Below are positions 1-64,000 of a DNA stretch of 64,000 bases, one piece after another. Numbering within the stretch: position 1 is the stretch's first letter; each line of letters opens with the position of its first letter. The position numbers and the translations under genes were made by a program. The notes under the pieces were generated by a model. That model saw only the letters and a program-made list of their open reading frames with translations. It did no database searches and was not told where the DNA came from. Origin of the DNA: Mycolicibacterium lutetiense (lineage in GTDB: Bacteria; Actinomycetota; Actinomycetes; Mycobacteriales; Mycobacteriaceae); contig NZ_JAGIOP010000002.1 of assembly GCF_017876775.1 (NCBI RefSeq), positions 1,178,001-1,242,000 of the forward strand. The letters run 5' to 3'.

Positions 1-2
1 TG

Positions 3-230
3 CTCGACGAATACCGACGCGCACTGGCCGCAGCCGGCGGCCCGATGCTGGATCACGACGAGTTGTGGGAGCGTTACCGCCTGGGCGCGATCTACGCCTA
101 CGCCGCGCCTGTCATCACCGCCGGGCTCGGCGGTATGCAGGATGAAGGCATCGCGCTGGAAGGGGCCAGACGGGGTGTGGCAGCCTTGGCGGACCTCGAG
201 ACTGTGGCGATACTCAAGAAGTTGCTCTGA
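3..230 (+). CDS. C-terminal end of a phosphotransferase-like protein (partial)
   Basis: Only the last 75 residues lie in the window; the frame is open from base 3 and ends with TGA at 228-230. The visible part is a helical tail (motifs YRLGAIYAYA and GARRGVAALADLETV) of the kind that closes aminoglycoside-phosphotransferase / acyl-CoA dehydrogenase-associated kinase-like proteins in mycobacteria. The catalytic part is outside the window, so the family call is an inference from a short stretch. It ends 43 bases before the TetR gene and may belong to the same transcription unit. Confidence 0.45.
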   Translation, partial: LDEYRRALAAAGGPMLDHDELWERYRLGAIYAYAAPVITAGLGGMQDEGIALEGARRGVAALADLETVAILKKLL

Positions 231-241
231 TGGTCCTACCA

Positions 242-264
242 TTTGTTGAACCACGATCAACCAA
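242..264. promoter_or_regulatory. Dyad upstream of TetR gene, candidate operator
   Basis: TTTGTTGA (242-249) and TCAACCAA (257-264) form an inverted repeat, 7 of 8 pairs matched, with a 7-base spacer. It lies 9 bases before the GTG start of the TetR gene, where an autoregulatory operator would sit. Binding by this regulator is inferred. Confidence 0.4.
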
Positions 265-273
265 GGCCTGGAC

Positions 274-831
274 GTGAATGAACCTCTACCCGCGCAGCGG
301 GACGCAAGCGTCGAAGACACCTCGACGCGCCATCGAATCCTGGTCGCGACCGCCGAGGTACTGGCCCGCAGCGGTCAGACGAAACTGAGCCTTTCCGAGG
401 TAGCGCTGCAGGCCGGCGTTTCCCGGCCCACCCTGTACCGCTGGTTCGCCGACAAGCAGGAGCTACTCGACGCGTTCGGCACCCATGAACGCGAGATGTT
501 CGACCACGGCATCAGCCACGCGACCGTGGGTCTGCGGGGCAGCGAAAAGCTCGATGCCGCACTGCGTTTCATCGTGGAATATCAGCAGTCGTATTCCGGG
601 GTCCGCCTCGTCGACATCGAGCCCGAAGTCGTGATCGCACAATTGGCCAACGTCATCCCCCTGATGCGGGCACGGCTGCTCAAGCTGCTGTCGGGCGCCA
701 ATGCCCCGGTCAAGGCCGCTACCGCGATCCGAGTGGCGGTCTCGCATTACATCGTGCGAAGCGATGACGGCGACCAGTTCCTGGCGCAGTTGCGCCATGC
801 CGTCGGCCTCAAACAGCCCGACACCAACTGA
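274..831 (+). CDS. TetR/AcrR-family transcriptional regulator
   Basis: A 185-residue repressor-type protein. Residues about 20-65 form the TetR DNA-binding domain, with the recognition helix in VSRPTLYRWFADKQELL. The rest is the helical ligand-binding domain, which has no recognisable ligand. The GTG start at 274 gives the normal family length. The gene is followed, 115 bases later and on the same strand, by an aldehyde dehydrogenase and a SnoaL-like gene, its likely targets. Two different dyads, one before this gene and one before the dehydrogenase, leave open which one it binds. Confidence 0.9.
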   Translation: MNEPLPAQRDASVEDTSTRHRILVATAEVLARSGQTKLSLSEVALQAGVSRPTLYRWFADKQELLDAFGTHEREMFDHGISHATVGLRGSEKLDAALRFIVEYQQSYSGVRLVDIEPEVVIAQLANVIPLMRARLLKLLSGANAPVKAATAIRVAVSHYIVRSDDGDQFLAQLRHAVGLKQPDTN

Positions 832-891
832 GGACCTCCTCGCCTCGCCGCTCCAACCCAGTTCTCTACGATCGCAGAGACTTGCCGATCG

Positions 892-916
892 GTCAATCCT
901 CTTTTTGAGGGGTGAC
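892..916. promoter_or_regulatory. Dyad upstream of aldehyde dehydrogenase gene
   Basis: GTCA-AT-CCTC-TTTTT-GAGG-GG-TGAC: two nested matched arm pairs (GTCA/TGAC and CCTC/GAGG) centred on base 904, ending 30 bases before the dehydrogenase ATG. This could be an operator or a short terminator of the TetR gene; the TTTTT lies in the loop rather than after the stem, which favours an operator. Confidence 0.35.
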
Positions 917-946
917 ACGACACGCAATTTTTGTAAAGCTATCGGC

Positions 947-2431
947 ATGACTCAGGTGCAGAGCGAAACCGGCGTGCTCGCCGGTGACGAGCGGATGCTC
1001 ATCGACGGCGAACTCCAATACACCGGCAGCGGCGCCAAGTTCGACGTCGTCCACCCCGCCAGCGAGCAGGTGGCCGGCCAGGCCACCGACGGCACGGTGG
1101 CCGACATCGACCGTGCCGTCGGTGCGGCCAGACGGGCGTTCGACGAAACCGACTGGAGCCGCGACGTCGAGTTCCGCTACCACTGCCTGATGCAGCTGCA
1201 CGATGCGCTGGACGCCGAGAAGGAGCGGCTGCGCCGGGTATTGGTCACCGAGGTCGGCTGTCCGGTCACCGTCACCGGCTCCCAGATCGAGGACCCGATC
1301 GGCGAGGTCAAGCACTGGGCCGAGCACGGCAGGAATTTCGAGTACGTCGTCGACAACGGCGTCCACCAAACTCAGCTCGGACCGGCACGCCGCAAGATCG
1401 CCTATGAGCCGGTCGGTGTGGTCGGCGCCATCACCCCGTGGAACGTGCCGTTCTACCTCAACGTCGCCGAGACGGTTCCGGCCTTGATGGCAGGCAACAC
1501 CGTGGTGCTCAAGCCCGCACAGCTCACGCCGTGGTCGGGTACCGAACTGGGCCGCATAGTCGCTGAGCACACCGACATCCCGGCCGGCGTCTTCAACGTC
1601 GTGGTCGCAGGCGCCAACGAGGTCGGGGCCGCGCTGTCGGCAGACCCGCGAGTCGACATGATCACCTTCACCGGATCGACCGCGACCGGGCGCGCCATCT
1701 TGGCCGCCGGCGCGCCGACGGTCAAGAAGACGATGCTCGAACTGGGCGGCAAGTCCGCGCACATCGTGCTCGACGATGCGGACTTCAACTCGGCACTGCC
1801 CATCGCGGCGATGATGGCCTGTGTCATGAGTGGGCAGTCCTGCATCCTGCCCAGCCGAATCCTGCTCCCCCGCAGCCGCTACGACGAGGGCATCGCACTG
1901 CTCAAGGGGGCGATGGAGAACTTCCCGGTCGGCGACCCGTGGACCCCGGGCATCATGCAGGGCCCGCAGATCAGCGCCACTCAGCGCGAAAAGGTACTCG
2001 GGCTCATCAAATCGGGCATCGATTCCGGCGCCCGTCTGGTCACCGGCGGTGGGATACCGGAGAACCTGCCCACGGGTTACTACGTCTCGCCCACGCTGCT
2101 GGCCGACGTCGACCCCGATTCGCAGGTCGCCCAGGAGGAGATCTTCGGGCCGGTGCTCACGGTCACTCCCTACGACTCCGACGACGACGCGGTGGCCATC
2201 GCCAACAACTCCATTTACGGCCTGTCCGGTGAGGTTTCGTCCGGTGACGTCGACCGGGCATTCGCCATCGCGCGTCGGATCCGGACCGGCAACGTCACCA
2301 TCAACAGCCGCAGCCATTTCGGTATCAACAGCCCGTTCGGCGGTTCCAAGCAGAGCGGTCTGGGCCGGCGCAACGGCGAGGAAGGCTTCAAGGAGTACTT
2401 CGACTCCAAGACCATCGGCATGCCGGAGTGA
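947..2431 (+). CDS. NAD(P)-dependent aldehyde dehydrogenase
   Basis: A 494-residue member of the ALDH superfamily that oxidises an aldehyde to a carboxylate. The full set of motifs is visible: the cofactor loop FTGSTATG, general base Glu265 in ELGGKSA, nucleophile Cys299 in SGQSC, and EIFGPVLTV near the C terminus. The ATG at 947 is chosen because it gives normal family length; the open frame continues upstream into the TetR gene without coding features. The SnoaL-like gene follows at once. The substrate is not readable from sequence, and the TetR neighbour suggests induction by a catabolic substrate. Confidence 0.92.
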   Translation: MTQVQSETGVLAGDERMLIDGELQYTGSGAKFDVVHPASEQVAGQATDGTVADIDRAVGAARRAFDETDWSRDVEFRYHCLMQLHDALDAEKERLRRVLVTEVGCPVTVTGSQIEDPIGEVKHWAEHGRNFEYVVDNGVHQTQLGPARRKIAYEPVGVVGAITPWNVPFYLNVAETVPALMAGNTVVLKPAQLTPWSGTELGRIVAEHTDIPAGVFNVVVAGANEVGAALSADPRVDMITFTGSTATGRAILAAGAPTVKKTMLELGGKSAHIVLDDADFNSALPIAAMMACVMSGQSCILPSRILLPRSRYDEGIALLKGAMENFPVGDPWTPGIMQGPQISATQREKVLGLIKSGIDSGARLVTGGGIPENLPTGYYVSPTLLADVDPDSQVAQEEIFGPVLTVTPYDSDDDAVAIANNSIYGLSGEVSSGDVDRAFAIARRIRTGNVTINSRSHFGINSPFGGSKQSGLGRRNGEEGFKEYFDSKTIGMPE

Positions 2432-2451
2432 GCGAAGCTTGCGAGCGAACC

Positions 2452-2871
2452 ATGAACCCGGGTGATGTCCGCGCAGTTTCAGCCCTGCTGTACCGGTATG
2501 CCCGCGCCGTCGACTCCAAAGACTGGGAGCTATATCGGTCGGTGTTCACCGAGGACGCGGTCATCGACTACTCGTCGGCAGGCGCCGTCGTAGGCACCCG
2601 CGACGAGGTGGTCGATTGGTTCGCCGCCAATTTCGGCGTGATCCCGTGGAGCATGCACTACATCACCAACATCGAGATCCTCGACGGTGACGAGGACACC
2701 GCGAGCGTGCGGGCGATGTTCTACAACCCCATGCAGTTGCCGGGGATGGCCGAGATGAGCGCCTGCGGCGGGTACTACCACCACGAGTTGGTGCGCACGC
2801 CCGACGGCTGGCGCAGCCGCAACCTGCGTGAGGAGAACCTCTGGTTCACCAACGCACCGGGTCAAGCCTGA
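2452..2871 (+). CDS. SnoaL-like / NTF2-fold protein
   Basis: A 139-residue small alpha+beta-barrel protein of the SnoaL_4 type. It opens with the typical helix VRAVSALLYRYARAVDSKDW, followed by FTEDAVIDYS and the terminal strand region GYYHHELVRTPDGWRSRNL. Family members act as small cyclases, isomerases, dehydratases or hydroxylase subunits. I use ATG 2452 because the family normally begins at this helix; a GTG at 2428 overlapping the ALDH stop (GTGA) would add eight residues. Close spacing implies co-transcription with the dehydrogenase. Confidence 0.75.
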   Translation: MNPGDVRAVSALLYRYARAVDSKDWELYRSVFTEDAVIDYSSAGAVVGTRDEVVDWFAANFGVIPWSMHYITNIEILDGDEDTASVRAMFYNPMQLPGMAEMSACGGYYHHELVRTPDGWRSRNLREENLWFTNAPGQA

Positions 2872-2877
2872 CGACCA

Positions 2878-2940
2878 CGTTGACATTGAACCTACGCAAA
2901 CTCCTACTCGACCTTTTGCGGCCTCAGGTCAAAGTCAACG
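2878..2940. terminator. Long imperfect hairpin between convergent genes
   Basis: Left arm CGTTGAC-a-TTGA-a-CCT-a-CGCAAA pairs with right arm TTTGCG-gcctc-AGGTCAA-a-GTCAACG around a 14-base loop. It fills the gap between the stop codons of the SnoaL-like gene (plus strand) and rlmN (minus strand), as expected for a bidirectional terminator. There is no run of T on either side. Confidence 0.5.
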
Positions 2941-2947
2941 CCGCGAC

Positions 2948-4051
2948 TCAACCCTCGGCGGCGAGCTGGCCGCAGGCGGCAGCGATCTCACGGCCCCGGG
3001 TATCGCGCACCGTGCAAGACACTCCCTTGGCCTGAACGCGTTTGACGAACTCCCGCTCGACCGGTTTGGGACTGGCGTCCCATTTACTGCCCGGCGTGGG
3101 GTTGAGCGGGATCAGGTTGACGTGCACCAGAGCGCCGAGCTTGCTGTGCAGCTTCTTACCCAAAAGATCTGCGCGCCAAGGCTGATCGTTGATGTCGCGG
3201 ATCAGCGCGTATTCGATGGACACTCGCCGGCCGGTGACGTCGGCGTAGTAACGCGCGGCATCGAGGACCTCGTCGACGCTCCACCGGTTGTTGACCGGCA
3301 CCAGGGTGTCGCGTAGTTCGTCGTCGGGGGTGTGCAGCGACACGGCGAGCGTGACGCCGAGGCGCTCGTCGGCGAGTTTGCGGATGGCCGGCGCCAGACC
3401 CACCGTCGACACGGTCACCGACCGGGCACTGATCCCGAAACCGTTCGGCGGCGGCGCGATGATGCGCTTGACTGCTGCCAGCACCCGGTTGTAGTTGGCC
3501 AGCGGCTCACCCATGCCCATGAAGACGATGTTGGACAACCGCCCGTCATGCTCCAGCCGCATGGCCGACGACGCCGCCCGGACCTGTTCGAGGATCTCGG
3601 CGGTGGACAGGTTGCGCTTCAGGCCGCCTTGCCCGGTCGCGCAGAACGGACAGGCCATGCCGCAGCCGGCCTGCGAGGATATACAGACCGTGTTGCGCTG
3701 CGGGTAGCGCATCAGCACCGATTCGAACGTCGTGCCGTCGCCCGCGCGCCACAGCGTCTTGCGGGTCTCCCCCGCGTCGCACTGGATCTGCTTGACCGGG
3801 TCGATCAGGGTCGGGAACAGCGCGTCGGCCACCTGGTCACGCACGGCGGCGGGCAGATCGGTCATCTGCTTCGGGTCGGCGATCAGCCGGCCGTAGTACT
3901 GGTTGGCCAGCTGTTTGGCCCGGAATTTCGGCAACCCCAGCTCGGCGACAGCCTCCGTACGGCCGTCCTCGTCGAGGTCGGCAAGGTGTTGCGGCGGCAT
4001 GCCGCGGCGCGGGGCCTCGAAGACCAACGGCAACGGCTTACTTTCAGACAT
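2948..4051 (-). CDS. rlmN: Dual-specificity rRNA/tRNA adenine C2-methyltransferase RlmN
   Basis: A 367-residue radical-SAM enzyme that methylates C2 of A2503 in 23S rRNA and of A37 in tRNA. The cluster-binding motif is complete (Cys130, Cys134 and Cys137 in GCGMACPFC), and SAM-binding and substrate-loop motifs follow ([27 protein letters not shown]). ATG 4051 gives the usual length; the frame stays open 26 codons further upstream without supporting features. In M. tuberculosis this gene precedes cdsA. Here a catabolic block of about 3.6 kb separates the two. Confidence 0.96.
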
Positions 4052-4110
4052 AACGACCCCATTATCCCGCACCGCTATTGCGCGTGAACACCGCCGAGTT
4101 GTAACGTGTC

Positions 4111-4140
4111 CCAAAACCAGAGTGAACACTCTGGTTTTGG
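4111..4140. terminator. 30-bp perfect palindrome downstream of TetR gene
   Basis: CCAAAACCAGAGTG (4111-4124) and CACTCTGGTTTTGG (4127-4140) are perfect inverted repeats separated by two bases. The element starts 15 bases past the stop of the minus-strand TetR gene and about 60 bases upstream of rlmN. A terminator with GGTTTTGG after the GC-rich core is the first choice. The two-base centre also suits a repressor operator, so either role is possible. Confidence 0.55.
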
Positions 4141-4155
4141 TCCGACAGAGTCAGT

Positions 4156-4782
4156 TCAGTGCCGATCCAAGACGGCCTCCACCGCGGTCGTCAGGTGTTC
4201 GGCACTCACGGCAGAATCCAATGCAACCGAGGTAATTTCGTCATTTCCGAACACGGCCGGCAGGAACGCGTAGGAGTACACGATCCGGAACGCGGTATCG
4301 GCAGCGGCGGCACTGCACCCGAAACGCTCGGTAAGCACGCGGCCAAAGTCCCGCGCGAAGGAATGACTCCAGGCGACTCCGGCCGCCCTCATATCCGGAT
4401 CGTCGCGGCCGAGACTGACGAACACGAAGAGCAGGGCCCGATTAGCCGCGATGGACTCGAGGAACATCGAGACGAAGCCGGTCACGAACCGTTGCCTGTC
4501 AGCGCTGGAATACCAAGGCGCCAAACGATACTCGCTCGATTCGCTCAGGCGCGTCAAGAATCTGTCATGGGCTTCGACCAGCAGCTGTCGGCGGTCGGCA
4601 AAACGATGGTAGATGGCCCCGTTGGACACTCCGGAACGCTCGCTGACCGCGACGATCGTCAAATTGTGCGATCCCGATTCGGTCAGGATTTCCAGCACGG
4701 CGTCGAGCACCCGGGAAGCCGTCATCTGACTGCGCCGCTGAACCGCAGGGCGCCTTCCGGGAACCTCGACAGCCTCACTCAT
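4156..4782 (-). CDS. TetR-family transcriptional regulator
   Basis: A 208-residue protein. The helix-turn-helix at about residues 20-65 includes GVSNGAIYHRFADRRQLLVEA, followed by a helical effector domain. ATG 4782 (MSEAVEV) is preferred to the longer frame because family members start shortly before the RSQMTASRVLDA helix. It is divergent from the aminotransferase operon, with only about 50 bases between the two starts, so it probably regulates that operon and itself. The effector is unknown. Confidence 0.88.
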   Translation of the reverse strand: MSEAVEVPGRRPAVQRRSQMTASRVLDAVLEILTESGSHNLTIVAVSERSGVSNGAIYHRFADRRQLLVEAHDRFLTRLSESSEYRLAPWYSSADRQRFVTGFVSMFLESIAANRALLFVFVSLGRDDPDMRAAGVAWSHSFARDFGRVLTERFGCSAAAADTAFRIVYSYAFLPAVFGNDEITSVALDSAVSAEHLTTAVEAVLDRH

Positions 4783-4834
4783 CAAAGCCAACTGTAAGTG
4801 TGCGATGGAACAAGACAAGAAGGAGCCGTGCGAC

Positions 4835-6097
4835 ATGGTCGACGTTCAGAGGTTTTTATCCGATATCGCGCGCGTCGCACCCTTCGTGCCGCCCCAGGAC
4901 CCGGTACCGGTCACCTTCAACTTCGATCAGGGAATTCCATCCGCGGAGACATTTCCGATCTCCACGCTTGATCACCTCCTCAGCGACGTTCTCAAGCGCG
5001 ACGGCGCACGCGCCCTGGAATACGTATCGCTGGACGTCGACGGTCCCGGCGACCAGATCGTCTACGGCAACACCGGCTACAGCGAGCTGATCCTGGGCAG
5101 TCTGCACCTGCGCCGCGAGTTGGCGAGCTGGCTGGGTGAACGCAACGCGCGCACCGACCTGGGCCCGGACAACCTGATCATCACCTCCGGTTCGGTGCAG
5201 GCCATCGCGCTGGCCATCAATGCGCTGGTGAATCCCGGCGACGGGGTGCTGGTGGAGGCCGCGACATTTCCCTACGCGCTGCGGTACGCCAAGATGCGCG
5301 GCGCCGATATCCGGCCCGTGACGATCGACTCCGACGGCCTGGATCCCGACGCCCTGGAATCTCAACTCAAGGAAATGGCCGCTGCCGGGGTTGTCCCGAA
5401 GCTGCTGTATATCGTTGCCACCTTCCAGCTTCCGACCTGTGTATCGACATCCGAGCCGCGGCGCCGGCGCATCCTGGAGTTGGCGCAGGAGTACGACTTC
5501 CTGATCCTCGAGGACAACATCTACGGCGATCTGCGCTACCACGGTGAGCCGCTACCCACTCTGCTGTCCATGGACACCGAAGGCCGGGTGATGCAGTCCC
5601 ATGGCTTCAGCAAAACGGTGGCACCCGCGTTGCGGATCGGATGGATGACCGGACCGCAGGACCTGATCGCCGGATTGGGTTCGGTACGGCAGGACCTGGG
5701 CCCGAGCCTGTGGACCTGCCGGGCACTGGCGCAGTTCGTCGCATCCGGGGGCTTCGACAAGCAGATCGACCGCGCCAACGACGTGTACCGGCGCAAGCTC
5801 GACGTCGCGGTGACCGCCGTGCGGGAACACTGCGGCCCCTGGGTGACGTTCTCGGTGCCCGAAGGCGGCTTCTACCTGTGGCTCAAGTTGTCCGATCAAG
5901 TCGACTGGCGGGAGGTCCGGCGCCGGTCCGCCGAGGGCGGCGTAGCCTTCCGTCCGGGCGAGCGATTCATGGTCGACAGTGCCGCTGCCGCCGGAGCAGG
6001 TTACCTGCGGCTGGCCTACAGCCACGTCGATGACGACGAAATGCAAAGGGGCATTGCGATTCTGGGCGAGGCCATTCGCGATTCGGTGATCAGTTGA
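4835..6097 (+). CDS. PLP-dependent aminotransferase, class I/II (2-aminoadipate transaminase-like)
   Basis: A 420-residue fold-type I aminotransferase resembling LysN / MocR-type catalytic domains without a DNA-binding part. Visible features are the N-anchor region DNLIITSGSVQAI, ILEDNIYGDLRYHG (PLP Asp and Tyr), the Schiff-base Lys in SHGFSKTVAPALRIGWM, and the carboxylate-binding Arg in YLRLAYSHV. The start at 4835 is set by AAGGAG nine bases upstream; an ATG at 4805 lacks this. Its stop overlaps the TTG start of the next gene (TTGA). The amino donor is not predictable. Confidence 0.87.
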   Translation: MVDVQRFLSDIARVAPFVPPQDPVPVTFNFDQGIPSAETFPISTLDHLLSDVLKRDGARALEYVSLDVDGPGDQIVYGNTGYSELILGSLHLRRELASWLGERNARTDLGPDNLIITSGSVQAIALAINALVNPGDGVLVEAATFPYALRYAKMRGADIRPVTIDSDGLDPDALESQLKEMAAAGVVPKLLYIVATFQLPTCVSTSEPRRRRILELAQEYDFLILEDNIYGDLRYHGEPLPTLLSMDTEGRVMQSHGFSKTVAPALRIGWMTGPQDLIAGLGSVRQDLGPSLWTCRALAQFVASGGFDKQIDRANDVYRRKLDVAVTAVREHCGPWVTFSVPEGGFYLWLKLSDQVDWREVRRRSAEGGVAFRPGERFMVDSAAAAGAGYLRLAYSHVDDDEMQRGIAILGEAIRDSVIS

Positions 6098-6936
6098 TCG
6101 CCGACGACCCCAAGCCCGTCGCCGAGGGCCTGACCTTCCCGGAGTGCCCGCGCTGGCATGACGGTGCCCTGTGGTTCTCCGACCAGCACGCCGGCACTGT
6201 TTTCCGCCTGGCGCCCGGACAGCCCCCCGAACCGATACTCGAGGTCGCCGGCCAGCCGTCGGGCCTCGGGTGGACACCCGACGGCGATCTGCTGGTGGTG
6301 TCCATGCTGGACCGGAAACTGCTGCGCTATGACGGTCAGACCACCGCAACGGTGGCTGATCTGTCGCCGTATCACCGCGGGCCGAGCAACGACATGCTTG
6401 TCGACGATGCCGGCCGGGCCTACGTCGGCGACATCGGCTTCGACTACTACGACGGGGGCTCCCCTACCCCGACGAAGCTCATCAGGGTGGACCCGGACGG
6501 CGAGGTTCAGGTGGTCTCCGGGGACGTCCTGGTGCCCAATGGGATGGCCCTGACCGAGGGTGGAACGCGGCTCATCGTCGCCGAGTCACTGGCCCGCCGG
6601 CTCACCAGCTTTCGCCGGGATCCCGATGGCACCCTGTCGGATCAGCAGGTGTTCGCCGACCTCGGCCGTCGGGTCCCCGATGGGATCTGCGCGGACCCGA
6701 CCGGTGCGGTGTGGTTCGCCTCGCCCAATTCCAAGGCCGTTGTTCGCGTCGACCGAACCGGTACGGAAACTCACGTCATCGGCACGGGCAGTTGGTACCC
6801 GGTGGCCTGTGCGCTCGGCGGCCCGGACGGCCGCACGCTGTATATCTGCGCTTCGACCTCGGTGGCCCCCACCGACACCGACACCGCACGATCGGGCGCA
6901 ATACTCGCAGTCGAACTCGATAAGGAGAAGCCGTGA
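6094..6936 (+). CDS. SMP-30/gluconolactonase-family hydrolase
   Basis: A 280-residue six-bladed beta-propeller of the SMP-30/LRE family (lactonases and esterases using one divalent metal). Signature parts are the opening GLTFPECPRWHDGALWFSD with the metal Glu, the PSNDMLVD blade, LVPNGMALTEGG, and VPDGICADPTGAVWFASP with metal Asn/Asp positions. It starts with TTG overlapping the aminotransferase stop and ends overlapping the next GTG, so translation of the three genes is coupled. It probably opens a lactone or hydrolyses an ester made in this pathway. Confidence 0.85.
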   Translation: MIADDPKPVAEGLTFPECPRWHDGALWFSDQHAGTVFRLAPGQPPEPILEVAGQPSGLGWTPDGDLLVVSMLDRKLLRYDGQTTATVADLSPYHRGPSNDMLVDDAGRAYVGDIGFDYYDGGSPTPTKLIRVDPDGEVQVVSGDVLVPNGMALTEGGTRLIVAESLARRLTSFRRDPDGTLSDQQVFADLGRRVPDGICADPTGAVWFASPNSKAVVRVDRTGTETHVIGTGSWYPVACALGGPDGRTLYICASTSVAPTDTDTARSGAILAVELDKEKP

Positions 6937-7622
6937 AATTCATGTACGCCCTGTGGGGCTCGGACCTGGATCAGTCCCTGCGCGCACCGGAGTTGCGCGA
7001 CGCGCTGCACACGGCCGGCGCGAGCCGTCTGCAGGTCAATGTCGATGACGCCGACGTCGCCCCCACACGTCTGCGCATCACGCACTTCGATACCCCCGTG
7101 AACGCAGTGGTCAGCATCTGGACCGAGACCGAGACCGAGCCGACCGCAATCTCGGAGCTGCTGACCGGCGCCGCCGACCGCTGCGTGGGTTGGGAGGTCG
7201 AGGAAACCGTGCGGTTGGTGCCACCGCCGGTCGCCGATGGCGAACGCACCCCGGCGCTGGCCCAGCTCGGATTCCTGCGAATCCCCGCGGAGCTCACCCC
7301 CGAGGAGTGGCTGCACCTCTGGCAGGGACAACACACCACGGTGGCCATCGAAACCCAGGCGACCTTCGGCTACGTGCAGAACCGGGTGCTGCGGTCGGTT
7401 CTCGGTGACAGCAGGGTCGACGCTCTGGTCGAGGAGCTGTTCCCGATGGCGGCCATGACCGATCCGCACGCCTTCTACGGCAGCGGCGGCGACGACGCCG
7501 AGTTGCGGCGACGCCTCGGATTGATGGTCGAGAGTGTGACCAGGTTCGGGGCACACACGAACCTGGACTCGGTCCCCACCAGCCGGTACGTCTACGAACT
7601 GGCGTCTCAACCGTCCCGGTAG
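6933..7622 (+). CDS. EthD-like dimeric alpha-beta barrel protein
   Basis: A 229-residue protein with a GTG start overlapping the SMP-30 gene. The second half has the ferredoxin-like EthD signature: LGFLRIPAELTPEEWLHLWQ, then HTTVAIETQATFGYVQNRV. The first half looks like a diverged copy of the same fold. EthD-like proteins accompany degradation of ethers and aromatics and some act as decarboxylases or cyclases. The exact reaction is unknown. It is the last gene of the operon and converges on cdsA with 38 bases between them. Confidence 0.7.
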   Translation: MKFMYALWGSDLDQSLRAPELRDALHTAGASRLQVNVDDADVAPTRLRITHFDTPVNAVVSIWTETETEPTAISELLTGAADRCVGWEVEETVRLVPPPVADGERTPALAQLGFLRIPAELTPEEWLHLWQGQHTTVAIETQATFGYVQNRVLRSVLGDSRVDALVEELFPMAAMTDPHAFYGSGGDDAELRRRLGLMVESVTRFGAHTNLDSVPTSRYVYELASQPSR

Positions 7623-7660
7623 GCGAGATCGGCCAAGCATTGTGACGCAGCGAATACGGC

Positions 7661-8506
7661 CTAAGCCAGGAGCGTCAAGACGATCCAGCCGACGACGGCC
7701 GACGGCAGCATCGCGTCGATCCGGTCCATGATCCCGCCGTGGCCCGGTAGCAGCGTTCCCATGTCCTTGATCCCGAGGTCGCGTTTGACCTGCGATTCGA
7801 CCAGGTCGCCGAGCACGCCGGTGATTACGAGCAACAGGCCGAGCGGCACGCCCACCCACGCCGGCTTGTCCAGCAGAAACGCGACCGAGACCACGGCCGC
7901 GGCGACGCCGAACACCAGCGAACCGCCGAGGCCCTCCCAGGACTTCTTGGGGCTGATCGCCGGCGCCAGCAGGTGCTTGCCGAACAGGACGCCCGCGACA
8001 TAACCACCGATGTCGGCGAAGACGACCGTCACGATGATTGTGAACACCCGGGCCCCGCCGTGGTCGGCGAAGATCAGGAGCGCGGTGAAGGCCGCGAACA
8101 ACGGCACCCACGTGGCCAGCAAGACGGTGGCGGCGATATCGCGCAGGTAGTTGACGGGTTGCTGGTCCAGGCCCTGCCCGATCAGGCGCCACACCATGCA
8201 GACGACGATGGTGCCGCCGTAGGCACCCAGGAGGCCCGCGGCCCCGAACGGCCAGGTCAGCCAGATCATCGCCTGCCCGCCGAGCAGCAGCGGCACGGTG
8301 GGCAGCGCATAGCCGTCTTCGCGCATCCGCCGGATCACCTCGTGGGTGGCGATGGCGATCGCGACGGCCAGCAGCGGCAGCCACCAGAGGGGCGCAAAGA
8401 GCAGGGTGCCTATCGCGAGGGCGCCCAGGACCGCGCCGACGGCGATCGCGGCCGGCAGGTCGCGGCCGGCGCGCGAGGTTTTCTGTGGTGGCTCAGTCTG
8501 TGCCAC
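7661..8506 (-). CDS. cdsA: Phosphatidate cytidylyltransferase (CDP-diacylglycerol synthase)
   Basis: A 281-residue polytopic membrane enzyme making CDP-diacylglycerol from phosphatidate and CTP, the branch point to phosphatidylinositol and cardiolipin. After a short cytoplasmic N terminus come about eight hydrophobic segments. The CdsA signature GDLVESQVKRDLGIKDMG continues into LLPGHGGIMDRIDAM near the C terminus. GTG start at 8506. It follows frr in the conserved pyrH-frr-cdsA order. Confidence 0.96.
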   Translation of the reverse strand: MAQTEPPQKTSRAGRDLPAAIAVGAVLGALAIGTLLFAPLWWLPLLAVAIAIATHEVIRRMREDGYALPTVPLLLGGQAMIWLTWPFGAAGLLGAYGGTIVVCMVWRLIGQGLDQQPVNYLRDIAATVLLATWVPLFAAFTALLIFADHGGARVFTIIVTVVFADIGGYVAGVLFGKHLLAPAISPKKSWEGLGGSLVFGVAAAVVSVAFLLDKPAWVGVPLGLLLVITGVLGDLVESQVKRDLGIKDMGTLLPGHGGIMDRIDAMLPSAVVGWIVLTLLA

Positions 8507-8529
8507 GGGACTCTGGTGCTGGAGGTCGC

Positions 8530-9087
8530 CTAGACCTCCAGCAACTCGCCTTCCTTGTGCTTGACCAACTCGTCGATCTGGGCGGTGTACGTGTGGGTGG
8601 ATTTTTCGAGATCCTTCTCTGCGCGCCCGACTTCGTCCTCGCCGGCCTCGCCGTCCTTCTTGATCCGGCTGAGCTCTTCCATCGCCTTTCGACGGATGTT
8701 GCGCACGGACACCTTGGCGTCCTCGCCCTTGGATTTCGCCTGTTTGACCAGCTCGCGGCGGCGCTCCTCGGTGAGCTGCGGGATCGAGATCCGGATGATG
8801 TTGCCGTCGTTCGTCGGGTTCACCCCGAGGTCGGAGTTGCGGATCGCATCCTCGATCGGTCGAAGCTGCGCTGCCTCGTAAGGCTTGATGACGACGAGGC
8901 GCGCCTCGGGAACATTGATGCTCGCCATCTGCGTGATCGGTGTCATCGACCCGTAGTACTCGATGTTGATCCGGGAGAACATGCCCGGATTGGCGCGACC
9001 GGTCCGGATCGTGGACATATCGTCACGGGCCACAGTCACGGCCTTTTCCATCTTCTCTTCGGCATCGAAGAGAGTTTCGTCGATCAC
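8530..9087 (-). CDS. frr: Ribosome recycling factor
   Basis: A 185-residue protein that, with EF-G, splits post-termination ribosomes. Family features are the N-terminal helix [30 protein letters not shown], the hinge and second domain, and [23 protein letters not shown] without gaps in length. It lies between pyrH (44 bases upstream) and cdsA (23 bases downstream) on the same strand, as in other mycobacteria. Confidence 0.98.
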
Positions 9088-9131
9088 TTCGGGTTCTCCA
9101 TCGATCGTGCTCCTCGCGGGCGCGGCAGGTT

Positions 9132-9884
9132 TCAGGTGGTGGTGACCAGCGTTCCGATCTTCTCACCCGCCACCGCACGGGCGATATTGCCTTCGGTGAG
9201 CAGGTTGAACACCAGCATCGGCATCCGGTTGTCCATGCACAAACTGAAGGCTGTGGCATCGGCGACCTGCAGGCCTCGGTCGATGACCTCGCGATGGCTG
9301 ACCTCGGCGAGCAGCTGGGCGTTCGGGTCCTCGCGCGGGTCGGCCGTGTAGACGCCGTCGACCGCCTTGGCCATCAAAACGACCTCGGCCCCGATTTCCA
9401 GGGCACGCTGTGCGGCGGTGGTGTCGGTGGAGAAGTACGGCAGGCCCATGCCTGCACCGAAGATGACGACACGACCCTTTTCCAGGTGCCGCACTGCCCT
9501 CAGCGGGAGGTACGGCTCGGCGACCTGACCCATGGTGATGGCGGTCTGCACGCGCGTATCGATGCCTTCCTTCTGCAGAAAGTCCTGCAGCGCAAGGCTG
9601 TTCATCACGGTACCGAGCATGCCCATGTAGTCGCTGCGGGTGCGTTCCATCCCACGCTGCTGCAACTGGGCGCCGCGGAAGAAGTTGCCGCCGCCGATCA
9701 CGACCGCGACCTGGACTCCACTGCGCACCACGGCGGCGATCTGGCGGGCCACCTGGTGCACGACGTCGGGGTCGAGGCCGACCTGGCCGCCGCCGAACAT
9801 CTCTCCGCCGAGCTTCAGCAGAACCCTTGTATAGAAGGGACGAATGGGTGCTGCGCCCTCGCCGGCGCCATTCGGATCCGCCAT
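9132..9884 (-). CDS. pyrH: UMP kinase
   Basis: A 250-residue hexameric UMP kinase of the amino-acid-kinase fold, converting UMP to UDP. Motifs are [13 protein letters not shown] (phosphate loop), [28 protein letters not shown], and [18 protein letters not shown] 9884 is preferred because GAGGAG precedes it by six bases; in-frame codons further upstream lack a site. It is the first gene of the pyrH-frr-cdsA unit. Confidence 0.97.
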
Positions 9885-10030
9885 CGGTCTCCTCGGCACT
9901 CCTCGCATGTAGAGAGCCACCCGGGTTACCCCTGGACGGCCTCTCCATCCTGCCTTATGGCGGGCACCACACCTAGTTTGGGTGAGTTCCCGATGACCGA
10001 GTGTCGCCGGCGGGGCGGATCGGCCGGCGG

Positions 10031-10767
<737 letters not shown>

Positions 10768-10768
10768 T

Positions 10769-11200
10769 ATGAACTCCGATATGGGCGGCATCCTGGAGGA
10801 ACAGCCACTCGGATATCTGATGTATCGCGTGGTCGCGGTGCTGCAACCACGGGTCGCCGCACAGCTGCAACCGCTGGGCCTCAAACTGCCCGAGTTCGTC
10901 TGCCTCCGCATCCTGTCGATGGCCCCGGGCCAGTCCAACGCTGAACTCGCCCGCCACACGAACGTGTCACCACAGGCGATGAACAACGTAGTGCGCGGCC
11001 TTCAAGACCGCGGCGCGGTGCGCAGGCCGGCCACCGTCGACTCCGGACGGGCGCTGCCCGCCGAGTTGACCGCCGAGGGCGCCGAATTGCTCGGACGTGC
11101 CGAAGCGGCGGTGCTCGCCGCCGAGGACGAGGTGCTCGACCGCCTCGATACCGAGCAGCGACGCGCCCTCAAGCGACTCCTGGCGCACGCGATCACCTGA
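10769..11200 (+). CDS. MarR-family transcriptional regulator (Rv2887-like)
   Basis: A 143-residue winged-helix regulator. Helices around LPEFVCLRILSMAPGQSNAEL lead into the recognition helix NVSPQAMNNVVRGLQDRG, then the wing and a dimerising C-terminal helix. Its place between pyrH and amiC matches that of Rv2887 in M. tuberculosis. ATG 10769 is chosen because starts at 10745 and 10760 would fall inside the operator boxes; ATG 10781 is also possible. There is no clear ribosome site, so the message may be leaderless. Confidence 0.88.
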   Translation: MNSDMGGILEEQPLGYLMYRVVAVLQPRVAAQLQPLGLKLPEFVCLRILSMAPGQSNAELARHTNVSPQAMNNVVRGLQDRGAVRRPATVDSGRALPAELTAEGAELLGRAEAAVLAAEDEVLDRLDTEQRRALKRLLAHAIT

Positions 11201-11256
11201 GCCGCCCCCACTTCTGGCGCGCCGAGCGCCGGCACAGTCGGTAGTGTCGCCTCCGG

Positions 11257-12378
11257 ATGAAGATCGTTCTGGCTCCGGACTCCTTCAAGGAGTCGATGAC
11301 CGCGTCGCAAGCGGTGGCGGCGATGCGCGACGGCGTCCGGTCGGCCATACCCGACGCCCAGTGCATCGGAGTACCGATGGCCGACGGCGGTGAAGGCACA
11401 GTCGACGCCGTCATCGACGCCCTCGGCGGTGACCGCGTCACCGAGATGGTGCAGGATCCGCTCGGGCGGCCCGTCCGCGCCGGCTACGGCTACGTCTCCG
11501 ACCACCGCCTGGCGGTCATCGAGATGGCCGCCGCCTCCGGCCTCGAGCTGGTGCAGCCGCCTGAACGGAATATATTGCGCGCCAGCACCTTCGGCGTCGG
11601 ACAACTGATCGCCTCGGCCGTGGACCACGGCGCGAGGAAGCTGCTGATCGGCATCGGCGGTTCGGCAACCAATGACGGCGGAGCCGGCATGCTCAGCGCC
11701 CTGGGTGTCGTCTTCGCCGACGCCGAGGGCACCACGCTCCCGCCCGGCGGCGCCGCGCTGGCCCGGCTGCGGCACATCGACATCTCCGGCCTGGACCCCA
11801 GACTGGCCGATGTTCATGTCCGGATCGCCTCCGACGTCACCGCTCCCCTGCTCGGAACCAATGGCGCCAGCGCAGTTTTCGGTCCGCAGAAAGGGGCCAC
11901 CCGGTCGGACGTCGCAACCCTTGAATCCGCGTTGACCCGCCTGGTCGAGGTGACCGGGAAGACGCTCGGCGGCGCCCGACCCGATCGCCCGGGCGCCGGG
12001 GCCGCCGGCGGCCTGGGCTTCGGGCTGATGGAATTCCTGGCCGCCGAATGTGACCCGGGAGTCGAGGTGATCGCCCAGACCGTAGGACTGGAACAGGCGT
12101 TGACCGGAGCCGACTGGGTGTTCACCGGGGAGGGCAGTGTCGACGCCCAGACGATGTTGGGCAAGACGCCGTTCGGCGTCGCCCGACTGGCTGCGCGCAC
12201 CGGCGCCAAGGTGGTGATCTTCGGCGGCCGCGTCGCCCCCGACGCCGATGTCCTGCTGGCCAACGGCGTCGACAAGTTGGTGGCCATCACCGCACCGGGC
12301 ACTCCGCTGGATCAGGCCTTGCGTGACGGCCCGACCGCGTTGGCGCGCGCCGCCGCCGAAATCTGCCGCACCCTCTAG
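11257..12378 (+). CDS. glxK: Glycerate kinase
   Basis: A 373-residue type II glycerate kinase (GckA/GlxK family) phosphorylating D-glycerate with ATP. Diagnostic stretches are the N-terminal MKIVLAPDSFKESMTASQ, PMADGGEGTVDAV, IGIGGSATNDGGAGML, and DWVFTGEGSVDAQT. It stands alone on its strand, 56 bases after the MarR gene and converging on the DUF350 gene. It is unlikely to belong to the MarR regulon on spacing alone. Confidence 0.93.
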   Translation: MKIVLAPDSFKESMTASQAVAAMRDGVRSAIPDAQCIGVPMADGGEGTVDAVIDALGGDRVTEMVQDPLGRPVRAGYGYVSDHRLAVIEMAAASGLELVQPPERNILRASTFGVGQLIASAVDHGARKLLIGIGGSATNDGGAGMLSALGVVFADAEGTTLPPGGAALARLRHIDISGLDPRLADVHVRIASDVTAPLLGTNGASAVFGPQKGATRSDVATLESALTRLVEVTGKTLGGARPDRPGAGAAGGLGFGLMEFLAAECDPGVEVIAQTVGLEQALTGADWVFTGEGSVDAQTMLGKTPFGVARLAARTGAKVVIFGGRVAPDADVLLANGVDKLVAITAPGTPLDQALRDGPTALARAAAEICRTL

Positions 12379-12393
12379 CGCGAGCAGGGAAAA

Positions 12394-12849
12394 TCAGAGG
12401 ATGGCGGCTGCCACGATCAGCCCGAACGCCACATAGGCGGCGATCACGACCAGCACCTCGGGGGTGAATCGCTCGGACGCCAGCACCCGGCCCATGTCGA
12501 TCCCCTTGATCGCGCCGATCAGCCGGACCGAGAAGGCCTGGGCGGCAATGCCGAGCAACCCGAACACCAAGGTGCTGAGCAGCCCCTGAACCAGGTCACC
12601 CAGTGAGCTGTAGATGGCCAGCACGATGATGAGTGCCATCGACACGATGCCCGCGGCCGCCACCGCGGCGGCGTTGGGACGCCCGGCCTGCACCAGGGCC
12701 CGCAGGGGTCCCGGCGTGGTCCAGTCGATGACGAAGAAACCCAGAACCATCAGCGCCACACCGACAATCGTGTACAGCACGATCGCCGACACCCCGTGGC
12801 CGAGGATCGACCAGTAATCGGAGCTGAGAGCAACCAGGGTGGTTGTCAT
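12394..12849 (-). CDS. DUF350 membrane protein
   Basis: A 151-residue, four-helix integral membrane protein with two similar halves, each opening with a helix rich in Gly/Val/Ala (VSAIVLYTIVGVALMVLGFFVIDW; VVIAAYVAFGLIVAAAIL at the end). This is the DUF350 (YjfL-like) family. AAGGA sits nine bases before the ATG. It lies 18 bases downstream of the glutathionylspermidine-synthase-like gene and belongs with it and the YgiB-like gene. The molecular role is unknown. Confidence 0.85.
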   Translation of the reverse strand: MTTTLVALSSDYWSILGHGVSAIVLYTIVGVALMVLGFFVIDWTTPGPLRALVQAGRPNAAAVAAAGIVSMALIIVLAIYSSLGDLVQGLLSTLVFGLLGIAAQAFSVRLIGAIKGIDMGRVLASERFTPEVLVVIAAYVAFGLIVAAAIL

Positions 12850-12867
12850 AGGGGTATTCCTTCCAGA

Positions 12868-14031
12868 TCACAGCGGGATGCGGTGTGGCACAAAGGCAGC
12901 GCCGTTGTCGGTGACGAGACCGGAGGTCTCGCGGATTCCGAGTCCGGCGGATTCGTCGCCGACGATCCATGCGCCCAGTGCGGGACGCATATCGTCGAAT
13001 TGCGGTAGCGGATCGAGCAACTGGTACACGTAGCCCTCTTCGCCGTACACACCGCCGGTCTCGGTCTCGAACCCGGCGCCGACGATGGTGATGTTGGCGC
13101 CCTCACGGCCGAGTTTCGGTTTGCGCACGTAGTCGGTCAGCTCGTGCGGGTCATCGATGTACGTGGGCAACAGGTTCGGATGCCCGGGATACATCTCCCA
13201 CAGCACCGCCAGGATGGCCTTGTTGCTCAGAAGCGTCTTCCACAGCGGTTCCACCCACATCGTGGCGGGCAGTTGCTCGACCGCACGGCGACCGAAATCG
13301 TCGTCGAGCATCCACTCCCACGGGTAGAGCTTGAAGACCGACGACATGGGGGTTTCCTCCAGGTCGACGAACCTGTCGAGGTCCCGGTCGAATCCGATGT
13401 CCTCGATCGCCAGCCCCACGGTGCGCAGACCGGCCTCGGCCGCGCACTCCTGCAGGTAGGCCACGGTCACGTGATCCTCACCGCTGAGCTCGGCTCCCGA
13501 CCAGGTGAAGTATGTCTCCACCCCTGGAAGACGGTCCCGGATTTCAGCCCAGCGACCAACCAGCTTCTCGTGCAACGAGTTCCACTGATCGTCTTCTGGG
13601 TACACATCGGTTTTCCAGTGCCACTGCAGGATCGCGGCTTCGAGCAGCGTGGTCGGGGTGTCGGCGTTGTACTCCAGCAGTACCGGCGGCCGCCGGCCGT
13701 CGTAACGGAGGTCGAACCGACCGTACAGATGCGGATCGCTTCGCCGCCAAGACTTCTCGATGTGCTCCCAGCTCCACTCGGGAAGCCCGAAGTCGCGGTA
13801 GCGCTCGGTCAGGACGACATTCTCGACGGCCTCCAGGCACATCGAGTGCAACACCTCGACGGAAGCCTCGATCGACAACACCTCGTCCATGTCGAAGACG
13901 TAGTGCACCGATTCGTCCCAGTACGGGCGGTCGGCACCGGTCGCGTCACGCGCCGGAGTCCCGAAGCACATTCCCTGGTCGGCGACGATCTGCTCCCAGC
14001 CGGCTCGCGGGGAACTGCGTTGACGACGCAT
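12868..14031 (-). CDS. Glutathionylspermidine-synthase-like ATP-grasp protein (YgiC/YjfC family)
   Basis: A 387-residue protein of the GSP_synth family, an ATP-grasp fold that forms amide bonds using ATP. Recognisable parts are the substrate-side GRFDLRYDGRRPPVLLEYNADTP, the metal/ATP region FKLYPWEWMLDDDFG, NKAILAVLWEMYPGHPNLLP, and YVRKPKLGREGANI. Mycobacteria make mycothiol rather than glutathionylspermidine, so the acceptor must differ. Its ATG abuts the stop of the upstream YgiB-like gene (TGA then ATG), implying coupled expression. Confidence 0.87.
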   Translation of the reverse strand: MRRQRSSPRAGWEQIVADQGMCFGTPARDATGADRPYWDESVHYVFDMDEVLSIEASVEVLHSMCLEAVENVVLTERYRDFGLPEWSWEHIEKSWRRSDPHLYGRFDLRYDGRRPPVLLEYNADTPTTLLEAAILQWHWKTDVYPEDDQWNSLHEKLVGRWAEIRDRLPGVETYFTWSGAELSGEDHVTVAYLQECAAEAGLRTVGLAIEDIGFDRDLDRFVDLEETPMSSVFKLYPWEWMLDDDFGRRAVEQLPATMWVEPLWKTLLSNKAILAVLWEMYPGHPNLLPTYIDDPHELTDYVRKPKLGREGANITIVGAGFETETGGVYGEEGYVYQLLDPLPQFDDMRPALGAWIVGDESAGLGIRETSGLVTDNGAAFVPHRIPL

Positions 14032-14586
14032 TCAGCTTCCCGAACTTTTGCCGTAGCTCGACGACGAGCCGAATCCGCCGCGGGAGATGGATGTGCCCGA
14101 TTTCGTCTTGGCGGTGGTGCCCTTGGGCATCTCCAGCGTTCCGCCGCGGGCAACGGTGCCGACGCCGCCGCTGTTGCCGCCGTAGTAGTAGCGGTACGGC
14201 GAGCCGAGATAGATGAAAGTGCCGCCGGAGCCACTGTGACCGCTGGAACAGTATGAGTCGGGCACTACCTCGTTGCTGCCGTCCTTGACGCAGCTCGCCG
14301 CGATTTCCTCTTTGTGCAGCAGGTGGTAACCCAGGGCGACCACTCCGACCACGCCGACCACGGCCACCGATCCCATCAGGATCTTGCCGTTCCTGGCCTT
14401 ACGGTCCCGGGCCTTCTCCTCCTGCAGGGCCGCGAACTGCGCCGCCGCCTCGCGGGCCTTCTGGGCCTTGTCGCGCTGGCGCGCCTCGGCCACGGTGGGC
14501 GGCCGAGGTGTGGCGGTGGCCGGATCCTGCCAACGTATCGATCCCCGACCGTCGTCGCCCGACTGGTCGTCTGGTCCAGACGTCAT
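14032..14586 (-). CDS. Membrane-anchored YgiB/DUF1190-like protein
   Basis: A 184-residue protein. The N-terminal 65 residues are charged and helical (repeated AREAAAQFAALQEEKARDRKA, likely coiled coil). One membrane span follows (ILMGSVAVVGVVGVVALGY), then an outside domain with two cysteines (CVKDGSNEVVPDSYC) and a Gly/Ser/Tyr-rich tail ending with an SRGGFG motif. That tail motif and the gene context recall enterobacterial YgiB/YjfM. It is the first gene of the three-gene unit. The family call is an inference. Confidence 0.65.
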   Translation of the reverse strand: MTSGPDDQSGDDGRGSIRWQDPATATPRPPTVAEARQRDKAQKAREAAAQFAALQEEKARDRKARNGKILMGSVAVVGVVGVVALGYHLLHKEEIAASCVKDGSNEVVPDSYCSSGHSGSGGTFIYLGSPYRYYYGGNSGGVGTVARGGTLEMPKGTTAKTKSGTSISRGGFGSSSSYGKSSGS

Positions 14587-14720
14587 TCACACCCCCGCAA
14601 CAGTGACACCTGCCGGTCATCATAGGAGCACACCGTCACCGGCGGGCCCGGACCTGGCCAAAACGCGGACGGGCAGGCGCGCCGGTGTCCGCTACTGCCA
14701 CCGCGGTCACCAAAGAACGC

Positions 14721-16175
14721 CTATTTCACCGTTTTTCGCGCCTGCTTCGGCGGGGCGGCCGCCCCGACCTGCGTCTGAATGCGCGGCCAGGGCCTGGCCT
14801 CTTCCAGCTCGTAGGCCAGCTCCAGCAGCAGAGCTTCGCGGCCACGGGTCGCCGAGAGCATCATGCCCACCGGCAGGCCGGCCTTCGTCTGGGCCAGCGG
14901 CAGTGAGATGGCCGGATCCCCGGTGGCGTTCTGCAGAGGTGTGAAGGCCACCCACCCGAGCAGCCGGTCGATGATCTGCTCGTAGTCCGCGGTCGGGTCG
15001 AGCCGGCCGATCTCCAGAGTGGGTTCGGCCAGCGTCGGCATGAGCACCGCGTCATAGCTGTTGGACAGCCGCTCGGTGACCCGTTTTGACCGGGCCAGCC
15101 GGGTGATCGCGGCCGGGAGCCGATGCAGGTTGCGGGAGGCGAGCCGCTCCAGCCCGAGGGTGAGGTTGTCGAGCTTGTCTCGGTCGAAACTGGGGCCGAA
15201 AGACCGCTTTCCGCCGCGTACCAACGCATACGACAGGAACGCCCAGTACAGCAGGAAGTCGTCCTTGAACCGGGCCTGGACCGGGTTGCCGATCACGGTG
15301 ATCTGGTGGCCGAGTTCCTCGAGCAGCGTGGCGGTCTTGTGGGTCAGCTCGGTCATCTCGGGACCGGCGTCGTGCACAACGGACTGGGTACACACCGCGA
15401 TCCGCAGGCGCTGCTTGCCCGGGCGGCTGACGTCGCCGATCGGTGGCAGCTTGGGGTTGCGGTAGACGCGCTCCATCTCCCGGAACAACGCCGCGGTGTC
15501 ACGCACCGATCGGGTGAGCACCCCGTCGGACACGATCCGCAGCGGCATCATCCGCATGTCCTTGTCCTGTGGCAGGCGGCCCCGGGTGGGCTTGAGACCG
15601 ACCAATCCGTTGCAGGCGGCGGGGATCCGGATCGAGCCGCCTCCGTCGTTCGCATGGGCGATGGGCACCACTCCCGATGCGACGAAGGCACCGGAACCCG
15701 ATGAGGAGGCGCCCGCGGTGTAGTCGGGGTTCCACGGATTGCGCACCGGCCCCAGCCGCGGATGCTCGCACGAGGCGCTGAAGCCGAACTCCGAGAGTCG
15801 GGTCTTGCCCAGCGGCACGAGACCCGTGGCGAGGTACGCGCGGGCGAAGTCGCCGTGAGCCGTTTCGGGGCGGGGTTCCCATGCGTCGGTGCCGCGCATG
15901 GTCGGCATGCCCTCGACCGCGGCGTTGTCCTTGACGAAGGTCGGAACACCGTCGAAGTACCCGCCGTAGGAGCTGGGCGCGGCACCGCGGGCATGGGCCC
16001 GGTCGAATGCCGCGAACGCCAATCCGTTGAGGGTGGGATTGACCGCCTCGACCCGCGCCACCGCGGCCTCGATCAGGTCGGCCGCCGAGACCCGGCCGGC
16101 ACGCAATTCCTCCACCAGGCCGACGGCGTCGTGCTCACCGAGGGCGTCGTCACTGAAAGCGGAGATTCGACTCAT
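14721..16175 (-). CDS. amiC: Amidase-signature family amidase (AmiC-like)
   Basis: A 484-residue amidase-signature enzyme hydrolysing carboxamides. The catalytic Ser-cisSer-Lys triad is visible: Lys in FVKDNAAVEG, cis-Ser in TAGASSSGSGAFVASG, nucleophile Ser in NDGGGSIRIPAACNG, then LVGLKPTRGR. It lies where M. tuberculosis has amiC (Rv2888c), but here tsf is 11 kb away because of the NRPS insertion. A perfect palindrome (16183-16200) sits eight bases before the ATG and may control it. The natural substrate is unknown. Confidence 0.9.
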   Translation of the reverse strand: MSRISAFSDDALGEHDAVGLVEELRAGRVSAADLIEAAVARVEAVNPTLNGLAFAAFDRAHARGAAPSSYGGYFDGVPTFVKDNAAVEGMPTMRGTDAWEPRPETAHGDFARAYLATGLVPLGKTRLSEFGFSASCEHPRLGPVRNPWNPDYTAGASSSGSGAFVASGVVPIAHANDGGGSIRIPAACNGLVGLKPTRGRLPQDKDMRMMPLRIVSDGVLTRSVRDTAALFREMERVYRNPKLPPIGDVSRPGKQRLRIAVCTQSVVHDAGPEMTELTHKTATLLEELGHQITVIGNPVQARFKDDFLLYWAFLSYALVRGGKRSFGPSFDRDKLDNLTLGLERLASRNLHRLPAAITRLARSKRVTERLSNSYDAVLMPTLAEPTLEIGRLDPTADYEQIIDRLLGWVAFTPLQNATGDPAISLPLAQTKAGLPVGMMLSATRGREALLLELAYELEEARPWPRIQTQVGAAAPPKQARKTVK

Positions 16176-16182
16176 ACACAGA

Positions 16183-16200
16183 CGGTACCAACTGGTACCG
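16183..16200. promoter_or_regulatory. Perfect 8+8 palindrome before amiC
   Basis: CGGTACCA-AC-TGGTACCG is a perfect inverted repeat with a two-base centre, eight bases upstream of the amiC start and about 145 bases upstream of the NRPS start. This is the geometry of a TetR/GntR-type operator. No regulator is encoded next to it, so the cognate protein is unknown. Confidence 0.5.
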
Positions 16201-16247
16201 CTCGCACGCCGTGCTACGCCGGCACCAAAAAGGTAGCCGCCAATTTC

Positions 16248-16260
16248 TGACAGGTTGTCA
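16248..16260. promoter_or_regulatory. TGACA-GGT-TGTCA dyad before NRPS gene
   Basis: Perfect 5-bp arms with a 3-base spacer, 85 bases before the NRPS ATG. TTGTCA at 16255-16260 could also serve as a -35 element, which would place a repressor directly on the promoter. No convincing -10 box follows. Confidence 0.35.
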
Positions 16261-16345
16261 ATACCCTGTCTCCCGGCTAGCCAATGTCCTGGGCCGATCG
16301 GGTTGTCGCCCCAATTCCCTACACGTTTGGAGCACTTCCGAGATC

Positions 16346-19300
16346 ATGGGCGCAAATGACGATGCCGCCACGCCTGCACGCCGCGGTCTGACTGCCTACC
16401 AGCGAGATATCTGGCTGGTCACACAGCATTTTCCAGGTGTTCCGTGTTACGTCGTCGGTCTGCAGGCCCGGCTGGTCGGGGATATCGACGTCGACGTCCT
16501 CACCGACTGCTACGCCCGGGCGTGGCAACGGCACGACGCGATCCGACTGCGGTTCGGGGCCGTCGAGGGAGCGCCGTACCAGGAGTTCGCCGACGACATG
16601 CCACCGATCGAGCAGGTGGACCTCACCGGTGAGCCGGATCCCGCGGCCGCGGCGGACCGGATGGTGCAGGACGCCGTCGGCACCGCGATCGATCCCACCG
16701 AGCGGGTGCCGCTGCGGGTCACCCTGCTGCGCGAGGCCGAGCGGGTCTACCGGGTCCTGGTGTTCTCCCATCACGTGGCGATCGACGCCACCGGGGTGTT
16801 CAATCTGGCCGCACACGTGCTGGCCGACTACAGCACCGTGATGGCCACCGGCGAACCCGCGCCATTGCCCGCCACGTCGTTTCGTGAGGCGGCCGACCGC
16901 GCCGACGAGTACCTGCAGTCCGAGCAGTGGCGGGCCGACCGCGACTATCTGACCGACCAGGTACGCGACGCCACCCCGGCCCTGTTCGACCGGGCGCAGG
17001 CCGCCAGCGGCCCGGTCCCGCTGCAGCGGCACCGTGCCCACCTGCCCCGGTCATTCGTCGACCGGCTCCGCGAGCTCGACGTGCCGTTCTTCCCCTATCT
17101 GGCGACCATGGTCGGCACCTACGTGAGCCGGGTGCTGGGCACCGACGACGTGATGGTCGGCATTCCGCTGTCCAACCGCAACACCCCGGCCGAAATGATG
17201 ACCGTGGGTGGGCATTTCGCCAATACCCTGCCCTTGCGGATCGACCGGCGCGCGGGGACCGGGCTGGCCGAGCTGGTGGGCGACGTTCGCCGCGGGGTCC
17301 GTGAGATCAAGTCGCGCCAGAGGTTTCCGCTCGGCGACCTGATGAACGAGTTGCGCCGAGCAAGCCGCGACACCGGCCCGCTGTTCGACGTCACAGTCAC
17401 CTACGTGCGACTGCCCGAGGTGCGTGCGCTCTCCGACATCGTCGAGAGCGTTGAGGGGCTCCCACACGGTTTCGACACCTTCACGCTGGCCGTGCACGTC
17501 CATGAGCTCGACGACGACGGCCCGCTCGAGCTCATCTTCGACTACGCAACCGACGTGTTCGACGGCGATTACCCCATCGAGTCGGTAGAGCGTCACTTCA
17601 CCGCATTGCTGCACGCCGGCCTGGAATCCCTGGAAGCGGATCCTGCCGCGCTGCCGATGCAGTCGGCCACCGAGCTGACCGCGCTCACCGAGCAGAGTTG
17701 CGGTCCCGTTGTTCCCTACGACGACGCCTCCAGCGTGATCGAGCGGATCGTGACTCAGGCCGCTGCCACACCCGACGCTCTCGCGGTGCTGGCCACCGAT
17801 GAACCGCCACTGACCTATTCCCAACTGAACCGACGCATATCGGCAACGGCAGCCGAACTGCGGGCCTGCGGCGTGCAGCTCGGGGATCGCGTCGCAGTGC
17901 TGTCAGAACGCGGCTCCGACCTGGTTGTCGCGGTCATGGCGGCGATGCACGCCGGAGCCGCCTATGTGCCCGTCGACCCGCACCACCCGGCCGACCGGAT
18001 CGCCCATGTGCTGGCTGACGCGGGTGTTGCCGCGGTGCTCACGGGCGAGGCGTCAGAGACGTTGGAGACCGTGATCGGCGATCTCCCGGTGATCACGGTG
18101 GGCAGCGGGCAGCCCACTCCCCCGTCCGTGGCGACCCCGCCGGCCCCGTCCGGACACGACCTGGCCTACGTCATCTACACCTCGGGATCCACGGGTACCC
18201 CCAAAGGGGTTGCGGTGGAACATCACTCGGTGATCAACCGGCTGGATTGGATGCAGCGGCGCTATCCGATCGGTCCCGGTGACGTCATTCTGCAGAAAAC
18301 CCCGGTCACGTTCGACGTTTCGGTGTGGGAGTTGTTCTGGTGGGCCCGTCAGGGTGCCGCAGTGGCGTTGCTTCCGCCCGGGGGCGAGAAGGATCCCCGC
18401 GAGATCCTGGGCGCCATCGCCGAATCCCGGGTGACGGTGACGCATTTCGTGCCGTCGATGCTGACACCGTTCCTGGACCTGCTCGAACAGTCACCGGAGG
18501 CGGTCGACCAGGCCGCCTCGCTTCGCCTGGTGTTCTGCAGCGGAGAAGCGTTGCGACCACAGCAGGTGAACCGGTTCAACCGGTTGTTCGCGCACCGCGG
18601 CACGCCGGCGCCGGCGTTGGTGAATCTCTACGGCCCCACCGAGGCCTGCGTCGACGTGTCGTTCTACGACTGTCCGAACGACCCGGATCAGTCGGTGTCC
18701 CGCATTCCCATCGGCCGGCCCATCGACAACACGCGACTCTATGTGCTGGGCCGCTCCGACCAGCCTCAACCGGTCGGGGCACCCGGTGAGCTGTGCATTG
18801 CCGGCGCCGGATTGGCCCGCGGTTACCTGAATCGGCCGCAGTTGCAGGCAGACCGATTCGTCGCCGACCCGTTCCACCCCGGCGAACGGATGTACCGCAC
18901 AGGTGATCTGGCGCGGTGGTGCGCGGACGGTCAGCTGGAATATCTGGGCCGGATCGACCGCCAGGTCAAGATCCGCGGCAACCGCGTCGAGCCCGGTGAA
19001 ATCGAGAATGCCCTGACGGGCATCCCCGGGATACTCGACGCAGCAGTCGTCGCCGAGGAATCCGAGAGCCGCGGCACCCAGCTGATCGCGTTCGTCGTGG
19101 CCGGCGCCGAGGTCGATACCGGTACTTTGCGCAGCCAGCTCGCCCAGCGGGTGCCGGACTACCTGATCCCGGCACAGTTCTGTGGCGTCGAGGCCATCCC
19201 GGTGACATCGAGTGGGAAGGCAGACCGCACAGCACTGCTGGCCGCCGCACGACGGCAGACGTCGGCCGAATACACCGAGCCGCGCACCGACATCGAGGCA

Positions 19301-22300
19301 ACGCTGGCCGTGATTTGGCAGCAGGTTCTCGACATCAGAGCGGTATCGGTCCACGACAACTTCTTCGACCTCGGCGGGGATTCGATTCTTTCGTTGCGGG
19401 TCCGAGCACTGGCCGAGGCCAAGGGCCTGCTGCTGGATGCCCGCGACATCGCGCATCACCCGACGGTCGCCGAACTCGCCTGCCAGGTGGTCGCAGGCGC
19501 GGATACGACGCCGCCAGTCGCACCGTTCGAGCTCGTTTCGGCGGTCGACCGGGCCCATGTCGGTGACGCCGAGGATGCCTACCCGCTCACCAGGCTGCAA
19601 CTCGGAATGTTGTTCCACAGCACCGAGCAACACGATTCGCAGGCCTACCATGACGTGTTCCGCTACCAGCTGCGGATGCCGTGGCAGGAGTCGGCCTGGC
19701 GGAATGCGTTGGAGCGGTTGGTGGCTCGCCATCCCGCGCTCCGGACTTCCTTTCATCTGGCCGGTTTCACCGAGCCGCTACAGCTGGTAAATCGGCACGT
19801 CGTCGCTGACTGCGATGTCGTCGACCTGCGCGACCTCGAGAGCCCGTACGCGCATGCCGTGATCGAAATCCACCTCGCCGATCGACGGGCATGGCACTAC
19901 GAGCTGGGCCGGCCCGGCCTCTACCACTTCGGTGTGTTTCTCCTGCCCGATCGCATCGACGTGGTGTTCTCGTTCCACCATGCGATCCTCGACGGCTGGA
20001 GTGTGTCGGCGATCCTGGCCGAGCTCCTGCAGGACTACCGGCATGCCGGGGGCGCAGCTGTCGAACCGGTGGCCCCGGCAACGTTGCCGTCCTTCGCGGA
20101 ATACGTTCGCGCAGAACAGATCGCACGCGACAACCCCGAACACCGCGAATACTGGACCCGGCTGCTCGCCGGCGCCCCGGCGATCAGGATCCCTGGCGAC
20201 CGCCACCATGTCGAGGCCGGGGAAGCGGACGGGATCGCCTCGGCGGCGGCAACCCGCCTTCGGCACACCGTCGAGATCGGAGAATCGCTGTGCGCGCAGG
20301 TGATCGCCGCCGCGGGCGATGCTCACGTGCCGGTCAAGGCCGTGTATCTGGCCGCGCATCTGTTCACCGTCGGCCGGTTCGCCGGACAGCAGGACGTGAC
20401 GTCAGGTGTGGTGACGCACGGTCGGCCACAACGTGCCAACGCCGAACGCACCGCGGGCCTGTTCCTCAACACCGTGCCCGTCCGGGTGAACTCCGCCGCG
20501 GCCAGTTGGCGGGCTCTGGTGCTCGAGGTATTCGACCGGGATCGCGCGAACGCCGCGCACGCGCACTACCCGGTCGCCGACATCCAGCGGCACGCGGATC
20601 TTGCGCTCGATGTGGCGTTCAACTATGTGCACTTCCACCGGGCCGGTGACCTGCTCGCCGCCCTCGACGTCGAACTGTTGAGCGTCGATGCCGACGAGGC
20701 CACCAACTTTGCCTTGCTGGTCAACGTTCTGCGTGACCCACGCGACGGCGCCGTCACGGTGCGACTCGACGGCGATCCGGCAATGTATACGCCCGAACAG
20801 CTCGACGTGCTCGGCCGCAGTTTCGTGCGGGCTCTGCAACTCATCTGCAGCCGGCCCGATGAGCCTGTCGGCATTGCCGCCGATGCCCGGCTCGCCGACG
20901 CAACCGGAACCGTGGGCGGCACGGTCGTAGAACGGTTCGCCGTAAGCGCGTCCCTGTTCCGCGATGACGTGGCACTCGAATTCGGCTCGCGCACTGTCAC
21001 ATACGGCGAACTCGACACCATGTCGGCGCAGCTGGCCGCCGGGTTGGTGCTCCGCGGTGTGCGCCGGGGCGAACGGGTGGCGGTGTCCGCGCAGCGCGGT
21101 CCCGAGCTGATCGCCGCGGTGCTCGGCGTCGCTCGGGCGGGCGCAGCGTGCGTACCCGTCGACCCCACGTACCCGGCCGCACGACGCGACGCCATGCTGG
21201 CGGTGGCGCAGCCCGCTGCGGTACTCGACGACACTCTGATCGCCGAATTGCTCACCGGCCCCGACGCCGCGCTGCCGACCGTCGATCCCGACCAACCGGC
21301 ATACGTGCTGTTCACGTCGGGGTCGACCGGTGTACCCAAGGGCGTGGTGATGGGGCACCGGGCGCTCGCCAACCTGATCGACTGGCAGCTCTCGGTGCCC
21401 AGCGGCCGTTGCACCGACACCGGACGTGCGCCGGCAACGCTGCAGTTCGCACCGCTGTCGTTTGACGTGTCGTTCCAGGAGATCTATTCGACGCTGTGCG
21501 GCGGAGGCCGATTGCTGCTGATCTCCGATGCCGACCGGCGGGACCTGCCCACGTTGGTGGACACGCTCGACGCGACGGCAACCGAGCGGATCATCCTGCC
21601 GTACGTGGCGTTGCAGCCGCTGGCCGAAGCGGCGGTGGCACGCGGTAGGACTCCCCGAGCCTTGCGCATCATCGTGTCCTCCGGCGAGCAGTTACGTGTC
21701 ACCGACGAGATCCGAGCGCTGTGCGCCGCCCTCGCCCGCAACACCGACGGCGTCATTCTCGAAAATCAATACGGTCCCACCGAAACCCATGTGGTGACCT
21801 GTCACCGCATGACCGGCAATCCGCATCGGTTCCCGGCGCTGCCACCCGTGGGGATGCCGATCGACAATGTCGTGATCGCCGTGCTGGATGCCCAGGGCGA
21901 GGCCGCCCCCGACGGCGTGCCGGGTGAGATCTGGGTGGGCGGCGCAGCACTCGCCGACGGCTACCACGGTCGCGCCGATCTGACCGATGAAGTGTTCGTC
22001 CACGTCGAATCACTTGGTGGCCTTCGGATGTACCGCACCGGGGACCTGGGTCGCAGACTGCCCGGTGGCCAGCTCGTCGTCGAGGGCCGTCGTGGCACTG
22101 CGGTCAAGGTGCGCGGACACCGCATCGAACCACTGGACGTGGAGCTGGCGCTGGGTCACGCGGCGGCCCGACGCGGCGTCGCCGAGGTAGCCGTTGTGGC
22201 CCGCCCCGGCGGGGAATCCTGCGCGAGAACACAACTGGTGGCCTTCCTGGTCGGTCCCCTCGACGATGCCCTGGCGGCCGGTATCGCAGCGGAGCTTCGT

Positions 22301-23539
22301 GATGCCGTGCCCGAATACATGGTCCCGTCCCGGTTCGAATGGCTCGACGAAATGCCACATACGCCAAGCGGCAAACGGGCCGATATGGTGCTGGGCACCA
22401 TGGCTCTCGCCACACCTGCCCGCGACCATGTCGAGCCGCGGGACAACCACGAACGAGTGATAGCCGAGCTGATGGCCGACGCGCTCGGAGTTGCCCGGAT
22501 CGGTGCGTTCGACGAATTCTTCGCCCTCGGTGGCGATTCCATATCGGCGGTACGGCTCATCGTCGGAATCGAGAGGCGATTCGGGACCACTGTGCCGATG
22601 TCGGCGTTCGGCGCCCGGCCGACGGTCGCCGAGCTCGCAGCCCGGGTGCGCGATCGGCAGGTCGTCGACTTCGACCCGGTCGTCGCGCTCAAGCCGACCG
22701 GCAGTCGTCCGCCGTTGTTCCTGGTACACCCGATCGGCGGATCGGTGCTGTGTTACGCCGACCTCGCCGCGCATCTCCCCGGAGATCAACCGCTGTACGC
22801 CTTGCAGGCAGCCGGTTTGGAACCCGGCACCACGGCCGTCGGCTCGCTGCAGCAGCTGGCCGCCGACTATGTCCAGGCGATTCGCCGGATCCAGCCCGAG
22901 GGCCCGTACCACATCGGCGGCTGGTCACTGGGCGGTCTGATCGCCTTCGAGATGGCCCACCGGCTGACCGAGGACGGAGCTGAAGTCGGCTCCCTCGTGC
23001 TGCTGGACACCATGGCGTTGGATACCGACTCGGCCACCGATCTCAGCCCGAAACAGCTCTACTCCTATTTCCTGTGGGAGTTGTTGTGGGGTGCACTGGG
23101 CACCGGCACCCCCACCGAGCCGGTTCCCGACGTCGACTCCGATGACGCGGCACTCGATTACATCCTCGACATCGCGATCGGCCACGGGGTCCTACCCCGG
23201 ACCGGTTCGCGTGAGTTGGTGCGCCGATTGCTCACCGTATTCCGGTCCTGCTGGGAAGCCGGCGCGCAGTACCGGCCCGCGGTATGGCACGGGCCGATGA
23301 CGTTGCTGCGCGCCGCCGAGCCGCTGCCGGAGGTGCTGGCCAATGCCCACGACGCGGCCGGTTCCTGCTACGGCCACGCGGATAACGGCTGGGGCCGATG
23401 GGTGGCCGGCGAGCTCGCCGTCGTCGACGTCGCGGGCGATCACCTCAGCATGGTCACCGAACCACACGTCGCAACGCTGGCCACCAAGCTGGTCGAACAC
23501 CTTTGCGCCCAACACGACTACCTCGGAGCCAACCAATGA
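16346..23539 (+). CDS. Nonribosomal peptide synthetase, C-A(Ser)-T-C-A-T-TE
   Basis: About 2397 residues. C1 holds SHHVAIDATG at residues 142-148 (HHxxxDA instead of HHxxxDG). A1 spans about 475-965. T1 carries pantetheine Ser1013 in LGGDSILSL. C2 has FHHAILDGWS (His1211-His1212). A2 has FTSGSTGVPKG near 1655. T2 has Ser2065 in LGGDSISAV. The C-terminal thioesterase has GWSLGG (Ser2194) and a late GDHLSM histidine. The ten A1 specificity positions read D-V-W-H-F-S-L-V-D-K, the serine code of EntF. A2 reads D-V-Q-I-V-S-Q-V-V-K, nearest among codes I remember to proline but with four differences. There is no epimerase domain. A leading C domain means the chain starts on an acyl or aminoacyl donor supplied from elsewhere. 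The start is ATG 16346 and the stop overlaps the next ATG. Confidence 0.95.
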   Translation: MGANDDAATPARRGLTAYQRDIWLVTQHFPGVPCYVVGLQARLVGDIDVDVLTDCYARAWQRHDAIRLRFGAVEGAPYQEFADDMPPIEQVDLTGEPDPAAAADRMVQDAVGTAIDPTERVPLRVTLLREAERVYRVLVFSHHVAIDATGVFNLAAHVLADYSTVMATGEPAPLPATSFREAADRADEYLQSEQWRADRDYLTDQVRDATPALFDRAQAASGPVPLQRHRAHLPRSFVDRLRELDVPFFPYLATMVGTYVSRVLGTDDVMVGIPLSNRNTPAEMMTVGGHFANTLPLRIDRRAGTGLAELVGDVRRGVREIKSRQRFPLGDLMNELRRASRDTGPLFDVTVTYVRLPEVRALSDIVESVEGLPHGFDTFTLAVHVHELDDDGPLELIFDYATDVFDGDYPIESVERHFTALLHAGLESLEADPAALPMQSATELTALTEQSCGPVVPYDDASSVIERIVTQAAATPDALAVLATDEPPLTYSQLNRRISATAAELRACGVQLGDRVAVLSERGSDLVVAVMAAMHAGAAYVPVDPHHPADRIAHVLADAGVAAVLTGEASETLETVIGDLPVITVGSGQPTPPSVATPPAPSGHDLAYVIYTSGSTGTPKGVAVEHHSVINRLDWMQRRYPIGPGDVILQKTPVTFDVSVWELFWWARQGAAVALLPPGGEKDPREILGAIAESRVTVTHFVPSMLTPFLDLLEQSPEAVDQAASLRLVFCSGEALRPQQVNRFNRLFAHRGTPAPALVNLYGPTEACVDVSFYDCPNDPDQSVSRIPIGRPIDNTRLYVLGRSDQPQPVGAPGELCIAGAGLARGYLNRPQLQADRFVADPFHPGERMYRTGDLARWCADGQLEYLGRIDRQVKIRGNRVEPGEIENALTGIPGILDAAVVAEESESRGTQLIAFVVAGAEVDTGTLRSQLAQRVPDYLIPAQFCGVEAIPVTSSGKADRTALLAAARRQTSAEYTEPRTDIEATLAVIWQQVLDIRAVSVHDNFFDLGGDSILSLRVRALAEAKGLLLDARDIAHHPTVAELACQVVAGADTTPPVAPFELVSAVDRAHVGDAEDAYPLTRLQLGMLFHSTEQHDSQAYHDVFRYQLRMPWQESAWRNALERLVARHPALRTSFHLAGFTEPLQLVNRHVVADCDVVDLRDLESPYAHAVIEIHLADRRAWHYELGRPGLYHFGVFLLPDRIDVVFSFHHAILDGWSVSAILAELLQDYRHAGGAAVEPVAPATLPSFAEYVRAEQIARDNPEHREYWTRLLAGAPAIRIPGDRHHVEAGEADGIASAAATRLRHTVEIGESLCAQVIAAAGDAHVPVKAVYLAAHLFTVGRFAGQQDVTSGVVTHGRPQRANAERTAGLFLNTVPVRVNSAAASWRALVLEVFDRDRANAAHAHYPVADIQRHADLALDVAFNYVHFHRAGDLLAALDVELLSVDADEATNFALLVNVLRDPRDGAVTVRLDGDPAMYTPEQLDVLGRSFVRALQLICSRPDEPVGIAADARLADATGTVGGTVVERFAVSASLFRDDVALEFGSRTVTYGELDTMSAQLAAGLVLRGVRRGERVAVSAQRGPELIAAVLGVARAGAACVPVDPTYPAARRDAMLAVAQPAAVLDDTLIAELLTGPDAALPTVDPDQPAYVLFTSGSTGVPKGVVMGHRALANLIDWQLSVPSGRCTDTGRAPATLQFAPLSFDVSFQEIYSTLCGGGRLLLISDADRRDLPTLVDTLDATATERIILPYVALQPLAEAAVARGRTPRALRIIVSSGEQLRVTDEIRALCAALARNTDGVILENQYGPTETHVVTCHRMTGNPHRFPALPPVGMPIDNVVIAVLDAQGEAAPDGVPGEIWVGGAALADGYHGRADLTDEVFVHVESLGGLRMYRTGDLGRRLPGGQLVVEGRRGTAVKVRGHRIEPLDVELALGHAAARRGVAEVAVVARPGGESCARTQLVAFLVGPLDDALAAGIAAELRDAVPEYMVPSRFEWLDEMPHTPSGKRADMVLGTMALATPARDHVEPRDNHERVIAELMADALGVARIGAFDEFFALGGDSISAVRLIVGIERRFGTTVPMSAFGARPTVAELAARVRDRQVVDFDPVVALKPTGSRPPLFLVHPIGGSVLCYADLAAHLPGDQPLYALQAAGLEPGTTAVGSLQQLAADYVQAIRRIQPEGPYHIGGWSLGGLIAFEMAHRLTEDGAEVGSLVLLDTMALDTDSATDLSPKQLYSYFLWELLWGALGTGTPTEPVPDVDSDDAALDYILDIAIGHGVLPRTGSRELVRRLLTVFRSCWEAGAQYRPAVWHGPMTLLRAAEPLPEVLANAHDAAGSCYGHADNGWGRWVAGELAVVDVAGDHLSMVTEPHVATLATKLVEHLCAQHDYLGANQ

Positions 23540-26046
23540 GCACGCATCCCAATCCCCCGTCGGCGATCGTCGTCGGGGCCGGAGTCGGAGGATTGACCGC
23601 TGCCGCGGCGCTGCGCCGCACCGGCGCCGACGTGACGCTGTGCGAACGTGCCCCGCAACTGCGGGCCGCCGGTTTCGGGCTGGCCGTGCAAAGCAATGCG
23701 ATGCTCGCACTGCGCACGCTCGATCTGGGTATCGAAGAAGACCTGTTGCGGATCGGCGGCCGGGTCGCCACCTTCAGCTTCCGCGATACCGCAGGCAAGA
23801 TACTGCGACGCGTCGACGTGACGCCGCTGGATTCGGCGCTGGGCGCACCGTCGGTGGTGTTGACCCGCAAGGATCTCCACGATGTCCTGCTCACCGCCGC
23901 GGGCCACGATCTCCGCGTCGAAACCGGCGCAGCAGCAGAGCATTTCGTTGACACCGGAGCCGGTGTCGCGCTGCAGTTGTCCGACGGGCGGCACCTCGAA
24001 GCCGACGTCCTCATCGGCGCCGACGGCATCAACTCGACGATCCGGGCACAACTGCACGGCGCGCAGCAGCCCCGTCCGGGCGGATTCGTCTGCTGGCTTG
24101 CGCTGGCACCCTTCTATCCGGCCTGGCTGCGCGAGGGTGAGTCGGTGCACTACTGGGGAGACGGCCGCCGCTTCGGGCTGCACGACTGCGGCCAGGGCAC
24201 CATCTACTGGTGGGCGACCGAGTCGACAGATGCCGACCTTGCCGCCAACTGGCCCCACGGCAAGGACGATCTTCTTGCCCGCTTCGCCGGCTGGACACCA
24301 CAGATCACCGACATCATCACGGCCACAGACGAATCCGACATCATCACGGTGCCTGCCTTGGACCGTCCACCACTGACGGGCTGGGGTACCGGCTCGGTGA
24401 CACTGCTCGGCGACGCGGCTCATCCGATGCTGCCGAGCCTCGGTCAGGGCGCCAACTCGGCGATCGAGGACGCCATCGTGCTGGCACATGCACTGGCGGT
24501 CAGCGACGATCCGGTGGCCGGTCTGCGTACCTATGAACGCAGGCGCCTGCCGCGCACCACCGAACTGGTCACCGGTTCGCAATCGCTGGGACGGATCGAG
24601 CAGAGCAGCAATCCCGCCGTTGTCGCTGCCCGCGCCCAGTTCATTCAGCGTGCCGGCGACCAGCGGGTTCTGGACATGATCTCCAAGCCGATGACGTGGC
24701 CGGGATTCGGTGACCGCGGCCCCGGGGCCGCGTTGCCACGTCGGCTCTCGACGCTGGAACGCTGGCACTGGGCGGCAGACCGGATATCGCCGCTGCATAT
24801 CTGTGCCCGAGTTCGCCTCGACGGGCCCGTCGACACCGCCGGTCTGCAGGCCGCGCTCAACGTGGTCGGCCGTCGTCACCCGCTCGTACAGTCGACGGTG
24901 CGTCCGGCGCGGGGCGGTCCGTCCTTCGTGCCTGTACCGCGACGTCCGATCCCACTGCGGCTGGCTGACAACGGATCCTGGGCCACCGAGATGGACCGCG
25001 AACTGGCCGAACCGTTCGACGACGCCGGGCCGCTGTTGCGGGCCACGCTGGTGACCGTGGAGCCAGAGGTGTCCGATCTGATCCTGACGTCGACCTACAC
25101 CCTGTGCGACGGAATCGCGATCGCGGCGTTATGCCGACAGGTGCTGGCCGCTGCCGGCGACGAGGCCGGCGAACCGGCAGCGGACACAGCCGAGTGGCAT
25201 CCCGAGATTCCCGCGCCTCCCGGCCCGGAAGAGTTGATGCCCAACGGTTTCCGTGGGGTGCGGGGAAAAATTCGGGCACTGGGGCGGCTCGCCGCCGACG
25301 CGATTTCGGAGCGCGGTGCCCCCGCGCTCCAGCGGCTGCCTGCACAGCGACATGTACCGGCCGCCGAGCGGCGCACCCGCTTCGCGCACCGCGTCATCAC
25401 CGGCGCCGCTGCGCAGGATCTGCTCACCGCATGCCGCGACCACGGCGTGTCGCCGCAGGCGGCCGTCGCGGCAGCCCTGGCAACTGCGGCGACCGTCGAA
25501 ACCGGTTCTACTCAGGCACGATTCGCGGTCAGCGTGTCCGTGCCGTTCCGCGAACACCTCGCCGTGCAACCCGACGCCGACGCCACCGGCAGCTATCAGG
25601 CAATGGTGGCCGCCCCGGTGGACTGCGCCCCCGACCGGTCCCTGTGGCAGGCCGCGGCCGGCTTCGACATGCGGATGCGCGATGCCGTCGACAAACGCCA
25701 CCACCTGGCCAACCTGGGGTCGCTGGGAGCGATGTCGATGGGCGCGACGCGATTCGCAGACCGGGTGGCAGCCGTGCTCGACGAACGTGGCCCGGGCAAC
25801 CTGTGTGTGAGCCTGATCGACACCGCGGACTTCCCCGAACGACTCGGCGGCTGGAACCTGTCCGGAATTCAGGTGATATCCGGGACGTCGATCAGCGGAT
25901 ACCTCATGCTGTATGTGACAGTCGGCCGCGACGAACTGGCCCTCAACCTCGGCTACGTCGAGGGCATCGTCTCACCCGACCGCTCCGCGTCGCTCCTGGA
26001 CAACGCCGCGGCCGCCCTGCGCGGTGCCATTCCGGCCCGGGTATAG
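23536..26046 (+). CDS. FAD monooxygenase fused to a condensation-like domain
   Basis: An 836-residue, two-part protein coupled to the NRPS by an ATGA overlap. Residues 1-390 are a group A flavoprotein monooxygenase: GAGVGGLTAAAALRRTG (FAD Rossmann), IGADGINSTIR (DG motif) and LLGDAAHPMLPSLGQGANSA (GD motif). From about 410 to the end the protein resembles the condensation / PapA acyltransferase fold (STLERWHWAAD opening, AALNVVGRRHPLVQSTV, then FAVSVSVPFRE and a PGNLCVSLIDT region). The active-site HHxxxDG is replaced by TYTLCDG near residue 520, so the second domain should lack normal condensation chemistry. It may bind the carrier protein or substrate and present the peptidyl chain to the hydroxylase; this is inference. 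Confidence 0.85.
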   Translation: MSTHPNPPSAIVVGAGVGGLTAAAALRRTGADVTLCERAPQLRAAGFGLAVQSNAMLALRTLDLGIEEDLLRIGGRVATFSFRDTAGKILRRVDVTPLDSALGAPSVVLTRKDLHDVLLTAAGHDLRVETGAAAEHFVDTGAGVALQLSDGRHLEADVLIGADGINSTIRAQLHGAQQPRPGGFVCWLALAPFYPAWLREGESVHYWGDGRRFGLHDCGQGTIYWWATESTDADLAANWPHGKDDLLARFAGWTPQITDIITATDESDIITVPALDRPPLTGWGTGSVTLLGDAAHPMLPSLGQGANSAIEDAIVLAHALAVSDDPVAGLRTYERRRLPRTTELVTGSQSLGRIEQSSNPAVVAARAQFIQRAGDQRVLDMISKPMTWPGFGDRGPGAALPRRLSTLERWHWAADRISPLHICARVRLDGPVDTAGLQAALNVVGRRHPLVQSTVRPARGGPSFVPVPRRPIPLRLADNGSWATEMDRELAEPFDDAGPLLRATLVTVEPEVSDLILTSTYTLCDGIAIAALCRQVLAAAGDEAGEPAADTAEWHPEIPAPPGPEELMPNGFRGVRGKIRALGRLAADAISERGAPALQRLPAQRHVPAAERRTRFAHRVITGAAAQDLLTACRDHGVSPQAAVAAALATAATVETGSTQARFAVSVSVPFREHLAVQPDADATGSYQAMVAAPVDCAPDRSLWQAAAGFDMRMRDAVDKRHHLANLGSLGAMSMGATRFADRVAAVLDERGPGNLCVSLIDTADFPERLGGWNLSGIQVISGTSISGYLMLYVTVGRDELALNLGYVEGIVSPDRSASLLDNAAAALRGAIPARV

Positions 26047-26072
26047 AAGCCCGCGACACCGACGAGCCGCCG

Positions 26073-26927
26073 TCACTGGGTCCGGGCCACACTCTGCAGC
26101 GCGGCCAGATGCTCGTCGACGGTCCGTAGCCCGGCCCCCATCGTGTTCACGGTGACATGCGTCGCGCCGGCGTCGGCCCAGGCAGCGATGTCGGCCGCAG
26201 TCTGGTCCGGATCACCGGCCCAGCTCACGCGGCCCTCCATCCCGATCGTGGACGGATCGCGCTCGGCGGCCACGGCCGCGCGCTCAACCCGCGCACGTGC
26301 CTCCTCGAGCTCCGGACCGGGCCCGACCATCGGGAACCAGCCATCGCCCAGCCGCCCGGCGCGCTCCAGGGCCCGCGCGGAGGCCGCTCCGAACCACACC
26401 GGGATCGGGCGCTGCACCGGCAGCGGCGCCAGGCCGGCACCGGTCACCTGGTGGAACCGGCCCTCGAAGGTCACCGACGATTCGGTCCACAGCCGACGCA
26501 TCAGCTCGACCTGCTCCTCCGACCGCTTGCCGCGGTTCCCGAAATCCTCGCCCAGCGCCTCGTACTCGACCGCATTCCAGCCCAGTCCCACGCCCAGGCG
26601 CAGCCGCCCGCCGGTGAGCAGGTCGACTTCGGCCGCCTGCTTGGCCACCAACACGGCTTGGCGTTGCGGCAGGATGATCACCCCGGTCACCAGTTCCAGC
26701 TCTGTGACGGCGGCCAGATAGCCGAACATCACCAGCGGCTCGTGAAATGTGGTGTACAGGTCGTACGGGCCCGACCAGTCCCGGTGAACCGCCGGATCGG
26801 CGCCGACGACGTGGTCGTAGGCCAGGATGTGAGTGAAGCCCAGCTCTTCGACGCGCTGGCCGTAGGCACGCAGGGCTCCGGGATCACCGCCGAGTTCCGT
26901 CTGCGGAAAAACCACACCGACGCGCAT
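26073..26927 (-). CDS. LLM-class F420-dependent oxidoreductase
   Basis: A 284-residue luciferase-like TIM-barrel protein of the F420-dependent mycobacterial type: VGVVFPQTELGGD start, GFTHILAYDHVVG, EVDLLTGGRLRLGVGLGWN, and PVWFGAASARALERAGRLGDGWFP. The hydride donor is probably F420H2; the substrate is unknown. ATG 26927 has GGAGG five bases upstream; a GTG six bases earlier overlaps that site. It converges on the NRPS operon with a 26-base gap and is not part of it. Confidence 0.88.
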   Translation of the reverse strand: MRVGVVFPQTELGGDPGALRAYGQRVEELGFTHILAYDHVVGADPAVHRDWSGPYDLYTTFHEPLVMFGYLAAVTELELVTGVIILPQRQAVLVAKQAAEVDLLTGGRLRLGVGLGWNAVEYEALGEDFGNRGKRSEEQVELMRRLWTESSVTFEGRFHQVTGAGLAPLPVQRPIPVWFGAASARALERAGRLGDGWFPMVGPGPELEEARARVERAAVAAERDPSTIGMEGRVSWAGDPDQTAADIAAWADAGATHVTVNTMGAGLRTVDEHLAALQSVARTQ

Positions 26928-27028
26928 GCTCACCTCCTAGACCATTGGTACCTGCCACACTCCCACACCGGCAAAGCCCGTCGCCCCAGCGCAAGCAACT
27001 ACCCTGCACCGACCGGGTCACGAATGAA

Positions 27029-27075
27029 CAAAACCCCGCGCTTTCCGGGATCGCCGGAATGAGCGCGGGGTTTTG
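27029..27075 (-). terminator. Strong intrinsic terminator of the rpsB-tsf operon
   Basis: CAAAACCCCGCGC (27029-27041) pairs perfectly with GCGCGGGGTTTTG (27063-27075). A second stem, TTCCGG/CCGGAA (27043-27048 / 27054-27059), sits in the loop. It lies 65 bases beyond the tsf stop. The GGGGTTTT end suits termination in either direction, so it also shields the LLM gene downstream. Confidence 0.85.
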
Positions 27076-27139
27076 CGACGGGCGGCTGACGGCCGAGCCG
27101 TCAATCGGGTGTGATGTGCCGCCCGAGTCTTCTCTGCTG

Positions 27140-27967
27140 CTAGGCCTGACCGACCTCGAACCGCACAAAGCGGGTCACGGTGACCCCGGCCTCGTCCAGC
27201 AGGGCCTTCACGGTCTTCTTGTTGTCGGACACCGACGGCTGATCCAGCAGCACGACATCCTTGTAGTAGCCCGTGACGCGACCTTCGACGATCTTGGGCA
27301 GCGCAGCTTCGGGCTTGCCCTCTTCCTTCGCGGTCTCCTCGGCGATACGACGCTCGTTGGCGACGATGTCCTCGGGCACGTCCTCACGGGTGAGGTACTT
27401 GGCCTTCAGCGCGGCGATCTGCAGGGCGACCGAGTGCGCGGCCTCCTTGCCCTTGTCCGCGTCGGCGGCCTGGTACTCGACCAGCACGCCGACGGCCGGC
27501 GGGAGGTCCGCCGCACGCTTGTGCAGGTAGGTCTCGACCGTGCCGTCGAAGTAGGCGACCCGACGCAGCTCGAGCTTCTCGCCGATCTTGGCGGACAGGT
27601 CCGCGATGGCCTGCTCGACCGTCGAGTCCCCGGCCTTGGCAGCCTTGAGTGCCTCGACGTCGCCGGCCTTCGCCGCGGCGGCCGCCGCGACGACCTGGTC
27701 GGCCAACTCCTGGAATTCGGCGTTCTTGGCAACGAAGTCGGTCTCGGAGTTCAGCTCGATCAGCGCACCGTCCTTGGCCGCGACCAGACCCTCGGCAGTG
27801 GCGCGCTCAGCGCGCTTGCCGATGTCCTTGGCGCCCTTGATGCGAAGCAGCTCGACAGCCTTGTCGAAGTCGCCACCGGCCTCGACAAGAGCGTTCTTCG
27901 AGTCGAGCATGCCGGCGCCGGTCAGGTCCCGAAGGCGCTTGACGTCAGCAGCGGTGTAGTTAGCCAT
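27140..27967 (-). CDS. tsf: Elongation factor Ts
   Basis: 275 residues, the nucleotide exchange factor for EF-Tu. The N-terminal UBA-like region [21 protein letters not shown] is followed by the EF-Tu-contacting core [10 protein letters not shown]. The full dimerisation region is present, with length normal for mycobacteria. It lies 19 bases after rpsB in the usual operon. Confidence 0.98.
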
Positions 27968-27986
27968 TTAAAGACTTCTCCTGGAA

Positions 27987-28856
27987 TTACGAAGCGTCAG
28001 TGGATGTTTCGGGTGCAGCGGCAGCAGCAGCGGCAGGGGCTTCCGCCTCGGCAGGAGCTTCGGCCGCGGCCTCAGCGGTACCGGCGGTCGCGCCGGCCAG
28101 CAGCTCCTGCTCCCACTCGGCGAGCGGCTCGACACCCTCGGTGGCCTGCTTCTCGCCGGCGCCGGCGCCGGCACGAGCCTTCAGGCCCTCGGCCACCGCG
28201 GAGGCGATGACCTTGGTCAGCAGCGCAGCCGAGCGGATGGCGTCGTCGTTGCCCGGGATCGGGTAGTTGACCTGATCGGGGTCGCAGTTGGTGTCCAGGA
28301 TCGCGATGACCGGGATACCCAGCTTGATGGCCTCGTTGACGGCCAGGTGCTCCTTGTTGGTGTCGACGACCCAGATTGCCGACGGCACCTTGGCCATGTC
28401 GCGGATACCACCGAGGCTGCGCTCAAGCTTGTTCTTCTCACGCGTGAGCATGAGGATTTCCTTCTTGGTGCGACCCTCGAAGCCACCGGTCTGCTCCATG
28501 GCCTCGAGCTCCTTCATACGCTGAAGGCGCTTGTGCACGGTGGAGAAGTTGGTGAGCATGCCGCCCAGCCAGCGCTGGTTCACGTAGGGCATGCCGACGC
28601 GGGTGGCCTCTGCGGCGATGGATTCCTGCGCCTGCTTCTTGGTGCCGACGAACAGAACGCTGCCACCGTGGGCGACGGTTTCCTTGACGAACTCGTACGC
28701 CTTGTCGATGTAGGTCAGCGTCTGCTGCAAGTCGATGATGTAGATGCCGTTGCGGTCGGTGAAGATGAACCGCTTCATCTTGGGGTTCCAGCGTCGGGTC
28801 TGGTGCCCGAAGTGAGCGCCGCTGTCCAGCAGCTGCCTCATGGTCACAACAGCCAT
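27987..28856 (-). CDS. rpsB: 30S ribosomal protein S2
   Basis: 289 residues. Canonical opening [20 protein letters not shown], then [18 protein letters not shown] and [20 protein letters not shown]. The C-terminal 45 residues are an Ala/Glu/Pro-rich tail ([17 protein letters not shown]), longer than in E. coli but usual for high-GC actinobacteria. It is the first gene of the rpsB-tsf operon. Confidence 0.98.
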
Positions 28857-29155
28857 GATTCGTTCCTTTATGTGTCGGTTGCCGCCCGGCGTCGGGTGAT
28901 GCCAGGCCCTGGTGTCTGACCGGCTGCCGAACCCGAACCGGGAAATCCCAGGTCAGGACCGTCGGCATCCGTGTACGACCCCGTTGAGGCGATCGATATG
29001 CGCAGACACGCGAAGTCAGCCCGCGAGCGAGCTGCGGGTAGAAGTTTACACGCTGGACAGACGTTCCTTTACCACGCGGCAAACGGGCCCCGTTCATCCA
29101 CAGCCCCGGATTTTGGGTCTTCCGTTCAACCAGGTCGTGGCGCTGGAGTAAGACC
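28857..29155. other. Intergenic region between rpsB and the M23 peptidase gene
   Basis: 299 bases without a gene, holding the divergent promoters. On the minus strand TAAACT (complement of 29043-29048), preceded by TG, is a candidate extended -10 for rpsB. That gives a leader of roughly 180 bases, long enough for S2 autoregulation, though no structure was established. On the plus strand a GGAG lies ten bases before the peptidase ATG. Confidence 0.35.
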
Positions 29156-29647
29156 ATGAGGTTTGCCGCGGCGACAATGATGCTAGGTCTGGCGGCGGTG
29201 GTTCCGCCCGCCCACGCCGAGGGCTCGCGGTTGCAGTGGCCGGTGACTCCGCGACCGGCAGTGACCAGGGGTTTTGATGCTCCCTCCCCCAATTGGCACC
29301 GGGGCCACCGTGGCGTCGATCTGGCTGCCGTGCCGGACCGGCCGATCTATGCCGCAGGTCCGGGCACCGTGGTGTTCGCCGGCGTGCTGGCCGGGCGTCC
29401 CGTGGTCTCACTCGCCCACCCGGGAGGGTTGCGCACCAGTTACGAACCCGTGCGGGCCGCGGTACGGGCCGGACAGACCGTTGCGGCCGGTCAGTTACTC
29501 GGCACGGTGCTGGCCGGCCACCCGGGTTGTCCGGCGACGGCCTGCCTGCACTGGGGAGCGATGTGGGGTGCGGCCGCCCGGGCGGACTACGTCGACCCGC
29601 TGGGACTGTTGGCGCAGACCCCGATCCGGCTCAAGCCGCTGGGTTGA
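29156..29647 (+). CDS. Secreted M23-family metallopeptidase
   Basis: A 163-residue counterpart of Rv2891, next to rpsB as in M. tuberculosis. A signal peptide covers residues 1-21 (cleavage after PPAHA). The LytM/M23 core follows, with zinc ligands in HRGVD and CLHWG and the beta-sheet stretch AAGPGTVVFAGVLAGRPVVSLAH. Such enzymes cut peptidoglycan cross-bridges or are inactive activators. The His-x-x-x-Asp and HxH-like positions look partly changed (LHWG), so activity is uncertain. Its end overlaps the convergent hydrolase gene by 17 bases. Confidence 0.85.
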   Translation: MRFAAATMMLGLAAVVPPAHAEGSRLQWPVTPRPAVTRGFDAPSPNWHRGHRGVDLAAVPDRPIYAAGPGTVVFAGVLAGRPVVSLAHPGGLRTSYEPVRAAVRAGQTVAAGQLLGTVLAGHPGCPATACLHWGAMWGAAARADYVDPLGLLAQTPIRLKPLG

Positions 29648-30533
29648 TATCTCGCAGGAATCCGCGGATCGCATCGAATACGACGTCCGGCTGGTCGCGC
29701 TGAACCCAATGCCCGGCACCGGCAACGACTTTCAGGCGGGCGCCCGGGATCAGATCCGCCGCCACGCGTGCGTGTACGACGGGCACCCCGGTGTCACGGT
29801 CCCCATGGACAATCAGGGCCGGGCGCGGAAACGACGCCAACCGCGGCGTGTAATCGGTGCGCTGACGGTTCCACAACACCTGATCACGCTGCCACTGCTC
29901 GAAGGCGCGGAACCCGTCGCGCTGCTGCGCGGCAACCATGATCTCGTCCATCAGCTCGTCGGTGAGCTCAGTTTGGTTCCGGATGAGCGACTGCATGCTC
30001 TTTGTCATCACCTCCCGGTTGGTTCCGACCCACCGCGTCACCGCTCCCAGCAGGCCGGTTCTCAGCGTTGCCCACGTCAGGAGTTGCCGTGCGCCGGACA
30101 GCGGCCCGTCCGACAACCGGCGCATGAGGCCGTAACTACTCAGCAGCATGGCGCCGGTGACCCGATCCGGGCGCGCCAGCACGTGGCCGATCGTCATCCC
30201 CCCTCCCAGCGACAGCCCGCCGATCGCGTAGCTCTCAAGGCCGACCGCGTCGACGAACTCGCCGACGTAGGCGACCAGGCGCTCCTGCGTCGCGGGCACT
30301 GGCGCGGGTGGGCTGTGTCCATAACCGGGATGATCGGGGGCCACGACCCGGTAACCGGCCGCCGCCAGGCGCGGACCGATACCGCCCCACGACAGAGATG
30401 CGCTGTCCACGCCACCGCCGTGCAGAAGCACCATGGTGTGGTCGGGACTGTCAGCGGACCAGGTCAGATAGGAGACCGGTCCCGACGGCAGCTGGACGAT
30501 TTGTCGGGTCGGCTCGACAGTCGGCTCCGGCAC
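29631..30533 (-). CDS. Alpha/beta-fold hydrolase
   Basis: A 300-residue hydrolase of the MhpC/lysophospholipase type. Oxyanion motif LLHGGGVDSAS, DHPGYGHS, nucleophile elbow GLSLGGGMTIG, acid in VHGDRDTGVP and catalytic His in AGAGHWVQRDQP. The start is the GTG at 30533, 11 bases after the xerC stop, preceded by GAGGGAG. It is probably co-transcribed with xerC. The substrate is not predictable from sequence. Confidence 0.85.
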   Translation of the reverse strand: MPEPTVEPTRQIVQLPSGPVSYLTWSADSPDHTMVLLHGGGVDSASLSWGGIGPRLAAAGYRVVAPDHPGYGHSPPAPVPATQERLVAYVGEFVDAVGLESYAIGGLSLGGGMTIGHVLARPDRVTGAMLLSSYGLMRRLSDGPLSGARQLLTWATLRTGLLGAVTRWVGTNREVMTKSMQSLIRNQTELTDELMDEIMVAAQQRDGFRAFEQWQRDQVLWNRQRTDYTPRLASFPRPALIVHGDRDTGVPVVHARVAADLIPGARLKVVAGAGHWVQRDQPDVVFDAIRGFLRDINPAA

Positions 30534-30544
30534 TATCTCCCTCT

Positions 30545-31441
30545 TCAGGCTCGCGGATGGGCTTGATCGTGGACGGCGCGTAGTCGCTCCACGGTGACGT
30601 GGGTGTACAGCTGCGTGGTAGCCAACGAGGTGTGGCCCAGCAACTCCTGCACGATCCGCAGATCGGCACCGCCTTCGAGCAGGTGGGTGGCCGCACTGTG
30701 GCGCAGCCCGTGCGGGCCGATGTCGGGGGCACCGTCGACAGCGGAGACGGTCTGGTGCACGACGGTGCGGGCCTGCCGCGGATCGAGTCGTTTGCCACGG
30801 GCCCCGAGCAACAGCGCCGGGCCGGAATCGGCATTGGCCAGGGCGGGGCGCCCTTCGGTGAGCCACGCCGTCAGCGCGATGCGCGCCGGTTCGCCGAACG
30901 GGACGGTGCGCTGCTTGTTGCCCTTGCCCAGAACCCGCAGCACCCGGCGGGACGTGTCGATGTCGTCGATGTCCAGCCCGCACAACTCGCTGACCCGGAT
31001 ACCGGTGGCATACAGCATCTCGACGATCAACCGGTCCCGCAGCGCCAGCGGATCGCCTTCGCGCGCAGCAGAATTCATCGCCTCCATGGCGTCGATCGCC
31101 TGATCCCGACGGAGCACCGCGGGCAGGGTGCGGTGCGCTTTGGGTACCTGCAGCCGAGCCGCGGCGTCCTCAGGGAGCAATCCCCGCCTTCTCGCCCAGG
31201 TAGAGAAGGTCTTGACCGTCGAGGTACGCCGCGCCAGCGTGGTCCGGGCCGTTCCAGCCGCAGCCTGAGTGGCCAGCCAGGACCGCAGCCTCGGCAGTGT
31301 GACGGTCTCCAGACCCCCGCCGGTGAAGTCGAACAACGCCACCAGGTCACCCCGGTACGCGCGGCGGGTGTGCGCAGACCTGTCGCACTGCAGCGCCAGG
31401 TATTCGTCGAACTCGGCGAGCACATCCTGGACTGCGGGCAC
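30545..31441 (-). CDS. xerC: Tyrosine recombinase XerC
   Basis: 298 residues. It resolves chromosome dimers at dif with XerD. The N-terminal SAM-like domain is [25 protein letters not shown]. The catalytic domain shows the first Arg in [14 protein letters not shown], then [42 protein letters not shown] with the nucleophile Tyr. GTG start at 31441; a short palindrome, CACCGTG-C-CACGGTG, overlaps it. Position matches Rv2894c. Confidence 0.95.
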
Positions 31442-31509
31442 CGTGCCACGGTGGCAGATGTGCGCCCGCCCCGCACCCGACGCGCCGAACCGCTACCGTC
31501 GCGTGACCA

Positions 31510-33453
31510 TCACGGCTTCATCTCGTAGCGGCCGGCCAGCCCCCGGGCTCGAGTCACCACGCGGTCAAACCGGGCGGCGTCGGTGACTGGTTGCCGGACG
31601 ATGTCGAGGGCCCGCTGCCGTTGCACAGGGGTCGCATCCGGGTGGCAGTGCAGCTTGGTCGCATTCGTGGACATGTCGGCCACAAGGACCTCGAAAAGCT
31701 GGTCAATCAGATCGGCAAGGCTGTCGGTTCCATCGTTTTCGATCTCGGCCTGCTCCAGGATCAGCTGGGCATACGGGATGAGGGTGAACATCTCGCCGAC
31801 GGCGAGCAGGAAGTCGACGTTGCGCTGCTGTTCGGCGTTCGGTGTCGCCACCGCCAGCAGCGTCTGCAAGGCCCGCGCCTGGGCCAGGAACACGGCGGCA
31901 TTCGGCGTCGTCCCACATCGGCGCAGCACAGCCTGCCAGTCCCCGAACCTGATTTTCGCCAGCCCACTGCTCGGACCCTGCCGGAACAGGAAGTCGTCAT
32001 TGGCACCGTCGCGCCGGGTCGGCACCTCGGGCACGTCGGCCAGCAGCGGCTTGAGTTGTGGAATGCGCTGCGCCAACGGCGATTCCGCAAGGGCACCACC
32101 GGCAGCTCGCAGACCTACGGCGAGTGCACTCAACACCGGCGCCGGCGCCCTACCGACCGGCAACATCGACATCGCCGCCAGTCCGGCATCGGCGGCACCG
32201 AACATGTAGTTCTGCATGAACTTCAGTGACAGCGCCATGTTGACGTGCACCGTGCCTTCGAGGCGTGGCAGCCCCGTGACACCGAGCAGCGCCATGGTGA
32301 AGTACATGTCGGATTCGAATGCGCGCGCGGCGATGGTGTCGGACAGCAGCGTGACGATTTTCTCACCCTCGCGGGTGACGTTCATCTTCTCGATCGCGTT
32401 GAACAGCAGGTAACGCCGGTCGTTCAGGCTCGCGCTCCGCATGTAGTCGATGGCGCGCTCGCTGTAGAGCTTCATGCCGACCAGGCGGGCGTACCCGTCG
32501 GCGAGCATGCGGCGGATCTGCGGGAACTCGGTGACCCGCTGGCCGAACAGCACGCGGTTCTCGGCGTGGGTGACGGCCTCGTACATGGCGTGCTCGCAGG
32601 CCCCGACGGCGCCGAATCCGAGGTTGAACTTGCCGATGTTGACTGTGTTGATAGCGGCGTTGAAGGCGGCTTTTCCCTCGTGCAGGATGTCGTCGGCGGC
32701 GACCGGGTAATCCTCCAGATCGAAGGCCGCGACGTACATCTGGCTGTCGACGACGTTCTTGTGCAGGTGGTAGTTCGGATGCTGGCTGTCGGCCGCGAAA
32801 AATACGTACCCCGGCTCCTGCTCCGGGCGGCGCCGGTCGAGATCGGAACTGTCGATGATCGGCTTGTCGGAGCGGCGACCGAACACCGACACCATCCCGG
32901 CCAGGTTTCCGTTGCCGATGTAGTACTTGCCGCCGTTGGCGGTATACGACCCTTCGGCGGCGCTCTCGGCGCCGGGTGTCAGCACCATGTCAGTCGAATA
33001 GACGTCGGCGCCGTGCGCCTGCTCGGACAGGCCGAAGGCGAAGATATCCCCCGAATCAAGCAGGGCCGCAGCCTTTTTGCGCGCGGCGGCGTTCTGCGAC
33101 TGCCAGATCGGACCCAGGCCGAGGATGGTGACCTGCCAGACGTACCAGTACTGCATGCCATAGAAGCCGAGGATCTGGCTGTACATGGCGTTGCGTGCGG
33201 TGTCCCAACGCTTGTCGGGATCCCCGCCGGCCTCCGACGCGGGTGTCAGGAAGGTGGCGAAGATGCCATCACGTTTGACCAGGTCGAGAAAATCGCTGTA
33301 CCAGACGCGATCGCGGTCCTGCTGCTTGAGCCACCGCTTGCCGTGGGACTCGAAGAAGTCGATGGTGGCCCTGAAGATCTCCCGGGTTCGGGCGTCGAAC
33401 TGGGTGAAGTCGGTCCGGTTCGGGTCGAACAGGACGTCGGATCGTGTCGTCAT
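31510..33453 (-). CDS. Acyl-CoA dehydrogenase-family protein, large form
   Basis: 647 residues, longer than the usual 380-400 because of a C-terminal helical extension beyond about residue 450, as in acyl-CoA oxidase-like FadE proteins. The flavin fold is visible: FGLSEQAHGADV, YTANGGKYYIGNGNLAGMVSVFGR, FGAVGACEHAMYEAVTHAENRVLFGQ. The expected catalytic Glu is not obvious. Its ATG overlaps the stop of the DUF2236 gene (ATGA), so the two proteins are made together. The acyl substrate is unknown. Confidence 0.87.
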   Translation of the reverse strand: MTTRSDVLFDPNRTDFTQFDARTREIFRATIDFFESHGKRWLKQQDRDRVWYSDFLDLVKRDGIFATFLTPASEAGGDPDKRWDTARNAMYSQILGFYGMQYWYVWQVTILGLGPIWQSQNAAARKKAAALLDSGDIFAFGLSEQAHGADVYSTDMVLTPGAESAAEGSYTANGGKYYIGNGNLAGMVSVFGRRSDKPIIDSSDLDRRRPEQEPGYVFFAADSQHPNYHLHKNVVDSQMYVAAFDLEDYPVAADDILHEGKAAFNAAINTVNIGKFNLGFGAVGACEHAMYEAVTHAENRVLFGQRVTEFPQIRRMLADGYARLVGMKLYSERAIDYMRSASLNDRRYLLFNAIEKMNVTREGEKIVTLLSDTIAARAFESDMYFTMALLGVTGLPRLEGTVHVNMALSLKFMQNYMFGAADAGLAAMSMLPVGRAPAPVLSALAVGLRAAGGALAESPLAQRIPQLKPLLADVPEVPTRRDGANDDFLFRQGPSSGLAKIRFGDWQAVLRRCGTTPNAAVFLAQARALQTLLAVATPNAEQQRNVDFLLAVGEMFTLIPYAQLILEQAEIENDGTDSLADLIDQLFEVLVADMSTNATKLHCHPDATPVQRQRALDIVRQPVTDAARFDRVVTRARGLAGRYEMKP

Positions 33454-34496
33454 GCCAAGCTCCCAAGGTAGGGCTGAGATTCGATGAGGCCTTCATCGCT
33501 GGGCGGCTGCCCCTGACCGAATACCCGCTCGTGCTGGCGGGCACGCAATTCGAGGTGGGCGTCGGCGGGTTTGACGTAGCCGTAGCGGCGGCGGCCCTCT
33601 GCCGGGCTGAGCACCTCGTTGGACCGGGGTGCCACACCCATAATGTAGGGGCCCGCGATCGGCACCACGGCCGGCGCAATGATCTTGGACACCAACAGCT
33701 TCAGGCGAGGGATCCGGTTGACGATCCCGAAGCCGAGCTGGAGCACGGGACGCACCGCCAGGTCGACCACGCGAGGCTGGTCGAAGCCGCTGAGCCGCCG
33801 CATCCAGCGCGGCATGGTGGCGATGGTGCCCGCACGCAGGAACCAGTTGAGGATTTCGACGGCCGGGGTCGCGATACGCGGCGCGGGCGGCAGGACCACC
33901 TTGGCGTTGAGCAGGTGGTCCATCATGGAGCGGGCGGCTTCGCTGACGGCGAGGTGCGGCCGCATCCGTTCGAAGTACTCGTTGATGCCCTCGCGGGTGC
34001 GCGGAACATCGGCCGGGTCGCAGGTCTGAAACTCGGCGGCGGTCGCGCAGTCCCGCCAGTAGCGGGCCTCATCCTCAGCAGAGAGCTTGCCGCCGCCATA
34101 TAGCTCGTAGGCCTTGAGCACCGAATGCCAGCCGGTCAGCAGGATCCACAGTTGCGACCTCGGGTCGTTGGCGTCGTAGGAGTTGCCGCTCAGCGGTTCA
34201 GTGCCAATGGCTTTGGAGTGCACCTTCACCAGGACGTCGGCTGCCTTGAGCACCGACTCGGTATCGGCGAACGCGACCATCGCGAAGTAGCGGACCGTCC
34301 GGTCGTAGCGGGTCCGGGGGCGGTCGTAGTTGGCGCCGGTGGCATCCACCGCGGCGATCAGGGCGGGGTCGAGCTCTTCGACCACCACAGCGCGTTGCAA
34401 CCCGATGATCGGGGTGGTCGCGTGGCCCCAGACCTTCCAGGTCACCGAATCCGGCCCGAAGAACCCGTAGTCAGCCATCGGCTGGAGATCGGACAT
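33450..34496 (-). CDS. DUF2236 oxygenase-like protein (MpaB / latex-clearing type)
   Basis: 348 residues of the ER-bound oxygenase / MpaB-like DUF2236 family, helical proteins with a haem or iron site known from rubber oxygenase Lcp and fungal MpaB. Typical parts are YGFFGPDSVTWKVWGH at the start, RTRYDRTVRYFAMVAFADTESV, and QLWILLTGWHSVLKAYELYGG. ATG 34496 has AGAGGAG eight bases upstream. It lies between its TetR gene and the acyl-CoA dehydrogenase. Redox role inferred. Confidence 0.83.
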   Translation of the reverse strand: MSDLQPMADYGFFGPDSVTWKVWGHATTPIIGLQRAVVVEELDPALIAAVDATGANYDRPRTRYDRTVRYFAMVAFADTESVLKAADVLVKVHSKAIGTEPLSGNSYDANDPRSQLWILLTGWHSVLKAYELYGGGKLSAEDEARYWRDCATAAEFQTCDPADVPRTREGINEYFERMRPHLAVSEAARSMMDHLLNAKVVLPPAPRIATPAVEILNWFLRAGTIATMPRWMRRLSGFDQPRVVDLAVRPVLQLGFGIVNRIPRLKLLVSKIIAPAVVPIAGPYIMGVAPRSNEVLSPAEGRRRYGYVKPADAHLELRARQHERVFGQGQPPSDEGLIESQPYLGSLA

Positions 34497-34518
34497 GTGA
34501 GAACTCCTCTTTGAAGGG

Positions 34519-35142
34519 TCAGGCCGCGCGGAAAGCACGGTAGGTGGCCGATCCGATGAATGCGCCCAATGTGTCTGGGGTCCAATTGTTTCCGTCGTCG
34601 TGCAACAAGGTCCGAACCGCGCCTTCACAGGCGGACACGAATTGTTCGACCAGCACCGGCAGCTTCTTGTCGGCGTCGACGGTGCCCCATCGCTCCAATG
34701 TGGGTGCCAGCCGTCTCGTCGCCTTGCCGACCATCACCGCGCGGCCGTTGCCGAAGTGCTTGGCCACAGCCGGATCAGGGTCGGCGCCCATCACGAGCCG
34801 CCAGGAATCGGGCCGGCCGGCCACTGCGTGCAGCAACGCCCGGAAGCCCTCGACGAACACCGATTCGTCGGCGTCCGGGCGACCGTAGGGCAAGGCGTCG
34901 ATCGCCCCTTGGACCAGCAACCCCAGTTCGCGTTCCAGCAGCGCCCTCAGCAATTCGACCCGGTCGGGGAAACACGAATACACCACCGGGCGGGTGACCT
35001 TGAGTCGCTGTGCCACCGCGCCGATCGTGACGGCCGCGACCCCGTCGGTCACCGCGATCGCCAGAGCCGCATCCAGCACCTGCGGACGCCGTCGCTCGGG
35101 CCCCAGATGGGCAGCCCGCTCGCGGACAGTTTCTACACTCAC
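34519..35142 (-). CDS. TetR-family transcriptional regulator
   Basis: 207 residues with the helix-turn-helix in VTIGAVAQRLKVTRPVVYSCFPDR and a helical effector domain. I take GTG 35142 (MSVETVRERA) as the start, because the longer ATG at 35163 lies in a 12-bp perfect palindrome that looks like its operator. The gene is first in a TetR / DUF2236 / acyl-CoA dehydrogenase unit with short gaps, suggesting autoregulated control of all three. Confidence 0.88.
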   Translation of the reverse strand: MSVETVRERAAHLGPERRRPQVLDAALAIAVTDGVAAVTIGAVAQRLKVTRPVVYSCFPDRVELLRALLERELGLLVQGAIDALPYGRPDADESVFVEGFRALLHAVAGRPDSWRLVMGADPDPAVAKHFGNGRAVMVGKATRRLAPTLERWGTVDADKKLPVLVEQFVSACEGAVRTLLHDDGNNWTPDTLGAFIGSATYRAFRAA

Positions 35143-35158
35143 GAAGGAAAATGCTACA

Positions 35159-35176
35159 CGCATGAATATTCATACG
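35159..35176. promoter_or_regulatory. AT-rich palindrome upstream of TetR gene, candidate operator
   Basis: ATGAATATTCAT (35162-35173) is perfectly palindromic. With one mismatch per side the symmetry extends to CG...CG (35159-35176). It lies 17 bases upstream of the preferred GTG start of the TetR gene. Its low GC stands out against the neighbourhood. Confidence 0.5.
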
Positions 35177-35210
35177 CCATAGGCCGTGAGCTGCCCTGAT
35201 GCCCTCCCAA

Positions 35211-35258
35211 TGTCACGCTGGAGTGGCGCTCCGGCTCGAGCGCCACTCCAGCGTGACA
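35211..35258. terminator. Perfect 20-bp inverted repeat downstream of the lactate monooxygenase gene
   Basis: Arms 35211-35230 (starting TGTCACGCTGGAGTGG) and 35239-35258 (ending CCACTCCAGCGTGACA) are exact complements around an 8-base loop. It lies 50 bases past the stop of the minus-strand lactate 2-monooxygenase-like gene. No T-run follows, a common state for mycobacterial terminators. Confidence 0.65.
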
Positions 35259-35309
35259 ACAGGTGCGCGATATCGACCCCGCAGGTCGAGCGCGTGAAAG
35301 GTTGGGCGG

Positions 35310-36470
35310 TCAGTCCACCCGGCGCAGCGCGTCGGGGGTGAGGTCGGCCAGCGTCGGGTACCCGTCGACACCCATGATCAGGTCGGCCTCGGCGAGCAAC
35401 GACCGCAGCACGTGCACGATGCCGTCGACCCCGCCCAGTGCCAGCCCGTAGGCGTAGGGCCGCCCCACCCCGACCGCGGTGGCGCCCAGCGCGAGCGCCT
35501 TGACGATGTCGGCCCCGTGGCGGATTCCCGAGTCGAACAACACCGGCAACCCGTCGGCCGCCTCGACCACACCGGGCAGGCAGTCGATCGCGGGCAGTCC
35601 GCCATTGGCTTGGCGGCCACCATGATTGGAGCAGTAGATACCGTCGACACCACCGTCCTTGGCGCGCCGCACATCCTCGGGGTGACAGATGCCCTTGAGG
35701 ATCAGCGGCAAAGTGGTCAGCGACCGCAGCCACGGCAAGTCGTCCCAGGTCAGCGGATTGCCGAACAGGCTGACCCAGCGCAGCACGGTGGCCTGCGGGT
35801 TCTCCTCGGGCGGTTGCGGCAGCCCGGCCCGAAATACCGGGTCGCTGGTGTAGTTGGACAGGCACTTGCCGCGCAGTTGCGGGAAGTTGGAGGTGGCCAA
35901 GTCCCGTGGGCGCCACCCCGGGACCCAGGTGTCCAGGGTGACGACGATGCCCTTGTAGCCGGCCGCCTCGGCGCGCTGCACCAGACTGGCCGCCAGGTCT
36001 CTGTCGGTGGGTGTGTACAGCTGGAAAAAGCCCGGGGTATCCCCGAACTCGGCCGCCACATCTTCCAGCGGATCCTCGGTCAGGGTGGACAAAACCATCG
36101 GCACCCCGGTGCGCGCTGCCGCGCGGGCACCGGCCAGATCGCCGTGACCGTCCTGCCCGCAGATGCCCAGCACCCCGATCGGCGCCATGAACACCGGCGT
36201 AGGAAGCTTCAGCCCGAACAGATCGACGGACAGATCACGCTCGCGGTGGGCGTTGAGCATCCGCGGCATCAACCCCCAGCGGTCGAACGCGGTGCGGTTG
36301 ACCTGCTGGGTGCGTTCGTCGCCGGCCCCGCCGGCCACATACGACCAGATGGAAGCCGGCATCGCCGCCTGGGCCTTGGCCTCCAGTGCCGCGTAGTCCA
36401 TCGGCATGGTCGGCAGCACGCCGGCGAGCCCCTGCAGGTAGATCTCGAGTTGATAGTCGCCATAGGCCAT
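35310..36470 (-). CDS. FMN-dependent alpha-hydroxy-acid oxidase, lactate 2-monooxygenase-like
   Basis: 386 residues, closely similar in layout to the lactate 2-monooxygenase of M. smegmatis, which turns L-lactate and O2 into acetate, CO2 and water. Shared segments include [47 protein letters not shown]-type [46 protein letters not shown] with the FMN Lys, [16 protein letters not shown] with the catalytic His, and [21 protein letters not shown]. Other 2-hydroxy acids are possible substrates. It follows the siderophore-interacting gene by 23 bases. Confidence 0.87.
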
Positions 36471-36493
36471 GACGGCTACCTTGCCATCCGGGC

Positions 36494-37360
36494 TCAGCCT
36501 GCGGCGCCGGCCTCAGCTTTTGCCAGCTCGGCCTTCCACTGCCGGAAGGTCTCCTCGGTGCGCCCGCGGCGCCAGTACCCCGAGATCGATGCGGCCCATT
36601 TCGCCGCCACACCGCGCTCCTTGCGGATGTAGGGGCGCAGGTTATGCATGACGGCCTGTGCCTCGCCGTGGATGAACACCTGAACCTGCCCCGGCAGCCA
36701 GGCCGCCTCTTTGACCGCGGCGATCAGCGGGGCGTTGTCGCCGGCGTGCTCGTCGCCGACCAGGTCGGCGCGCCCACCCCGGTGGATCCAGCTGACCTCG
36801 ACACCGTCGGGAGCCGCGAGCTCGATCTCATCCCCGGCGCCGGCCACCTCGATGAATACCTTGCCGATCGCGTTGTCGGGCAACGCTTCCAGGGCAGCAC
36901 CGATCGCCGGCAGAGCCGACTCGTCACCGGCGAGCAGGTGCCAGTCGGCGGCCGGGTCGGGGGCATAGGCCCCGTTCGGTCCCATCAGGTAGGCGGGTTG
37001 GCCCGGCACCGCCGCCGCAGCCCAGGGTGCGGCCACTCCCTGCTCGCCGTGCACCACGAAGTCGATGGTGACCTCGCCTCGGTCCCTGTCGACCTTGCGC
37101 ACGGTGTAGGTGCGTACGGTCGGCCGTTGTTCGGCGGGCAGCTCCTGAAAGCTGTCCAGCGTCAAGGGTTTCGGCAGTGCCGACACGTCGACGCGGGGAT
37201 CGACGATGACGACTTTGGCATAGGCATCGCTGAAGTCGCTGGGTGAGAAGGTGTCGAAGCCGGTGCCCTCGCCCGAGCCACCGAGTACCAGCCTGACGAT
37301 ATGGTCGGTCAGCTGCTCGCGGTGCACCACCTGGAATGTGTGCACTGGTCGTCCTGCCAT
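36494..37360 (-). CDS. viuB: Siderophore-interacting protein (ViuB-like flavin reductase)
   Basis: 288 residues of the FAD-binding siderophore-reductase family, releasing iron from ferric siderophores. Visible are [26 protein letters not shown] (RxYT flavin motif), [41 protein letters not shown], and the terminal [14 protein letters not shown] 37360 has GGAGG four bases upstream. It sits beside dprA as Rv2895c does. No good iron box precedes it. Confidence 0.87.
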
Positions 37361-37439
37361 GGCGCCTCCAAAGATCATCTGCCGCTGGATTGTTAGCCGA
37401 CCTCACCGACTATACGGAGGCGCGCCCCGCTCAGGGGTT

Positions 37440-38567
37440 CTACCTGTGCCGCCGCAGCCGCCAGCACCCCTCCTCCCCGACCGCCAACCCGGCGAGCTCC
37501 AACATCGTCAACGGTCCGAGCACCTGCTGCGGCGCAAGCCCCGCGGCGATGGCGATCTCGTCGACGGTGACCGAACCGCGCGCAGGCAGGGCATCGTGGA
37601 CCCGCTGCTCGGCGGGCGTGAGCCCATCCAGCGGCCCGACGGGGTGTTGCGGTTCTGCGGCCAGCTCACCGATGCATCCGGCCAGTTCGACCAGCTCCTC
37701 GGCCCGGGTGACCAGTTCCGCGCCGCCGCGCAGCAGCGCATGACACCCCGCCGAAGCCGCCGAGGTCACCGGCCCCGGCACCGCGGCCACCTGGCGGCCC
37801 AGCGCGCCGGCCCAGGCCGCGGTGTTGGCCGCACCGCTGCGCAAACCTGCCTCGACCACGACGGTGGCGCCGGACAGCGCGGCCACCAGTCGATTGCGGG
37901 TGAGAAACCGCAGCCGGCCCGGCGCCACACCGGGTGGGTACTCGCTCAGCAGCAGGCACTGTTCCCGGATCCGGCGGAACAATGCAGCGTGCCCAGCCGG
38001 GTACGGATGGTTGATACCACCGGCCACGATGGCGACCGTGATGCCTTCGCAGGCCAGCGCGGCCCGATGGGCAGCCCCGTCGATGCCGTACGCCCCGCCG
38101 GAGACCACTGCCATGTCCCGATCGACCAAGCCGGCGGCCAGGTCCGCAGCCACGTGTTCCCCGTATGCAGTGGCGGCGCGGGTGCCGACGATCGCTGCGG
38201 CCCGTCCGGTTGCCTCGTCCAGTCGGATCGGTCCGACGGCCCACAGCACCAGCGGTGCACGACCATTGGGGCGTTTCTTGTGGTCCACACCGTGGAAGCT
38301 CTGGAATGCCAGCCCCGGCCACTCATCATCCGCCGGGGTGATCAACCGGCCACCCAACTGGTCGAGAACCTTCAGATCGTCTGCAGCGCAGTCATGTTCC
38401 CGACGGCCCTCGACCCAGCGGGCCAACTCGGGCTTGATACTGCCGGCTTTCACCTTGGCGGCCGCTTCGACCGGTCCGACCTGTTCGACCAACGCGGTCA
38501 ACTCCGGGCACGGCGGCTCGGCCACCCGCGACAGATACGCCCAGGCGCGCCTCACCTCGTCGGTCAT
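37440..38567 (-). CDS. dprA: DNA-protecting protein DprA
   Basis: 375 residues. The Rossmann-like DprA core binds single-stranded DNA and helps load RecA. Key parts are AAIVGTRAATAYGEHVAADLA, VVSGGAYGIDGAAHRAAL, TIAVVAGGINHPYPAGHA-type VAGGINHPYPAGH, LLSEYPPGVAP, RFLTRNRLVAALSGATVVVEA. A winged-helix-like C terminus (TVDEIAIAAGLAPQQVL) completes it. Its start overlaps the stop of the ComM-type gene (ATGA). Confidence 0.94.
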   Translation of the reverse strand: MTDEVRRAWAYLSRVAEPPCPELTALVEQVGPVEAAAKVKAGSIKPELARWVEGRREHDCAADDLKVLDQLGGRLITPADDEWPGLAFQSFHGVDHKKRPNGRAPLVLWAVGPIRLDEATGRAAAIVGTRAATAYGEHVAADLAAGLVDRDMAVVSGGAYGIDGAAHRAALACEGITVAIVAGGINHPYPAGHAALFRRIREQCLLLSEYPPGVAPGRLRFLTRNRLVAALSGATVVVEAGLRSGAANTAAWAGALGRQVAAVPGPVTSAASAGCHALLRGGAELVTRAEELVELAGCIGELAAEPQHPVGPLDGLTPAEQRVHDALPARGSVTVDEIAIAAGLAPQQVLGPLTMLELAGLAVGEEGCWRLRRHR

Positions 38568-40075
38568 GACACGCCCCCGGCCTGACGGAAACCTAAAGCG
38601 GTGGCGACATCCTCATGGGCAGGCATCGTCCGTCCGGCGAGATCCGCCAGCGTCCAGGCGACCCTCAAACACCGGTCGGTACCCCGCATGCTGATCACGC
38701 CACGGTCGAGTGCGGACCGCAACGGCTCCGTCGTGGCCCTGGGCAATCGGAATTCTCGCCGCAGGAGCGAACCGCCGACCTCGGCATTGGTGCCGATGCC
38801 ATACGGTGCCCACCGTTCCCGGGCGGCCGAGCGGGCCGCGGCGACGCGTTCCCGCACCACGGTGCTGGACTCGCCGGCCTGTGGCGTGAACGCGCCCGCG
38901 GTGACCGGATACAACTCGACCCGAAGGTCCACCCGGTCCACCAGCGGGCCGGACAGCTTGCCTCGGTAGCGAAGCTTGGCCTGAGCCGAACAGACACAGT
39001 CGACTGGTTTCGGCGGCGCACACGGGCAGGGATTTGCCGCGAGCACCAGCTGGAATCTGGCCGGATAACACGCCACACCGTCACGGCGGGCCAACCGAAT
39101 CTCACCGTCCTCCAGCGGGGTTCGCAACGCCTCCAGGGCACTTGAGCCCATCTCGGCGAACTCGTCGAGAAACAGCACGCCCCGGTGGGCCCGACTCACC
39201 GCACCCGGGCGTGCCAGGCCGGATCCGCCACCGACCAGTGCCGCCACGCTCGACGTGTGGTGTGGAGCGACGAACGGCGCGCGGGTGATCAGTGGGGTGT
39301 CCCCCGCCAACAACCCGGCCACCGAGTGGATCGCGGTCACCTCCAGGGATTCCTCATCCGACAGCGGCGGTAGCAGCCCGGGAAGCCGTTGGGCCAGCAT
39401 GGTTTTACCGATCCCCGGGGGTCCGGTGAGCAATAGATGATGAGCTCCGGCGGCAGCGACCTCGACGGCGTAGCGGGCTTGACCCTGCCCGACCACATCG
39501 GCAAGGTCGGCGGCGGGTTCGGCCACCCGACTTGCCGCGCTGACCCGGCCGGCCAGTTCGGACTTGCCGTTGAACCAGGCCTTCAACTGCCGCAGGGAAT
39601 GCACGCCGCACACCTCGATTCCCTCGACCAGGCAGGCCTCGGCGAGGTTGTCGATGGGCACCACCACCGTCGGCCACCCCTCACGTTTGGCCGCGAGCAC
39701 CGCGGGCAGGACCCCGGCGACCGGGCGGACCCGCCCGTCCAGCGCCAGTTCACCGAGCAGCACCGTCTTCTCCAACCGCGGCCATGACTTCGTGGTGTGC
39801 GCCGAGAGCACCGATGAGGCGAGGGCCAGGTCGTAGACCGACCCCACCTTGCGCAGCGTGGCCGGCGACAAGGCCAGCGTCAGCCGCGACATCGGCCAGT
39901 CGTCGCCGCAGTTGGTGATCGCCGCACGGACCCGATCCCGCGATTCCTGCAGGGCGGTGTCAGGCAACCCCACCAGATGCACCCCGGGCAGCCCAGAGGC
40001 GATATCAGCTTCGATCTCCACGATGACGCCGTCCAAACCCCGCACAGCCACCGAATAGGCTCTCCCCAAACCCAT
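38564..40075 (-). CDS. ComM/YifB-type Mg-chelatase-like AAA ATPase
   Basis: 503 residues. It has an N-terminal Lon-like fold (ASGLPGVHLVGLPDTALQESRDRVRAA), then AAA+: Walker A TGPPGIGKTMLAQRL, Walker B GVLFLDEFAEM, a CPC-rich insert ANPCPCAPPKPVDCVC that suggests a zinc site, and sensor DRVDLRVEL. In other bacteria ComM is a branch-migration helicase for natural transformation; its role in mycobacteria is not settled. It is the middle gene of yraN-comM-dprA. Confidence 0.93.
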   Translation of the reverse strand: MGLGRAYSVAVRGLDGVIVEIEADIASGLPGVHLVGLPDTALQESRDRVRAAITNCGDDWPMSRLTLALSPATLRKVGSVYDLALASSVLSAHTTKSWPRLEKTVLLGELALDGRVRPVAGVLPAVLAAKREGWPTVVVPIDNLAEACLVEGIEVCGVHSLRQLKAWFNGKSELAGRVSAASRVAEPAADLADVVGQGQARYAVEVAAAGAHHLLLTGPPGIGKTMLAQRLPGLLPPLSDEESLEVTAIHSVAGLLAGDTPLITRAPFVAPHHTSSVAALVGGGSGLARPGAVSRAHRGVLFLDEFAEMGSSALEALRTPLEDGEIRLARRDGVACYPARFQLVLAANPCPCAPPKPVDCVCSAQAKLRYRGKLSGPLVDRVDLRVELYPVTAGAFTPQAGESSTVVRERVAAARSAARERWAPYGIGTNAEVGGSLLRREFRLPRATTEPLRSALDRGVISMRGTDRCLRVAWTLADLAGRTMPAHEDVATALGFRQAGGVS

Positions 40076-40076
40076 T

Positions 40077-40445
40077 TCAACCCACCCCCTTGAGGTGCGA
40101 AAGCTCCGGTTCTCGACGACGCCCGATGCGCACTCCGATCACATCGATCCGCAATGCGGCATACCGGACGTCCTGCTCAGCCAGCCACAACGCCGCCAGG
40201 CGCCGGATACGGCGCACCTTCTGCACCGTGACCGCCTCGGCAATGCCGCCAAACCCGTCCCCGGTGCGGGTCTTCACCTCTACGAACACCACAGTGTTCG
40301 TCGCCACCTCCTCGGCGATCACGTCCAATTCGCCGTAGCGGCAGCGCCAGTTACGCGCCAACGTCCGCAACCCCTGTGCCGCCAGATAGTCGACGGCCAA
40401 CTGTTCACCCAGTGCGCCGATCTCGGCCCGCGTCATCGAACTCAT
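40077..40445 (-). CDS. YraN/UPF0102-family nuclease-fold protein
   Basis: 122 residues with a restriction-endonuclease-like fold. The catalytic pattern is intact: YGELDVIAEEVATNTVVFVEVKTR (Glu, Asp, E-x-K). Its biological target is unknown. ATG 40445 is used; ATG 40436 and GTG 40451 are alternatives in the same frame. It heads the yraN-comM-dprA unit, one base from the next start, as in Rv2898c-Rv2896c. Confidence 0.9.
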   Translation of the reverse strand: MSSMTRAEIGALGEQLAVDYLAAQGLRTLARNWRCRYGELDVIAEEVATNTVVFVEVKTRTGDGFGGIAEAVTVQKVRRIRRLAALWLAEQDVRYAALRIDVIGVRIGRRREPELSHLKGVG

Positions 40446-40748
40446 GAGCACACCGTGCGGACACGCACCGACAGAACCCCGTCAATCCGGCTGAGTTATC
40501 CCCAGCGTCGATTTCATCCACAGGACCGAGCGCAGACAACTACAGGCCATGCGCACCAGGTCCGCAGTCATCAATATTTCAAACACCATGCGTCAAGGTG
40601 GTTTTCGCTGCTATCGCTACTGTCATCCGAATGACGTAATCTTCGCCATGCGGCACACAGCAAACCTCTGCGAGCATATTCTCTTCCCGTAGGGTTACCA
40701 CTCGGCAACCTGCCGCGGCGAGTCCGTTCAGTGAACGCAGGTATCGAC
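40446..40748. other. Intergenic region between yraN and a secreted-protein gene
   Basis: 303 bases, AT-richer than the flanks, marking the left edge of the accessory block. Two near matches to the DnaA-box core lie 18 bases apart in the same orientation: TTATCCCCA (40496-40504) and TCATCCACA (40514-40522), each 8/9 to TTATCCACA. No promoter for the plus-strand gene could be fixed. Confidence 0.3.
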
Positions 40749-41099
40749 ATGAACGTCACTAAATTAATCATCGGCATCGCGACAATGACGACGGCACTGG
40801 CACTCTCACCGCCCGCGTGGGCCGGCCCAGACCCGCACATCCCTGACGGCAACGCAGGGTGGTGCCCGGGCGGCGATTACCGCGAGAAACTCTCTGGCGG
40901 CGGCAGATACTGCCTTGGCGAACCGTTCTCAAACGGCGCGTTTTACGCGCAACGTTGGGGCCACAGCCCGAGTCCTTTCGGCCCAGGCTATTGGATGGAC
41001 GGAGTGTCGTGCAGCGTGATGGTTGAGGGAACGGTCCAAGGTGGTATCCCCTATGGCGGTATCCCAGATTGCAACGGTGGGCCACGGGTTCTGCACTGA
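40749..41099 (+). CDS. Small secreted protein of unknown function
   Basis: 116 residues. A signal peptide spans residues 1-25 (MNVTKLIIGIATMTTALALS, cleavage after PAWA), leaving a mature chain of about 90 residues with four cysteines, rich in Gly, Pro and aromatic residues (NAGWCPGGDYREK, RYCLGEPFSNGAFYAQRWG, PGYWMDGVSCSV). It resembles the small Cys-containing exported proteins common in mycobacteria, probably disulfide-bonded. ATG 40749 is preferred over GTG 40731 because it places the Lys before the hydrophobic core. No function can be assigned. Confidence 0.72.
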   Translation: MNVTKLIIGIATMTTALALSPPAWAGPDPHIPDGNAGWCPGGDYREKLSGGGRYCLGEPFSNGAFYAQRWGHSPSPFGPGYWMDGVSCSVMVEGTVQGGIPYGGIPDCNGGPRVLH

Positions 41100-41297
41100 C
41101 CCGGGCATTGCTTCCGTAGCGCCGCTCAACCCCAACGGCCTGTGCAATCGCCTCAGCCAGATCGCCGCCGTCGGCATCCCGTACGGCGTGGAACTGCCGC
41201 TGGAAAACCGCGAGTGAGGAACCGCCCGCGGCGGCACCTTCCACAGCTCCGCGATTCCCGCCGTCTAGGTGTCGCACCCGCTCTCCCGGTAATGTAC

Positions 41298-41316
41298 TTA
41301 GGTGATGCTCAGCTAA
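41298..41316 (+). promoter_or_regulatory. IdeR-type iron box upstream of ferric ABC operon
   Basis: TTAGGTGATGCTCAGCTAA matches 15 of 19 positions of the IdeR palindrome (TTAGGTTAGGCTAACCTAA as I remember it), keeping both outer half-sites. A possible -10, TAATGT (41290-41295), lies next to it, and the lipoprotein ATG is 20 bases downstream. Iron-dependent repression of the operon is inferred. Confidence 0.75.
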
Positions 41317-41335
41317 CGCCGAAGGGATTCACTCG

Positions 41336-42352
41336 ATGCGCACACGTTGGAGCCGCCGGGCTGCTGTTGTCCTGTCTGCCGTTGCCGTAGCCGCCGGTCT
41401 GGTCGGGTGCTCCGGTTCGGGGTCCGACGAGCTGCTGGTCTACAACGCCCAGCACGAATCGCTCACCAAGGAATGGATCGACGCGTTCACCAACGAGACC
41501 GGTATCAAGGTCACCTATCGGCAGGGCGGTGACACCGAGCTCGGCAACCAACTGGTGGCCGAGGGCAACGCCTCCCCCGCCGATGTCTTCCTCACCGAGA
41601 ACTCCCCGGCGATGGCCGCCGTCGAGCGGGCCGGGCTGTTCGCCGACATCGAGCAGCAGACCCTCGATCAGGTTCCGGCGCAGTACCGGCCGTCATCGGG
41701 CAAGTGGACCGGGGTGGCGGCACGGTCGACGGTTTTCGTCTACAACAAGGCCAAGCTGCCGGCTGACCAGCTGCCCCACTCGATCATGGATCTGCAGCAG
41801 CCGCAGTGGAAAGGCCGTTGGGGTGCACCGCCGGCCAAGGCGGACTTCCAGGCGATCGTCGCAGCCATGCTGGAACTGGCCGGCGAGCCGGCCACCGCGC
41901 AATGGCTGGCCGGTTTGAAGACCAATGCCGTTGTGCTCCAGGACAACATCGCCACCCTGCGCGCCGTCAACGCCGGCGAGGTCGACGGCGGAATCATCTA
42001 CCACTACTACTGGTTCCGCGATCAATCCAAGACCAAGGAGATCAGCGGCAACACCGCACTGCACTACTTCAAGAACGAAGATCCCGGGGCGTTCGTCAGC
42101 GTGTCCGGCGGCGGTGTCCTGAAATCGAGCAAGAAGCAGGATCAGGCCCAGCAGTTCGTCCGGTTCATCACCGGCAAGTCCGGCCAGGAAGTACTGGAGA
42201 AGGGCACCTCGTTCGAATACCCGGTCGCCAGCGGGGTCGCCGCCAACCCGGCCCTGCCACCGCTGGACACGTTGCAGGCGCCCATGGTCAACCCGTCCAA
42301 TCTCGATGCCGCCAAGGTCACCGACCTGATGACAAAGGCTGGCTTGCTGTAA
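41336..42352 (+). CDS. Ferric-iron-type ABC transporter substrate-binding lipoprotein
   Basis: 338 residues of the FbpA/FutA-like cluster of periplasmic iron-binding proteins. The signal peptide ends in a lipobox (LVGC, lipidated Cys25), followed by LLVYNAQHESLTKEWIDAF. Adjacent tyrosines in IIYHYYWFRDQSK correspond to the iron-coordinating tyrosines of this family. An IdeR-like box sits directly before the gene. It is the first gene of a four-gene unit, and its TAA stop touches the TTG start of the permease gene. Confidence 0.9.
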   Translation: MRTRWSRRAAVVLSAVAVAAGLVGCSGSGSDELLVYNAQHESLTKEWIDAFTNETGIKVTYRQGGDTELGNQLVAEGNASPADVFLTENSPAMAAVERAGLFADIEQQTLDQVPAQYRPSSGKWTGVAARSTVFVYNKAKLPADQLPHSIMDLQQPQWKGRWGAPPAKADFQAIVAAMLELAGEPATAQWLAGLKTNAVVLQDNIATLRAVNAGEVDGGIIYHYYWFRDQSKTKEISGNTALHYFKNEDPGAFVSVSGGGVLKSSKKQDQAQQFVRFITGKSGQEVLEKGTSFEYPVASGVAANPALPPLDTLQAPMVNPSNLDAAKVTDLMTKAGLL

Positions 42353-43924
42353 TTGGTCGCGACAGAAGTACCACCGGCTCAGCCGGTCCCGCAGCGTTCG
42401 GCAGCCGCCAGACCAGGACCGGTGCTGAGCACCGCGGTGGTCCTGCTGCTGGCCGCCACCTTCATCCCGCTGGGCTACGTCGGCTGGTCGGTGATCACCA
42501 CCGGCCCGAGCCGGGTGATCGAACTGGTGGTGCGACCCCGCGTCGGAGAGCTACTGCTCAATACCGTGGGCCTGGTCCTGATCACGGTGCCGGTGTGTGT
42601 GGTGCTCGGGGTGGGTGCGGCCTGGCTGGTTGAGCGCACCGACCTACCGGGGCGGACGTGGTGGCGGCCGGTGTTCGTTGCGCCGCTGGCGGTACCCGCA
42701 TTCGTCAACAGCTACGCCTGGGTCAGCGTCGTGCCGTCGCTGCACGGGTTCTCGGCGGGCGTGCTGATTGCAACGCTGTCCTACTTTCCGTTCGTCTATG
42801 TGCCCGCGGCGGCCACGTTGCGCCGTATCGATCCCGCGTTGGAGGAATCGGCCCAGGCGCTGGGATCGGGGTCGTCGGGGGTGTTCTTCCGGGTGGTGCT
42901 GCCGCAGCTGCGGCTGGCGATCCTGGGCGGCGGCCTGCTGATCGGTGTGCACCTGCTGGCCGAATACGGCGCGTTCGCGATGATCCGCTTCTCGACCTTC
43001 ACCACCGCGATCTTCGAACAGTTCCAGGCCACGTTCGACGGGGCCGCCGGAGCCACGCTCGCCGCCGTCCTCGTGCTGTTGTGCCTGCTGCTGTTGGTCA
43101 CCGAGGCCGCGGCCCGCGGTAATGCCCGCTTCGCCCGGGTGGGCTCGGGCGCTCAGCGGGCCACCACCCCAATGCACCTGGGCCGCACGATGGTGCCGGC
43201 CACGGCGGGGCTCCTGGTACTGGCGGCCCTGGCATTGGGAGTGCCGTTGTGGACGCTGACACGGTGGTTGTGGATCGGCGGCGCGCAGGTCTGGGAACCT
43301 GCGGAGATCGGTACCGCGTTGGTCCAGACCGCCGCGCTGGCCGGCGCGGCCGCGGTTCTGACCACCGTGCTGGCCTTCCCGTTCGCCTGGGTGGCGGTCC
43401 GGTACAGCGGCCTGCTGGCCCGCTCGATCGAAGGCGCCAACTTCATCACCAGCTCGATGCCCGGCATCGTCACCGCGCTGGCCCTGGTCACCGTGGCGAT
43501 CCGCTACGCTCCCCCGCTGTATCAGACTGCGGCCCTGGTGATCTGTGCCTATGTGCTGCTGTTCCTGCCACGCGCGCTGGTCAGCCTGCGCTCGGGCCTG
43601 GCGCAGGTGCCGCCGTCGGTGGAAGAGGCCTCACGCTCATTGGGCGCTTCTCCGACACGCACGTTCGTGCGCATCACCCTGCGGCTGACCGCCCCGGCCG
43701 CGGCCGCCGGCGCCGCACTGGTATTCGTCGCGGTGGCAACGGAATTGACCGCGACGCTGTTGCTCGCCCCCACCGGCACGCGCACCCTGGCGATGCGGTT
43801 CTGGTCGCTGAGCGGCGAGTTGGACTACGCCGCAGCCGCCCCCTACGCGCTGATGCTGATCGCGCTGTCCGTCCCGGTGACCCTGATGCTGTTGCGTCAG
43901 TCGACGAAGGTAGCCGCCCTGTGA
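42353..43924 (+). CDS. Ferric-type ABC transporter permease, two fused permease halves
   Basis: 523 residues with about twelve membrane spans, a tandem duplication of the binding-protein-dependent permease domain as in FbpB/SfuB. Each half carries the EAA loop that contacts the ATPase: RRIDPALEESAQALGSG and VPPSVEEASRSLGASPTRTF. TTG start immediately after the lipoprotein stop; the stop overlaps the ATPase GTG (GTGA). One polypeptide therefore supplies both channel halves. Confidence 0.92.
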   Translation: MVATEVPPAQPVPQRSAAARPGPVLSTAVVLLLAATFIPLGYVGWSVITTGPSRVIELVVRPRVGELLLNTVGLVLITVPVCVVLGVGAAWLVERTDLPGRTWWRPVFVAPLAVPAFVNSYAWVSVVPSLHGFSAGVLIATLSYFPFVYVPAAATLRRIDPALEESAQALGSGSSGVFFRVVLPQLRLAILGGGLLIGVHLLAEYGAFAMIRFSTFTTAIFEQFQATFDGAAGATLAAVLVLLCLLLLVTEAAARGNARFARVGSGAQRATTPMHLGRTMVPATAGLLVLAALALGVPLWTLTRWLWIGGAQVWEPAEIGTALVQTAALAGAAAVLTTVLAFPFAWVAVRYSGLLARSIEGANFITSSMPGIVTALALVTVAIRYAPPLYQTAALVICAYVLLFLPRALVSLRSGLAQVPPSVEEASRSLGASPTRTFVRITLRLTAPAAAAGAALVFVAVATELTATLLLAPTGTRTLAMRFWSLSGELDYAAAAPYALMLIALSVPVTLMLLRQSTKVAAL

Positions 43925-44976
43925 CCGACGCTGCCCTGCAGGTACACGGACTTCGCAAGTCCTTCAACGGCACCCCCGTGCTCGACGGAATCGACCTGAC
44001 CCTGGCACCGGGAACCATCACCGCCGTCGTCGGCTCCTCCGGATGCGGCAAGACCACGCTGCTGCGGGTGATCGCCGGCTTCGAATCGCCTGACGCCGGC
44101 ACCGTGACCATCGGCGGACGCGAGATGGCAAGCCCCACAAACACTGTCGCCCCACACCGGCGCGATGTCGGCTACGTGGCGCAGGACGGCGCACTCTTCC
44201 CACACCTGACGGTGGCCGAGAACGTCGCCTACGGCCTGCGCGAGCGCGGTACCGCGGCCCGGGCCAGGGTCAGCGAGCTGCTGGACACGGTGTCCCTGGA
44301 TGCCTCGTTCGCGCAGCGCCGGCCGCATGAGCTCTCCGGCGGCCAGCAACAGCGCGTCGCACTGGCCCGGTCTCTGGCCCGCCGGCCGGTGGTCATGCTG
44401 CTCGACGAGCCGTTCAGCGCCCTGGATACCGGGCTGCGCGCGGCCACCCGCAAGTCCGTGGCCCGGGCGTTGTCCGATACCGGGGTCACCACCCTGATCG
44501 TGACGCACGACCAGGAGGAGGCGCTCTCGATCTCCGATCAGGTCGCGGTGATGCGTGAGGGCAGGTTCACCCAGGTCGGAACACCCGAGCACGTATACCG
44601 CCAACCGGCCGACCGGTTCACCGCCGAGTTCCTCGGGGATTGCATCACGCTGCCCGGCACCGTCACCTCGGGATGGGCCGACAGCGCGCTGGGACGGATA
44701 CCGGTCCAGGCGGGTGCCGGCGACGGTCCCTGCACACTCATCCTGCGGCCTGAACAGCTTGTCGCCACGGCGATTTCGGACAGTGCCGGTGATGACGCGG
44801 CGGCCACCGTGGGGACCGTGATCGCCACCGAGTTCCTCGGGCATGACGTGCTGCTCACCATCGAGCCGCCGGCCGCCGGTGAGCCCATCGTCGTGCGTCA
44901 GCACAGCCTCAACCCGCCGGCACGCGACACCAAGGTCCGGATCGACGTGCGGGGCGCCGGGACGGCATTGCCTTGA
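43921..44976 (+). CDS. Ferric-type ABC transporter ATP-binding protein
   Basis: 351 residues. Walker A VVGSSGCGKTTLLR, Q-loop GYVAQDGALFPHLTV, signature HELSGGQQQRVALARSLA, Walker B PVVMLLDEPFSALD and H-loop TLIVTHDQEEAL are all intact. The C-terminal 110 residues form an OB-like regulatory domain (TOBE type: CTLILRPEQLVATA, GTVIATEFLGHDVLLTI) as in FbpC. Its end overlaps the TTG start of the fusion gene, tying that gene to the transporter. Confidence 0.93.
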   Translation: MTDAALQVHGLRKSFNGTPVLDGIDLTLAPGTITAVVGSSGCGKTTLLRVIAGFESPDAGTVTIGGREMASPTNTVAPHRRDVGYVAQDGALFPHLTVAENVAYGLRERGTAARARVSELLDTVSLDASFAQRRPHELSGGQQQRVALARSLARRPVVMLLDEPFSALDTGLRAATRKSVARALSDTGVTTLIVTHDQEEALSISDQVAVMREGRFTQVGTPEHVYRQPADRFTAEFLGDCITLPGTVTSGWADSALGRIPVQAGAGDGPCTLILRPEQLVATAISDSAGDDAAATVGTVIATEFLGHDVLLTIEPPAAGEPIVVRQHSLNPPARDTKVRIDVRGAGTALP

Positions 44977-47549
44977 ACCACCTCGTCGAGGCGCTGCGGG
45001 CCCACGGTGACCGGATCGCGGTGGTCACCGAAACCCAACAGGTCAGCTACTCGACTCTCGCCGATCTCGTGTCGCACGCCGCGACGGCGCTGGGCCCCGG
45101 ACGTCGACTCGTTCTTCTCGAGGCGAGCAACGACCTGCACACCCTGGTGCACTACCTGGGCGCGCTCGCGGGCGGCCATGTCGCCCTGCCGGTTCCGGCG
45201 GGCGGCGATCACCGCACGATCCTGCAGACGTACTCCCCCGATACCGTCGTCGATGCTGCGGGTATCCGCCACCGGCGCACCGACAGCACGCACCGGTTGC
45301 ACGACGACCTTGCGCTGCTGATGTCCACCTCGGGCAGCACCGGTTCGCCGAAGCTGGTGCGCCTGTCCTTCACCAACCTGATCAGCAACGCCACCGCGAT
45401 TGCCGAATACCTTGGGATCACTGAAACCGACCGGGCGGCAACCACCTTGCCACTGTCGTACTGCTACGGACTGTCGGTGGTCAACAGCCACCTGCTGCGC
45501 GGCGCGGGCCTGCTCCTCACGGAACGCTCGGTGGTCGACGACGAATTCTGGGAGATGTTCACCCGGTTCCGGGCCACCAGCTTCGCCGGTGTGCCGCATA
45601 CCTTCGAACTGCTGGACCGCACCGGCTTCGACGCCATGGATCTGCCCCACCTGCGGTACGTCACCCAGGCGGGTGGGCGGATGGCACCCGATCGGGTGCG
45701 CCGCTTCGCCGGGCTCGGGCAGCGCCGGGGCTGGCAACTGTTCGTGATGTACGGCGCCACCGAGGCGACCGCCCGGATGGCCTACCTGCCACCGGAATTC
45801 GCCCTGTCCCACCCCGAATCCATCGGCCGGCCGATCCCCGGTGGCCGCCTGTCCATTCGCCCCGGCGGTGGGTGGCCCGACGGCACCGGTGAGCTGGTCT
45901 ACCACGGCGCCAACGTGATGCTCGGGTATGCACAGCGTCCCGAGGATCTGTCGCTGGGTGCCGCGGTGGCGGAATTGCGCACCGGCGACATCGCGCGGTG
46001 TACACCCGACGGCCTGTACGAGATCATCGGCCGCAGCACCCGATTCGTGAAGCTGTTCGGCTTGCGCATCGACCTGGACCGCCTGCAAGCCGCCCTCGCC
46101 GAACGCGGGGTGACCGTGCTGTGCACCGAGGACGGCGAAACCCTCGCGGTGGCAGCCCTGGACACAGGCAGAACGACCGCCGGCGACGTGCGGCAGTTGA
46201 TCGCCACCGTGGCCGGCGTGCCGGTCGGTGTGGTGCGGGTGGCGATCGTCCGCGAACTACCCCGGCTGGTCTCGGGCAAGCCCGACTATGCGGCGCTACC
46301 CACGCTCGCCGCCGACGTCACCGTCGCCGATACCGCCGGCCTCCGGGGACTGTTCGCCGAAGTTCTGCATGTCCCTGCCGAATCCATCGACCGCGAGGCG
46401 AGCTTCGTCGATCTCGGCGGCAACTCGCTGTCCTATGTCGCGATGTCGGTTCGGTTGGAACGCACCCTGGGTGGACTGCCGAAGGATTGGCATCGGATGC
46501 CCCTGGTTGAACTCGAGTGCCTTCTCGGGCGCGGCCGCACACCTCGGCCGCGACGGTGGGCGACGGTGGAGACCAGCGTGGCGCTGCGTGCCGCGGCCAT
46601 CGTGCTCATCGTCGGCTCGCACGCGGAACTGTTCGCATTGTGGGGCGGCGCGCACATCCTGCTCGGGGTGGCCGGGTACAACTTCGGCCGGTTCTGCCTG
46701 ACGCCGGTGCCGTGGTCGACGCGGTTACACCACCTACGCAACACGATCGCCTGGATCGCGGTGCCCTCGATCACGTGGGTCGCGGTCGCACTGGTCCTCA
46801 CCGACGACTACCACGCATCGAACCTATTGCTGGCCAACAAGTTTCTCGGGCCGCACGACAGCATGACCGCCGGACGGTTGTGGTTCGTCGAAGTGCTGTT
46901 CTGGATTTTGGTGGCGCTGACCGCGGTGTGCGCGTTGCCGGGTGCCGACCGGTGGGAACGACGCCGCCCCTTCGCGTTCGCCGCGGCTTTCCTGGCATTC
47001 GGGCTGGTATTGCGTTACGACCTGCCCGGTTTCGGGCTGGGTCGCGAGGCCTGGTTCACGGTGCTGGCGTTCTGGTTCTTCGCGGCGGGGTGGGCGGCGG
47101 CCAAGGCCACCGCCACCTGGCAGCGGATCATCGTCACCGCCGTTCTGATGGTCGGAGTGCACGGCTACTTCGGCAACACCGGCCGGGAAACCTTGGTAAT
47201 GGCAGGGTTTGCGTTGTTGATCTGGCTGCCTACCGTGCGTTGTCCCGCGGTGGTGGCAGCCGGTTGCGGAGTGCTCGCCGAGGCGTCGCTGTACACCTAC
47301 CTCACGCACTACCAGATCTACCCGCTGTTCGGTGACCACCGGGCGCTCGGTGTGCTGGCCGCACTGGCCTTCGGCGTGGCGCTCACCTATCTCGCCAACG
47401 TGACGCGGACCCAGCTGGCTCGGCGAGGAAGATCACGCCGGATCGCGGTCGGCGACCAGCCCCTCCTGCACCAGGGTCGCGGCGATACCGCCGTCTGCAC
47501 CGATCAGGCTCGACGTGATGAGGCCCCGGCCGCGCGCAGCGGCCGGTGA
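44973..47549 (+). CDS. Adenylation-carrier-membrane acyltransferase fusion protein
   Basis: 858 residues in three parts. Residues 1-445 are an AMP-forming acid:carrier ligase (LLMSTSGSTGSPKLVRLSF near 115, VMYGATEATARMAYLPPE, LRTGDIARCTPDGLYEIIGRS, and LVSGKPDY with the catalytic Lys). Residues about 455-520 are a carrier domain with pantetheine Ser485 in DLGGNSLSYVAM. From about 535 to 810 there are roughly eight to ten membrane spans of the acyltransferase-3/OafA type (IVGSHAELFALWGGAHILLG holds the probable catalytic His). The last 45 residues are basic and lie antisense to the TesB gene. It presumably activates an acid, loads it on itself and transfers it across or at the membrane. Coupling to an iron-box ABC operon points to siderophore or envelope acylation; the product is unknown. 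Confidence 0.85.
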   Translation: MNHLVEALRAHGDRIAVVTETQQVSYSTLADLVSHAATALGPGRRLVLLEASNDLHTLVHYLGALAGGHVALPVPAGGDHRTILQTYSPDTVVDAAGIRHRRTDSTHRLHDDLALLMSTSGSTGSPKLVRLSFTNLISNATAIAEYLGITETDRAATTLPLSYCYGLSVVNSHLLRGAGLLLTERSVVDDEFWEMFTRFRATSFAGVPHTFELLDRTGFDAMDLPHLRYVTQAGGRMAPDRVRRFAGLGQRRGWQLFVMYGATEATARMAYLPPEFALSHPESIGRPIPGGRLSIRPGGGWPDGTGELVYHGANVMLGYAQRPEDLSLGAAVAELRTGDIARCTPDGLYEIIGRSTRFVKLFGLRIDLDRLQAALAERGVTVLCTEDGETLAVAALDTGRTTAGDVRQLIATVAGVPVGVVRVAIVRELPRLVSGKPDYAALPTLAADVTVADTAGLRGLFAEVLHVPAESIDREASFVDLGGNSLSYVAMSVRLERTLGGLPKDWHRMPLVELECLLGRGRTPRPRRWATVETSVALRAAAIVLIVGSHAELFALWGGAHILLGVAGYNFGRFCLTPVPWSTRLHHLRNTIAWIAVPSITWVAVALVLTDDYHASNLLLANKFLGPHDSMTAGRLWFVEVLFWILVALTAVCALPGADRWERRRPFAFAAAFLAFGLVLRYDLPGFGLGREAWFTVLAFWFFAAGWAAAKATATWQRIIVTAVLMVGVHGYFGNTGRETLVMAGFALLIWLPTVRCPAVVAAGCGVLAEASLYTYLTHYQIYPLFGDHRALGVLAALAFGVALTYLANVTRTQLARRGRSRRIAVGDQPLLHQGRGDTAVCTDQARRDEAPAARSGR

Positions 47550-48239
47550 ACGCGACTCCAGCAGATTCCACTCCCCGGCCTGTACCGGCCGGTGAAACCA
47601 GATCGACGAGTCGGTGGTGCCACTGCGGTGACTGCGCGAGCGCATGCTGTGCCCGTGCACGGCCAGCGCCGGGTCGATCCCGTACAGGTCGGTGATGTAC
47701 ACCGCGATCAGCGTGTGCACCAACGGATCGTCCGGCAGTTCGGTGGTGACCCGCCACCACATCCGGCGCACGAACTCCTCGCCCGAGCCGTCGTCGGCGA
47801 TACGGATGTCGAACTCGTCGAGCGGAAGTGACGGCGCCGGGCCGGGTGGGCCGGTGCACGGAAGCACCTCGGGATCGTGCGGCATCGCACCCAGCCCGTG
47901 CTCGGGCCCGGCGAGTCCCGTCGCGAACGACACCGTGGCCGTCGTCAGCATGCGGCCGTGCTCGTATGTTTCGACCCGCCGGGCAGAGGCCGTGCGCCCG
48001 TCGTACACGCGCTGCACGCGGTGCTCGGCGGCTTCCCCCGCGTCGCCGCCCCGCAGAAACTGAAGATGCATGTTGGTCGGTGACCGGTCATCACCGACGG
48101 TGCGGCAGGCGGCGGCCAGGCTCTGCGCGGCCAGCAGACCGCCATAGGCCCGCTTGCCGGTCGGACCGCTGGCCTGCCCGGCGAAGACGTCACCGCCCGC
48201 GTGCGCGCGCACGTCCAACAGCTTCAGCAGGGTACTCAC
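47433..48239 (-). CDS. Acyl-CoA thioesterase II-family protein (TesB-like)
   Basis: 268 residues with two hot-dog folds: N-terminal FAGQASGPTGKRAYGGLLAAQSLAAACRTV and C-terminal GTTDSSIWFHRPVQAGEWNLLESRSPAAARGRGL with the Asp/Gln-type acid and serine positions of TesB. It hydrolyses acyl-CoA to acid and CoA. GTG start overlaps the CoA-transferase stop (GTGA). Its last 117 bases overlap the end of the convergent acyltransferase fusion gene on the other strand. Confidence 0.87.
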   Translation of the reverse strand: MSTLLKLLDVRAHAGGDVFAGQASGPTGKRAYGGLLAAQSLAAACRTVGDDRSPTNMHLQFLRGGDAGEAAEHRVQRVYDGRTASARRVETYEHGRMLTTATVSFATGLAGPEHGLGAMPHDPEVLPCTGPPGPAPSLPLDEFDIRIADDGSGEEFVRRMWWRVTTELPDDPLVHTLIAVYITDLYGIDPALAVHGHSMRSRSHRSGTTDSSIWFHRPVQAGEWNLLESRSPAAARGRGLITSSLIGADGGIAATLVQEGLVADRDPA

Positions 48240-49465
48240 CGAGCACCGGTCCCCGTTGCGACGGTTCCTGATTCGATCAGGGCCGCGATCTCGTCGGCAC
48301 CGAGCCCGAGGTGGTCAGCCAGCACCGCGATGGTGTCGTCGCCGAGTGCGGGCGCGGGCACCGCAGGCGGATACTGCCCGCCGACCGATACCGGCAGACC
48401 CGGCGCCAGGTACGTGCCGATACGCGGTTGTTCCAGCGGAGTGAACAGCGGGTTGGCCACGACCCGGTCGTTGACGGCGACCTCGGCGAAGCTGCGGTAT
48501 CGCTCCCACAGCACCGAGGTGCCCGACAGCGCCGCGCTGACCTCCTCGGCGGTGTGCTCGCTGAACCACAGGGTAAACAATCCGGTCAGGGCGTCGCGGT
48601 GGGTGTAGCGCTGCCCTTCGTCGGTGAAGTCGGCTCCGAACGCCTCAGCAAGGGCGGCAACGGCTTTGGTGGTTCCGGTGACTTCGGTGAGGTCACGGAA
48701 ATGGCGGCCGGTGAGAGCGACGAGCATGAACCCGACGCCGTCGCTGCTGGTGAAGTTCTGCCCGTAGGTGCCGTACAGCGTATTGCCGAGGCGTTCCCGG
48801 CCGGTGCCGTTGATCATCACCTCGGTCAGGAATCCGAGATTGCCCGCGGTGGCGAGGGCGACGTTCTCCAGTGGAATGCTGATCCGTGCGCCCTCGCCGC
48901 TGGAATCGCGGTGGCGCAGTGCGGCACTGACCGCCAGTGCCACATACAGTCCACAGCTGACATCCCAGGCCGGCAGTACGTGGTTGACCGGGGTGGCCAA
49001 CTGCGCGGGCCCGGTCACCATGGGGAAGCCCAACCCGGCGTTGACCGTGTAATCGACGCCGGTGCCGCCGTCGGCGCGCCCCGACACCTCGACATGGATC
49101 AGGTCGGGACGCAATCCGGACAGCACCTCGTACGAATGCCATTGACGTCCAGCGACATTCGTGATGAGAACGCCGGCCTCGGCGACCAGGCGTTGCACCA
49201 GCTGCTGCCCCTCGGGTGAGCGCACATCAGCGGCCACCGAGCGCTTGCCCTTGTTCAGACCGGCCCAGTAGATGCTGTCGCCGCCATCGGTCAGCGGCCA
49301 GCGGTGGTAGTCGGCGGCACCCCCGATCGGGTCGACGCGCACCACCTCGGCACCCAACTGGGACAGGGTCATGCCGGCCAGGGGCACAGCTACGAAACTG
49401 GAGATCTCGACGATCCGCACCCCGGCCAGCGGGCGGGTCGGGTCCGGCGTTACGGATTCAGCCAT
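48236..49465 (-). CDS. CaiB/BaiF family III CoA-transferase
   Basis: 409 residues. The opening PLAGVRIVEISSFVAVPLAGMTLSQLGAEVVRVD is the family hallmark. RSVAADVRSPEGQQLVQRLVAEAGVLITN follows, and the catalytic Asp region is LIHVEVSGR / TVNAGLGFPMVTG. It moves CoA between carboxylic acids or acts as a racemase (MCR/AMACR relatives). ATG 49465 is used because the open frame before it carries no family sequence. It lies 13 bases after the E1 gene. Confidence 0.87.
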   Translation of the reverse strand: MAESVTPDPTRPLAGVRIVEISSFVAVPLAGMTLSQLGAEVVRVDPIGGAADYHRWPLTDGGDSIYWAGLNKGKRSVAADVRSPEGQQLVQRLVAEAGVLITNVAGRQWHSYEVLSGLRPDLIHVEVSGRADGGTGVDYTVNAGLGFPMVTGPAQLATPVNHVLPAWDVSCGLYVALAVSAALRHRDSSGEGARISIPLENVALATAGNLGFLTEVMINGTGRERLGNTLYGTYGQNFTSSDGVGFMLVALTGRHFRDLTEVTGTTKAVAALAEAFGADFTDEGQRYTHRDALTGLFTLWFSEHTAEEVSAALSGTSVLWERYRSFAEVAVNDRVVANPLFTPLEQPRIGTYLAPGLPVSVGGQYPPAVPAPALGDDTIAVLADHLGLGADEIAALIESGTVATGTGAR

Positions 49466-49478
49466 GGAAGTCAAGCTA

Positions 49479-51632
49479 TCAAGCCCGTTCACCGACCAGT
49501 TTCACCGCGGCTGCCTCGATGGTGTCCTCGGACAACAGCACCTGCAGGGCGGCATCACCGAGCGGGATGAAACTGTCGGCACTGGCCACCCGCTGCACCC
49601 GACCGGTGTAGCCGTGATCGGTGAGTTCGGCCAGCACACCCTCCCCCACACCGCCGCTGCGGCGGGTCTCGTCGACGATGAGCACCCGCCCGGTCGCGTC
49701 GGCCTCGCGCAGCATGTCCTCGACCGGCAGCGGCGACAACCAGCGCAGATCCACCACCCGGGTGCCGATCCCGGCCTGCTCCAGACGACGGGCCACCCGC
49801 AGGCTCAGCCACAGACCGTTGCCGAAGGTCAGGATCGTCAGGTCGTTGCCGTCACCGTAGGTGCGGGCCCGACCGATCTGCACGGGCTGCCCCGGGTAGC
49901 GCGCCAGCCATCGCTGATCGCCGTCGGTGTAGAGGTCCCTGGTGTGGTACAACGCGATCGGTTCGAGGAAAACACACACGGCGCCAGCGTCTTTGGCTGC
50001 GGCGACACAGGTGTGCAGCATGGCCGCGGCATCGTCGGGCCGGGCCGGGGAGGCGATCACCACCCCGGGTATGTCGCGGATCGCCGCGATCGAGTTGTCG
50101 TTGTGGAAGTGACCGCCGAACCCCTTCTGGTACCCGTAGCCCGCGATCCGCACCACCATCGGGTTGCGGTACTGGCGGTTGGAGAAGAACGGCAGCGTGG
50201 CGCCCTCGCCGCGGATCTGATCGGCGGCGTTGTGCAGATACGCCAGGTATTGAATCTCCGGGATCGACACCAGTCCCGAAACGCCCGCTCCCAACGCCAG
50301 TCCCAGGATGGTCTGTTCGTCGAGCAGGGTGTCGAAAACCCGCGCGGGTCCGGCGGCGGCCTGCAGGCCGCGGGTCACCCCGTAGACCCCGCCTTTGCGG
50401 GCGATGTCCTCACCGAAGACGATCACCTCCGGGTGGTCCTGCAGGACGTTCTGCAGCGCCGCGTTGATGGCCAGGGCCAGGGTCAACGGCTCGCCACCAG
50501 GCTCGCCCGGGGCGGCGACGGAGACCGCCCTGCCTTCGTCGAGCGTGTCGCGCAGTGGCTGCATGACAGCTGTCGCGCTGTCCAACTGCGGATAGTCGCT
50601 GACCTGGCGGGCCAGTTCCATCACCTCGGCGCGCTTGGCCTCATAGCGTTGCACCACCTCGGCCGGCGTCAGAATACCATGGGCCACAAGGAGTTTCGCG
50701 GTGTTCACGACCGGATCCCGCTCGTAGTCTGCGAGGATGTCGGCGGGCCGCCGGTAGGCCGGCTCGTAGTCGCTGCCGGCATGACCCATGAGGCGCACCG
50801 TCCGCAGATGCAGAAGGGCGGGCTTCCGTTCGCGACGAACCCAATCGGCTGCGGTCCGCGCGGTATCGAAGGCGTCGACGAGGTCGCAGCCGTCGGCGGC
50901 GAAGTACCGGAGCCCCTCCCGATCGCCGTAGGCGCGGGCAATCCACCCGTGCGGCGTCGGAGTGCTGATCCCGATGCCGTTGTCCTCACAGACGAAGAGC
51001 AGCGGCATCGGCAGACCCTGGTAGGCGGCGTGCAGGGCCGCGTTGACGGCGCCGACGGTCGTCGAGTGATTGGCCGAGGCGTCGCCGAAGCTGCACACCG
51101 TGACCGCATCCTCCGGCCACGGGCAGGCCACCCCAAGCTTGCGGGTGCGGGCGATCGAGAAGGCCACCCCGACTGACCGTGGCAGATGTGACGCGATGGT
51201 GGAGGTCTGCGGAATGATGTTCAGGTCGTGGCGGCCGAACACCTTGTGCCGTCCGCCGGAGATCGGTTCGGCGGTGGCCGCCACCAGTCCGAGCAGTACG
51301 TCACGCAGCGGATCGGAGCCGTCGACCTGCGCAGCGCGGGCCAGGTAGAAGCCGCCCGACCGGTAGTGCAGCAGCGCCGGATCGGTCGGGCGCAGCGTTG
51401 CCGCCACCGCGGCGTTGCCCTCATGGCCCGACGATCCGATGGTGTAGTAGCCCTTGCCCTCTGAGCGCAGCCAGCGCGCGGCGAGATCAAGGTGACGGCT
51501 GCCGATTTGGGCGTCGAAGAGCGCCAAGGGATTCGGAATACCGAGCGCGGTCGCCGCGCTCTGCCCAGTCAGGGCCGATACCGTCGCAGTGAAGTGCTCA
51601 TCGATGGCCTCGGTCCCCGAAACTCCGGCCAT
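49479..51632 (-). CDS. 2-oxo-acid dehydrogenase E1, alpha and beta subunits fused
   Basis: 717 residues. The N-terminal 370 match the E1 alpha subunit with the thiamine diphosphate motif GDASANHSTTVGAVNAALHAA...EDN. The C-terminal 325 match the beta subunit (VIVFGEDIARKGGVYGVTRGL, GLALGAGVSGLVSIPEIQY, GFGGHFHNDNS, LIVDETRRSGGVGEGVLAEL). It decarboxylates a 2-oxo acid, probably branched-chain or aromatic. No E2 or E3 gene is in the window, so it must use partners encoded elsewhere. ATG is one base from the HAD stop. Confidence 0.9.
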   Translation of the reverse strand: MAGVSGTEAIDEHFTATVSALTGQSAATALGIPNPLALFDAQIGSRHLDLAARWLRSEGKGYYTIGSSGHEGNAAVAATLRPTDPALLHYRSGGFYLARAAQVDGSDPLRDVLLGLVAATAEPISGGRHKVFGRHDLNIIPQTSTIASHLPRSVGVAFSIARTRKLGVACPWPEDAVTVCSFGDASANHSTTVGAVNAALHAAYQGLPMPLLFVCEDNGIGISTPTPHGWIARAYGDREGLRYFAADGCDLVDAFDTARTAADWVRRERKPALLHLRTVRLMGHAGSDYEPAYRRPADILADYERDPVVNTAKLLVAHGILTPAEVVQRYEAKRAEVMELARQVSDYPQLDSATAVMQPLRDTLDEGRAVSVAAPGEPGGEPLTLALAINAALQNVLQDHPEVIVFGEDIARKGGVYGVTRGLQAAAGPARVFDTLLDEQTILGLALGAGVSGLVSIPEIQYLAYLHNAADQIRGEGATLPFFSNRQYRNPMVVRIAGYGYQKGFGGHFHNDNSIAAIRDIPGVVIASPARPDDAAAMLHTCVAAAKDAGAVCVFLEPIALYHTRDLYTDGDQRWLARYPGQPVQIGRARTYGDGNDLTILTFGNGLWLSLRVARRLEQAGIGTRVVDLRWLSPLPVEDMLREADATGRVLIVDETRRSGGVGEGVLAELTDHGYTGRVQRVASADSFIPLGDAALQVLLSEDTIEAAAVKLVGERA

Positions 51633-51633
51633 C

Positions 51634-52407
51634 TCAGATCAATTCGATGGCTTCGGCGATGGACGGCAGTATGCGGCTGGGCCGGAACGGGTAACGCTCG
51701 ATATCCTCGACCGACGTCGAACCGGTGAGCACCAGGATGGTGTCCAATCCCGCCTCGATCCCGGCCACCACATCGGTGTCCATCCGGTCGCCCACCATGA
51801 CAGTGTTCTCCGAGTGCGCCTCGATCCGATTGAGTGCGCTGCGGAACATCATCGGATTGGGTTTGCCGACGAAGTAGGGGTCACGCCCGGTGGCCTTGGT
51901 GATCATCGCGGCCACCGACCCGGTCGCGGGCAGCGGCCCCTCTGCCGACGGGCCGCTGACGTCAGGGTTGGTGGCGATGAACCGGGCACCGCCGAGGATC
52001 AGCCGGACGGCTTTGGTGATCGCCTCAAACGAATAGGTCCGGGTCTCCCCCAGCACCACGTAGTCCGGCGCGATGTCGGTCAGGGTGTAACCGGCCTCGT
52101 GCAGCGCGGTGGTCAGCCCGGCCTCACCGATCACATAGGCCGACCCACCCGGCAGCTGATCGTCCAGGAATGCCGCCGTCGCCAGGGCCGACGTCCAGAT
52201 CGACGCTTCTGGCACGATCAGCCCCGAACGCGCCAGGCGGGCGGCCAGGTCGCGCGGTGTGAAGATCGAGTTGTTGGTCAGCACCAGGAATGGCCGTTTC
52301 TTGTCGGCCAGAGTCTGCAGGAATTCGGCGGCGCCCGGCAGCGCATGTTCCTCGCGCACCAGGACGCCGTCCATGTCGGTTAGCCAGCACTGGGCAGGTG
52401 AACGCAC
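51634..52407 (-). CDS. HAD-IIA family hydrolase (NagD-like)
   Basis: 257 residues. HAD motif I is [18 protein letters not shown], motif II LTNNS with the NagD-type cap, motif III Lys in [12 protein letters not shown] and motif [20 protein letters not shown]. These enzymes dephosphorylate small phosphates such as UMP, 4-nitrophenyl phosphate analogues or phosphoglycolate. GTG start at 52407. It is the first gene of the HAD / E1 / CoA-transferase / TesB unit. The IS30 element starts 67 bases upstream and may have split or replaced its promoter. Confidence 0.89.
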
Positions 52408-52474
52408 TCGTCCAGTGTCCCAATTCGCGCTACGGATCAGGGCTCAACCGGGCAATAGCGGTGTAAAACGCACA

Positions 52475-52495
52475 CCGAGACTGCACTCAGGGACA
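52475..52495. repeat. IS30 left terminal inverted repeat
   Basis: CCGAGACTG-CA-CTCAGGGACA; pairs with 53788-53808 with two mismatches. It lies 38 bases beyond the transposase stop. Confidence 0.85.
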
Positions 52496-52533
52496 GATTT
52501 TCCGCTCGAAGTCAAGTGGTTAGTGCAACGCGG

Positions 52534-53730
52534 TTAGGCAGCTTGATCGAGGAGAGTGGCCAAACGTTGGGCTGGGGTGTCGAAGTCCAGGGTGGGTCGG
52601 GGTCGGGTGTTGAGTTTGTCTTGGACTCCTTTGAGGTCGGCTTTGGTGTAGCCGGACAGGTCGGTGCCCTTTTCGAACCAGAACCGCAGCAGCCGGTTGG
52701 TGTTCTCGTTACTGCCCCGCTGCCAGGGTGAATGAGGATCGCAGAAGTAGACCGGCGCTTGCAGTGCCAGGCTGATGTCGTGCCAGCGGGCCATCTCGCT
52801 GCCGCGATCCCAGGTGATCGTGCGACGTAGGTGAGCAGGCAGCTCGTTCATCGCCTCGATCATCGCGGTGGCCACCGAATCGGCGGTGTGATCGTGCGGT
52901 AGGTGCAGCAAGATGGTGAATCGGGTGCTGCGCTCGACCAGGGTCCCGATTGCGCTGCCACCTGCGGCGCCCAGGATCAGGTCACCTTCCCAATGCCCGG
53001 GCACGGCACGGTCATCCACCACGGCGGGCCGCTGGCTGATGGTGATCACATCGCTGAACTTCCCGCGTCGCTCGGTACTGCCCCGGGGCTTGCGAGCGGC
53101 GCGTTTAGTCGACAAGCACTTGTTCAGATCGGCGCGTAGCTGGCCGCGGCCTTGCACGTAGAGGCACTTGTAGATGGTTTCGTGGCTCACCCGTGTCAGC
53201 CTGTCATCGGGATGGTCACGAGCCAACATCTCGGCGATCAGTTTCGGGCTCCACCCGTCATCCATCCAGGTTTCGATGGCGGCGCACACCCGGGTGTCGT
53301 TGAGCTTGAACTCTTTGGGCCGCTTGGCTTTCTGACTAGCTCTGGCATGAGCCAACCCTGCGTGATAGTCCCCGGCCGCAGTGCGATTGCGCCGGATCTC
53401 GCGTGAGATGACGCTGGGATCGCGATCGAGCTGGCGGGCAATCTCAGCCTGTGGGTGTCGTTGATCGAGCCCCCGCATGATCAGGACGCGTTCGTCGTAG
53501 CTCAGCCGGTGACCACGTCCGCCGGCACGGGTGAGGTCACCAGGTTCGGCCAACCCGAGATCACCTTTGCCAATTCGCAGCCTCATACCGCCAGCCTTAC
53601 GCCACCACGCCCGCCCGACATTGCGTGACACACCGAGTTGACGTTCGGCCTCCAGCACCGACATCCCGGCACACACCAGATCAAAAAACTGCCGCTTCAA
53701 CCACCACGGCGCCCGATAACCAGTCGGCAT
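52534..53730 (-). CDS. IS30-family transposase
   Basis: 398 residues. The N-terminal helix-turn-helix (SVLEAERQLGVSRNVGRAWW) and IS30 HTH_38 (HPQAEIARQLDRDPSVISREI) bind the ends. The DDE catalytic core follows: GHWEGDLILG with the first Asp, TWDRGSEMARW with the second, and SPWQRGSNENTNRLLR with the Glu. All key residues are present and the frame is unbroken, so the element may be active. ATG 53730 follows a GGGGG stretch; a GTG at 53742 would add four residues. Confidence 0.95.
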   Translation of the reverse strand: MPTGYRAPWWLKRQFFDLVCAGMSVLEAERQLGVSRNVGRAWWRKAGGMRLRIGKGDLGLAEPGDLTRAGGRGHRLSYDERVLIMRGLDQRHPQAEIARQLDRDPSVISREIRRNRTAAGDYHAGLAHARASQKAKRPKEFKLNDTRVCAAIETWMDDGWSPKLIAEMLARDHPDDRLTRVSHETIYKCLYVQGRGQLRADLNKCLSTKRAARKPRGSTERRGKFSDVITISQRPAVVDDRAVPGHWEGDLILGAAGGSAIGTLVERSTRFTILLHLPHDHTADSVATAMIEAMNELPAHLRRTITWDRGSEMARWHDISLALQAPVYFCDPHSPWQRGSNENTNRLLRFWFEKGTDLSGYTKADLKGVQDKLNTRPRPTLDFDTPAQRLATLLDQAA

Positions 53731-53787
53731 TGCAACCCCCACATTGACGGATGTTGCATTGACCGTATGAATCTGCCCCGCGATTCT

Positions 53788-53808
53788 TGTCCCTGAGCAC
53801 AGTCTCGG
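53788..53808. repeat. IS30 right terminal inverted repeat
   Basis: Reverse complement reads CCGAGACTG-TG-CTCAGGGACA. It ends 18 bases before the stop of the aminotransferase gene, so the insertion probably hit that operon's terminator zone. Confidence 0.85.
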
Positions 53809-53826
53809 AGAAGGTGGCCGGAAAGA

Positions 53827-55212
53827 TCAGTTGGTGTACTGATCGGCGACGTCGAACGCCTTGTCCAGGATCGCCAGACCCTCGCGCGCTTCCTCCTCCG
53901 TGACGTTGCACGGCGGCACCACATGGATGCGGTTGTAGTTGGCGAACGGCAGCAGGCCGTTGGCCTTGCAGGCACTGACCACGGCGCCCATCGCCGGGCT
54001 GGTGCCACCGTAGGGTGCCAACGGTTCGCGGGTCTGCTGATCGGCGACCAGCTCGACGGCCCAGAACACACCCGCACCGCGGACCTCGCCGATGCTGCGG
54101 TGCTTGGCCGCCAACTCCGCCAGGCCGGGCGCGATCACCTCGGACCCGATCTTGGCCGCGTTCTCGACCATGCCTTCGTCGGCCATCGCGTTGATGGTCG
54201 CGACGGCGGCCGCGGTGGCCAGCGGGTGCCCGGAGTAGGTCAGCCCGCCCGGGTAGGGCCGATGCGCGAACGTCTCATAGATGGCCGGGCTGATCGCCAC
54301 ACCACCGAGCGGCACATATCCGGAGTTGACGCCCTTGGCGAAGGTGAGCAGGTCCGGCACCACGTCGAAGTGGTCGATGGAGAACCACTTTCCGCTGCGC
54401 CCGAATCCGGCCATGACCTCGTCGGCGATGAACACGATGCCGTAGCGGTCGCAGATCTCCCGCACCCCGGTCATGTATCCGGGCGGGGGCACCATGATGC
54501 CGGCAGTACCCGGAATCGACTCCAGGATGATCGCAGCGATGGTGGCCGGGCCCTCCATCTGGATCAGCTTGTCGAGGTACTCCAGCGCGCGCTGGGATTC
54601 CTGTTCCTCGGTCTCGGCGTGGAACGACGAGCGATACAGAAACGGTCCGTTGAAGTGCACGGTGCCGGCGTTTCCGTAGTCGTTGGACCAGCGCCGCGGG
54701 TCACCGGTCAGGTTGACCGCGGTGTCGGTGCCACCGTGGTAGGAGCGGTACCGCGACAGCACCTTGTAGCGGCCGGTGTGCAGGCGGGCCATCCGGACCG
54801 CATGCTCCACCGCGTCGGCACCGGCGTTGGTGAAGAACACCTTGTTCAGGTCACCGGGGGTGCGCTCGGCGACCAGCCGGGCCGCCTCCGAGCGAGCCGC
54901 GTTGGCGTACTGCGGGGCCACCGTGCACAGCTTGGCGGCCTGCTCGGCAATGGCGGCCACGACCTTGGGGTGCTGGTGACCGATATTGGTATTGACCAGC
55001 TGGGAGGAGAAGTCCAGGAGGCGGTTGCCGTCGCCGTCCCACACGTACGAGCCCTGCGCGGCGGTGATCGTCATCGGCGAGATTTCCTCCTGCGCCGACC
55101 AGGAATGGAACACGTGTGCGCGGTCGAGTTCATAGGCCCGCGCGGCCTCGGCCTTCGCCGCCTCGACGGTCAATCCGTTGGGCAGCGCGGCGGACTCTTC
55201 AACAACAGTCAT
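53827..55212 (-). CDS. Class III PLP aminotransferase (omega-amino acid type)
   Basis: 461 residues of the class III (ornithine/GABA/beta-alanine) aminotransferases. Motifs are LLDFSSQLVNTNIGHQHPKV, FFTNAGADAVEHAVRMAR, RYRSYHGGTDTAVNLTGDPR, IFIADEVMAGFGRSGKWFS with PLP-binding Asp, and the Schiff-base Lys in LLTFAKGVNSGYVPLGG. Start ATG 55212. It follows mmsA by 13 bases. The pairing with a semialdehyde dehydrogenase suits beta-alanine or 3-aminoisobutyrate breakdown. Confidence 0.9.
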   Translation of the reverse strand: MTVVEESAALPNGLTVEAAKAEAARAYELDRAHVFHSWSAQEEISPMTITAAQGSYVWDGDGNRLLDFSSQLVNTNIGHQHPKVVAAIAEQAAKLCTVAPQYANAARSEAARLVAERTPGDLNKVFFTNAGADAVEHAVRMARLHTGRYKVLSRYRSYHGGTDTAVNLTGDPRRWSNDYGNAGTVHFNGPFLYRSSFHAETEEQESQRALEYLDKLIQMEGPATIAAIILESIPGTAGIMVPPPGYMTGVREICDRYGIVFIADEVMAGFGRSGKWFSIDHFDVVPDLLTFAKGVNSGYVPLGGVAISPAIYETFAHRPYPGGLTYSGHPLATAAAVATINAMADEGMVENAAKIGSEVIAPGLAELAAKHRSIGEVRGAGVFWAVELVADQQTREPLAPYGGTSPAMGAVVSACKANGLLPFANYNRIHVVPPCNVTEEEAREGLAILDKAFDVADQYTN

Positions 55213-55225
55213 GGGTGCGATTCTC

Positions 55226-56728
55226 TCACTTGTTCTCGGGGAACCCGAGGTTGATGCCCCCATGGCTGGGGTCCAGCCAGCGGGTGGTGATGGCCTTGGT
55301 CCTGGTGAAGAAGTGCACGCCTTCGGCGCCGTGCGCATGGCTGTCACCGAACAGCGACGCCTTCCAACCGCCAAAACTGAAGTAGGACATCGGAACGGGA
55401 ATCGGCACGTTGATGCCGACCATGCCGACCTCGACCTCGTTCTGGAAACGCCGCGCCGCGCCACCGTCATTGGTGAAGATCGCGGTGCCGTTGCCGTAGG
55501 GATTGTTGTTGATCAACGCAAGAGCATCGTCGTAGGTCTCGACCCGCAGCACCGACAGCACCGGACCGAAGATCTCATCGGTGTAGACACTCATCTCCGG
55601 CGTGACGTTGTCGAGCAGCGTCGGGCCCAGCCAGAAACCGCCGGGGTCCCGTTGGCCGGCCCCGTCCAGCACGGTGCGACCGTCGAGCACGACCTTGGCG
55701 CCGTCGACCTCGCCGGCGTCGATGTAGGAAGCCACCTTGTCGCGGTGGGCCTTGGTGACCAGCGGCCCCATGTCCGAATCCTGGGTTCCGTCACCGGTTT
55801 TGATGGTGGTGGCGCGCTCGGCGATCTTGGCGACCAGATCGTCGGCGATGGGGCCGACGGCCACCGCGGCCGAAATCGCCATGCAACGCTCACCCGCAGA
55901 ACCGAAACCGGCGTTGACCATCGCATCGGCGGCCAGATCCAGGTCGGCATCGGGCAGGATCACGGCGTGGTTCTTGGCCCCGCCCAGCGCCTGCACCCGC
56001 TTGCCCGCCGCAGTGCCGGTGGCGTAGACGTACTGCGCGATCGGGGTGGAGCCGACGAAGGAGATCGCCTTGATCTTCGGGTTGGTCAACAGCTCGTCGA
56101 CCGCGGTCTTGTCACCCTGCAGCACGTTGAACACACCGTCGGGCAGGCCCGCCTCGGCCCACAACCGGGCCATCCACAGCGAGGCGCTCGGATCCTTCTC
56201 CGACGGTTTGAGCACCACGGTGTTGCCCGCGGCGATGGCGATCGGGAAGAACCACATCGGCACCATGGCCGGGAAGTTGAACGGCGAGATGACGCCGACG
56301 GGGCCCAGCGGCTGCAGCACGGAGTGCACATCCACGTTCGTGGAGGCGTTCTCGGTGAACCCGCCCTTGAGCAGATTCGGGATGCCGCAAGCGAACTCGA
56401 CGACCTCCAGGCCCCGGCTCACCTCACCGAGGGCATCGGAGAGCACCTTGCCGTGCTCAGCGGTGATGAGCGCGGCCAGCTCCTCCTTGCGGGCGTTGAG
56501 CAACTCCCGGTACGCGAACAGCACCGAAGTGCGCTTGGCCAGCGATGTGTCACGCCAAGCCGGGAACGCCGCCACGGCGGCGTCGATCACCGCACGAGCA
56601 TCATCCACGCTGGCCAGCGCAACCTCACCGGTCACCGCACCAGTGGCCGGGTTGGTCACCGGGGCCGTGGCGGTCGACGTCCCGGCGAAGATCTTGCCGT
56701 CGCGCCAGTGCTGGATGACATTGCTCAT
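55226..56728 (-). CDS. mmsA: CoA-acylating methylmalonate-semialdehyde dehydrogenase
   Basis: 500 residues of the ALDH6 family, converting malonate or methylmalonate semialdehyde to acetyl- or propionyl-CoA. Characteristic are VISPFNFPAMVPMWFFPIAIA, FVGSTPIAQYVYATGTAAGKRVQALGGAKNHAV (Asn replaces the usual general-base Glu, as in MmsA), nucleophile Cys in SAGERCMAISAAV, and PIPVPMSYFSFGGWKASLFGD. ATG 56728 is taken over the longer open frame. Divergent from the PucR gene with 113 bases between starts. Confidence 0.92.
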   Translation of the reverse strand: MSNVIQHWRDGKIFAGTSTATAPVTNPATGAVTGEVALASVDDARAVIDAAVAAFPAWRDTSLAKRTSVLFAYRELLNARKEELAALITAEHGKVLSDALGEVSRGLEVVEFACGIPNLLKGGFTENASTNVDVHSVLQPLGPVGVISPFNFPAMVPMWFFPIAIAAGNTVVLKPSEKDPSASLWMARLWAEAGLPDGVFNVLQGDKTAVDELLTNPKIKAISFVGSTPIAQYVYATGTAAGKRVQALGGAKNHAVILPDADLDLAADAMVNAGFGSAGERCMAISAAVAVGPIADDLVAKIAERATTIKTGDGTQDSDMGPLVTKAHRDKVASYIDAGEVDGAKVVLDGRTVLDGAGQRDPGGFWLGPTLLDNVTPEMSVYTDEIFGPVLSVLRVETYDDALALINNNPYGNGTAIFTNDGGAARRFQNEVEVGMVGINVPIPVPMSYFSFGGWKASLFGDSHAHGAEGVHFFTRTKAITTRWLDPSHGGINLGFPENK

Positions 56729-56841
56729 GGGGGTCCGAACCTTCCTGCGGCATGGGGTGTGGCTACCACTCTGAGCCAGGATCAATACCGTTGGAGCCAT
56801 CAGTCTGTAAAGCAGAACGCCTACTTCAATACACTTTGTCA

Positions 56842-58446
56842 ATGATCCCGACCGTGCGTGACGTCATCGAGCTCCCGGTGGTGCAGGCCGGCGAGCCCGC
56901 GGTGCTCAGCGCGCAACAACTGGATCGGCCGGTGCGCTGGGTTCACGTCAGCGACATGCCCGACCTCGCTGGCCTGCTGCAGGGCGGCGAGCTGGTGCTC
57001 ACCACCGGTGCTGCCCTGCGCGAGGCACCGCGTGACTACCTCGACCGGATGCAGCGAGCCGGCGTCGTCGGCGTGGTGGTGGAACTGGGCACCCGCATCG
57101 AGTCCCTTCCCGAGAGGGTCGGCGAGATCGCCCAAACCCTCGGTCTCGCGCTCGTGGTGCTGCATCGGGAGACCAAGTTCGTCGAGGTCACCGAGGCGGT
57201 GCACCGGCTCATCGTGGCCGACCAGTATGAGGAACTCGAGTTCGCCCACCGCACCCACAAGACCTTCACCGAGTTGAGCATGAAGCGCCCGTCGATGGCG
57301 GACATCGTGCGCGCAGCGGCCGAGATGATCGACGAATCGGTGGTACTCGAGGACTTGTCCCGCCAGGTGCTGGCGATCTCGCCCCGCAATGAACCGGCCA
57401 CTGCCGTACTCGCCGACTGGCAACGCCGATCCCGCGCGATGACCGAACCGTGGACCACCACCGCCGTGGGCCCGCGCACCGAGGAATGGGGCCGGCTCAT
57501 CGTCCCGCACTCCCCGACCGCCCCGGCCAAGACCACGATGGTCCTGGAACGCGCCGCTCAGGCACTCGCCCTGCACCGCATGGCCGAACGCGGCCGGTCC
57601 GGCCTAGAGCAGCAGGCCCAGAGCGGACTGATCGACGACGTGCTGGGCGGTCGGACCGCCGACGACCGCGAGGCCGATGCCCGGGCCCTGTCCCTCGGCC
57701 TGCGGGCCGCCACGACCTATCTTCCGGCCACCGTCCGGGTAGGTGCGCCGCCCGACCGACTCGACCCCGTCGGCATGCAGCGACGAAACATCCGCATCCT
57801 GGATGCGGTCACCCACAGCGTGAAATCCCAAGGGCACAGCGCGATCTGCTCGATCCGGCGGGACGGCGAAATCGGGTTGGTCCTGGCATTGAACCCCCGG
57901 CGCGGAGTCAACGCCGACGCCGCGCTGAGCCGCCTGGCGGAGGGCTGGCGTGACGCGATCGCCCGCGGCGGTGACGCCGACAAGGTCGTCGTCGCAGTCG
58001 GCGGTAACGCTGGCGGGTTCGCCGATGCGGTGCATGGACTTCGCGAATCCGCTCACGTCGCCGAGGTCGCGGCGTCGATGCCGGACCTTCCGCGTCCGTT
58101 CGTGCGGGCCTCCGACGTCCGCCTGCGCGGGTTGATCACCCTGCTGCTCGACGATCCGCGAGTCCAGATGTTCGCCGAAACCGAACTCAAGACCCTGCTG
58201 ATCCACGACGCGGCCCACGGCAGCGACGACGTGGAAGTGCTGCGTGGCTACCTGGAACTCGCAGGCAACAAGTCCGCGCTGGCCAAACGCCTGCACATGA
58301 GCCGCCCGGCCCTCTACAGCCGGCTGGCCTCGATCGAACGCCGGCTCGGGGTCAACCTCGACGACGGCGAATCGATGACCTCTCTGCACGTGGCGCTGCT
58401 GGTGCTCGACGCGCAACACCGCGCAACCCCGGAGACGCCACGCTGA
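56842..58446 (+). CDS. PucR-family transcriptional regulator
   Basis: 534 residues. An N-terminal PucR domain (TVRDVIELPVVQAGEPAVLS, LQGGELVLTTGAALRE) precedes a central GGDEF-related region, and a C-terminal Fis-like helix-turn-helix ends it (LRGYLELAGNKSALAKRLHMSRPALYSRLASIE). PucR proteins activate purine, pyrimidine or amine catabolism genes. Placed head-to-head with the mmsA/aminotransferase operon, it is its likely activator. Start ATG 56842. Confidence 0.88.
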   Translation: MIPTVRDVIELPVVQAGEPAVLSAQQLDRPVRWVHVSDMPDLAGLLQGGELVLTTGAALREAPRDYLDRMQRAGVVGVVVELGTRIESLPERVGEIAQTLGLALVVLHRETKFVEVTEAVHRLIVADQYEELEFAHRTHKTFTELSMKRPSMADIVRAAAEMIDESVVLEDLSRQVLAISPRNEPATAVLADWQRRSRAMTEPWTTTAVGPRTEEWGRLIVPHSPTAPAKTTMVLERAAQALALHRMAERGRSGLEQQAQSGLIDDVLGGRTADDREADARALSLGLRAATTYLPATVRVGAPPDRLDPVGMQRRNIRILDAVTHSVKSQGHSAICSIRRDGEIGLVLALNPRRGVNADAALSRLAEGWRDAIARGGDADKVVVAVGGNAGGFADAVHGLRESAHVAEVAASMPDLPRPFVRASDVRLRGLITLLLDDPRVQMFAETELKTLLIHDAAHGSDDVEVLRGYLELAGNKSALAKRLHMSRPALYSRLASIERRLGVNLDDGESMTSLHVALLVLDAQHRATPETPR

Positions 58447-58462
58447 GCCCCATACTTGTTTG

Positions 58463-58849
58463 ATGGCTGATCGCAACGTGCTGGGCGGCGCACTTCAGGA
58501 GTGCGGCACCGAACCGCTCACGGGCTTCTACCGCGACGGATGCTGCTCGACCGGGGAGGCGGACCAGGGGTGGCACACCATCTGCGCCGTGGTCACCGCA
58601 GAGTTCCTCGAACACCAGCAGTCGATCGGCAACGATCTGTCGACGCCGGCACCACAGTTCCGGTTCCCGGGCCTGATGCCCGGAGACCGGTGGTGTGTCA
58701 CCGCCGTCAACTGGTTGCGGGCGCACCACGACGGCAAAGCCGCCCCCGTGGTCCTGGCCGCCACCCATGAACGCACGCTGAACCTGGTGCCCCTCGACGT
58801 GCTTCAGCAATATGCCGTCGATGTGCCCGACGACCTGGGCAGCCTCTGA
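58463..58849 (+). CDS. DUF2237 protein
   Basis: 128 residues of a small conserved family. Typical parts are NVLGGALQECGTEPLTGFYRDGCC at the start, DQGWHTICAVVTAEFLEHQ, DLSTPAPQFRFPGLMPGDRWC, and a closing LVPLDVLQQYAVD. Four conserved cysteines suggest a metal or redox site. Function unknown. It starts 16 bases after the PucR stop and 19 bases before selO, so it may be read with either. Confidence 0.85.
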   Translation: MADRNVLGGALQECGTEPLTGFYRDGCCSTGEADQGWHTICAVVTAEFLEHQQSIGNDLSTPAPQFRFPGLMPGDRWCVTAVNWLRAHHDGKAAPVVLAATHERTLNLVPLDVLQQYAVDVPDDLGSL

Positions 58850-58868
58850 CGCTCCGTAGGCTCGGGAC

Positions 58869-60323
58869 GTGAGCGTCGCACCGGATACCGCAGTCGAACT
58901 GGACAACCGCTTCGCCCGCGCCCTTCCCGAGATGGCCGTCGCGTGGCAGGCCGAACCCGCCCCCGCACTGCGATTGCTCGTGCTCAACGAGGCGTTGGCG
59001 GCCGAACTCGGCCTTGACGCCTCCTGGCTGCGCAGCCCCGACGGCCTCGGTCTCTTGTCGGGCACCGTCGTTCCCGACGGCGCCACGCCGGTGGCGCAGG
59101 CCTATGCCGGGCACCAATTCGGCGGCTACGTCCCGCGTCTCGGCGACGGACGCGCACTGCTGCTCGGCGAACTCGTCGGGCCCGGCGACCGTCTGCGCGA
59201 TCTACACCTCAAAGGATCTGGCCGCACCCCATTCGCCCGGGGCGGTGACGGCCTCGCCGTCGTCGGACCCATGCTGCGCGAGTACATCGTGAGCGAGGCG
59301 ATGCACGCCATGGGCATTCCCACCACCCGCTCACTGGCCGTGGTGGCCACCGGACGTGCAGTCCGGCGCGAGACATCACTGCCCGGGGCGGTGCTGGCCA
59401 GGATCGCCGGCAGTCACCTGCGGGTCGGCAGCTTCCAATACGCGAGCGCGCAGGCCCAGACCGCCGGCGACATCACGCTGCTGCGCCGGCTCGCCGACCA
59501 CGCCATCGCACGACACCATCCCGACGCGGCGAATGCGGAGAACCCGTACCTGGCGTTGTACGAGGGCGTCGTCGCGGCGCAGGCGTCGCTGCTGGCGCAA
59601 TGGATGCTCGTCGGGTTCATCCACGGCGTGATGAACACCGACAACATGACCATCTCCGGTGAGACCATCGACTACGGGCCGTGCGCCTTCATGGAAACCT
59701 TCGATCCCGCAACGGTATTCAGCTCGATCGATCACGGCGGTCGCTACGCCTACGGCAATCAGCCCACGGTGGCTGCGTGGAACCTGGCCCGCTTCGCCGA
59801 AACCCTGCTACCCCTACTCGCCGACGAGGGCGACCACGCCGTCGAGCTGGCCACCCGGGCACTGCACGAGTTCGGCCCCCAATTCGACGCCGCATGGTCG
59901 GCCGGGATGCGCGCCAAGCTCGGGCTGCCCACCGAGGTCGATGATGAGGCGGCCCGTGCCCTGATGGATGACCTACTTGTGCTGTTGCAGCAGAACCGAA
60001 CTGACTACACGTCATTCTTTCGCGACCTCAGCCGTGCCGCGCGCGGAGAAAACCGGATCGCCGCCGGATTCGACGAGTGGCTGGAGCGGTGGCAAGCCTT
60101 CGGCCCTGACGCCGCTGCGATGGACCGGGTGAATCCCGTCTACATCCCCCGCAATCATCTCGTCGAGGAGGCGTTGGCCGCGGCGACCGCCGATGATCTG
60201 CAGCCCCTCCAGGAACTCATGAGCGCCCTCGCGGAACCCTACGATGAGCGCCCCGGGCTCGAGCGGTATGCCGCACCGGCGCCCGACGACTTCGGTGCCT
60301 ACCGCACGTTCTGCGGAACCTGA
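58869..60323 (+). CDS. selO: SelO-type protein adenylyltransferase (YdiU/UPF0061)
   Basis: 484 residues of the pseudokinase-like SelO family, which transfers AMP from ATP to protein Ser, Thr or Tyr. Diagnostic stretches are [76 protein letters not shown] with the metal Asn/Asp, and [21 protein letters not shown]. The C terminus is FCGT with an ordinary Cys codon, not selenocysteine. GTG start at 58869. In other bacteria SelO acts in oxidative stress. Confidence 0.94.
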
Positions 60324-60347
60324 CGACTAGCCGCTACCGTGGGTCGG

Positions 60348-61052
60348 GTGACGACGATCACCATGAACACACCGACCGGCCCGATCGACGCTCTACTCAG
60401 CCTCCCCGGTGGCGAAGGACCGCGGCCAGGGGTGGTGATCATCCACGACGCGATCGGCTACGCACCCGACAACGAGGCGATCTCCGAACGCGTCGCGGCG
60501 GCCGGCTATCTCGCGCTCACGCCGAATCTCTACGCACGCGGAGGTCGGGCCAGGTGCATCACCCGGGTGATGCGGGAACTGCTGACACAGCGCGGCCGGG
60601 CACTGGACGACATCCTGGCCGCACGCGATCACCTGCGTGCGCACCCGCAGTGCACCGGGACGGTCGGCATCGCAGGTTTCTGTATGGGCGGACAGTTTGC
60701 GCTTGTACTTGGCCCCAAAGGGTTTGGCGCGTCAGCACCGTTCTACGGCACTCCGCTGCCGCGTCGGCTCGACCAGACCCTGGACGCCTCATGCCCGGTC
60801 GTGGCGAGCTTCGGCCGCCGCGATCCGCTAGGTATCGGTGCCGCCGGCCGGTTGCAGCGCGTCGTCGACGACAAGTTCATCCCGTCCGACATCAAGGTCT
60901 ACTCCGAGGCCGGGCACAGCTTCGCCAATCAACTTCCGGGCCAGTCGTTTCTGCGCATCACCGGCTTCGGCTACAACGAGGCGGCCACCGCCGATGCCTG
61001 GTCGCGGGTGTTCGCGTTCTTCGACGAGCACCTGGCGGCTAAAGCCAACTGA
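60348..61052 (+). CDS. Dienelactone hydrolase-family protein
   Basis: 234 residues. The fold is that of carboxymethylenebutenolidase: PGVVIIHDAIGY, nucleophile Cys in GIAGFCMGGQFAL, acid Asp in ASFGRRDPLG, and His in VYSEAGHSFAN. It would open dienelactones from aromatic breakdown or act as a general esterase. GTG 60348 is chosen; GTG 60339 and ATG 60363 are alternatives. It converges on the M20 gene with a 14-base overlap. Confidence 0.88.
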   Translation: MTTITMNTPTGPIDALLSLPGGEGPRPGVVIIHDAIGYAPDNEAISERVAAAGYLALTPNLYARGGRARCITRVMRELLTQRGRALDDILAARDHLRAHPQCTGTVGIAGFCMGGQFALVLGPKGFGASAPFYGTPLPRRLDQTLDASCPVVASFGRRDPLGIGAAGRLQRVVDDKFIPSDIKVYSEAGHSFANQLPGQSFLRITGFGYNEAATADAWSRVFAFFDEHLAAKAN

Positions 61053-62289
61053 GTCCGGCCACCACCAGCGCCTGCGTACCGGTGTCCAGGGTCGGCTGCA
61101 GTACCGGGGCGAACCGCGGTGAATGGTTCACCGGGATGTCCGCTCCCACGCGATCGGCGGCCACTGCCGCGCGGAAAACCTGCTCGTCGAGCCCACCGAT
61201 ACCCCAGTAGGTGTACGGCGCACCCAGAGCGACAGGGATGTCACTGAAGTCCTCACTGCCCGCGCCGGCCGGCATCGTCTGCACCCGGTCGCCGAAGTAC
61301 CCGTGGAAAGCGGCCTCGACCCGGGCCGTCACCGCATCGTCGTTGACGGTCGGTGGAAAGTGGTCGTACAACTCGAATTCCGGCTCCCGTGGCGAATCGG
61401 ATGCCTGGCATTCGGCGATGACGATGCGCCGGATCGCCGCGAGCATCGCAGCCCGCACCGAGTCATCGAAGGTGCGCAGATTGAGTTCGAGTACCGCGTG
61501 GTCGCCGATAACGTTGCTCTTGGCCCCGGCCTGGATGCTGCCCACGGTCAGCACGACCGTCTCACTCGGCGCCACCTCACGCGACACGATCGTCTGCAAG
61601 CGGATGACGATCATCGACGCCAACACCACCGGGTCCACTGTGACCTGCGGCATCGACCCGTGCCCGCCCCGGCCGAAGACCGTGACCCGCAGGCTGTCGG
61701 CCGCAGACATCACCGCACCGCTGCGGATACTCACCTGCCCGCCGGGCGTGGGAAACACGTGCTGGGCCAACGCCACATCGACCTTGCCGACGATATCGAC
61801 CAGACCGTCGTCGGCCATGCCGCGGGCTCCGTCGCCGACCTCCTCGGCCGGCTGGAAAACCGCAATCACGGTGCCGCGCCAGTGATCCGTCGCCTGGGCG
61901 AACAATTCGACCGCCCCCAACAGACACGTCACGTGCACATCGTGGCCGCAGGCGTGCATCACGCCGGGCGTGGCGCTCGCATACGGCAGACCCGTCGCTT
62001 CGGCCACCGGCAGGGCGTCCATATCCGCGCGCAACAGGACCCGGGGACCGTCGCCGTTACCCAAGACCGCGACCACACCGGTTCCACCGACACCTTCATG
62101 GACGGTCAGACCGGACTCCCGCAGACGCGCGGCGACCACACCGGCAGTGCGCTTTTCCTGATGCGAAAGTTCGGGATTCTCGTGCAGGTCCCGGTAGAGC
62201 GGCTCCTGCCATGTGCGGACCTCGGGCAGGCGCATCAGCACCGCGTCGGCGCGACGGCGAATATCGTCCCCGGTACTGATCGTCGCCAC
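61039..62289 (-). CDS. M20-family amidohydrolase (hippurate/IAA-amino acid hydrolase-like)
   Basis: 416 residues. Metal ligands appear as the Cys-type site HACGHDVHV, the general base in FQPAEEVGDGARGM, and HVFPTPGGQ. The dimerisation domain has GRGGHGSMPQVTVDPVVLAS, and the last ligand region is AGSEDFSDIP. It cleaves N-acyl amino acids. It stands at the right edge of the accessory block, 20 bases upstream-facing from the conserved DUF2469 gene on the same strand, so it may be read through from the lepB-rnhB unit. Confidence 0.9.
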   Translation of the reverse strand: MATISTGDDIRRRADAVLMRLPEVRTWQEPLYRDLHENPELSHQEKRTAGVVAARLRESGLTVHEGVGGTGVVAVLGNGDGPRVLLRADMDALPVAEATGLPYASATPGVMHACGHDVHVTCLLGAVELFAQATDHWRGTVIAVFQPAEEVGDGARGMADDGLVDIVGKVDVALAQHVFPTPGGQVSIRSGAVMSAADSLRVTVFGRGGHGSMPQVTVDPVVLASMIVIRLQTIVSREVAPSETVVLTVGSIQAGAKSNVIGDHAVLELNLRTFDDSVRAAMLAAIRRIVIAECQASDSPREPEFELYDHFPPTVNDDAVTARVEAAFHGYFGDRVQTMPAGAGSEDFSDIPVALGAPYTYWGIGGLDEQVFRAAVAADRVGADIPVNHSPRFAPVLQPTLDTGTQALVVAGLSWL

Positions 62290-62309
62290 CGCTCGCCCCC
62301 TACCCGCTG

Positions 62310-62615
62310 TTACTCCGGCAACCGCAATTCAGGCTTTTCGACCTCTTCGATGTTCACGTCCTTGAACGTGATGACGCGCACCTGCTTGACGAACCGGGCC
62401 GGACGGTACATGTCCCACACCCAGGCATCGGCGAGCCTCAACTCGAAATAGACCTCGCCCTCGGAGTTACGCGGTATCAGCTCGACACTGTTGGCCAGGT
62501 AGAACCGACGCTCGGTCTCGACGACGTAGCTGAACTGCCCGACGATGTCCTTGTATTCGCGGTAAAGCGAGAGCTCCATCTCGGTTTCATACTTCTCGAG
62601 ATCCTCGGCGCTCAT
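62310..62615 (-). CDS. DUF2469 protein (Rv2901c-like)
   Basis: 101 residues, a short acidic protein confined to actinobacteria and always beside rnhB. Recognisable parts are [60 protein letters not shown]. Its start overlaps the rnhB stop (ATGA). No function is known. Confidence 0.93.
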
Positions 62616-63382
62616 CTGGTGTGCTGTCCTTCTCGTAGTGCTGATGCCTTGTCGATCATCTTTGCGTACGCCACTTCAGCATGCCGCATTGGTGCCACCT
62701 CCCGCCGCACGTCTGTCATCTCTGCGGCCCGCCGCACGTTCACATACGAGTAGCGGTGCTCCGCACACGGACCCAACTCCGTCAACGCCGCGGAGTGCGC
62801 TGCCGTGCTGTACCCCTTGTGCTCGGCGAACCCGTAGCCAGGATGCTGTTGTTCCATCTCGACCATCAACCGATCCCGGCTGACCTTGGCCAGCACGCTG
62901 GCCGCTGCGATACAGGCGGCCGCGGCGTCTCCCCCGATCACCGGCAAGGAAGGCACCGCCAAGCCCGGAACCCGGAAGCCGTCGGACAAGACGTATCCGG
63001 GACGCAGCGACAGCCCCGCCACCGCACGCCGCATGCCCTCGATATTGGCCACGTGCACACCGAGGCGGTCCACCTCCTCGGACGGAATGAACACCACGTG
63101 GTAAGCCAGCGCATAACGGCGAATCAGGGGAAACAGCCGCTCCCGCTCCCGCTCGACCAGCTTCTTGGAATCGTCGAGGGAGGCCAGGCTGTCCATCCGG
63201 TTGGGGCCCAGCACGCAGGCCGCCACCACCAGAGGTCCCGCACACGCGCCGCGCCCCACCTCGTCCACGCCGGCAACCGGGCCCAGACCGTTGCGATACA
63301 GCGCTGATTCCAGGGTGCGTAGTCCGGATGACCTCCGGATCACCGTGCGAGGCGGCCACGACGTCTTCACCGCTGGAGGCAC
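62612..63382 (-). CDS. rnhB: Ribonuclease HII
   Basis: 256 residues. It nicks RNA in RNA-DNA hybrids and at single ribonucleotides. The catalytic D-E-D-D set is visible: [20 protein letters not shown], then YVLSDGF and [13 protein letters not shown]. The GRG substrate motif is intact. The N-terminal extension (about 30 residues) and C-terminal basic tail are typical of mycobacterial forms. It follows lepB by 10 bases. Confidence 0.96.
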
Positions 63383-63392
63383 AGGGCAGCTC

Positions 63393-64000
63393 CTAGGAGT
63401 CGGTCTGCGGGTTCACGCCGTTGATACCGCCCCATCGGGACGGCGGCCAGGCGATGAACCGTGCCTTTCCGATCACATTCTCCACCGGAACCGTGCCGGC
63501 CACCGGATCACCGGTGCACAACAGGCCATTTTGCACGTCGGTGGGCAGATTGCTGCAGTGGTACCGCGAGTCGGCCGAATGGGTCCGGTTGTCGCCCATC
63601 ACCCACACCCGGTCCGGCGGGACGGTGACCGGACCGAACTCAGGGCCGAGACACGGATAGACGCCTGGGTCGGCCATCATGGTGGCCGGGTCCAGATACG
63701 GCTCGTTGAGCTGTTTACCGTCGACTGTCAGACCGGTGTCGGCACGGCATTGCACCGTTTGACCGCCCACTGCGATGACGCGCTTGACGAGGTCGTTCTC
63801 ATCCGGTGGGACAAAACCCACGAATGAAAGCGCATTCTGCACCCAGCGGATCGCGGTGTTGTCCGAACGGATCGACTTGTAGCCGACGTTCCACGACGGC
63901 GGGCCCTTGAACACCACGACATCGCCGGGTTCCGGTTGGGAGAACCGGAAGGTCACCTTGTCGACCATGATCCGGTCACCCACGCAACCGGGGCAACCGT
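63393..64000 (-). CDS. lepB: Signal peptidase I (5' end outside window)
   Basis: At least 202 residues; the frame is open to the window edge and the N-terminal anchor and catalytic Ser lie outside. Present are [14 protein letters not shown], box D with the catalytic Lys ([12 protein letters not shown]), and box E ([13 protein letters not shown]). It cleaves signal peptides at the outer face of the cytoplasmic membrane. Order lepB-rnhB-DUF2469 agrees with Rv2903c-Rv2901c. Confidence 0.95.

Follow-up and report, generated by a model that had tools for sequence, protein, structure and literature searches.

Within the window, the 64,000-nucleotide stretch of the Mycolicibacterium lutetiense genome that we analyzed, an iron box is followed by four closely packed genes encoding, in this order, a ferric-iron-binding lipoprotein, a permease, an ATPase, and an adenylation-carrier-acyltransferase fusion enzyme. 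The host is a soil-type mycobacterium. The features of the locus, with domain functions predicted from sequence, are as follows.

41298-41316, no strand assigned: IdeR/DtxR-type iron box matching 15/19 positions, supported by simulation and by the conservation of upstream windows
41336-42352, + strand: ferric-iron-binding lipoprotein of the SfuA/YfuA type, putative ligands H40, E88, Y224, and Y225
42353-43924, + strand: ferric ABC permease with two BPD_transp_1 stretches
43921-44976, + strand: ABC ATPase with a TOBE_2 domain, overlapping the permease gene by GTGA
44973-47549, + strand: adenylation-carrier-acyltransferase-3 fusion of 858 amino acids, overlapping the ATPase gene by TTGA
44973-46307, + strand: adenylation (acid-activating) domain, residues about 1-445, with the A10-motif lysine K436 and an alpha-amino-binding position without Asp
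46341-46472, + strand: carrier domain, residues 457-500, with the putative phosphopantetheine Ser485 at 46425-46427
46572-47450, + strand: membrane domain of the acyltransferase-3 (AT3) type, residues about 534-826, with R539-x10-H550

The initial annotation had placed an IdeR-like box ahead of an importer set of the Fbp ferric type, with a fourth gene coupled by the TTGA overlap and combining acid-activating, carrier, and membrane acyltransferase parts. This layout held up throughout: the box lies 19 bases upstream of the lipoprotein gene, the importer is identified by SfuA/YfuA matches and its retained H, E, Y, and Y positions, and the three parts of the fusion are recognizable from domains and motifs.

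The lipoprotein matches YfuA at 428.9 bits and SfuA at 419.2 bits, which places it in the FbpA/SfuA family. H40, E88, Y224, and Y225, which we take to be the iron-ligand positions, are all kept. Alongside the binding protein, a two-domain permease and an ATPase with ABC_tran and TOBE_2 domains complete the set found in the Fbp/Sfu/Yfu importers (SfuABC, YfuABC, and FbpABC). Unlike in those systems, the binding protein here is a lipoprotein in an actinobacterium, and the ATPase gene overlaps that of an acid-activating membrane acyltransferase. Fbp-type proteins bind Fe3+ and are not known to bind large siderophores. The SfuA-type partner retains every one of its protein iron ligands and does not have to rely on a chelate, which counts against the mechanism we favor below.

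In the adenylation domain, the alpha-amino-binding Asp of nonribosomal peptide synthetases is absent; G166 of the window protein takes the place of the Asp found in both LgrA domains and is invariant in nine ligases. Judged from these positions, the domain most likely activates an acid other than an ordinary alpha-amino acid. R268, an invariant residue close to the substrate pocket, was also weighed as a sign that the substrate is acidic. It occurs in ligases outside iron loci as well, so no acid can be named from it.

The domain search of the fusion returned AMP-binding and PP-binding domains only, with no condensation, cyclisation, or other assembly domain, and its database label is usually just 'AMP-binding protein'. 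The siderophore adenylation-carrier pair EntE-EntB, which is among the Foldseek matches, likewise has both domains in an iron setting, but the fusion lacks an assembly domain and ends in a membrane acyltransferase. The Dlt system (DltA, DltC, DltB, and DltD) shares the ligase, the carrier, the membrane acyltransferase, and a presumed outward transfer. In contrast to Dlt, the fusion is a single polypeptide, has no Asp at the amino-binding position, and is accompanied by an iron box and an importer. Its membrane domain also differs, with an AT3-type fold and no MBOAT domain of the DltB type detectable by domain search.

The structure model of the acyltransferase domain has the TmAT fold, whereas PF01757 gave no match in the window protein and matched 13 of 19 relatives. 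The R/K-x10-H motif of the first helix is present as R539 and H550 in 19/19 sequences. The domain departs from other AT3 proteins (PF01757; TmAT superfamily, including OafB, OatA, and HGSNAT) in having a ligase and a carrier fused in front and in the replacement of the Asp of DxxRx10H by V, S, L, or I in 19/19. The window protein also lacks the RxxR motif, which 13/19 relatives have in what we read as the same first cytoplasmic loop. A role in acyl-CoA binding is ascribed to RxxR of AT3 proteins, and its retention in these relatives therefore leaves no argument against CoA as donor, a point against the mechanism favored below. A review on AT3 proteins considers acyl-CoA a more likely donor than acyl carrier protein (PMC9558356). 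Plain Foldseek found no PDB match to the acyltransferase model at E up to 0.001, while a second structural aligner listed HGSNAT among lower-ranked chains. A viral structure library yielded one unnamed match (7.9e-4), and viral contigs searched for relatives gave 29 pattern matches, none of them a relative.

None of 200 simulated 64-kb sequences contained a site as good as the box at 41298-41316, which also ranks top in conservation among 91 upstream 19-bp windows (21 sequences compared). The host genome encodes IdeR (428.5 bits to IdeR 1fx7), and the box matches the consensus operator near the operon start, as in the IdeR regulon. The four genes probably form one operon, predicted to be repressed by IdeR and to respond to iron starvation. 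A strict search of the host genome for the IdeR consensus (at most 3 mismatches), beyond whose reach the studied box lies with its 4 mismatches, found one site, beside a DUF2470 gene; the reversed-pattern control also gave 1 match, so counts alone say little there. The DUF2470 site serves as a positive control for this search because M. tuberculosis rv3839 has the same domain and a reported putative IdeR site (PMC13258150).

Boxes of at least 14/19 stand ahead of the fusion or the importer in 60 of 78 scored loci (2 of 80 lay at contig edges) vs 21 of 832 control regions, the controls being mechanical ORF starts that may hold antisense frames or regions sharing the promoter of the system. Seven of the 19 loci that lack a flanking importer have no box of at least 13, a point against our preferred explanation.

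At class level, the fusion, defined as an open frame of 800 or more codons with a match below 1e-60, occurs in 46 of 296 genomes. This count drops four adenylation-only matches (G276, G290, G323, and G350) and keeps G362 and G409, whose matching regions are interrupted by a stop; for G245 and G355, just the first half of the enzyme is matched. A ferric-binding protein match (E up to 1e-20) was found in 46/46 fusion genomes vs 37/250 others, and the two lie within 10 kb of each other in 38/46 genomes, from 10 taxonomic families. At family level, where any match below 1e-60 was scored as a fusion and G043 among the 40 is partial, the binding protein is present in 40/40 fusion genomes and in 49/161 without the fusion, the latter figure counting against our explanation. 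Since the genomes are related, Fisher values overstate significance, and the genus-level count (19/19 with the fusion vs 22/95 without) is safer. The co-occurrence is one-way: the fusion comes with a ferric-binding protein, which in turn also occurs without the fusion. Three ferric-binding protein types, one member of each checked against solved structures, partner this one family of fusion enzymes.

Among 80 named loci, chosen as the top 80 from at least 590 matches and thus not a random sample, the importer lies upstream of the fusion in 22, downstream in 4, divergent in 20, and convergent in 3. L061 was scored as a contig edge, yet has an ATPase at its end, and in L085 the ATPase lies apart from the other importer genes. 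No importer was found in the flank of 19/80 loci, which again weighs against our explanation; when 18 of these were followed up (L116 was left out), a binding-protein match was present elsewhere in 18/18 named genomes. P0136, an apparent case of importer ATPase and ligase fused in nature, was rejected, as the sequence at its junction resembles the tail of the ATPase after a frameshift. The core claim of the initial annotation, that ferric import and acylation belong together in an iron-starvation system, gains support as a prediction from the four gene orders across genera, from the iron boxes that often accompany the fusion where it forms a separate unit, and from the one-way co-occurrence. 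As possible targets of the acylation, that annotation had named a siderophore, an envelope glycolipid, or the importer's ligand.

Outside this system, distant relatives of the fusion (36-39% identical) in Rhizobium (two), Sinorhizobium, and Leisingera (two) do not adjoin ferric importers in the five regions examined, and related ligases sit in polysaccharide clusters of Deinococcus and Parabacteroides. The enzyme type is therefore not bound to iron, which counts against our explanation. In Bacillota, a single case on a Metabacillus plasmid carries an unfused version with an ACP, a ligase, an MBOAT protein, an unknown protein, and a Fe3+ importer, with two Fur-like boxes, one ahead of each part, where 0.04 matches were expected.

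The sequences show the gene set, the box, the domains with their motifs, and a partnership that is conserved. On this basis, we consider it somewhat more probable than its alternatives combined that an IdeR-repressed operon encodes a self-loading membrane acyltransferase whose outer product helps Fe3+ reach the importer. At low iron, the Fe3+ importer and the acyltransferase would be made together. The adenylation domain would activate one carboxylic acid, not an ordinary alpha-amino acid, and load it onto the phosphopantetheine arm of the carrier domain next to it. This arm would enter the AT3 pore in place of CoA, and the acyl group would pass through the membrane to an acceptor at its outer face or beyond. 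We infer this reaction, its direction, its response to iron, and the service of its product to the importer. The product may be a small released or surface-bound ligand that gathers Fe3+ or holds it in solution close to the lipoprotein, and the lipoprotein would then take the metal for import.

An envelope adaptation, in which a surface glycan or lipid is acylated at low iron, the product does not carry iron, and the importer is linked by shared regulation only, is unlikely but deserves real weight. Characterized AT3 proteins are described as modifying glycans outside the cytoplasm in many systems (PMC9558356), the Deinococcus ligase from a polysaccharide cluster has the same compared pocket residues as the fusion, and the C. 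difficile dlt operon is reported to be enhanced at low iron (PMC6311696). However, common regulation by itself fails to account for adjacency in four arrangements and for the 46/46 and 40/40 dependence on a ferric-binding protein. It appears very improbable that two functions under separate iron regulation lie together by chance or neutrally. Where fusion and importer are separate units, both can have boxes (L043, L047, and L048; 13 to 15 of 19), so that each can stand alone, and in Nocardia L077, L079, and L092 and M. aurum L072 the fusion has no adjacent importer and no site above 11; against this stand the linkage within 10 kb across 10 families and its recurrence with three importer types.

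Tailoring acyl steps occur in siderophore pathways, and the enzyme might instead acylate a conventional siderophore (mycobactin, exochelin, or a hydroxamate), as the iron box and importer linkage would allow. As a control, we scored NIS synthetases, which are mildly enriched with the fusion (28/46 vs 88/250). Nevertheless, 18/46 fusion genomes, including M. lutetiense, have no NIS synthetase match, which makes a siderophore of this kind a less likely target. Among 32 neighbor clusters recurring in at least 4 loci, with a minority of the single neighbors given an identity, no siderophore assembly gene was recognized. The most widely shared clusters coincide with the fusion and importer genes, and cluster 3 consists of antisense frames over the ATPase. 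Pfam assigned ten other neighbors to methionine synthase, kinase, PAC2, DUF2397, SbcC-like, peptidase, oxidoreductases, a Cys/Met enzyme, and aminotransferase. Together with the preference of Fbp-type proteins for Fe3+ over large siderophores, this leaves siderophore tailoring improbable.

Beyond the favored mechanism, we tentatively suggest, at somewhat less than even probability, a distinct iron strategy in which one membrane enzyme builds the outer iron ligand by relaying a carrier-bound acyl group through an AT3 pore and a general Fe3+ importer takes the metal from it. Such a strategy would have had two or more origins, one in Actinomycetota (AT3, IdeR/DtxR control) and one in Bacillota (MBOAT, Fur control), and would resemble a siderophore system while needing just one biosynthetic gene of its own. 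To our knowledge, its enzyme would be the first AT3 protein supplied by a carrier of its own and not by CoA. Among the literature matches listed, mainly titles and abstract openings, no AT3 or MBOAT ligase-carrier system is tied to a ferric importer, and the account of the S. coelicolor DmdR1 regulon in section 8 of PMC12161575 names no such locus.

The recurrence of this pairing across actinobacteria suggests a mode of iron acquisition that has been little described. Because the pocket residues are shared and the dependence on the ferric-binding protein is one-way, substrate and function should be directly testable in ordinary soil species. If the mechanism is correct, many actinobacteria, including members of Streptomyces, Micromonospora, Nocardia, Arthrobacter, Mycolicibacterium, and other genera, would have an iron route that siderophore genome mining could miss, since its sole biosynthetic gene carries so general a label, and the fusion would show how a fused ligase and carrier can supply a membrane acyltransferase.

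On re-examination, the coordinates assigned to the iron box and to the operon as a whole in the initial annotation were correct. Within this 6.35-Mb genome, the box is followed by the genes of a ferric importer and of the fusion protein, spaced with overlaps or no gap:

41298-41316, IdeR box TTAGGTGATGCTCAGCTAA, 15/19 matches to the IdeR consensus
41336-42352, lipoprotein (binding protein)
42353-43924, permease
43921-44976, ATPase
44973-47549, adenylation-carrier-acyltransferase-3 (AT3) fusion

The runner-up IdeR-like sites in the window reach 13/19, and a 15/19 site was absent from all 200 simulated 64-kb sequences. The genome encodes IdeR itself (428.5 bits to 1fx7), a second DtxR-family protein that reads as MntR-like (closest to 5zr4, 380.6 bits), and a weak third match to the family. 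Of 78 named loci, 60 have a site of at least 14/19 upstream of the fusion or the binding protein, whereas 21 of 832 upstream regions taken as controls have one; counting binding proteins by themselves gives 42 of 49. Where fusion and importer form separate units, each may have its own box (L043, L047, and L048; 13-15/19). Sites of at least 13/19 precede 12 of 19 fusions with an importer-less flank; the other seven lack one, including three from Nocardia (L077, L079, and L092) and that of M. aurum (L072), none of which exceeds 11. When 21 upstream sequences were compared, none of the other windows among the 91 was as conserved as the box (its mean is 0.82, against 0.48 upstream of it and 0.63 between box and start codon), and a TATGTT-like element directly precedes it in many of the aligned rows. 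Judged from sequence, the four genes almost certainly form an iron-regulated operon.

The single site in this genome with three or fewer mismatches to the IdeR consensus (L134, around 1496-1520) adjoins a DUF2470 gene, and the open frame on its other side is read as prephenate dehydratase. Upstream of the operon, 40731-41099 forms an open frame of 122 residues, a putative gene whose start resembles a signal peptide and whose product has no match in Pfam.

The initial annotation had likened the transport proteins to Fbp ferric importers, and the lipoprotein's solved relatives support this. Its closest structures are 8k7n (438.6 bits), YfuA (428.9), and SfuA (419.2), and it retains the positions H40, E88, Y224, and Y225, which we take to be the iron ligands. 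YfuA and SfuA belong to the anion-independent class. No NCBIfam family scored above cut-off for the lipoprotein or permease, nor for the ATPase among its best 25 matches listed; the importer owes its identity to the solved relatives, and very probably carries Fe3+. The fusion, whose named close homologues come from Mycolicibacterium and Mycobacterium species, is likely to be of the enzyme type assigned to it.

Among 50 partner binding proteins, the window's included, 21 carry HEYY at the four positions and five carry HVYY, while in 24 Q replaces E and H is mostly replaced by N or S. Comparison of one member per type with solved structures returned, by type, SfuA/YfuA; 7w3w; and 7li0, 6g7n, and 2pt1, presumably FutA. 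The pairing of three importer types with one enzyme family argues that the common partner is ferric import as such.

Co-occurrence was counted with ferric-binding protein matches of E up to 1e-20 and fusion matches below 1e-60 (family) or in frames of at least 800 codons (class). The fusion occurs in 40 of 201 family genomes (partial in G043) and 46 of 296 class genomes. A ferric-binding protein is present in 40/40 of the former against 49/161 others, and in 46/46 of the latter, no more than 10 kb away in 38, against 37/250 others. By genus, the figures are 19/19 with the fusion and 22/95 without. Nineteen loci had an importer-less flank, and all 18 named genomes tested encode the binding protein elsewhere. 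Taken together, these counts indicate a one-way association: the enzyme is found only where a ferric-binding protein match exists, and the binding protein often occurs alone. NIS siderophore synthetases, used as a control, were mildly enriched (28/46 fusion genomes against 88/250) and are missing from the window's own genome.

Importer genes adjoin the fusion in 10 of 20 regions fetched from same-family genomes (five with the importer upstream, three with it downstream, one convergent, and one divergent, in which the importer lies at a distance). The 80 named loci head a list of at least 590 matches; in them, the importer is upstream in 22, downstream in 4, divergent in 20, and convergent in 3; 19 have a flank without importer, and in 12 the sequence end is too near to judge. 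We counted 32 neighbour clusters, each in at least four loci. The most widely shared are the fusion and importer genes, cluster 3 being antisense frames over the ATPase; two smaller multi-genus clusters comprise a short-chain dehydrogenase, in 7 loci, and an aminotransferase, in 4. At importer-less loci, the neighbours compared with Pfam are unremarkable (methionine synthase and PAC2 in Nocardia, for example); a minority of all neighbours was identified.

In five Mycolicibacterium loci (L066, L067, L069, L070, and L120), the fusion lies between the window's neighbours, ComM and YraN on one side and an acyl-CoA thioesterase on the other, with the importer genes missing; ahead of it, L066 has genes for a LuxR-type regulator and for a DUF1206 protein. 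Complete importer-fusion sets are borne on large plasmids in M. chubuense NBB4 (pMYCCH.01; L136, 3286-9550) and R. gordoniae (pDND3A; L137, 6995-13458), and one occurs in L034, a 199,256-base contig that agrees in length and coordinates with an M. crocinum plasmid record.

A serious rival reading is that the enzyme acylates the cell surface. In Deinococcus and Parabacteroides, related ligases reside in polysaccharide clusters, and no ferric importer adjoins the distant fusions of Rhizobium, Sinorhizobium, and Leisingera in the five regions examined; the range of the enzyme type therefore exceeds its iron role. The distant fusion of Rhizobium phaseoli (36% identical; L135, 7977-16880) has genes for adenylate cyclase and for YcaO-like and TfuA-like proteins around it, a context suggesting that enzymes of this type can also be put to a different use. 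In Rhizobium leguminosarum (L145, 1-9350), genes for a TonB-dependent siderophore receptor and for a protein that binds iron-siderophore lie close to that of a related stand-alone ligase.

A parallel to the iron partnership, a single case in Bacillota, is found on a Metabacillus plasmid (L140). It consists of unfused genes in a single orientation: those for an acyl carrier protein, ligase, and MBOAT acyltransferase, next that of a 304-residue protein without a Pfam match, and then those for an Fe(3+) binding protein, permease, and ATPase. Of two Fur-like boxes (8483-8501 and 13220-13238; 0.04 matches expected by chance), one stands 258 bases ahead of the carrier gene and the other 32 bases ahead of the binding-protein gene.

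Every part of the system belongs to a known kind; a ferric importer joined to a self-loading AT3 was not named among the matches listed from the literature searched, which covered a minority of subscription journals and no preprints. Section 8 of an S. coelicolor iron regulon reconstruction names no such AT3-importer system (PMC12161575).

The gene set, the domains, and their partnership can be read directly from sequence; from these we infer a reaction, an acceptor, and a benefit to iron uptake. In the most likely mechanism, IdeR would be released at low iron, and importer and enzyme would be produced together. The fusion would activate one acid, load its own carrier, and pass the acyl group across the membrane to an acceptor on the outside, and the acylated product would then offer Fe3+ to the lipoprotein. 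That the enzyme's product serves the importer in this way has an even chance, or slightly better, of being correct.
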